Shown: positions 1 to 20,312 of the stretch, piece after piece
How positions within the stretch are numbered: position 1 is the first letter of the stretch
Layout of the letters: each line of letters begins with the position of its first letter
IMG/VR virus record: IMGVR_UViG_3300044616_000015
Location: 1-20,312 of that record
From: a virus
DNA: 20,312 nucleotides
Strand: one strand, 5' to 3'
Position numbers and translations under genes: made by a program
Notes under the pieces: model-generated
Seen by the model: the letters and a program-made list of their open reading frames with translations, nothing else
What the model was told of the DNA's origin: nothing
The model's database searches: none

Positions 1-2
1 AG

Positions 3-77
3 AAGCTGACTTCGTCTAAGACCGCAAATGACCCGAATAGCCGTATTAATAAATCACTTAGAGCATGGAAGTGTTAA
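3..77 (+). CDS. C-terminal end of an upstream gene (partial)
   Basis: The third frame is open from the window edge to a TAA at 75-77 and would encode a 24-residue C-terminus ending in ...INKSLRAWKC. The other two forward frames stop within the first 20 bases, so if an upstream gene continues into the window this is its frame. It would overlap the next gene by 13 bases if that starts at 65, or be separated by 2 bases if that starts at GTG 80. Nothing in so short a tail identifies the product. Confidence 0.45.
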   Translation, partial: KLTSSKTANDPNSRINKSLRAWKC

Positions 78-328
78 CCGTGGACTTAGCATTCGTTTGG
101 AATGGCGCACTATCGCTATTTGTGGGTTTGTTTGCATACATCGCCCATGAGAAGTTCTCTGAACTAGCCCGTATCACGATTCTTTTGAACAAGACTCGTG
201 AGGAAATCGCGCGAGATAACGTGACTAAGGCAGAAGTAGATCGGATTACAGATCACATAGATCAGCGGTTCAACCGGCTGGAGAACAAGATAGACCAGCT
301 AATTGAGTCCCAGCGGAGGGTGTTATGA
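65..328 (+). CDS. small membrane-anchored coiled-coil protein
   Basis: The 87-residue product has one hydrophobic segment near the N-terminus (about residues 7-27), then a charged helical region (about 30-85) with heptad-like spacing of Leu/Ile, as in a short coiled coil. This layout (N-terminal anchor, cytoplasmic or lumenal coiled coil) is common among small phage proteins near structural genes, but the function is unknown. The ATG at 65 has only a weak Shine-Dalgarno match and overlaps the upstream reading frame. A GTG at 80 gives a product starting M-DLAFVWNGAL, just after the upstream stop, and is a reasonable alternative start. The stop overlaps the next start (ATGA at 325-328), suggesting translational coupling. 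Confidence 0.7.
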   Translation: MEVLTVDLAFVWNGALSLFVGLFAYIAHEKFSELARITILLNKTREEIARDNVTKAEVDRITDHIDQRFNRLENKIDQLIESQRRVL

Positions 329-1224
329 AGAGGAAGGTTAAGAAGTTTGGCGCTGGTGGCGACATCCTGACCGGAGTAGGTCTAGGTATGATTGGCTACG
401 ACTTGTACAAAAGGTTGAAGGGCGACGACGAGAAAAAAGAATACAAAGGTGGCCTTCGCTTACCCGAAAAACTTGACGAAGAACCGCCAAAAGCTAAGCC
501 AAAAGAAGAGACTCGTGAAGAGTATCTTGAAAAGCGCGGTGCTAAGCCCCTGAAGGAAACGGGCACACGCGAAAACCCTTTTTATAAAGAAGACGAGGAT
601 AAGTCTGAGCCCGAGCCAGCACCAAAACCTGCACCTAAGAAACGCGTAGCGTCACAGGCTTTCCCGGTTACTAAGCCTACTAAAACAGTAGAAGACAAAC
701 CTACCCCGAGTAGTCCAAGTACATATAAACCAAACGATGAGCGTCCGTCTAAGCCTTATCCATCGGATGAAGAGCGGGCTAAGACTAAGGCCAAGGCTCA
801 AGCCAAAGCCCAAGGCCCATCTGGTAAAGCTGCTGCGCAGAAAAACGCCTTTAAAGCCGATACTTCAGCATACGATGAGAACCTCGCTAAGTACCGTAAA
901 CAACTAGAGGATGCTAAAGCCGATAAAAATCCGCTGAAGCCAAGCAAGAGCCCTAACCGTAGCTATAACAAAGGCGGTAAGGTCAAGAAATACGCTGAAG
1001 GCGGTACGGCTACTTCTAAGCCTGAACCAAAGAAGAAAGATACGATGCCTGAATGGGCAAAGAATGAGCGCGAGAACCGTAGACGCGACGAGCTTAATAA
1101 GCGCGAAGCTGAGGGTGCAGCGAAAGAAGTTAAGCGCAATATGAGCACGTTTGGGTTTAAGAAGGGCGGCTCAGCATCATCCCGCGCTGATGGTATTGCT
1201 ATTAGGGGTAAGACTCGTGCCTAG
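325..1224 (+). CDS. Lys/Pro-rich basic protein with C-terminal RADG tag
   Basis: This 299-residue protein is dominated by Lys, Glu, Pro and Ala and is probably largely disordered. A short Gly-rich hydrophobic stretch lies at residues 11-27, the middle (about 50-215) is Pro/Lys/Glu low-complexity with an AKTKAKAQAKAQ run at 152-163, and a charged helix spans about 243-272. It carries two K-[FY]-x-x-GG motifs (KKFGAGGD at 6-13 and KKYAEGGT at 221-228). It ends with the KKGG...RADG-IAI-RGKT motif (279-299) shared with three downstream genes. A strong GGAGGG site at 315-320 precedes the ATG, which overlaps the previous stop. The family is unknown to me; the setting suggests a virion or head-associated protein. 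Confidence 0.75.
   Translation: MKRKVKKFGAGGDILTGVGLGMIGYDLYKRLKGDDEKKEYKGGLRLPEKLDEEPPKAKPKEETREEYLEKRGAKPLKETGTRENPFYKEDEDKSEPEPAPKPAPKKRVASQAFPVTKPTKTVEDKPTPSSPSTYKPNDERPSKPYPSDEERAKTKAKAQAKAQGPSGKAAAQKNAFKADTSAYDENLAKYRKQLEDAKADKNPLKPSKSPNRSYNKGGKVKKYAEGGTATSKPEPKKKDTMPEWAKNERENRRRDELNKREAEGAAKEVKRNMSTFGFKKGGSASSRADGIAIRGKTRA
1204..1208 (+). promoter_or_regulatory. Shine-Dalgarno site that fixes the GTG start at 1217
   Basis: AGGGG lies 8 bases upstream of GTG 1217, inside the end of the preceding gene. The alternative ATG at 1250 has no comparable site at normal spacing, so the GTG is preferred. Confidence 0.6.
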
Positions 1225-1600
1225 TGTCTCAGGTAAACAACACCGTCTCATGGCTGCGGTGGCAACGAATCCAGCCGTGGCTAAGAAAACTAAGATTCCA
1301 CAATCTGTGGGAAAAGAGTTTATGGAAGCCGATAAAGGCAAGAAATTTAAAGGAGGCGGTGAAATGAAAGAATCAAAAGCGATGGTCAAGAAGGAGATCG
1401 GCTTCATGAAAAAGAAGGGCGCTCCTAAGTCCATGATCAAGCATGAGATGAAAGAAGCTGGCATGAAAAAGATGGCTTCGGGCGGTCTAGCTGCTGGACA
1501 CAAGTCGGCTGACGGCGTCGCACAAAAAGGTAAGACCAAAGCTATGCACCCTAAGATGGCTGGTGCTAAAGGTATGAAGTACGGCGGTAAAGCCTGCTAA
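1217..1600 (+). CDS. small basic protein with SxxQHRLM-type N-terminus and RADG-like tag
   Basis: Starting at GTG 1217 the product has 127 residues and begins M-PSVSGKQHRLMAAVA. That N-terminus (S-x-x-Q-x-x-[FL]-M followed by a VGKEF...ADKGKKF segment) matches a pattern I recall from many small phage proteins, which supports the GTG over ATG 1250 and over upstream extensions. The middle is Lys/Met-rich and helical, with repeated MKK and K-x-M-I-K-H units (about 50-86). A KKFKGGGE motif sits at 42-49. The tag-like segment SADGVAQKGKTK (97-108) is followed by a further Lys/Gly tail ending KYGGKAC, so here the motif is internal. The function is unknown; the gene overlaps the previous one by 8 bases. 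Confidence 0.75.
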   Translation: MPSVSGKQHRLMAAVATNPAVAKKTKIPQSVGKEFMEADKGKKFKGGGEMKESKAMVKKEIGFMKKKGAPKSMIKHEMKEAGMKKMASGGLAAGHKSADGVAQKGKTKAMHPKMAGAKGMKYGGKAC

Positions 1601-1612
1601 AGGAGAATTAAG

Positions 1613-1855
1613 ATGCGTCCGATTCCAAAACCAAGGGGTCCTCGTGGTCCGTCTACCCCCGGTAAACCGATGACAGGCCCAATGCCGGGCCCAGTAGTAG
1701 GTCGTCCACCTACAATGCCAAGCGGTCCCGGCCCAATGCCGGGCCCAGTAGTAAGTCGTCCACCACCTACTATGGGCATGAAGAAAGGCGGTTCCGCTTC
1801 TTCTCGTGCGGATGGTTGCGCACAGCGTGGTAAGACCAAGGGCACAATCATATGA
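1613..1855 (+). CDS. Pro/Gly-rich small protein with C-terminal RADG tag
   Basis: The 80-residue protein has two parts. Residues 1-55 are rich in Pro, Gly and Met and contain two copies of GPMPGPVV-x-RPP spaced 18 residues apart, so this half is almost certainly disordered or polyproline-like. Residues 57-77 carry the KKGG...RADG-CAQ-RGKTK tag seen in neighbouring genes, with quite different codons. A clear AGGAG lies upstream of ATG 1613. The stop overlaps the next ATG (ATGA at 1852-1855). No enzymatic motif is visible. A virion or assembly role is inferred from location only. Confidence 0.75.
   Translation: MRPIPKPRGPRGPSTPGKPMTGPMPGPVVGRPPTMPSGPGPMPGPVVSRPPPTMGMKKGGSASSRADGCAQRGKTKGTII
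1676..1764 (+). repeat. two 35-base direct repeats inside the Pro-rich gene
   Basis: The segments 1676-1710 and 1730-1764 are identical except for one base (G/A at the 26th position) and lie 54 bases apart, encoding the duplicated GPMPGPVV-x-RPP unit. Such close DNA identity suggests a recent tandem duplication rather than protein-level selection alone. Each copy also contains a GGCCC/GGGCC inverted repeat with a 6-base loop. Confidence 0.85.
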
Positions 1856-2127
1856 TGGCCTCACGCGGCATGGGCGCAATTAGCCCTTCCAAGATGCCCG
1901 GCGGGAAGAAGAAAGCCCGTCGGGATAACACCGACTTTACGAAGTACAAAGAAGGTGGGGAGGTCAATGCTGCTGGTAATTACACCAAGCCCAGTCTGCG
2001 TAAGAGAATTGTGTCTGAAGTAAAAGCCGCAGCAACGCATGGTACGGGTGCTGGTCAGTGGTCAGCTCGTAAAGCGCAGCTGGTTGCCAAGAAGTACAAA
2101 GCAGCAGGCGGAGGATATCGTGACTGA
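1852..2127 (+). CDS. small basic protein with GQWSARKAQ domain (DUF5872-like module)
   Basis: The 91-residue product begins MMASRGMGAISPSKMPGGKKK, a basic head that recurs in small phage proteins. It has a TKYKEGGEV motif around residues 31-39 and then a compact C-terminal domain (about 44-91) with YTKPSLRKR, GQWSARKAQLVAKKYK and a terminal AGGGYRD. I recall this domain from bacterial and large-virus proteins annotated DUF5872, where it is often followed in the same chain by the module encoded here by the gene at 2479. The biochemical role is unknown; the basic surface suggests nucleic-acid or acidic-protein contact. The start at 1852 uses an ATGA overlap; a second ATG at 1855 is also possible. 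Confidence 0.75.
   Translation: MMASRGMGAISPSKMPGGKKKARRDNTDFTKYKEGGEVNAAGNYTKPSLRKRIVSEVKAAATHGTGAGQWSARKAQLVAKKYKAAGGGYRD
2110..2114 (+). promoter_or_regulatory. Shine-Dalgarno site that fixes the GTG start at 2120
   Basis: GGAGG lies 5 bases upstream of GTG 2120, within the last codons of the preceding gene. It makes GTG 2120 the best start; the open frame extending further upstream to 2039 is a shadow of the previous gene. Confidence 0.7.
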
Positions 2128-2482
2128 GAAAAGAACGCCAAAAGAAGTTGCAGAAGAAATGGAAAGTGAACAAAATTTTCCGGTTCTGCATAAATACAGC
2201 AAGGTCGGCAAAGCGGTTGAAAAAATGAAGCCCGGCGCCGGTAAAGATTTGGCAACAGGCGCATATTTTGGTGGGATGGCTCCAGTAGGAACCGCTCAAG
2301 TTTTGCAGTCTGCGGTAACAGGGCGCAAGGGCAGAAGCCAAGAAGAAGTGGATGAGCTTACTCGCGAAGTTGGACGCGGTCAGCGAGCGGAGAAGAAAGC
2401 CAAAGGCGGCAAAATATCGTCAGCATCAAAACGCGCCGATGGCTGCGCCATTCGCGGTAAGACTAAAGGACGAATGGTGTGA
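2120..2482 (+). CDS. small basic protein with C-terminal RADG tag
   Basis: The 120-residue product from GTG 2120 begins M-TEKRTPKEVAEEMESEQNF. Three parts can be seen: an acidic/basic helical head (1-35), a Gly/Ala-rich central stretch (about 37-68, GAGKDLATGAYFGGMAPVG) that could be a hydrophobic hairpin, and a charged helix (70-95). The chain ends with the KGGK...RADG-CAI-RGKTKG tag (95-120). The tag is spelled with codons different from those of the other three carriers. The gene overlaps the previous stop by 8 bases and the next start by 4 (GTGA). The function is not recognised. Placement between the two DUF5872-like modules is notable. Confidence 0.75.
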   Translation: MTEKRTPKEVAEEMESEQNFPVLHKYSKVGKAVEKMKPGAGKDLATGAYFGGMAPVGTAQVLQSAVTGRKGRSQEEVDELTREVGRGQRAEKKAKGGKISSASKRADGCAIRGKTKGRMV

Positions 2483-2712
2483 AAGCCCCGCAACAGTCGC
2501 TTAAAAACTGGGGAGACCAGAAATGGCGGACTAAGTCCGGTAAGCCCTCAAGTAAAACCGGTGAGCGTTATTTACCGGAGAAGGCGATTAAGGCGCTAAG
2601 CCCTGCCGAGTACGCAGCAACGACGAAGGCAAAGCGGGCGGGAAAAAAGGCAGGAAAGCAGTTTGTAGCACAGCCCAAGAGTATTGCGAAGAAAACAGCG
2701 GGGTTTAGGTAA
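2479..2712 (+). CDS. small basic protein of the LKNWGDQKWRT / KQFVAQPK family
   Basis: The 77-residue, Lys-rich product starts at a GTG overlapping the previous stop (GTGA). Recognisable blocks are SLKNWGDQKWRTKSGKPS (about 7-24), GERYLPEKAIKALSPAEY (about 28-45) and KAGKQFVAQPKSIAKK (about 57-72). I recall these blocks in many aquatic phages and, in bacteria and giant viruses, fused behind the GQWSARKAQ module found here at 1852. No catalytic residues can be proposed. The stop codon shares a base with the next start (TAATG at 2710-2714), so it is probably coupled to the connector gene. Confidence 0.8.
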   Translation: MKAPQQSLKNWGDQKWRTKSGKPSSKTGERYLPEKAIKALSPAEYAATTKAKRAGKKAGKQFVAQPKSIAKKTAGFR

Positions 2713-3452
2713 TGGCCTTTACAACCAACACAACAGCGTTCAATCCCGACCTCAATGAGATATTCGAAGAGGCGTTTGAGCGTTGTGGCTTGGAGTTGCG
2801 CACGGGCTATGATTTTCGTACAGCACGGCGTAGTCTGAACTTCTTGATTGGCGAGTGGGCTAACCGGGGTATTAACCTGTGGACTATTGAGCAGGGCTCG
2901 ATCAATTTAGCGCAGGGAGTGACTACCTATGATCTACCTATTGATACCGTTGATCTGGTTGAACATGTTATTCGCACTGATTCCGGACAGGGCCCTAACC
3001 AGACGGATTTGAACATTACCCGTATTTCGGTTTCAACCTACTCGACTATCCCTAACAAGCTGGCACAAGGGCGTCCGATTCAGGTCTGGATTAACCGGCA
3101 GTCGGGGCAGCAAGTCGGGTCGAATGTAGCCACACCGAAAAACCCACAGATTAATGTGTGGCCTGCGCCGGATCAGGGCACAACTTTACAGCCGTACTAT
3201 GTGTTCTATTACTGGCGATTAAAGCGTATTTACGATGCCGGTACCGGCACGAACGTGATTGATATTCCGTTCCGCTTCCAGAACTGTCTAGTGGCAGGGC
3301 TGGCTTATATGATTGCGGTAAAGAAGGTAGAAGTTGACCCAACGCGAATTGCTGCATTGAAAGCGATGTATGACGAGGCTTGGGACTTGGCGGCGGGTGA
3401 AGATCGCGAGAAGGCTGCTGACCGGCTTGTGCCGAGAGAGATGTTTTTCTAA
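2712..3452 (+). CDS. head-tail connector/adaptor-type protein
   Basis: This 246-residue protein matches a pattern common in podovirus-like phages: an N-terminal helical region (FEEAFERCGLELRTGYDFRT, about 18-37), RRSLNFLIGEWANRGINLWT (about 40-59), then a beta-rich core with TYDLPIDTVDLVEHVI and a repeated emphasis on RISVSTYSTIPNK. A later RFQNCLVAGLAYMIAV helix and a C-terminal helix follow. Proteins of this type are usually assigned to the dodecameric ring joining portal and tail (P22 gp4 / SU10 adaptor-like). I infer that role from pattern and from the similar-sized adaptor at 4223. The exact fold assignment is uncertain. Confidence 0.7.
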   Translation: MAFTTNTTAFNPDLNEIFEEAFERCGLELRTGYDFRTARRSLNFLIGEWANRGINLWTIEQGSINLAQGVTTYDLPIDTVDLVEHVIRTDSGQGPNQTDLNITRISVSTYSTIPNKLAQGRPIQVWINRQSGQQVGSNVATPKNPQINVWPAPDQGTTLQPYYVFYYWRLKRIYDAGTGTNVIDIPFRFQNCLVAGLAYMIAVKKVEVDPTRIAALKAMYDEAWDLAAGEDREKAADRLVPREMFF

Positions 3453-3859
3453 TGGGTAATAGGTTTGCTAGTGGCAAGAACTCGATTGCAGAATGTGACC
3501 GCTGCGGGTTTCGCTACAAGCTAAAAGAGTTAAAAAAGCTGACGATCAAGACCAAGCAGGTTACGATTAAGGTATGCCCTACGTGTTGGGAACCGGATCA
3601 GCCGCAGTTGCAGTTAGGTATGTATCCGGTGCAAGACCCGCAAGCAGTACGGGAACCGCGTCCTGATAATAGCTACAAGCAGTCTGGCTACACAGGGTTG
3701 CAGTTGACGTTGAATACAGACTTTGGTGATCCGTCGGGTGGTAGTCGGGTATTCCAGTGGGGTTGGTACCCGGTAGGTGGTTCAAGATCGGATGATGTAG
3801 GGTTGACACCGAATGCTTTAACGTCACCCGCACAGATAGGCAGTGTAACAATCTCGTAG
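3452..3859 (+). CDS. zinc-ribbon phage structural protein
   Basis: The 135-residue product has CDRC at residues 15-18 and CPTC at 42-45, giving C-x2-C-x23-C-x2-C, a typical zinc-ribbon spacing. A Lys-rich hairpin (RYKLKELKKLTIKTK) lies between the pairs. The C-terminal two-thirds is Pro/Gly/Asn-rich (LQLGMYPVQDPQAVREPRPD, then FQWGWYPVGG) and looks like an extended arm. The combination is one I recall from uncharacterised proteins next to connector genes in aquatic phages. The start overlaps the preceding stop (TAATG). A structural zinc site in a head-tail joint protein is likelier than DNA regulation, but this is inference. Confidence 0.75.
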   Translation: MGNRFASGKNSIAECDRCGFRYKLKELKKLTIKTKQVTIKVCPTCWEPDQPQLQLGMYPVQDPQAVREPRPDNSYKQSGYTGLQLTLNTDFGDPSGGSRVFQWGWYPVGGSRSDDVGLTPNALTSPAQIGSVTIS

Positions 3860-3867
3860 GAGTAGAT

Positions 3868-4035
3868 ATGGACAGTATGAAAAAGGTAGCTGACAAAGCA
3901 GTCGAAGGACATGAAAAGCGTATGCACGGAGCCAAAAAAATGGCTAAAGGCGGCGTGACCGGCGAAGCCATGAAGAAGTATGGACGTAACATGGCGCGTG
4001 CTATGAACCAGCGCGGTACTTCTAGGAGCCGATAA
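3868..4035 (+). CDS. 55-residue basic protein
   Basis: ATG 3868 follows an AGGAG site at 3858-3862 and opens a 55-codon frame ending at TAA 4033-4035, which overlaps the next ATG by one base. The product is very basic and Met-rich: MDSMKKVADKAVEGHEKRMH, then GAKKMAKGGVTG and KKYGRNMARAMNQRG. The tight spacing, good ribosome site and resemblance to short KKGG/NMARAMNQ proteins remembered from other phages make it credible despite its size. It has KK-x-x-KGG and KKYG elements like those of the basic proteins at 325-2482 but lacks the RADG tag. The function is unknown. Confidence 0.75.
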   Translation: MDSMKKVADKAVEGHEKRMHGAKKMAKGGVTGEAMKKYGRNMARAMNQRGTSRSR

Positions 4036-4226
4036 TGGAAAAGATTAAGTCTTCACCTCCGTCAGTGCTTAAGTCTTACTCAGGCAAAGAGTGCATGAAC
4101 GAGATGAACATCGCTGGTGGTGTAGTTAGCAAAGGTAACTACAAAGAGCCTAAGACCACTGGTATCAAGATTCGTGGCACAGGTGCTGCGACTAAAGGTG
4201 TAATGGCACGAGGCCCGATGGCATGA
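4035..4226 (+). CDS. 63-residue basic protein with RGTGAATKG C-terminus
   Basis: The product is 63 residues, with an N-terminal half containing a lone Cys (SGKECMNEMNIAGG) and a basic C-terminal half ending in IKIRGTGAATKGVMARGPMA (44-63). That ending is one I recall in many aquatic phage small proteins. It is not the RADG tag, but it has the same placement and flavour (RG, KG, RG with small residues), so it may be a second C-terminal signal of the same kind. AGGAG at 4024-4028 gives proper spacing to ATG 4035. The stop overlaps the adaptor start by 4 bases (ATGA). Confidence 0.75.
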   Translation: MEKIKSSPPSVLKSYSGKECMNEMNIAGGVVSKGNYKEPKTTGIKIRGTGAATKGVMARGPMA

Positions 4227-4942
4227 CATACAACGAACTGTTCCTTGCTGTTAAGGATTACCTACAGAACGACTTCCCCACGAATACGTGGACGAACGTC
4301 GCGGGTACCGGCGTTTCTACAACAAACGGCACGGAACAGATCGACCTTTTTATTACGCAAGCAGAAGAGCGGGTTTACAACACTGTTCAGATTCCTGCCC
4401 TGCGTAAGAACGTCACCGGTAGCATTCAGCAGGGTAACAAGTACCTGTCCTGCCCGAACGACTTCTTGTCAGTGTTTTCGATGGCGGTCATCGATGGCGA
4501 CGGTAACTACGAGTACCTGCTGAACAAAGATGTGAACTTTATCCGCGCGGCTTACCCCAACCCGGCTGATCAGGCGCTGCCTAAGTACTACGCTTTGTTT
4601 GGCCCGACGGTTATCAACACCAGCATCACCGACGAGTTGAGCTTCATTCTTGGCCCGACACCGGACGATACGTATGCTGTTGAGCTGCATTACTACTATT
4701 ACCCAGAGTCAATCACTGTTGCTGACAACGGGCGTACTTGGCTGGGCGACAACTATTCGCCTGTGTTGCTATACGGTACGTTGGTTGAGGCGTACACCTT
4801 CTTAAAAGGTGAACAGGATTTGATTACGCTGTATGACGGCAAGTATAAAGAAGCCATGAGCCAGCTCAACCGTCTGGGTACAGGTCTTGAGCGTGGTGAT
4901 GCTTACCGTGATGGTCAGGCAAAGATTAAGGTGATGCCGTGA
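4223..4942 (+). CDS. phage adaptor protein (SU10 adaptor-like)
   Basis: The 239-residue product fits a widespread phage adaptor family. It has an N-terminal helix (MTYNELFLAVKDYLQND), a segment with DLFITQAEERVYNTVQIPAL (about 34-53), and a beta core with YLSCPNDFLSVFSMAVIDGD, YYALFGPTVI and ELHYYYYPESI. A C-terminal helical bundle follows (LVEAYTFLKGEQDLITLYDG and RLGTGLERGDAYRDGQAKIK). In SU10-type podoviruses such proteins form the ring beneath the portal to which nozzle and tail fibres attach. It is flanked by small basic proteins upstream and virion-type genes downstream, consistent with a connector role. The ATG overlaps the previous stop. Confidence 0.85.
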   Translation: MTYNELFLAVKDYLQNDFPTNTWTNVAGTGVSTTNGTEQIDLFITQAEERVYNTVQIPALRKNVTGSIQQGNKYLSCPNDFLSVFSMAVIDGDGNYEYLLNKDVNFIRAAYPNPADQALPKYYALFGPTVINTSITDELSFILGPTPDDTYAVELHYYYYPESITVADNGRTWLGDNYSPVLLYGTLVEAYTFLKGEQDLITLYDGKYKEAMSQLNRLGTGLERGDAYRDGQAKIKVMP

Positions 4943-5370
4943 TTCAACAGGGTCTGACAAACAGCTTCAAACAAGAGATGCTCCAAGCAGGGCAGAACTT
5001 GGCGACTGACACGCTAAAGATGGCGTTGTACACAGCGTTTTCTGATATTGGATCGCTTACAACTGTGTACACAACGACCAACGAAGTGACCGGCACAGGC
5101 TACACCGCAGGTGGTGTGGTTATTACCGGCGTGACAATCAATACAGAAACGACGGGGCCGAACGCTGGTACGGTGTATGTAGATTTTAATGATGTGTCAT
5201 GGCCCGGTGCTAACTTTGTAGCGCGTGGGGCTTTGATCTATAACGTGACACGCAGCAATAAGTCTGTGGCAGTACTGGACTTTGGTTCAGATAAAACATT
5301 CACAACGGCAACTAACACCGTTACGATGCCCGTTAATACCGCAACAACGGCTTTGATTCGTTTTCCATAG
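4939..5370 (+). CDS. virion-type beta protein, paralogue A (EVT-GTGYTAGGV family)
   Basis: The 143-residue product starts at a GTG overlapping the adaptor stop (GTGA). It has a short helical head (GLTNSFKQEMLQAGQN), TLKMALYTAF, a central EVTGTGYTAGGVVITG block (about 48-63), FVARGALIYNVTRSNKSVAV and a Thr-rich C-terminus. It lacks a signal peptide or membrane segment and looks all-beta. It is paralogous to the gene at 5581: both keep FKxALY, EVT..NY/GYTAGGV, LIYN and a final Thr-rich strand ending in LxRxx. Such proteins are frequent among structural genes of aquatic phages. A decoration, tail or fibre-attachment role is likely but unproven. Confidence 0.75.
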   Translation: MIQQGLTNSFKQEMLQAGQNLATDTLKMALYTAFSDIGSLTTVYTTTNEVTGTGYTAGGVVITGVTINTETTGPNAGTVYVDFNDVSWPGANFVARGALIYNVTRSNKSVAVLDFGSDKTFTTATNTVTMPVNTATTALIRFP

Positions 5371-5378
5371 GAGGCTGA

Positions 5379-5570
5379 ATGCTTGTTCAAACCACAAAAG
5401 GCGAGATGGATGAGTCGCTTCTTGAAAAGAAGACGGGCGTCATCGACAATGACAATGAGACGATCAACTGGGTGGAGTATTGGTTAGATGACGAACTTGT
5501 GCATCGCTCGGTTGATATGGTGTTAAAGAAGTACACAGTTAGCGGCCTACCGGTCGCCGCATCTTTTTAA
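5379..5570 (+). CDS. small conserved phage protein (LVQTTKGEMDES family)
   Basis: The 63-residue acidic product begins MLVQTTKGEMDESLLEKKTG and contains NWVEYWLDDELVHRSVDM before a short Thr/Val/Ala tail. I recall closely similar short proteins between the same structural genes in other phages; none has a function I know. AGGAGG at 5370-5375 precedes ATG 5379 at good spacing. The gene sits between the two paralogues at 4939 and 5581, suggesting that the paralogues arose by duplication around it or that it inserted between them. Confidence 0.8.
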   Translation: MLVQTTKGEMDESLLEKKTGVIDNDNETINWVEYWLDDELVHRSVDMVLKKYTVSGLPVAASF

Positions 5571-5580
5571 GGAGTTATAA

Positions 5581-6066
5581 ATGGCTAATACCCAATCCAT
5601 GTGCACATCGTTCCTTGGCGAACTGATGACTGCAACCCACAACTTTGGCACTGCGCCCACCCGTGGCACAAGTGCTGCTGATACGTTCAAGGCTGCGCTG
5701 TATCTAGCAAGTGCTACGATCAATGCTTCGACCACGGCGTACACGTCAACTGGCGAAGTGACCAGTGCAAACTACACCGCAGGTGGCGTGGCAGTGACTA
5801 ACGCTAACCCACCGACATCGACCAACACTTCGGCAACTGCGGGTACAGGCTACTGGACTCCGTCTGCATCGATTGTGTATGGCTCGTCGGGCAGCCCTGT
5901 GACGTTTGCGTCGTTTGACTGCGTTCTGATCTACAACAGCACTCAGAGCGACAAGGCAGTTAGCGTTCACACGTTTACTGCACAGACCGTGACATCGGGT
6001 ACCTTTACTTTGACGATGCCGTCGAACACTACTTCGACTGCTCTGCTGCGCCTCGTTACGACCTAA
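5581..6066 (+). CDS. virion-type beta protein, paralogue B (EVT-ANYTAGGV family)
   Basis: The 161-residue product follows AAGGAG at 5569-5574. It shares with the protein at 4939 a helical N-terminus (CTSFLGELMTATHNF), FKAALYLAS, TSTGEVTSANYTAGGVAV (about 55-72), a DCVLIYNSTQSDKAVSVH block and a Thr-rich ending TALLRLVTT. It has an extra loop at about 74-105 rich in Thr/Ser/Ala/Gly. No signal peptide, membrane segment or enzyme motif is visible. A structural role near the tail is inferred from neighbours. Keeping both copies suggests two distinct positions in the particle rather than redundancy. Confidence 0.75.
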   Translation: MANTQSMCTSFLGELMTATHNFGTAPTRGTSAADTFKAALYLASATINASTTAYTSTGEVTSANYTAGGVAVTNANPPTSTNTSATAGTGYWTPSASIVYGSSGSPVTFASFDCVLIYNSTQSDKAVSVHTFTAQTVTSGTFTLTMPSNTTSTALLRLVTT

Positions 6067-6075
6067 TGAGCTTCC

Positions 6076-7077
6076 ATGTACGGAAATTACCCCTACTCTG
6101 GTGCGCCGTATAGTTCAACTGGGCAAGCAGTTGTCCCGGCTATTACTGTTGCACTAACGGGGGTTTCCGCTACAGGGAATGTTGATACCGTTATCCCACG
6201 GTACGACGCGTTTCAGGCAATCACCGGTGTTGTAGCTTCAGGTGCGCTTGGCACTGTTGTGCCATTACCAGCAAGTTCGGCTGCACTCTCCGGCGTTCAA
6301 GCAGCCGGTAATGTTGGCACCGTCGTTGGTGTTCCGGGTGAGGTTAAAGCACTAACCGGCGTTTCGGCATCTGGGCAGCTGGGTACCATGATTGCTTCGG
6401 CGGGCCCTGTTATTGCATTGACGGGTGTCTCAGCAAGTGGTCAGGTAGGCTCTGTTGTTGGTACGCCAGAGTTGTTTGCGGCGTTGACTGGCGTTAGCGC
6501 AGACGGCTTTGCCGGTAATGTGGGCGTTGATATTTCGGTTGCCTTGACGGGCGTTTCGGCTGCTGGTCAAACCGGCGTCTTCATGTTCAGCACCGGTGCG
6601 ACGTTGACTGGTGTTTCAGCATTAGCGCAAGTAGGGACAGTAACTACATTAGCTGAAAACAGCGCAGCACTAACTGGCGTAGAAGCTATTGCAGAAGATG
6701 GCGCTCCGTCCACTGCGCTTTCTGCTTTCTTAAATCACGTCCAAGCACAAGGGTTTGTCGGTAACGTAGGCGCAGTGCCGGGCATATTCCAAGCGCTGAC
6801 AGGCGTGTCTGCATCCGGGCAGATAACCAATCCGGGGCCTGACATCTCGATGACGTTGACTGGTGTGTCTGCAAGCGGTATAGCTAATGCAGTCAATACG
6901 CCGTTGGCAACCGCCACTGCTAGAGGTATTACGGGCAACGTAACACCGGTGGTGGGTAAGATCGTACAACTCTCTGGCGTATCTGCGTCGGGGGTAGCGG
7001 GTGATGTTTACAACGCGTCGTGGACAGAAATTGACACCGACGAAGATGCACAGTGGGTGCTAATTAACACGGTATAG
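6076..7077 (+). CDS. repeat protein of about 14 ALTGVSASGxVGTV units
   Basis: The 333-residue product is almost entirely a tandem array with consensus ALTGVSASGQVGTV followed by a variable 6-8-residue linker. Units start near residues 25, 47, 69, 91, 113, 135, 155, 175, 197, 217, 239, 259, 280 (degenerate) and 297, so the period switches between 22 and 20. The array is preceded by a Tyr/Pro-rich head (MYGNYPYSGAPYSSTG) and closed by an acidic WTEIDTDEDAQWVLI cap. Regular beta-strand/turn units suggest an elongated solenoid or fibrous shaft. I recall similar arrays in aquatic phage genomes near tail genes. The ribosome site before ATG 6076 is weak. Confidence 0.8.
   Translation: MYGNYPYSGAPYSSTGQAVVPAITVALTGVSATGNVDTVIPRYDAFQAITGVVASGALGTVVPLPASSAALSGVQAAGNVGTVVGVPGEVKALTGVSASGQLGTMIASAGPVIALTGVSASGQVGSVVGTPELFAALTGVSADGFAGNVGVDISVALTGVSAAGQTGVFMFSTGATLTGVSALAQVGTVTTLAENSAALTGVEAIAEDGAPSTALSAFLNHVQAQGFVGNVGAVPGIFQALTGVSASGQITNPGPDISMTLTGVSASGIANAVNTPLATATARGITGNVTPVVGKIVQLSGVSASGVAGDVYNASWTEIDTDEDAQWVLINTV
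6151..7008 (+). repeat. tandem 60-66-base coding repeats
   Basis: About 14 protein-level repeats of 20-22 residues. At DNA level the units differ widely at third codon positions (for example ACGGGGGTTTCC, ACCGGCGTTTCG and ACGGGTGTCTCA for TGVS), so the array is old and maintained as protein rather than freshly amplified. Confidence 0.85.
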
Positions 7078-7084
7078 GTGAGAT

Positions 7085-7438
7085 ATGCCACTTATTCAAG
7101 CAGACAGGGTCAGAGAGACCACGACAACAGTGAGCACCGGGCCGGTTACGTTAGCTGGTGCGGTGACGGGGTTCCAGACATTTAGCGCCGGGGTTGGTAA
7201 TGCAAACACTTGCTACTACACGATTGCTGCACAGTCTGGTTCTGAATGGGAGGTGGGCATCGGTACATACACCTCGTCGGGCAATACGCTGTCTAGAGAT
7301 ACTGTTTTTTCGTCTAGTAACTCTGGGTCGTTAGTTAATTTTTCTGCGGGGACTAAAGATGTCTTCGTCACGTATCCGGCAAAGACGGCGGCACCAGCAG
7401 GACGCGCCATCGTGCTGTCGATGGTCTTTGGTATCTAA
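7085..7438 (+). CDS. small tail/fibre-type structural protein
   Basis: The 117-residue product begins MPLIQADRVRETTTTVSTGP and has VTLAGAVTGFQTFSAGVGNA (about 21-40), CYYTIAAQSGSEWEVGIGTY (about 43-62), then LSRDTVFSSSNSGSLVNFSA and KDVFVTYPAK. I recall this order of blocks as a small beta module in phage tail fibre and tail tip regions, both as a free protein and as a domain of larger ones. It has no signal peptide or membrane segment. GGTGAG just upstream of ATG 7085 is an adequate ribosome site. The precise position in the virion is unknown. Confidence 0.75.
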   Translation: MPLIQADRVRETTTTVSTGPVTLAGAVTGFQTFSAGVGNANTCYYTIAAQSGSEWEVGIGTYTSSGNTLSRDTVFSSSNSGSLVNFSAGTKDVFVTYPAKTAAPAGRAIVLSMVFGI

Positions 7439-7447
7439 GGAGCAATC

Positions 7448-7855
7448 ATGGCAAACCCCAATATCAGTAACATATCCAGCATCATTGGAACGACTGGGTA
7501 CGTTATTCCGTCTTCTGCGGCAACAGCGACAACGTCGTGGACGTACAACGGCACTACCTCGCTAACAGGCTTAACCCCAGCAGCGAACTCGGTGCATAAG
7601 ATCAACACCATTTTGGTGGCGAACACGACCGGTTCAGCGGCTACAGCGACGATTGCTGTAGGTAACAACGCGACGTTTGGTTCAGCCTCGGTGATTACTT
7701 ATCCAGCGTATCAAATTTCAGTACCGGCAAACGCCACGCTGATTATTCTGGACAAGACTACACCGCTGTACATTATGGAGAACCAATCGGTTGCAGCTTA
7801 CAGCGGTACGGCAAGTGCCCTGACGTTTACTGTGTCGTTTGAAATCCTGACATGA
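7448..7855 (+). CDS. small virion-type beta protein
   Basis: The 135-residue Thr/Ala/Ser-rich product starts MANPNISNISSIIGTTGYVI and reads as an all-beta protein (KINTILVANTTGSAATATIA, QISVPANATLIILDKTTPLY, QSVAAYSGTASALTFTVSFE). AAGGAG at 7437-7442 precedes the ATG. The stop overlaps the glycine-rich gene start (ATGA at 7852-7855), so the two are probably translated together. I recall similar proteins beside tail fibre genes, where they are annotated only as structural. A jelly-roll or fibre-attachment domain is possible but not shown. Confidence 0.7.
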   Translation: MANPNISNISSIIGTTGYVIPSSAATATTSWTYNGTTSLTGLTPAANSVHKINTILVANTTGSAATATIAVGNNATFGSASVITYPAYQISVPANATLIILDKTTPLYIMENQSVAAYSGTASALTFTVSFEILT

Positions 7856-8715
7856 GTCTTCGCTACCCCGGCGGCTTTATCTCTGCGTCTTACAACGCAG
7901 CGGCTTTCAACCTCTCCAAACCCGGAGCTGTTGAGTATCTCGTCGTTGCTGGTGGTGGCGGGGGTGGCGGTTCATCTACAGGTACACAAGGCCACGGTGG
8001 CGGCGGTGCTGGTGGTTTTAGAACAGGGGCACTTGCGGTAGCTTCCGGCTCTGCGTTGACAATTACTGTTGGCGGCGGCGGTGCAATTGACACTGCGGGA
8101 TCGAATTCAGTCTTCAGCACGATCACATCCGCAGGTGGCGGTCTAGGTTCAGACGCAAGAACAACCCCCGGTGGTAATGGCGGTTCTGGTGGCGGCGGCT
8201 CTGCGGGTAGCGCGGGTGCTAGTAACGGTGGTACGGGTAACACGCCTTCAGTATCGCCATCACAAGGTAGCAACGGCGGCAACGCCTTTAGTAACGGATC
8301 AAACGGCTACGGTGGTGGCGGTGGTGGCGCAAGTGCGGCGGGGGCAAACGGTGTAAACGGTGTTGGTGGTGTTGGTGGAGCGGGCACAGCGTCTTCGATT
8401 TCCGGCGTTTCAATTACGTACGCGGGCGGCGGCGGTGCTGGTGCAGCTACCGGTACTGAAGGGGCGGGCGGTGCTGGAGGTGGTGGTAAAGGTGCTGGAG
8501 CAACTGCTTCCGTTGCGGGCACTGCAAATACTGGTGGCGGTGGTGGCGGTGGTGGCAATAATCAAACGGGTAAGGCTGGTGGCTCCGGTATTGTTATCCT
8601 AAGATACCCCGACAGCTTTACGGCTGCTGTATCGACCACAGGCTCCCCACGCATTTACCAATCAGGTGGGTTCTGGGTTTATGTATTCACTGGTTCTGGC
8701 ACGATTACATTCTGA
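7852..8715 (+). CDS. glycine-rich tail protein with YPGGF N-terminus
   Basis: The 287-residue product begins MSLRYPGGFISASYN, a motif shared with the large adhesin at 11094, then GAVEYLVVAGGGGGG leads into a Gly-rich region (about 34-243). That region contains many GGGG/GGxGG runs broken by short Ser/Thr/Ala/Asn segments. It ends with SGIVILRYPDSF and a C-terminal cap, YQSGGFWVYVFTGSGTI. Gly-rich tail proteins of this type can pack polyglycine-II helices, as in the receptor-binding tip of T-even gp38-like adhesins. A tip or adhesin role is therefore plausible here but inferred. The high G content creates long open frames on the opposite strand that encode only Pro-rich noise. Confidence 0.8.
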   Translation: MSLRYPGGFISASYNAAAFNLSKPGAVEYLVVAGGGGGGGSSTGTQGHGGGGAGGFRTGALAVASGSALTITVGGGGAIDTAGSNSVFSTITSAGGGLGSDARTTPGGNGGSGGGGSAGSAGASNGGTGNTPSVSPSQGSNGGNAFSNGSNGYGGGGGGASAAGANGVNGVGGVGGAGTASSISGVSITYAGGGGAGAATGTEGAGGAGGGGKGAGATASVAGTANTGGGGGGGGNNQTGKAGGSGIVILRYPDSFTAAVSTTGSPRIYQSGGFWVYVFTGSGTITF

Positions 8716-8723
8716 GGTTAGTC

Positions 8724-9026
8724 ATGGCACATTTCGCCCAACTTGATGAAAACAACGTCGTAGTACAAGTCATCGTTATTAACAACAACGAGCTGCTCAC
8801 ACAGAAGATTGTCACGACCGACGAGGGCTTCATTAACGTCTCAACTGTCGAGTCCGAACAAAAGGGTATTGAGTTCTGCAAGTCGCTGTATGGCGCAGAT
8901 ACGAACTGGGTGCAGACCAGCTTTAACGGCAGCTTCCGTGGTAAGTACGCAGGAGTTGGCGATACGTATACGAACGGTGCGTTTGTTGCGCCTGTGGTGG
9001 AAGTGGTGGAAGAACCAACGGAGTAA
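8724..9026 (+). CDS. small phage protein of the AHFAxLDENNxV family
   Basis: The 100-residue product starts MAHFAQLDENNVVVQVIVIN and contains ESEQKGIEFCKSLYGADTNW, VQTSFNGSFRGKYAGVGDTY and an acidic Val/Glu tail. This is a widespread small phage protein or domain that I recall next to tail fibre genes and in marine myo- and podoviruses, generally annotated as virion or hypothetical. The N-terminal strand pair and the FRGKYAGVGDTY segment are the most conserved-looking parts. The acidic, Pro-containing tail (EVVEEPTE) is probably disordered. GAGGTTAGTC before the ATG gives a fair ribosome site. Confidence 0.85.
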   Translation: MAHFAQLDENNVVVQVIVINNNELLTQKIVTTDEGFINVSTVESEQKGIEFCKSLYGADTNWVQTSFNGSFRGKYAGVGDTYTNGAFVAPVVEVVEEPTE

Positions 9027-9029
9027 ATA

Positions 9030-11084
9030 ATGCCCCAGTATCAAGGTATATGGACGTTGCAAGATGCTGCCCGGCTGCAATCTCAGCAGCAGTGGGCGAC
9101 TGACCCGTTGTTTGAAAATACGACACTGCTTCTCCAAGCAGACAACGCCCCCAACGCAGCACAGAACAATACGTTCATAGACTCTTCCGCTAATGCGTTC
9201 ACCATCACGCGCAACGGCAATACCACACAAGGCACCTTCACACCGTTCAGCGCGACGGGGTGGAGTAATTTTTTTGATGGGTCAGGGGACTACTTATATA
9301 CGAACAGCAACGTATCTATAGGAACAAGTGTATTCACTATAGAGCTATGGGTTTATGTTCCAGACGGTACAGCTGACAAAGTAATTTTTAGCCTTAATGG
9401 TGGCACGACAGATAGGTTTACTTTGGGCGTACTTTCTTCGACATTAGTTTTTAGATATAACGGGGTTAGTGACGTATCTAGTGGACAATCATTGCCATCT
9501 AATCAATGGAATCATGTAGCTGTTGTAAGAGAAGGTACTGGTTCGAACCAAACCAAACTGTATTTGAATGGGGTAAGCGTAGGCACTGGGACAGTGTCAA
9601 CAAACTACGCAACGGATGCTATAAACATAGGTACTGGCAGAACACGAGGAAGCAACGATTTTTCTGGTTACATCAGTAACGCAAGACTGGTTATTGGCAC
9701 AGCCCTCTACACAAGTAATTTCACGCCATCGACTACACCGTTAACGGCTGTGTCGGGGGCATCCTTACTTACTTGCCAATCCAACCGCTTTGTAGACAAC
9801 AGCACAAGCGCATATACCTTTACTGTTACTGGCACCCCATCCGTCCAAGCCTTCGCCCCATTCGCCCCGCAGTTTCAGTACACCCCAACAGTCATCGGGG
9901 GTAGCGGGTATGGTGGTAGCGGTGTCGGTTATTTATTAGCGCCAGCGTCGAGTAATTTTCAATATCCGGGTGACTTTAGTGTTGAGATGTGGGTTTACAC
10001 AACAACATCTAATACAGGCCCTATTTGGGGGACAGCAAGTGCCGGTCAGGGAGATCAAATTTACTTAAATGGTGCTAGTAGTATTTTTTATGACCTAACT
10101 AGCTTTACTTACTTTAACAGCGCATCTTCGGTAGTGCAGTATGCATGGAGTCATATTTGCATAACTAGGCAGTCCACCACACTTAGAGTTTTTATTAATG
10201 GTATTTTGATAGGTACAAAAACACAGGCTGCTACTTTAGGGTCCGCTACTGTTGCACCGGGTATTTTTATTAGGGGGGGACTCGACGATCAGATTGCTGG
10301 CCCTATGTATATGACAGACCTGCGCGTGTGCAAGGGTTCAGTTCCAACCTCTTATCAAACTTCTAGTACAACACTTGGCGCTACTATTTTTACGCCCCCT
10401 ACGCAAGCAGTGACTACTACTTCTCAAGGAGCAACTGCGTCCAACGTATCACTTCTCTGCAACTTCACCAACGCCGCGATCACTGACGGCACGATGAAGA
10501 ATAATCTTCAGACGGTGGGCAACGCACAGGTCAGTACCAGCGTCGTGAAGTACGGCGCAGGGTCGATGGCGTTTGATGGGACGGGGGATTACTTGACGAG
10601 CAACGCGGCAACGACGAATTTGTATGCGTTTGGGACAGGCGATTTTACGATTGAGTTTTGGATATACTCCAATTCTTTCGCTTCATCAGCTACAGTGTTT
10701 GATCCTAGACCGAATGGGGATGATGGACTAACAACCCCATACCCACAAGCATATTGGGATACCAGCGGACGATTTGGGTATTATACAACTACCGCAACTA
10801 GAATTTTATCGTCTCCTTTAAACACAAACACTTGGTATCACATAGCAATTTCTCGTTCTGGTGCAAACACAAGAATGTTTGTAAACGGCGTGCAAGCCGG
10901 TTCAACCTATACAGATTCTAATAACTACACCTGTGGGGTTAATCGACCCCTTATAGGGGGAAGCGGATTTAGTCCGGGTTCGTTTTCGTTTAACGGCTAC
11001 ATCGACGACCTGCGTATCACCAAAGGCATCGCCCGCTACACCGCTAACTTCACCCCGCCGCAAGTGGCACTGCCGAGACAGTAA
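9030..11084 (+). CDS. large tail adhesin with three LamG-like lectin modules
   Basis: The 684-residue product starts MPQYQGIWTLQDAARLQSQQ, an attachment-like motif that recurs inside the next gene. Three LamG/concanavalin-A-type modules follow, at about 30-235, 300-455 and 472-680. Each is marked by a YL segment (FDGSGDYL at 82, FDGTGDYL at 515), a FTIELWVY-type strand, a NQWNHVAVVR-type strand, a LYLNGVSVG-type strand, and a closing RLVIGTALYTSNFTPS or RITKGIARYTANFTPPQ segment. LamG folds commonly bind glycans, so this is a probable host-recognition protein on the tail. Module edges are GC-richer than module cores, suggesting exchange of cores. No signal peptide is present, as expected for a virion protein. 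Confidence 0.85.
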   Translation: MPQYQGIWTLQDAARLQSQQQWATDPLFENTTLLLQADNAPNAAQNNTFIDSSANAFTITRNGNTTQGTFTPFSATGWSNFFDGSGDYLYTNSNVSIGTSVFTIELWVYVPDGTADKVIFSLNGGTTDRFTLGVLSSTLVFRYNGVSDVSSGQSLPSNQWNHVAVVREGTGSNQTKLYLNGVSVGTGTVSTNYATDAINIGTGRTRGSNDFSGYISNARLVIGTALYTSNFTPSTTPLTAVSGASLLTCQSNRFVDNSTSAYTFTVTGTPSVQAFAPFAPQFQYTPTVIGGSGYGGSGVGYLLAPASSNFQYPGDFSVEMWVYTTTSNTGPIWGTASAGQGDQIYLNGASSIFYDLTSFTYFNSASSVVQYAWSHICITRQSTTLRVFINGILIGTKTQAATLGSATVAPGIFIRGGLDDQIAGPMYMTDLRVCKGSVPTSYQTSSTTLGATIFTPPTQAVTTTSQGATASNVSLLCNFTNAAITDGTMKNNLQTVGNAQVSTSVVKYGAGSMAFDGTGDYLTSNAATTNLYAFGTGDFTIEFWIYSNSFASSATVFDPRPNGDDGLTTPYPQAYWDTSGRFGYYTTTATRILSSPLNTNTWYHIAISRSGANTRMFVNGVQAGSTYTDSNNYTCGVNRPLIGGSGFSPGSFSFNGYIDDLRITKGIARYTANFTPPQVALPRQ

Positions 11085-11180
11085 GGGAACGACATGAGTA
11101 AAAAATATCCCGGTGGGTTCGTCACAAACCTAGGCACGGTTGGCTACTCCGTTTTCTTTGATGGGACGGGGGACTATTTA
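9273..11180 (+). repeat. dispersed LamG border repeats
   Basis: Three copies of a DNA block encoding FDG[ST]GDYL occur at 9273-9294, 10572-10594 and 11157-11180. The last two share TTTGATGGGACGGGGGA exactly although they lie in different genes, and the first differs at a few bases. They mark the same point of each LamG module and could serve as homology for recombination between modules. Confidence 0.75.
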
Positions 11181-14100
11181 TCGGTGCCTACTGGGACTGC
11201 GTTGAGTTTGACCGGGGACTATACGGTTGAGGCATGGGTCTATGTTACGGCGCAACCGGGGGCATCGTTTGCGGCAATTTTTTCAAACGGGGATTTCCCT
11301 GCTACGGCGCAGGTAGTTTTAGCGCTTGTAACTTCAGGCACGGGAGTTATACCCACTCTTTATATGTCCAACGGGAGTGGTTGGGCGGTAGGCATCTCTG
11401 GGGCGCAACAAATTAATTTAAATACGTGGACGCACGTAGCAGCAACATGTTCTGGCTCGACGTTTACTGTGTGGACTAACGGCGTTTCTTCGGGAACGGC
11501 TACTTATTCAGGGACAAGAGCAACCCCTGCGGCAACGTCTGTAATTGGCAGACTTTATGTCTCAACCGACGCTTACTACGTTACCGGGAATATTTCCAAC
11601 CTGCGCGTTGTTAAAGGCACCGCACTCTACACCGCTGCGTTCACCCCACCGACCCAGCTACTCAACGTCACCAACACGAGCCTTTTAACCTGCAACTCCC
11701 CGGCAATCGTCGATCAAAGCAGCAATAACTTCGCCATTACCGTCAACGGCAACGCAGCAGTCAGCACCCTAACACCGTTCCCTGTCGTTAACCCCGCACC
11801 GACTTCTGCTTTCCCATTAACCCCCGCGCCCGGTGTCTGGACACTCGACCAAGCGTTGCAGTACACCCAACAAGGTGTCTGGCCGACAACCGCACTTAAT
11901 GCGGTCGAGGATGTGTTTTCGACGTACTTGTACACTGGTACTGGAGCGGCGCAAAGTATCAATAATGGGATTGGGCTTGGGAACAGCGCAACTAATAACT
12001 CTAGCATCTCTTTGAATGCTTCAACCCCGTCATATTTGACTTTTAGTTCTCAGGTTAATTTAAGCGGTAATTTTTGTATTCAAGCTTGGGTTTATCCAAC
12101 TAGCCTGACAGGAACTCGTTTATTATTTTCTAGCACGAGCGACAACAATGTTCAGATGCCCCGCATTCAAGAAAATGGCGGCATTTACTGTTTCGTAAAC
12201 GGCACAGAGATCACATCAGGAGCGACAGCCAGCGCACTTCAAGCTAATGTTTGGACGCATCTTGCAATGACGCGCTCTGGCTCAACCTTTCGCATTTTTG
12301 TGAATGGTACGTTATATGCAACGGCGACTTACTCCGGAACCTTCAACATTGGTGTGCTAGGTGTATTTTTCTTTAATGGCTCTTTATTCGGAACGCCTTA
12401 TGCTTTTGGTGGAAATATTTCAAACGCTCAAATTGTTTCTGGGAGTGCGATTTACACAACAGACTTCACGCCACCACAAAATACGCTTATTGGCGGTTCT
12501 GTATTGTTGGGCGCAGGAGCCACGCCGCTTGCTGATACTTCCGGTACGGGTAAGACGGTCACTCAATTTGGTTCGCCAGCAGCGTCTTCATCTGGCCCTT
12601 GGTCGGTGGGTGGAAACAACGGTGGGTTGGTATGGTGCAAAAGCCGTACTCAAGCAACGTCACACGGGTTGTTTGATACGGCCCGTGGCGTAAACCAGCG
12701 GCTATCTTCAAATGGAACCGGTGCAAGCGCTAATGATACAAGCTCTTTAACTTCATTTAATTCAAATGGGTTTTCACTTGGTTCTGATCCTGCTGGAACC
12801 TGCAATACAAATGCTGATAACTATGTCTCATGGACATTCCGCGAGCAGCCGAAGTTCTTTGATGTAGTGACGTATACGGGAACAGGATCAGTGCAAAACA
12901 TAGCGCACAACCTTGGCTCTGTGCCGGGGTGCGTAATTACTAAAAAGACTAGCAGCACAAGTAACTGGGCTGTCTATCATCGAGGAATTACGTCAAGTGA
13001 AAATGGCGCGATTTTGTTGAATTCAACAGACGCGTGGGTTTCTAGCTCTGCTGTGTGGAACAACACTGCGCCTACGTCCACAAATTTTACTGTTGGTACG
13101 GCTGATGCCACAAACATTAATGGCGAAACCTACGTCGCCTACCTATTCGCTCACAACGCTGGTGGCTTTGGTTATTCTGGTACGGATAATGTGATTAGTT
13201 GTGGGTCGTTTACAACTGACGGTAGTGGCAATGCGACGGTGACGTTGGGGTATGAGCCGCAATGGGTTTTAATTAGACGAACGGACAGTGTTGGTAACTG
13301 GTTATTAATGGACAACATGCGGGGGATGCCAGTAACAGCCAACTCATCAGCAACTACTGGCGGTCGACTTTATCCAAATCTTGCTAATGCAGATGACGGG
13401 TTTCCGTCTGTTATTGCAAACGCCACTGGGTTCACGACGGTTCCGGGAACGATTAACACATCTGCCGCCTACGTCTACATCGCCATCCGTCGTGGACCAA
13501 TGCGCGTCCCATCAACGGGGACGAGTGTGTTTTACCCCAATACCGTAGCACAAACAGACCAACCAATTTCTTCCAACGCGCCATTCGCTCCTGATTTAAT
13601 TAGTACGTTTTCTAGAGACGGGGAAAATAGAAGCTCTGTATACGACCTATTCACTATGCAAGATAGATTACGTGGGCTGGGCATACCTAGTAATACGTTT
13701 AATCCTTCTGTTACAGCTCCGGGGCTTATTACTACTAGCTCAGACGCGGAACAAGCTTCTCCCGGTACATACGTTCAACTACGAGCAGACGGTAGAAACA
13801 TTACTCGTGGTGGTGGGTGGAATAGTGCTAGTTATGGTAATTGGATATATTACTTCTTCCAACGCGCCCCCGGTTTTATGGATGTGGTGTGCTATACGGG
13901 GAATGGAAGCACCCAAAGCGTTAGCCATAATTTAACAGTAGTGCCAGAGCTTATTATTGTTAAATGGAGAAACGGCGGGGCAAATGCGTATGATTGGCGC
14001 GTCTATCAAGGAAATTTAGGGGTAACAAACTGGGGGCGGTTTACAAACGACCCTTTTAGCGCCGCATCTGTTCCATACCCTTGGGGCACTCCAACAAGCT

Positions 14101-14495
14101 CAGTATTTAACCTTGGGGATGGCGCAACATGGCTTTCTATTAATGGGTCTGGAAGAAACTACGTCGCCTATCTATTCGCTTCCATTCCCGGTGTTTCCAA
14201 AGTAGGCAGCTACACCGGCACAGGCACAACGCAAGTCATCAACTGTGGCTTTACTGCGGGCAGTCGATTCGTGATGATTAAACGTGCAGACTCAACGGGC
14301 GATTGGTACGTCTGGGATAGTGCACGGGGTATTGTGGCGGGCAATGATCCTTATCTGCTACTCAGCTCAAACGCGGCTGAAGTCACCAACACCGACTTTG
14401 TTGACACGGCGAACTCAGGGTTCGAGATCAGCAGCACAGCACCTGCGGCGATTAACGCTAACGGTGGCACATTCATCTTCTTGGCTATTGCTTGA
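11094..14495 (+). CDS. very large modular tail adhesin: LamG plus DUF7483-type modules
   Basis: The 1133-residue product begins MSKKYPGGFVTN, like the gene at 7852. Modules in order: LamG (about 20-190, FDGTGDYL at 22, closing NLRVVKGTALYTAAFTPPT); a GVWTLDQALQYTQQGVW linker (247); the start of a DUF7483-type module (VFSTYLYTGTGAAQS, about 275-297); a second LamG (about 300-463); the rest of that module (GGLVWCKSRTQ at 510, FDTARG, FFDVVTYTGTGSVQNIAHNL, to YVAYLFAHN at 680); a half-unit ending YVYIAIRRGPM (about 791-801); and a second copy (FMDVVCYTGNGSTQS near 927, YVAYLFAS at 1023, then VMIKRADSTGDW to the end). Such proteins are typical phage tail fibres or spikes. Receptor binding is inferred from the lectin modules. 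Confidence 0.85.
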   Translation: MSKKYPGGFVTNLGTVGYSVFFDGTGDYLSVPTGTALSLTGDYTVEAWVYVTAQPGASFAAIFSNGDFPATAQVVLALVTSGTGVIPTLYMSNGSGWAVGISGAQQINLNTWTHVAATCSGSTFTVWTNGVSSGTATYSGTRATPAATSVIGRLYVSTDAYYVTGNISNLRVVKGTALYTAAFTPPTQLLNVTNTSLLTCNSPAIVDQSSNNFAITVNGNAAVSTLTPFPVVNPAPTSAFPLTPAPGVWTLDQALQYTQQGVWPTTALNAVEDVFSTYLYTGTGAAQSINNGIGLGNSATNNSSISLNASTPSYLTFSSQVNLSGNFCIQAWVYPTSLTGTRLLFSSTSDNNVQMPRIQENGGIYCFVNGTEITSGATASALQANVWTHLAMTRSGSTFRIFVNGTLYATATYSGTFNIGVLGVFFFNGSLFGTPYAFGGNISNAQIVSGSAIYTTDFTPPQNTLIGGSVLLGAGATPLADTSGTGKTVTQFGSPAASSSGPWSVGGNNGGLVWCKSRTQATSHGLFDTARGVNQRLSSNGTGASANDTSSLTSFNSNGFSLGSDPAGTCNTNADNYVSWTFREQPKFFDVVTYTGTGSVQNIAHNLGSVPGCVITKKTSSTSNWAVYHRGITSSENGAILLNSTDAWVSSSAVWNNTAPTSTNFTVGTADATNINGETYVAYLFAHNAGGFGYSGTDNVISCGSFTTDGSGNATVTLGYEPQWVLIRRTDSVGNWLLMDNMRGMPVTANSSATTGGRLYPNLANADDGFPSVIANATGFTTVPGTINTSAAYVYIAIRRGPMRVPSTGTSVFYPNTVAQTDQPISSNAPFAPDLISTFSRDGENRSSVYDLFTMQDRLRGLGIPSNTFNPSVTAPGLITTSSDAEQASPGTYVQLRADGRNITRGGGWNSASYGNWIYYFFQRAPGFMDVVCYTGNGSTQSVSHNLTVVPELIIVKWRNGGANAYDWRVYQGNLGVTNWGRFTNDPFSAASVPYPWGTPTSSVFNLGDGATWLSINGSGRNYVAYLFASIPGVSKVGSYTGTGTTQVINCGFTAGSRFVMIKRADSTGDWYVWDSARGIVAGNDPYLLLSSNAAEVTNTDFVDTANSGFEISSTAPAAINANGGTFIFLAIA
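13131..14180 (+). repeat. DUF7483-type module duplicated within the adhesin gene
   Basis: The blocks 13131-13151 and 14160-14180 are 21 bases long with one mismatch and encode YVAYLFA in both copies. Surrounding protein repeats (TGTGSVQNIAHNL against TGNGSTQSVSHNL; WVLIRRTDSVGNW against VMIKRADSTGDW) show that the whole module was duplicated, with the rest diverging far more than this border. Confidence 0.7.
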
Positions 14496-14496
14496 T

Positions 14497-14501
14497 GGAG
14501 G
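14497..14501 (+). promoter_or_regulatory. strong Shine-Dalgarno site in front of an ATT codon
   Basis: GGAGG at 14497-14501 lies 5 bases before ATT 14507 and directly after the previous stop (TGA 14493-14495). An in-frame TAA at 14504-14506 immediately precedes the ATT, so no upstream in-frame start is possible. No ATG, GTG or TTG lies at the correct distance in the frame of the following gene. Confidence 0.75.
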
Positions 14502-14506
14502 CATAA

Positions 14507-15193
14507 ATTGACCCGCTAACCCTTCTCGCTGCTGCCAATGCTGCTGTTGCGGCTGTAAAGAAAGGATGCCAGCTTTACAAAGAGATCAAGGGCGCAGCGG
14601 GGGATGTAAGTGACGTACTGAAGGACTTGAAGGAGCAGTACAACAAGATAGTAGACCCAACGCCTGTACAGAAACAGCAGTACAACGCCGAAGTGCAGAG
14701 AGTGCAGGAGATAGCGAAGTCCGACCCGAACGACGTTTACACCGAGATCGGTGACCAGTTGGGGGTGTTGATGGACAGCTACGACGCGCTAAGTAAGGCG
14801 TTATTGGCAGAGCAGGTGGCGGGCAGTAAGGTGTACAAGGGTGACGAGAGTATTGGTAGGCGGGCACTGCGGCGCATTATCATAACGACGAGGCTGGATG
14901 CGATGTTGGCTGAGATACGCGAGACGATGGTGTACCGAGCGCCGCCGGAGTTAGGGTCACTCTGGAGCAAGTTTGAAGAGATGTGGCAGACCATCGTCAA
15001 AGAGCAGGAAGCAGCCCACGCCGAGGAACTTAGACTGATACAGATCGCAAGATGGCGACGCAGAAAAAGAATAGCGGAAATCAGGGCAAAGCTAACGTGG
15101 ATTTCAGCCGTGGTTTTCGTAGTGGCATGGGCAGTGGGGCTAATGTGGCTGACGACAAAAAGCGCGATGATGAGAACGTCCCTTGGTCACTAA
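14507..15193 (+). CDS. membrane-anchored helical protein, probable ATT start
   Basis: From ATT 14507 the product has 228 residues and would read M-DPLTLLAAANAAVAAVKKG, an N-terminus I recall from phage proteins starting MDP. The GGAGG site spaced 5 bases supports it. The next in-frame candidates are TTG 14627, whose possible site is too close, and ATG 14771, which would remove a third of the chain. A long charged helical region (about 40-190) precedes a basic stretch (RWRRRKRIAEIR, about 181-192) and one membrane segment (LTWISAVVFVVAWAVGLMWL, about 195-214). This suggests an inner-membrane protein with its bulk in the cytoplasm. Its place ahead of the endolysin hints at lysis or superinfection functions, without proof. 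Confidence 0.75.
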   Translation: MDPLTLLAAANAAVAAVKKGCQLYKEIKGAAGDVSDVLKDLKEQYNKIVDPTPVQKQQYNAEVQRVQEIAKSDPNDVYTEIGDQLGVLMDSYDALSKALLAEQVAGSKVYKGDESIGRRALRRIIITTRLDAMLAEIRETMVYRAPPELGSLWSKFEEMWQTIVKEQEAAHAEELRLIQIARWRRRKRIAEIRAKLTWISAVVFVVAWAVGLMWLTTKSAMMRTSLGH

Positions 15194-15357
15194 TCGTCGT
15201 AGTGCTGGCTGTGCTGTTGACGTTCTTCATAGTGATGCCGATCTTGGCGTTTATGTACTACGACATGTATTACGCGACACAGGCAGCGGTGCACGAGGTT
15301 AGGAAGATGCGGGAGTTGCGCAAAGAAATACAGATTGAAAGGATGTACGGGCAATGA
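15145..15357 (+). CDS. small single-span membrane protein overlapping its neighbour
   Basis: The frame is open from ATG 15052 to TGA 15355-15357. The clearly gene-like part starts near GTG 15145 (M-ADDKKRDDENVPWSLIVVV): an acidic/basic head, a strong membrane segment (SLIVVVLAVLLTFFIVMPIL) and a charged tail (AVHEVRKMRELRKEIQIERM) likely to be a cytoplasmic coiled coil. ATG 15052 or ATG 15127 would add a Gly/Ser/Asn-rich head encoded by the same bases as the upstream protein's membrane segment. None of the three starts has a strong ribosome site; GTG 15145 is preceded by GGGG at 15136-15139. The stop overlaps the endolysin start (ATGA). A lysis-associated or holin-like role is possible. Confidence 0.6.
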   Translation: MADDKKRDDENVPWSLIVVVLAVLLTFFIVMPILAFMYYDMYYATQAAVHEVRKMRELRKEIQIERMYGQ

Positions 15358-16010
15358 TTACCCTTGCACAGTTTAAGAAGTTCGCACCTAACAGCAAATA
15401 CCAGCAGCAGTGGTACGACACGCTGTTTAGCCCGCAGACTGAATTTGGCGGCAAGTCTCTTCTAGAAGAGTACCAGATCAACACCCCCAAGCGCATTGCA
15501 GCTTTTATCGCGCAGTGTGCCCACGAGTCGGGCGGCTTTGTGTTTGTCACCGAGAACCTGAACTACAGCGCGTCGGGTCTGATGCGTGTCTTCCCCAAGT
15601 ACTTTCCTGATCCCGCCACAGCCAAACTGTATGAGCGCAACCCACAGAAGATAGCCAGTAAGGTATACGCCAGTCGGATGGGTAATGGCGACGAGGCTAG
15701 TCAGGAGGGGTTCAAATTTCGCGGACGCGGGATTTTGCAGCTGACCGGCAAGGACAACTATTTTTGGTTCGCAGCGTCGCTGGACATCACGCCAGAAGAA
15801 GCGGCTGAATATTTGGAGACCTTCGAGGGCGCAGCCCAGAGCGCCTGCTGGTTCTGGGAGACGAATAAGTTAAACACGCTGGCAGATGCAGGCGATATTA
15901 AAGGCATGACTCGGCGTATTAACGGCGGTTTAATTGGACTAGACGATAGGATTCATCACTATGAACTGGCGCTTAACAGCTTTAATACTTCTAGCAGTCG
16001 CTTGGCTTAG
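15354..16010 (+). CDS. GH19-family endolysin (chitinase/lysozyme fold)
   Basis: The 218-residue protein has the GH19 layout used by phage endolysins to cleave peptidoglycan glycan strands. AHESGGF at 56-62 places the catalytic acid at Glu58, ENLNYSASGL at 67-76 supplies the second acidic residue at Glu67, and the substrate-cleft block FKFRGRGILQLTGKDNY is at 120-136. ACWFWETNKLN (about 164-174) and TRRINGGLIGLDDR (about 186-199) are the usual C-terminal helices. No signal peptide is seen, so export would need a holin, for which a candidate lies downstream. Length matches single-domain phage GH19 enzymes. The last 50 bases also encode the signal peptide of the lipoprotein at 15961. Confidence 0.93.
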   Translation: MITLAQFKKFAPNSKYQQQWYDTLFSPQTEFGGKSLLEEYQINTPKRIAAFIAQCAHESGGFVFVTENLNYSASGLMRVFPKYFPDPATAKLYERNPQKIASKVYASRMGNGDEASQEGFKFRGRGILQLTGKDNYFWFAASLDITPEEAAEYLETFEGAAQSACWFWETNKLNTLADAGDIKGMTRRINGGLIGLDDRIHHYELALNSFNTSSSRLA

Positions 16011-16212
16011 TGGGTGCGACCGGTTTAGGTATCCTTGCCAAGACCCAGACAACTGGGAAAAGAAAGAGTGCAAGCGGCCTTACTGTAGTTCGACCGGCAC
16101 TTGCCCTGACCAACTTGTTAAACCTGAAGATGCAAAGGTAGACAATGAACCCCCTAAAATTGATCAGTCAGTTTCTTGCACTCAGTCAGGAACAGCACGA
16201 TGCAGTAATTAA
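15961..16212 (+). CDS. small Cys-rich lipoprotein in the lysis cassette
   Basis: The 83-residue product has a lipoprotein signal: MNWRLTALILLAVAWLSGC, with lipobox L-S-G-C and lipidation at Cys19. The mature part is short and carries Cys at 26, 37, 42 and 48, a YPCQDPDNWEKKECKRPYC block and a second Cys pair near the end, implying disulphides in the periplasm. Residue +2 is Asp, which in enterobacteria keeps lipoproteins in the inner membrane. AGGA at 15948-15951 lies 9 bases before the ATG. It overlaps the endolysin by 50 bases and the next gene by 68. I recall related YPCQDPxNW lipoproteins beside phage lysis genes but no proven function. Confidence 0.8.
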   Translation: MNWRLTALILLAVAWLSGCDRFRYPCQDPDNWEKKECKRPYCSSTGTCPDQLVKPEDAKVDNEPPKIDQSVSCTQSGTARCSN

Positions 16213-16606
16213 GTTCTGTATCGCCATCACGTTCTGCTTCACGGTCGTGATGATGGTGGGTATCTCGCTCTATAGTGTTGTTTTTGTGACACAGCCGATG
16301 ACAGGCATGGCACCGGCAGACAAGCAGTTCTTCTTGATTTTGTCGGACATGTCCAAGTACGTGCTTGGCTCTCTGGCTACGTTGTTGGCTGTAAAGGGTA
16401 AGGACGCGTTGCCGATGTTCACCCCACCGGGGCTATCCACCGCTGCCGAGCGTGAAGATAAGCCGACCCCACCCCCTAAGTCGCCTACACAAGCGCCGGT
16501 TCGCATGGAGCCAACGATTGACCCTATCAGTTCGCCGCCACCGGTAGCCACAGGCTATGGCGGTAAGCCCGCCCCTGTTCAACCACCACACCCGGAGATT
16601 TCATGA
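16145..16606 (+). CDS. holin-like membrane protein
   Basis: The 153-residue product has two predicted membrane segments: about 23-47 (VIKFCIAITFCFTVVMMVGI onward) and a weaker one around 70-85 (VLGSLATLLAVKG). They are separated by a short loop, TQPMTGMAPADKQFF. A long Pro/Ser-rich hydrophilic tail follows (about 95-153). Two spans next to an endolysin and spanins fit a class II-type holin, though the long Pro-rich tail is unusual and an anchor or superinfection protein cannot be excluded. AAAGG at 16134-16138 supports ATG 16145. The gene overlaps the lipoprotein by 68 bases in another frame and the next start by 4 (ATGA). Confidence 0.65.
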   Translation: MNPLKLISQFLALSQEQHDAVIKFCIAITFCFTVVMMVGISLYSVVFVTQPMTGMAPADKQFFLILSDMSKYVLGSLATLLAVKGKDALPMFTPPGLSTAAEREDKPTPPPKSPTQAPVRMEPTIDPISSPPPVATGYGGKPAPVQPPHPEIS

Positions 16607-16788
16607 TGCTTATCTACTTCCGCATGGCTGTTACTGTTTTACTAAGTATGTTCTTGGTGTTTCAGATTCACGCCGGGGAAACGAAGAAGGTGTGCCACGC
16701 TGAGAAAAGACAGGGTAAAGAGGTACAGGTCTGCCGTGAGATCAAGGTACACAAGAAGCTGGATGGCACGAAGGTGCCGCCAAAATGA
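16603..16788 (+). CDS. small exported protein with a Cys pair
   Basis: The 61-residue product has a hydrophobic N-terminus (MMLIYFRMAVTVLLSMFLVF) and a likely signal-peptidase site near QIHA-GE (residue 24). The remaining 37-residue basic peptide contains two Cys (31 and 43) in VCHAEKRQGKEVQVCREIKV. This suggests a small periplasmic protein with one disulphide. I recall similar short exported proteins with a KVHKKLDGTKVP-like end in aquatic phage lysis regions; no function is known. Both ends overlap the neighbouring genes by 4 bases, implying coupling with the holin-like gene and the spanin gene. Confidence 0.75.
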   Translation: MMLIYFRMAVTVLLSMFLVFQIHAGETKKVCHAEKRQGKEVQVCREIKVHKKLDGTKVPPK

Positions 16789-17249
16789 ACCCGTGGCTGA
16801 TACTCTCCTTCGTCTTAGCTGTTGGCGCAGCGGCTGGGGGCGGGTATTATAAAGGCAATTCTGCGGGTAAATCTGAAGTCCAGCAGCAGTGGGATAAGGA
16901 GAAAGCCGAGCAGTACGCCGCCTACGCCAAGGGGCAGGAAGAAGCGCGTCAACGGGAGCAAGCACTACAAGCAAACGCAGACAAGCTGCGGAGGGATAAG
17001 GATGCTGAGATCAGGAACATTAATGCTCGCGCTGCCGCTCTTACTAACAGCCTGCGCGACCGCCAAACCCGCCCCACCGAAACCGATACCGTGTCCAGTA
17101 CTCCCGGCGCTAGACCAGCCAGTTGTAGTGGAAAAGAGCTTTACCGAGAGGATGGAGAGTTTCTTGTTAGGCTCGCTGCCGAAGCAGACGGGCTTAAAGC
17201 TGCCCTCGACCAATGTTACCGACAATACGACGCCGCAAGGCAAAAGTAA
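16785..17249 (+). CDS. Rz: Rz-like inner-membrane spanin
   Basis: The 154-residue product has the i-spanin layout: an N-terminal signal anchor (MNPWLILSFVLAVGAAAGGG, about 4-22), then a long Gln/Glu/Lys/Arg-rich coiled coil through the periplasm (about 30-95, EKAEQYAAYAKGQEEARQRE). A C-terminal helical segment (DGEFLVRLAAEADGLKAALD) is typical of Rz-like proteins, and two C-terminal-half Cys residues could cross-link partners. In Gram-negative phages i-spanin pairs with an outer-membrane lipoprotein (o-spanin) to fuse the two membranes after endolysin has acted. The o-spanin is encoded in the +1 frame inside this gene at 17002. The start overlaps the previous stop (ATGA). Confidence 0.9.
   Translation: MNPWLILSFVLAVGAAAGGGYYKGNSAGKSEVQQQWDKEKAEQYAAYAKGQEEARQREQALQANADKLRRDKDAEIRNINARAAALTNSLRDRQTRPTETDTVSSTPGARPASCSGKELYREDGEFLVRLAAEADGLKAALDQCYRQYDAARQK
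16990..16995 (+). promoter_or_regulatory. Shine-Dalgarno site for the embedded Rz1 gene
   Basis: GGAGGG lies 6 bases before ATG 17002, within the Rz reading frame. A near-perfect site at this spacing, unrelated to the start of Rz, is strong support for independent initiation of the embedded lipoprotein gene. Confidence 0.8.
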
Positions 17250-17256
17250 GGAATAG
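17002..17256 (+). CDS. Rz1: Rz1-like outer-membrane spanin lipoprotein, embedded in Rz
   Basis: The 84-residue product from ATG 17002 is a classic o-spanin: a signal peptide (MLRSGTLMLALPLLLTAC) with lipobox L-T-A-C and lipidation at Cys18, then a short Pro-rich mature chain (AKPAPPKPIPCPVLPALDQP). Ala at +2 permits outer-membrane sorting. It lies in the +1 frame relative to Rz, ends 7 bases beyond it, and its reading frame is open further upstream only as noise. Position, lipobox, Pro-richness and the strong ribosome site together make this assignment secure. It would pair with the Rz-like protein to disrupt the outer membrane at the end of lysis. Confidence 0.9.
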   Translation: MLRSGTLMLALPLLLTACATAKPAPPKPIPCPVLPALDQPVVVEKSFTERMESFLLGSLPKQTGLKLPSTNVTDNTTPQGKSKE

Positions 17257-17258
17257 CC

Positions 17259-19046
17259 ATGCCAAGTACATACTCCCCCGACTTACGCATTGAACTGATT
17301 GCCAACGGTGAACAGTCCGGTACATGGGGCACAACGACCAACACCAACTTAGGCACGCTGATCGAAGACGCTATTTCTGGTTCTGCGTCAGTAACTATTG
17401 ATGCTGAAGATTACGCTTTGACCGCTGCTAATGGCGCGGCAGACCAAGCGCGTTGCGCAGCGTTAGTGTTTAACACCGGCAGTTGGGGGGATGCGTTTAA
17501 TATTTTTGCGCCACCTGTTACTAAGCTCTACGTCATTAAAAATAACACTCCGTATGGGGCGTCTCTTTATTGCTCCACTGTTATTGGCAACACTACGGCG
17601 GCTGGCGCGGGTTATGACATTCCTGCTGGTAAAACTGTCTTTGTACGTTGCAGTGGAACCGCGTTTACTGATGGCATTAACCACGTTCAGAACGGCTTTA
17701 CGTTAGACATACCGCTAGGAGTTACTAGCGGGGGCACTGGACTTGCAACATTTCCTGCGCTGTCTATACCAGTAGCGAACACATTAAACACACTAAGCGC
17801 AGTAACCGTTGCGGCGAATCAGTCCGTTAGACTTAACTCAGCTGGTACTGCATGGGAAGCGTTTACCCCGTCTACTGGCGCTGGTACTGTTAGTTTTACA
17901 GGCAGCGCTCCTACTGGTGGTCAAGTTACAGTCTATAACAGCAGCACCGGTACAGTAATTACCACCACTAAAACATATCAGTTTAGAGCGACTTCTGCGG
18001 GGCAGGCGCAGATTGAGCTTTACGAACGTACGACTAACGGATCAGATTGCATAACAATTCAGCCCCCCGCAGCACTTGCTGCGACTTATACGCTGACCCT
18101 TCCCGGAAACGAAGGCACTACAGGGCAGCTTCTTACCACAGACGGTGCAGGTGTTTTGTCTTGGACATCGCCTACGGGCGCTGCTGCGGGAACTTACGGT
18201 AACTCTACAAACGTCGCGCAAATTACTGTAGACGCTCAAGGGCGTATTAGCGGTATTTCAAACGTAGCTATATCGGGCGGTGGCGGCTCTGTTAGTTCTG
18301 TTACTGGCAGTGGTGCAATTACTGCCTCCCCTACAACTGGCGCAGTTACAGTATCTGTTGCTACTGCTAATGATACGTCAACCGCTGGTATCGTTAGTAC
18401 AACCACGCAAACATTTGGTGGGGCAAAGACGTTTTCCAGCACGTTGACTGCTAATGGATTTTTATCAAGCAACACCGCCTACAACTATACTTCAACAACT
18501 TCAACATTTGGCTCTAGTAGTGCTGTTAGCTTTGATATTAGCTCAACTAGGGCATTTAATATTACTGCAAGTTTTATAAACGCAGGCTTTGATAATGTGG
18601 CTTCATGCGGTTCCGTAGGTACTAGGTGGTCTGTTGTCTATGCTGCAACCGGCACTATTAACACCTCGGATGCGAATACTAAACAAGACATAGCTGACCT
18701 TGACGATGCTGAGAAGCGAGTAGCTGCACGCATTAAGGGGCTGATTAAGAAATTCCGATTTAAGGATGCTGTAGAAGCTAAAGGTGCTGCTGCACGTATC
18801 CACGTCGGTGTGATCGCTCAAGAAGTGCGCGATGCCTTTACAGCAGAGGGGCTAGACGCTAACCGCTACGGCTTGTTCTGTTCTGATACGTGGTGGGAAA
18901 AAGAAGAGTTGGTTGAATATCAGCACCTCGATGCGCCACGTCTAGAGCGCGTAGTCCATCACACCCCTGTAGAAGGCGCAACAGAGATTACGCAATTAGG
19001 TGTGCGCTACGAAGAGCTGCTGGCGTTTGTTATTGCTGCAATGTAA
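17259..19046 (+). CDS. tail fibre/spike with C-terminal S74 intramolecular chaperone
   Basis: The 595-residue product starts MPSTYSPDLRIELIANGEQS followed by GTWGTTTNTNLGTLIEDAIS, a virion-attachment domain I recall at the N-terminus of many tail fibres. The middle (about 130-465) is Thr/Ser/Gly/Ala-rich beta material with GVTSGGTGLATF, IQPPAALAATYTLTLPGNEG and TTGQLLTTDGAGVLSW, the usual trimeric fibre shaft. Residues 470-595 form a peptidase S74 (endosialidase-type) chaperone, with SDANTK giving the expected Ser470/Lys475 pair and VGVIAQE near 516-522. Such chaperones trimerise the fibre and then cut themselves off just before the serine. The domain seems complete, ending RYEELLAFVIAAM. Confidence 0.9.
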   Translation: MPSTYSPDLRIELIANGEQSGTWGTTTNTNLGTLIEDAISGSASVTIDAEDYALTAANGAADQARCAALVFNTGSWGDAFNIFAPPVTKLYVIKNNTPYGASLYCSTVIGNTTAAGAGYDIPAGKTVFVRCSGTAFTDGINHVQNGFTLDIPLGVTSGGTGLATFPALSIPVANTLNTLSAVTVAANQSVRLNSAGTAWEAFTPSTGAGTVSFTGSAPTGGQVTVYNSSTGTVITTTKTYQFRATSAGQAQIELYERTTNGSDCITIQPPAALAATYTLTLPGNEGTTGQLLTTDGAGVLSWTSPTGAAAGTYGNSTNVAQITVDAQGRISGISNVAISGGGGSVSSVTGSGAITASPTTGAVTVSVATANDTSTAGIVSTTTQTFGGAKTFSSTLTANGFLSSNTAYNYTSTTSTFGSSSAVSFDISSTRAFNITASFINAGFDNVASCGSVGTRWSVVYAATGTINTSDANTKQDIADLDDAEKRVAARIKGLIKKFRFKDAVEAKGAAARIHVGVIAQEVRDAFTAEGLDANRYGLFCSDTWWEKEELVEYQHLDAPRLERVVHHTPVEGATEITQLGVRYEELLAFVIAAM

Positions 19047-19055
19047 GGGGCTACG

Positions 19056-20312
19056 ATGCCACTACAGAACCTACAGTTTCGCCCCGGTGTAAACCGAGAG
19101 GGCACAACGCTTGCCAACGAAGGTGGTTGGTTTGATTGCGACAAGGTGCGGTTTCGCTCTGGCTACCCTGAGAAGATTGGCGGCTGGGCAGCGCTGTCTT
19201 ACAACACCTTTCTTGGCGTGTGCCGTTCGTTGTGGAACTGGATCACGCTAAAGAACTTCAACCTGCTAGGGCTTGGCACTAACCTTAAGTTCTATGTTGA
19301 AAACGGTGGCGAGTATTTTGACATCACGCCAATCCGAGAGACAAACTCTAATCCATCAAACCAGATTACGCTGGCTATTACCAACGGCTCTAATCTACTG
19401 ACTATTACTGATAACAACGCCGACTCGCTACAGGTCAACGACTTTATAACGATTGCAGGTGCTACTACGCTTGGTGGCAACGTCACGGCAGCGGTGCTAA
19501 ACAACGAGTTTCAGATTGTTAGTATTGTGTCCGGCACGCAGTACCGTGTGCAGTTATCCGTTACATCGAACGCAACAGCGTCTAGCTCCACCATGACGGG
19601 GCTGACAATCGCATATCAGATCAACACCGGCTTTCCTATCTATACCGTAGGAACCGGTTGGGGTGCAGGGCCTTGGTCGCGTGGCACTTGGGGTTCAGGC
19701 TTCACTACAGGTTTTGGTTTGCAGCTGCGGCTATGGAGTCAAATCAACTTTGGCGAGTATTTGATATTTAACCCGCGCGGTGGCCCGCTATATATCTGGC
19801 AACCGGGACCGGGGGCAACGCCTAACTTCACAACTCGTGGCGTAATTATTTCTCCAACGTCTGTTACTCCGCCTAGCTGGACTTCAACTGTTAGCGATGC
19901 GGACTGTCCTGTAGTTTGCAACCAAGTGCTTGTGTCGGACTCGACTCGTATTGTGATTGCGTTCGGCTGCAATGACTACGGGCAAACTGATTTAGACCCC
20001 CTGCTTATTCGTTGGGGCGCGCAAGAAAGTTTTACAGAGTGGTCGCCTAGTGCAACTAACCAAGCAGGTAGTTACCGACTTTCGCACGGTTCTGAGATTG
20101 TTGGGTCGTTACAGACTCGTCAGGAAATTGTTGTCTTTACCGATGCGGCTATTTACTCCATGCAGTATCTTGGCCCACCTTACGTCTGGGGCTTTACGCT
20201 GCTTGCTGACAACATCTCAATCGTCTCGCCTAACGCTATTGCAACCGCTGCGGGTGTTGTGTACTGGATGGGCACAGACAAGTTCTACGTGTACTCAGGA
20301 CGTATCGAGACG
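19056..20312 (+). CDS. large tail nozzle/stabilisation-type protein (N-terminal part)
   Basis: ATG 19056, preceded by AAGGGG at 19045-19050, opens a frame that runs without a stop for 419 codons to the window edge. The product begins MPLQNLQFRPGVNREGTTLA and continues NEGGWFDCDKVRFRSGYPEK, IGGWAAL, then beta-rich repeats including GTGWGAGPWSRGTWGSG, YLIFNPRGGPLYIWQPGPG, RIVIAFGCNDYGQTD and GVVYWMGTDKFYVYSG. Large beta-rich proteins with this opening are common in podovirus-like phages and are usually considered tail nozzle or stabilisation proteins beneath the adaptor ring. That assignment is remembered family knowledge plus context, not proof. The C-terminus is outside the window. Confidence 0.8.
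   Translation, partial: MPLQNLQFRPGVNREGTTLANEGGWFDCDKVRFRSGYPEKIGGWAALSYNTFLGVCRSLWNWITLKNFNLLGLGTNLKFYVENGGEYFDITPIRETNSNPSNQITLAITNGSNLLTITDNNADSLQVNDFITIAGATTLGGNVTAAVLNNEFQIVSIVSGTQYRVQLSVTSNATASSSTMTGLTIAYQINTGFPIYTVGTGWGAGPWSRGTWGSGFTTGFGLQLRLWSQINFGEYLIFNPRGGPLYIWQPGPGATPNFTTRGVIISPTSVTPPSWTSTVSDADCPVVCNQVLVSDSTRIVIAFGCNDYGQTDLDPLLIRWGAQESFTEWSPSATNQAGSYRLSHGSEIVGSLQTRQEIVVFTDAAIYSMQYLGPPYVWGFTLLADNISIVSPNAIATAAGVVYWMGTDKFYVYSGRIET

What the first reader, a model, noticed from the sequence alone, without database searches (positions are those of the whole stretch)
1159..2482. Four different small basic proteins share one C-terminal peptide tag, RADG-x-A-x-(R/K)GKT(K/R)
Seen directly: the motif closes the proteins encoded at 325 (residues 279-299), 1613 (57-77) and 2120 (95-120), and sits near the end of the one at 1217 (97-108, as SADGVAQKGKTK). 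The rest of these proteins is unrelated (Lys/Pro-rich, Met/Lys helical, Pro/Gly-rich, Ala/Gly hydrophobic). The codons differ at nearly every synonymous position (for example TCA GCA TCA TCC CGC GCT against TCC GCT TCT TCT CGT GCG), so this is peptide-level conservation, not recent DNA duplication. Inference: the tag is a shared address or docking peptide, perhaps targeting these proteins to the capsid, the connector or packaged DNA, or recognised by a phage protease. It could define a cargo or ejection system.
Basis: partly seen in the sequence, partly recalled or inferred. Interest (0 to 1): 0.8.

Follow-up and report, generated by a model that had tools for sequence, protein, structure and literature searches.

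The report
Shared tail tag on phage proteins
A group of mostly uncultured, largely aquatic viruses of bacteria puts one and the same 15-25 amino-acid peptide on the tail end of many otherwise unrelated small basic proteins, all encoded beside the virus-head genes; the peptide looks like a postal address, most likely for loading these fast-changing proteins into the virus particle.

Summary
All four motif copies are in the window and none occurs in 100 shuffles. Three close their protein exactly; the fourth is an extended form about 20 residues from the end of a conserved protein. In relatives found through the neighbouring adaptor gene, not the tag, 46 of 46 loci carry 1-5 tagged genes on the same strand. 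Among 298 tagged proteins the bodies fall into 104 BLAST clusters, while tags of different clusters are 75% identical. Same-residue codons are no more alike within a locus (0.37) than between loci (0.40), so selection is on the peptide. Without tags, the window's three tail-tagged proteins have homologues in 1, 0 and 0 of 31 loci; untagged neighbours in 16-31. The tag is detachable: 9 DUF6321-type proteins carry it, 38 do not. No tag lies upstream of the capsid gene. Best reading: a C-terminal address peptide loading a variable set of basic proteins into the virion, like T4's capsid targeting sequence. Virion location and binding partner are inferred.

The parts
325..1224 (+). tagged protein 1 (299 aa, Lys/Pro-rich, hypervariable body)
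   Evidence: ORF; body has a homologue covering >=50% in 1 of 31 relatives; no Pfam hit and only weak PHROG hits (E >= 0.2)
1162..1221 (+). tag of protein 1: KGGSASSRADGIAIRGKTRA-stop (short form)
1217..1600 (+). conserved protein carrying the extended tag (127 aa, GTG start); its N-terminal 40 aa match small proteins of phiKZ-like phages and the start of a structural protein of phage 121Q
   Evidence: PHROG 16759 E 2e-16; homologues in 20 of 31 relatives
1505..1540 (+). extended tag SADGVAQKGKTK
   Evidence: D99, G100, A102, G105, K106, T107 nearly invariant in 45 homologues
1613..1855 (+). tagged protein 2 (80 aa, Pro/Gly-rich, hypervariable body)
   Evidence: no homologue of the body in 31 relatives
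1781..1852 (+). tag of protein 2: KKGGSASSRADGCAQRGKTKGTII-stop
2120..2482 (+). tagged protein 3 (120 aa, GTG start, hypervariable body)
   Evidence: two relatives found in all loci fetched; 0 of 31 in the anchored set
2402..2479 (+). tag of protein 3: KGGKISSASKRADGCAIRGKTKGRMV-stop
65..328 (+). untagged conserved neighbour (by eye: N-terminal hydrophobic segment, then a coiled-coil-like stretch)
   Evidence: 16 of 31 relatives, median identity 94%
1852..2127 (+). untagged conserved neighbour between tagged genes (phrog_17747)
   Evidence: 24 of 31 relatives, 88% identity
2479..2712 (+). untagged conserved neighbour (phrog_14910)
   Evidence: 22 of 31 relatives, 91% identity
2712..3452 (+). 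head-tail adaptor (SU10_adaptor family), used as tag-independent anchor
   Evidence: PF24175 E 3e-11; anchor

Best explanation
The motif is a C-terminal, probably disordered, short linear address peptide: a flexible KKGG-(S/A/K)-rich linker, the core S-x-RADG(I/C)A(Q/I)RGKT(R/K), and the end G(K/R)M(V/C) or A. It is attached to a fast-changing set of 1-5 basic proteins per phage whose genes sit between the major capsid gene and the head-tail adaptor. Most likely mechanism: late in infection the peptide docks onto one conserved component of the growing head (capsid protein, scaffold, portal or adaptor), so that whatever protein carries it is built into the virion, probably inside with the DNA; the bodies are the cargo, exchanged rapidly between phages and perhaps ejected into the host. 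It would work like the N-terminal capsid targeting sequence of T4 internal proteins, but at the other end of the protein. Shown: sequence, position, modularity, peptide-level selection, hypervariable bodies, restriction to the head-connector stretch. Inferred: virion location, internal location, the docking partner and ejection.
For: Present in 46 of 46 adaptor-anchored relatives and in 28 of 33 capsid-anchored ones, always downstream of the capsid gene on the same strand, none upstream in 74 loci. In eight 56-66-kb contigs all tags lie in one short cluster and nowhere else. 298 tail-tagged proteins form 104 body clusters; only 14 of 208 same-locus pairs share a cluster; tags of different clusters are 75% identical. 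Same-residue codon identity is 0.37 within loci against 0.40 between loci; in the few homologous pairs, third codon positions of the tag have diverged (0.5-0.6) while first and second positions differ less (0.10-0.35). The tag is detachable from DUF6321-type proteins (9 with, 38 without). Every tail-tagged protein has net positive charge. Bodies of the tagged proteins are hypervariable among conserved neighbours. Two of the carriers' other modules have virion links: a DUF6321-type domain ends an annotated virion protein of Synechococcus phage S-SCSM1, and the N-terminal module of the 1217 protein starts an annotated structural protein of phage 121Q. AlphaFold gives the tag region low confidence. 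[quoted passage not shown]).
Against: No virion proteomics and no experiment. T4's targeting sequence is N-terminal and is cleaved; here the peptide is C-terminal and no separate head protease was seen in the ten head-region proteins scanned. Phages with a related capsid protein (HTVC023P, HTVC027P, CRP-902, GB2A and others) lack the tag in the regions inspected, so the capsid type alone does not require it. No partner protein exclusive to tag carriers was found. The bodies have no recognised function.
Confidence: 0.5

Rival explanations
1. The tag docks its proteins on the outside of the particle or at the connector and tail: a decoration or accessory peptide that fits a repeated site on the capsid, cement protein or adaptor.
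For: Same gene position between capsid or cement genes and adaptors; hypervariable bodies would also suit surface-exposed parts.
Against: Positive charge of every carrier suits packaging with DNA better than surface display; tail-fibre-like folds or binding domains were not recognised.
Confidence: 0.2
2. The tag is itself a nucleic-acid-binding element (basic Arg/Gly/Lys peptide) that fixes small basic proteins on the phage DNA, for condensation or packaging, with no protein partner.
For: Arg/Lys/Gly-rich tag, basic carriers.
Against: Conservation goes beyond charge: D and A positions are nearly fixed and I/C is nearly the only choice at one site (the two G and the T were used to align and do not count), the tag sits at or near the C-terminus, and bodies without the tag are still basic in 95%. 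A generic charge motif should tolerate shuffled order.
Confidence: 0.15
3. The tag is read by a host or phage processing machine: a degradation signal, a cleavage or cross-linking site, or a handle for a host factor.
For: Strict C-terminal placement in most carriers; a nearly fixed Asp-Gly pair, known in general to be chemically reactive (own knowledge).
Against: Confinement to the head-connector gene cluster and absence from other phage proteins is unexpected for a general handle; extended forms end 8-27 residues further on.
Confidence: 0.1
4. The motif is not a peptide signal but a recent gene duplication, a recombination site, or a DNA or RNA element at gene junctions.
For: Tags lie at gene ends, and in the window the tagged genes abut or overlap the next start codon; bodies are swapped between phages.
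Against: Third codon positions are randomised within and between loci, so there is little shared DNA to recombine on or to fold; bodies are unrelated.
Confidence: 0.03

Closest known systems
Capsid targeting sequence (CTS) of the T4 internal proteins IPI, IPII, IPIII (PMC7697877, PMC9026906)
   Same: short peptide shared by several divergent, basic, accessory proteins of one phage; carriers poorly conserved between related phages while the peptide persists
   Different: N-terminal in T4, C-terminal here; cleaved by the head protease in T4, no sign of that here; encapsidation proven in T4, not here; on about a hundred clusters of bodies here; unrelated virus group
Cargo-loading (targeting) peptides of encapsulins (PMC8346489)
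   Same: cargo selected by a short targeting peptide for an HK97-fold shell; C-terminal placement after a flexible linker is my general knowledge of encapsulins
   Different: here the neighbouring genes are a tailed-phage head operon (terminase, portal, capsid), not an encapsulin; the cargo would be a variable set of unknown proteins, not an enzyme
DUF6321 (PF19846), a domain at the C-terminus of phage proteins
   Same: modular C-terminal element at the end of proteins of very different length, including an annotated virion protein; in nine loci the tag is added after it
   Different: a domain of about 80 residues with its own conserved sequence, widespread in cyanophages and pelagiphages; the tag is a short linear motif
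Planktothrix phage Pag-Yong1 protein UMO75986.1
   Same: 308-aa protein with C-terminal GRDGCAKRGRTKGRFI-stop, encoded between capsid and portal-adaptor genes (profile hit E 0.0017); capsid protein 73% identical to that of a tag-bearing contig
   Different: single tagged gene in the region inspected, divergent tag (RGRT for RGKT)

Membership tests
T4-type capsid targeting sequence | one short peptide shared by several otherwise divergent proteins of a phage | tested here: met
   1-5 per locus, 104 body clusters
T4-type capsid targeting sequence | peptide at the N-terminus | tested here: not met
   at or near the C-terminus in all carriers
T4-type capsid targeting sequence | carriers are packaged in the head | not testable with these tools
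   needs proteomics or cryo-EM
T4-type capsid targeting sequence | removed by the head maturation protease | tested here: inconclusive
   no separate protease among ten head-region proteins of one contig; not exhaustive
Encapsulin cargo peptide | C-terminal peptide after a flexible linker | tested here: met
   KKGG/Ser-rich linker, then tag, then stop; low-confidence region in AlphaFold models
Encapsulin cargo peptide | encoded with an encapsulin shell protein and not with phage head genes | tested here: not met
   terminase, portal, GroES-like protein, Mu gpT-like capsid protein and adaptors in the operon
Walker A / P-loop (GxxxxGK[ST]) | pattern with an essential lysine inside a P-loop fold | tested here: not met
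   the literal pattern G-I-A-Q-R-G-K-T fits, but the lysine is replaced by H, F, L or R in other tags, and the chain ends 2-5 residues later, leaving no room for the fold
Single protein family / recent duplication | carriers homologous along their length, or tags alike in DNA | tested here: not met

The most novel reading that the evidence does not exclude
A C-terminal, virion-loading zip code shared across an aquatic phage group: any protein that acquires the 15-25-residue tail is packaged, so that the cluster between capsid and adaptor genes acts as an interchangeable effector magazine delivered into host cells with the genome.
Probability: 0.35. Interest if true: 0.85.

Novelty: new variant of a known kind. 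Interest (0 to 1): 0.67.

Why it matters
If the tag loads proteins into particles, it gives a sequence rule for finding the cargo, possibly the ejected anti-host proteins, of an essentially uncultured phage group, where 104 clusters of unannotated proteins currently mean nothing. It also offers a short C-terminal peptide for putting chosen proteins into phage heads in the laboratory, and a second, independent case of the T4 principle (fixed address, variable cargo), which makes the question of how phages exchange cargo directly testable.

Tried and rejected
P-loop reading of GxxxxGKT: rejected, the lysine is not conserved. DNA or RNA element at gene junctions, and duplication: rejected by codon randomisation; a count of start/stop overlaps was uninformative because the stop codon itself matches the pattern. 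Finding the function from the bodies: Pfam and PHROGs gave nothing useful for large carriers or for the window's own, apart from the N-terminal module of the 1217 family, and PADLOC gave nothing. Solved structures: no match for the tag or the 1217 and 1852 proteins; the hits for the 2479 protein are to designed repeat proteins and look like chance. Tag peptides in 50,697 deposited phage records: no match by tblastn, although the same query at the same database size gives E down to about 3e-7 on tag-bearing contigs; the one deposited case (Pag-Yong1; two other 65,014-base records with the same capsid match were not inspected) was found only through the capsid gene and is too divergent for that search. 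Bacterial genomes: 11 stretches in 257 billion bases; those with a true tag (L128, L130, L134, L135) look like phage fragments in metagenome bins, one of them an apparent assembly chimera. Literature: no paper with the tested peptide strings in a relevant context and none found describing such a tag. My own recollection that the 1852 protein belongs to DUF5872 was not supported by Pfam and is dropped. Within-locus agreement of tag letters is weak (p 0.0025 and 0.0125 at two sites, none at four others), so co-adaptation to a partner is only hinted at and shared ancestry explains it as well. BLAST identity of bodies may be inflated by reading frames extended upstream of the true starts.

Full report
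Observation. The window is a 20.3-kb viral record. The motif occurs four times, all on the + strand, at 1186, 1508, 1808 and 2435, with none in 100 dinucleotide shuffles. In the proteins starting at 325, 1613 and 2120 it is the exact C-terminus; in the one at 1217 it is followed by about 20 more residues.

Distribution. A degenerate pattern for ADG-x-A-x-R-GKT-(R/K) found at least 120 stretches in viral contigs, at which point the scan stopped. Translating the loci showed that the motif is followed by a stop after 5 residues (153 cases) or 2 residues (31), or belongs to an extended form with mostly 8-27 further residues. A profile of the tag found 310 hits in 33,900 reading frames of these loci and nothing in shuffled frames. 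Bacterial genomes are nearly free of it.

A set not chosen by the tag. Because the first set was selected with the pattern, invariance in it means little. I therefore fetched relatives of the adaptor protein at 2712. Of 46 loci with at least 3 kb upstream, 46 carry tagged genes: 1 to 5 each, all on the same strand, nearly all starting within about 3 kb upstream of the adaptor, with two loci having one more just downstream. In 100 distinct tail tags of this set, D is 99%, A 96% and 94% at its two places, R 94-95%, K 98%; I or C make up 97% at one site (the two G and the T were used for the register and are not evidence). A second anchor, the capsid protein, gave 28 of 33 loci with tags, starting 1.0-6.2 kb downstream, none upstream in 74 loci; the five without have either other proteins or, in three of them, degenerate ends such as GGLVGIESKGKTKCKMR, GGGVELRGKTKGKQIVMR and GGKVRGAGCAKKGVRPCKMM. 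In eight contigs of 56-66 kb all tags lie in a single short cluster.

Modularity. The 298 tail-tagged proteins form 104 clusters at BLAST E 1e-5 after removal of the tag; only 14 of 208 pairs within a locus fall in one cluster; tags of different clusters are 75% identical, about as much as tags of related bodies. DUF6321-type proteins exist with the tag (9) and without it, ending in RAW(N/K)C (38); the window's own copy, ending at about 77, lacks it (read). The bodies are the least conserved part of the region: tag removed, the window's three tail-tagged proteins have homologues in 1, 0 and 0 of 31 loci, against 16-31 for the eight untagged neighbours and adaptors and 20 for the extended-tag protein at 1217. 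All carriers have net positive charge, median +11.5.

Level of selection. Where two tags have the same residue, the codon is the same in 37% of cases within a locus and 40% between loci. In homologous pairs the tag region differs at 0.10-0.35 of first and second codon positions and at 0.5-0.6 of third positions. The constraint is on the peptide.

Surroundings. In the 59-kb contig G005 the order is terminase, portal, GroES-like co-chaperonin, a probable scaffold, capsid protein (Mu gpT-like), small proteins, tag cluster, SU10-type adaptors (scaffold by position only). The N-terminal 40 residues of the 1217 protein recur as small proteins of phiKZ-like phages and of Stenotrophomonas phage BUCT555, there between the terminase and capsid genes, and at the start of an annotated structural protein of phage 121Q. 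A DUF6321-type domain ends an annotated virion protein of S-SCSM1. These are indirect links to the virion.

Deposited relatives. Phages with a similar capsid protein include Pag-Yong1, Pra-JY27 and MinM2 (73% identity), DSL-LC04, HTVC023P, HTVC027P, CRP-901 and CRP-902. In the regions inspected only Pag-Yong1 has a tag, on UMO75986.1 between the capsid and portal-adaptor genes. The tag thus belongs to one part of a wider phage group.

Structure. AlphaFold models of the 2120 and 1217 proteins have mean pLDDT 51 and 64; the 1217 tag region is coil at about 50, and the low-confidence 2120 model puts a helix there that should not be trusted. This fits a linear motif but is weak evidence.

Interpretation. 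[quoted passage not shown]). I rate loading into the virion as most likely (0.5 for the full statement), with surface docking (0.2), DNA binding by the tag (0.15) and a processing or host-factor signal (0.1) as rivals. It works like a targeting sequence; it is not a member of the T4 family, being C-terminal and in an unrelated virus group. I found no description of it in the papers held.

Noticed in passing
window 4035-4226: This small conserved protein ends in IRGTGAATKGVMARGPMA; a similar ending (KIRGCGAATKGTMARGPMA) is in a relative (L320), and an RG-x-GAAR string recurs in a small protein of Pelagibacter phage HTVC023P. Possibly a second shared motif.
   Followed up: partly
window 1217-1600, N-terminal 40 aa: Module shared with small proteins of phiKZ-like jumbo phages and the start of a structural protein of phage 121Q (PHROGs 16759, 22033, 25121).
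   Followed up: partly
G005 (L146:2802-3041) and window 3-77: DUF6321-type domain: PHROG matches place it at the C-terminus of families from 99 to 928 residues long, so it is itself a modular end domain.
   Followed up: partly
L135: Patulibacter metagenome contig in which an acyltransferase-like frame runs straight into a phage tag: apparent assembly chimera.
   Followed up: no
L081:2885-4087, L116:3119-3589: The tag unit occurs twice within one protein of the 1217 family.
   Followed up: no
window 16785-17256: Two overlapping frames that look like an embedded Rz/Rz1 spanin pair, after a glycoside-hydrolase-19-like lysis gene at 15354-16010 (by eye).
   Followed up: no
window 6076-7077: Protein with a repeated ALTGVSASG-type unit of about 20 residues (by eye).
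   Followed up: no

Follow-up and report, generated by a model that had tools for sequence, protein, structure and literature searches.

The AUU at position 14507 of a 20,312-nt viral DNA (IMG/VR virus record IMGVR_UViG_3300044616_000015; the whole stretch analysed is referred to here as the window) is very probably a true start codon that has been kept by selection, judging from sequence comparison. AUU is kept in this position across more than 100 distinct sequences of a phage family. In the window the junction reads, 5′ to 3′, ...GCT TGA TGGAGGCATAA ATT GAC CCG CTA ACC..., and the features of the locus are as follows.

11094-14495, plus strand: upstream ORF of 1133 aa, with its TGA stop at 14493-14495, 11 nt before the ATT (coupling distance).
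14497-14501, plus strand: Shine-Dalgarno (SD) sequence GGAGG, 5 nt before the ATT, recognised from the sequence and from its anti-SD pairing energy.
14504-14506, plus strand: in-frame TAA directly 5′ of the start; of 132 ATT/ATC genes, 122 have an in-frame stop no more than 12 nt away.
14507-14509, plus strand: ATT (AUU), the very probable start codon, at a homologous start column that is family-wide, with ATT or ATC in the clade of the window and ATG or GTG elsewhere.
14507-15193, plus strand: gene of an all-helical protein of 228 aa whose C-terminal part contains a hydrophobic (transmembrane) stretch, supported by pN/pS, invariant residues and AlphaFold.
15052-15357, plus strand: small membrane-protein gene that starts inside the ATT gene, overlapping it by about 140 nt, and is kept in relatives.
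15354-16010, plus strand: endolysin with weak GH19 similarity (phrog_181 endolysin, 8e-70; Pfam GH19 below cut-off).

The ATT frame contains 228 codons and ends with a stop at 15191-15193. The TAA at 14504-14506 is in frame, and without readthrough it rules out any in-frame extension upstream. The original prediction had placed the ATT behind this TAA and 5 nt past GGAGG, with TTG 14627 as the nearest standard start in frame and 14771 as the first ATG. These coordinates were confirmed in the sequence, TTG 14627 (codon 41) being the earliest in-frame ATG, GTG or TTG after the ATT and ATG 14771 lying at codon 89. Its central proposal, initiation at ATT with a strong ribosome site, is strongly supported by the comparison with relatives. 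The ATT codon is mostly unpaired in simple folding (0.98 in the window). A conserved RNA structure at the start was considered and rejected, as the upstream sequence is too variable.

A protein-based scan of IMG/VR returned 241 relatives, the best 80 of which were read at the homologous codon. This codon is ATT in 59, ATC in 14, GTG in seven and ATG in none of these 80 nearest relatives. A second scan, with the distant relative MW202462 (Manatee Spring phage) as the query, found mostly ATG or GTG in the same column, together with three ATT. In the pooled, de-duplicated set, 266 of 266 sequences carry ATG, GTG, TTG, ATT or ATC at the start codon or one codon before it; some loci of this pool were retrieved by a pattern that demanded ATH, which inflates its share of ATT, while the count in the 80 relatives is independent of the pattern, and the pattern is itself blind to the SD. 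The presence of start-type codons throughout marks the column as the start site of the family, at which the clade of the window uses AUU. The ATT contigs come from many separate metagenomes, often with differing upstream genes. At one locus (L342, approximately 2236-2244, minus strand) the apparent start is an ATT lying one codon earlier (ATT GTT GAC CCN), and no canonical codon is available there. No full relative was found in bacterial genomes. The sole bacterial-genome match is partial (residues 10-99, 48%) and belongs to the Chitinophagia MAG contig RGVM01000128.1 (L377); it may be a hint to the host of distant relatives, or a binned phage contig.

The ATT and ATC starts are preceded by GGAG(G), located roughly between -10 and -6, with G, G, A and G present at positions -10 to -7 in 85, 84, 77 and 86% of cases, respectively, in a leader of 36 nt that otherwise shares just 38% pairwise identity. 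In these comparisons, which are of metagenomic contigs and assume a standard anti-SD, the anti-SD pairing energy averages -7.6 kcal/mol at ATT and -6.0 kcal/mol at ATC starts, and -3.1 kcal/mol at both ATG and GTG starts. Start class (ATT/ATC versus canonical) requires 21 changes on a FastTree tree of 245 proteins, with at least 14 of the changes on well-supported branches, although recombination across the gene boundary can give the same appearance. The upstream DNA of L085/L107 is recognisably homologous to that of L082/L096, so that here the switch took place in situ and not solely by module exchange. Across 14 independent pairs, SD strength follows start class in approximately 9.6 and opposes it in 0 (median sign-test p 0.002). 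It is a general finding that poor starts tend to carry stronger SDs, with which the co-variation of start class and SD in this family fits (PMC5622118). AUU starts are very rare, and among approximately 69,000 reconstructed ancestral starts one survey recorded only two changes to AUU (PMC5622118).

Of the 114 ATT/ATC genes in which the distance was measurable, 106 have a long preceding ORF with its stop no more than 15 nt from the start codon. This stop-start spacing is that of translationally coupled genes, and the ATT gene is rather likely to be functionally coupled to its upstream neighbour. In an M13-derived test system, an SD increased reinitiation more than threefold (PMC2268962).

In the proposed mechanism, the initiator tRNA would read the AUU at 14507 as fMet. 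The near-perfect SD at its fixed distance would anchor either a 30S subunit or a ribosome fresh from termination on the preceding gene, and the poor AUU-CAU pairing could thereby be tolerated. Output of the membrane protein would be held at a limited level, dependent on upstream translation and probably also on IF3, since IF3 discriminates against AUU. Limited output and termination-reinitiation at the ATT gene are what the arrangement suggests, and by analogy with known genes the AUU start is probably sensitive to IF3. The N-terminal peptide predicted from the ATT start is MDPLTLLAAANAAVAAVK, with or without formyl-Met, in a segment that includes DPLTLLAAANAAVAAVK. A phage-encoded unusual tRNA was considered and rejected, as neither the window nor 34 related loci (partial genomes) yielded a tRNA with ARAGORN.

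Among the alternatives, the one that survives best is nonetheless improbable. It takes the main start to be the UUG at 14508-14510, which overlaps the ATT in the +1 frame and is followed by a stop at the fourth codon of that frame (TTG ACC CGC TAA; TAA at 14517-14519). The AUU would then be a minor start of the longer gene, or would be used by backward reinitiation after termination at the end of this three-codon minigene. As a start codon UUG normally outperforms AUU, and a +1 stop occurs within four codons in 100 of 122 ATT genes. However, the ATC members have no UUG and still keep the SD. The +1 stop is also unspecific, as it derives from the leucine at codon 4, where CTA or TTA places a TAA in the +1 frame directly behind the start whatever the start class, and these codons are enriched in the ATG relatives too. 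CTA and TTA together make up 75% of codon 4 (window 14516-14521) among ATT genes and 86% among ATG genes; for leucine elsewhere in the same genes the figures are 27% and 43%.

It is very improbable that translation begins downstream, at TTG 14627, ATG 14771 or another canonical codon, and that the segment before it is untranslated. A listing of ORFs with canonical starts does give TTG 14627, and a phage entry in UniProt, with 71% identity over the aligned part, is recorded as a fragment of 166 aa, which suggests a truncated annotation. Codons 2-33, however, evolve as protein, with a pS of 0.70, a pN of 0.076 and a pN/pS of 0.11, indicating purifying selection on the N-terminus. The 36 nt upstream show 38% pairwise identity among relatives, placing coding selection after the ATT and not before it. 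Many of the invariant residues of the family (15 of 25) also lie before codon 41. One gene with ATT (L277) and one with GTG (L014) are identical at all 176 compared residues, with 58 nucleotide differences, 22 of these within the first 40 codons. The first downstream canonical codon is not fixed in position, being scattered over 22 positions in the ATT/ATC genes, and 85% of these codons are without a good SD.

Readthrough of the TAA by ribosomes from the upstream gene, giving a fusion in which the ATT is an internal isoleucine codon, has a still smaller chance of being correct. Some relatives do have their long upstream ORF in frame with the ATT gene, terminated by the TAA beside the ATT, but the upstream gene of the window is in another frame, as it is in 43 of 124 relatives, and readthrough cannot therefore explain the ATT feature. 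The upstream genes differ, and relatives with GTG and ATG start at this column. Readthrough would also leave the SD unexplained, and the third-position bias of the column is unlike that of internal isoleucine codons. Within these genes isoleucine is encoded by ATC (40%), ATA (34%) and ATT (26%), whereas the start position has 107 ATT, 11 ATC and 0 ATA; no ATA was found at the start column even by a pattern scan that admitted it. The weakest alternative, a sequencing error or strain variant of a true ATG, had been raised by the original prediction and is consistent with ATT being one base from ATG and with the ATG of distant relatives, but is refuted by the homologous codons of the close clade, in which no ATG occurs among the best 80 of 241 relatives and ATT is seen in many independent assemblies.

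An AlphaFold model of the 228-aa product of the AUU-started gene is all-helical (mean pLDDT 77, pTM 0.55), with a long C-terminal helix that contains the hydrophobic stretch. The protein had no PHROG match, only sub-threshold Pfam matches and no significant PDB sequence match, while Foldseek gave no PDB match at E < 0.001 and matched only uncharacterised phage proteins. There was no match above cut-off to IF3 or to any curated family, as would be looked for under infC-type autoregulation, and no lysis family or solved fold was matched that would identify a known holin or lysis protein. A membrane role around lysis for this tail-anchored protein is a guess from gene position. Of the 82 ATT/ATC loci whose DNA extends far enough, 77 have the small membrane-protein gene downstream, with a similar offset in the examples inspected, and the two overlapping genes may yield their products in a set ratio. 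Further downstream, window positions 16785-17256 hold an Rz-like spanin gene and an overlapping lipoprotein-like frame in the usual Rz/Rz1 arrangement.

The ATT gene joins the known AUU-started genes infC, pcnB and cvfC1, among which it is unusual in its breadth and its repeated switching. Initiation at AUU in a phage is known from gene 26 of T4; that is an internal start in one phage, whereas here an entire clade uses AUU as its main start. Searches of the open-access literature found no earlier description of this phage AUU family. The AUU, AUC or AUA start of infC is conserved and non-canonical and is the basis of IF3 discrimination (PMC5472188), with AUA used in Staphylococcus aureus (PMC13009471). 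In contrast to infC, which is autoregulated by its own product, the phage gene encodes an unrelated membrane protein, and any effect of IF3 would therefore be one-way. The S. aureus genes cvfC1 (AUU) and ccpN (AUA) resemble the phage gene in having a conserved non-canonical start, theirs with an extended SD, and in S. aureus reporters AUU and AUA starts gave less protein than AUG (PMC13009471). Both are cellular genes, whereas the phage family shows many switches of start class, with SD strength changing alongside. AUU is reported to limit the expression of pcnB in E. coli (Binns and Masters 2002, cited in PMC13009471); pcnB is likewise a single cellular gene and not a phage family. IF3 represses non-canonical starts, including the GTC start of sigR in Streptomyces, a rare start within a translationally coupled pair (PMC5472188). 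It differs from the phage gene in its codon and in encoding a cellular regulator.

The reading of AUU as the start has consequences for annotation. In MW202462 (L082; gene 3998-4687) the annotated start is ATG 4025, 27 nt downstream of an in-frame GTG at 3998. This annotated start is probably too late, and GTG 3998 restores the conserved N-terminus. Public records are expected to carry genes of the ATT clade in truncated form. When only canonical starts are allowed, gene calling loses the most strongly conserved portion of the protein; phage annotations would be corrected by admitting AUU where it is combined with a strong SD.

It is tentatively proposed that AUU serves the phage as a regulatory device. 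By needing a strong SD, termination upstream and low IF3 activity, it could delay the membrane protein or match its level to the translational state of the host during infection, and the phages may swap between AUU with a strong SD and GUG or AUG with a weak SD at similar output. With more than 100 AUU sequences and at least some 14 changes of start class in which the SD follows, the family provides a natural series on the trade-off between start codon and SD, on which it could be tested whether phages exploit control by IF3.
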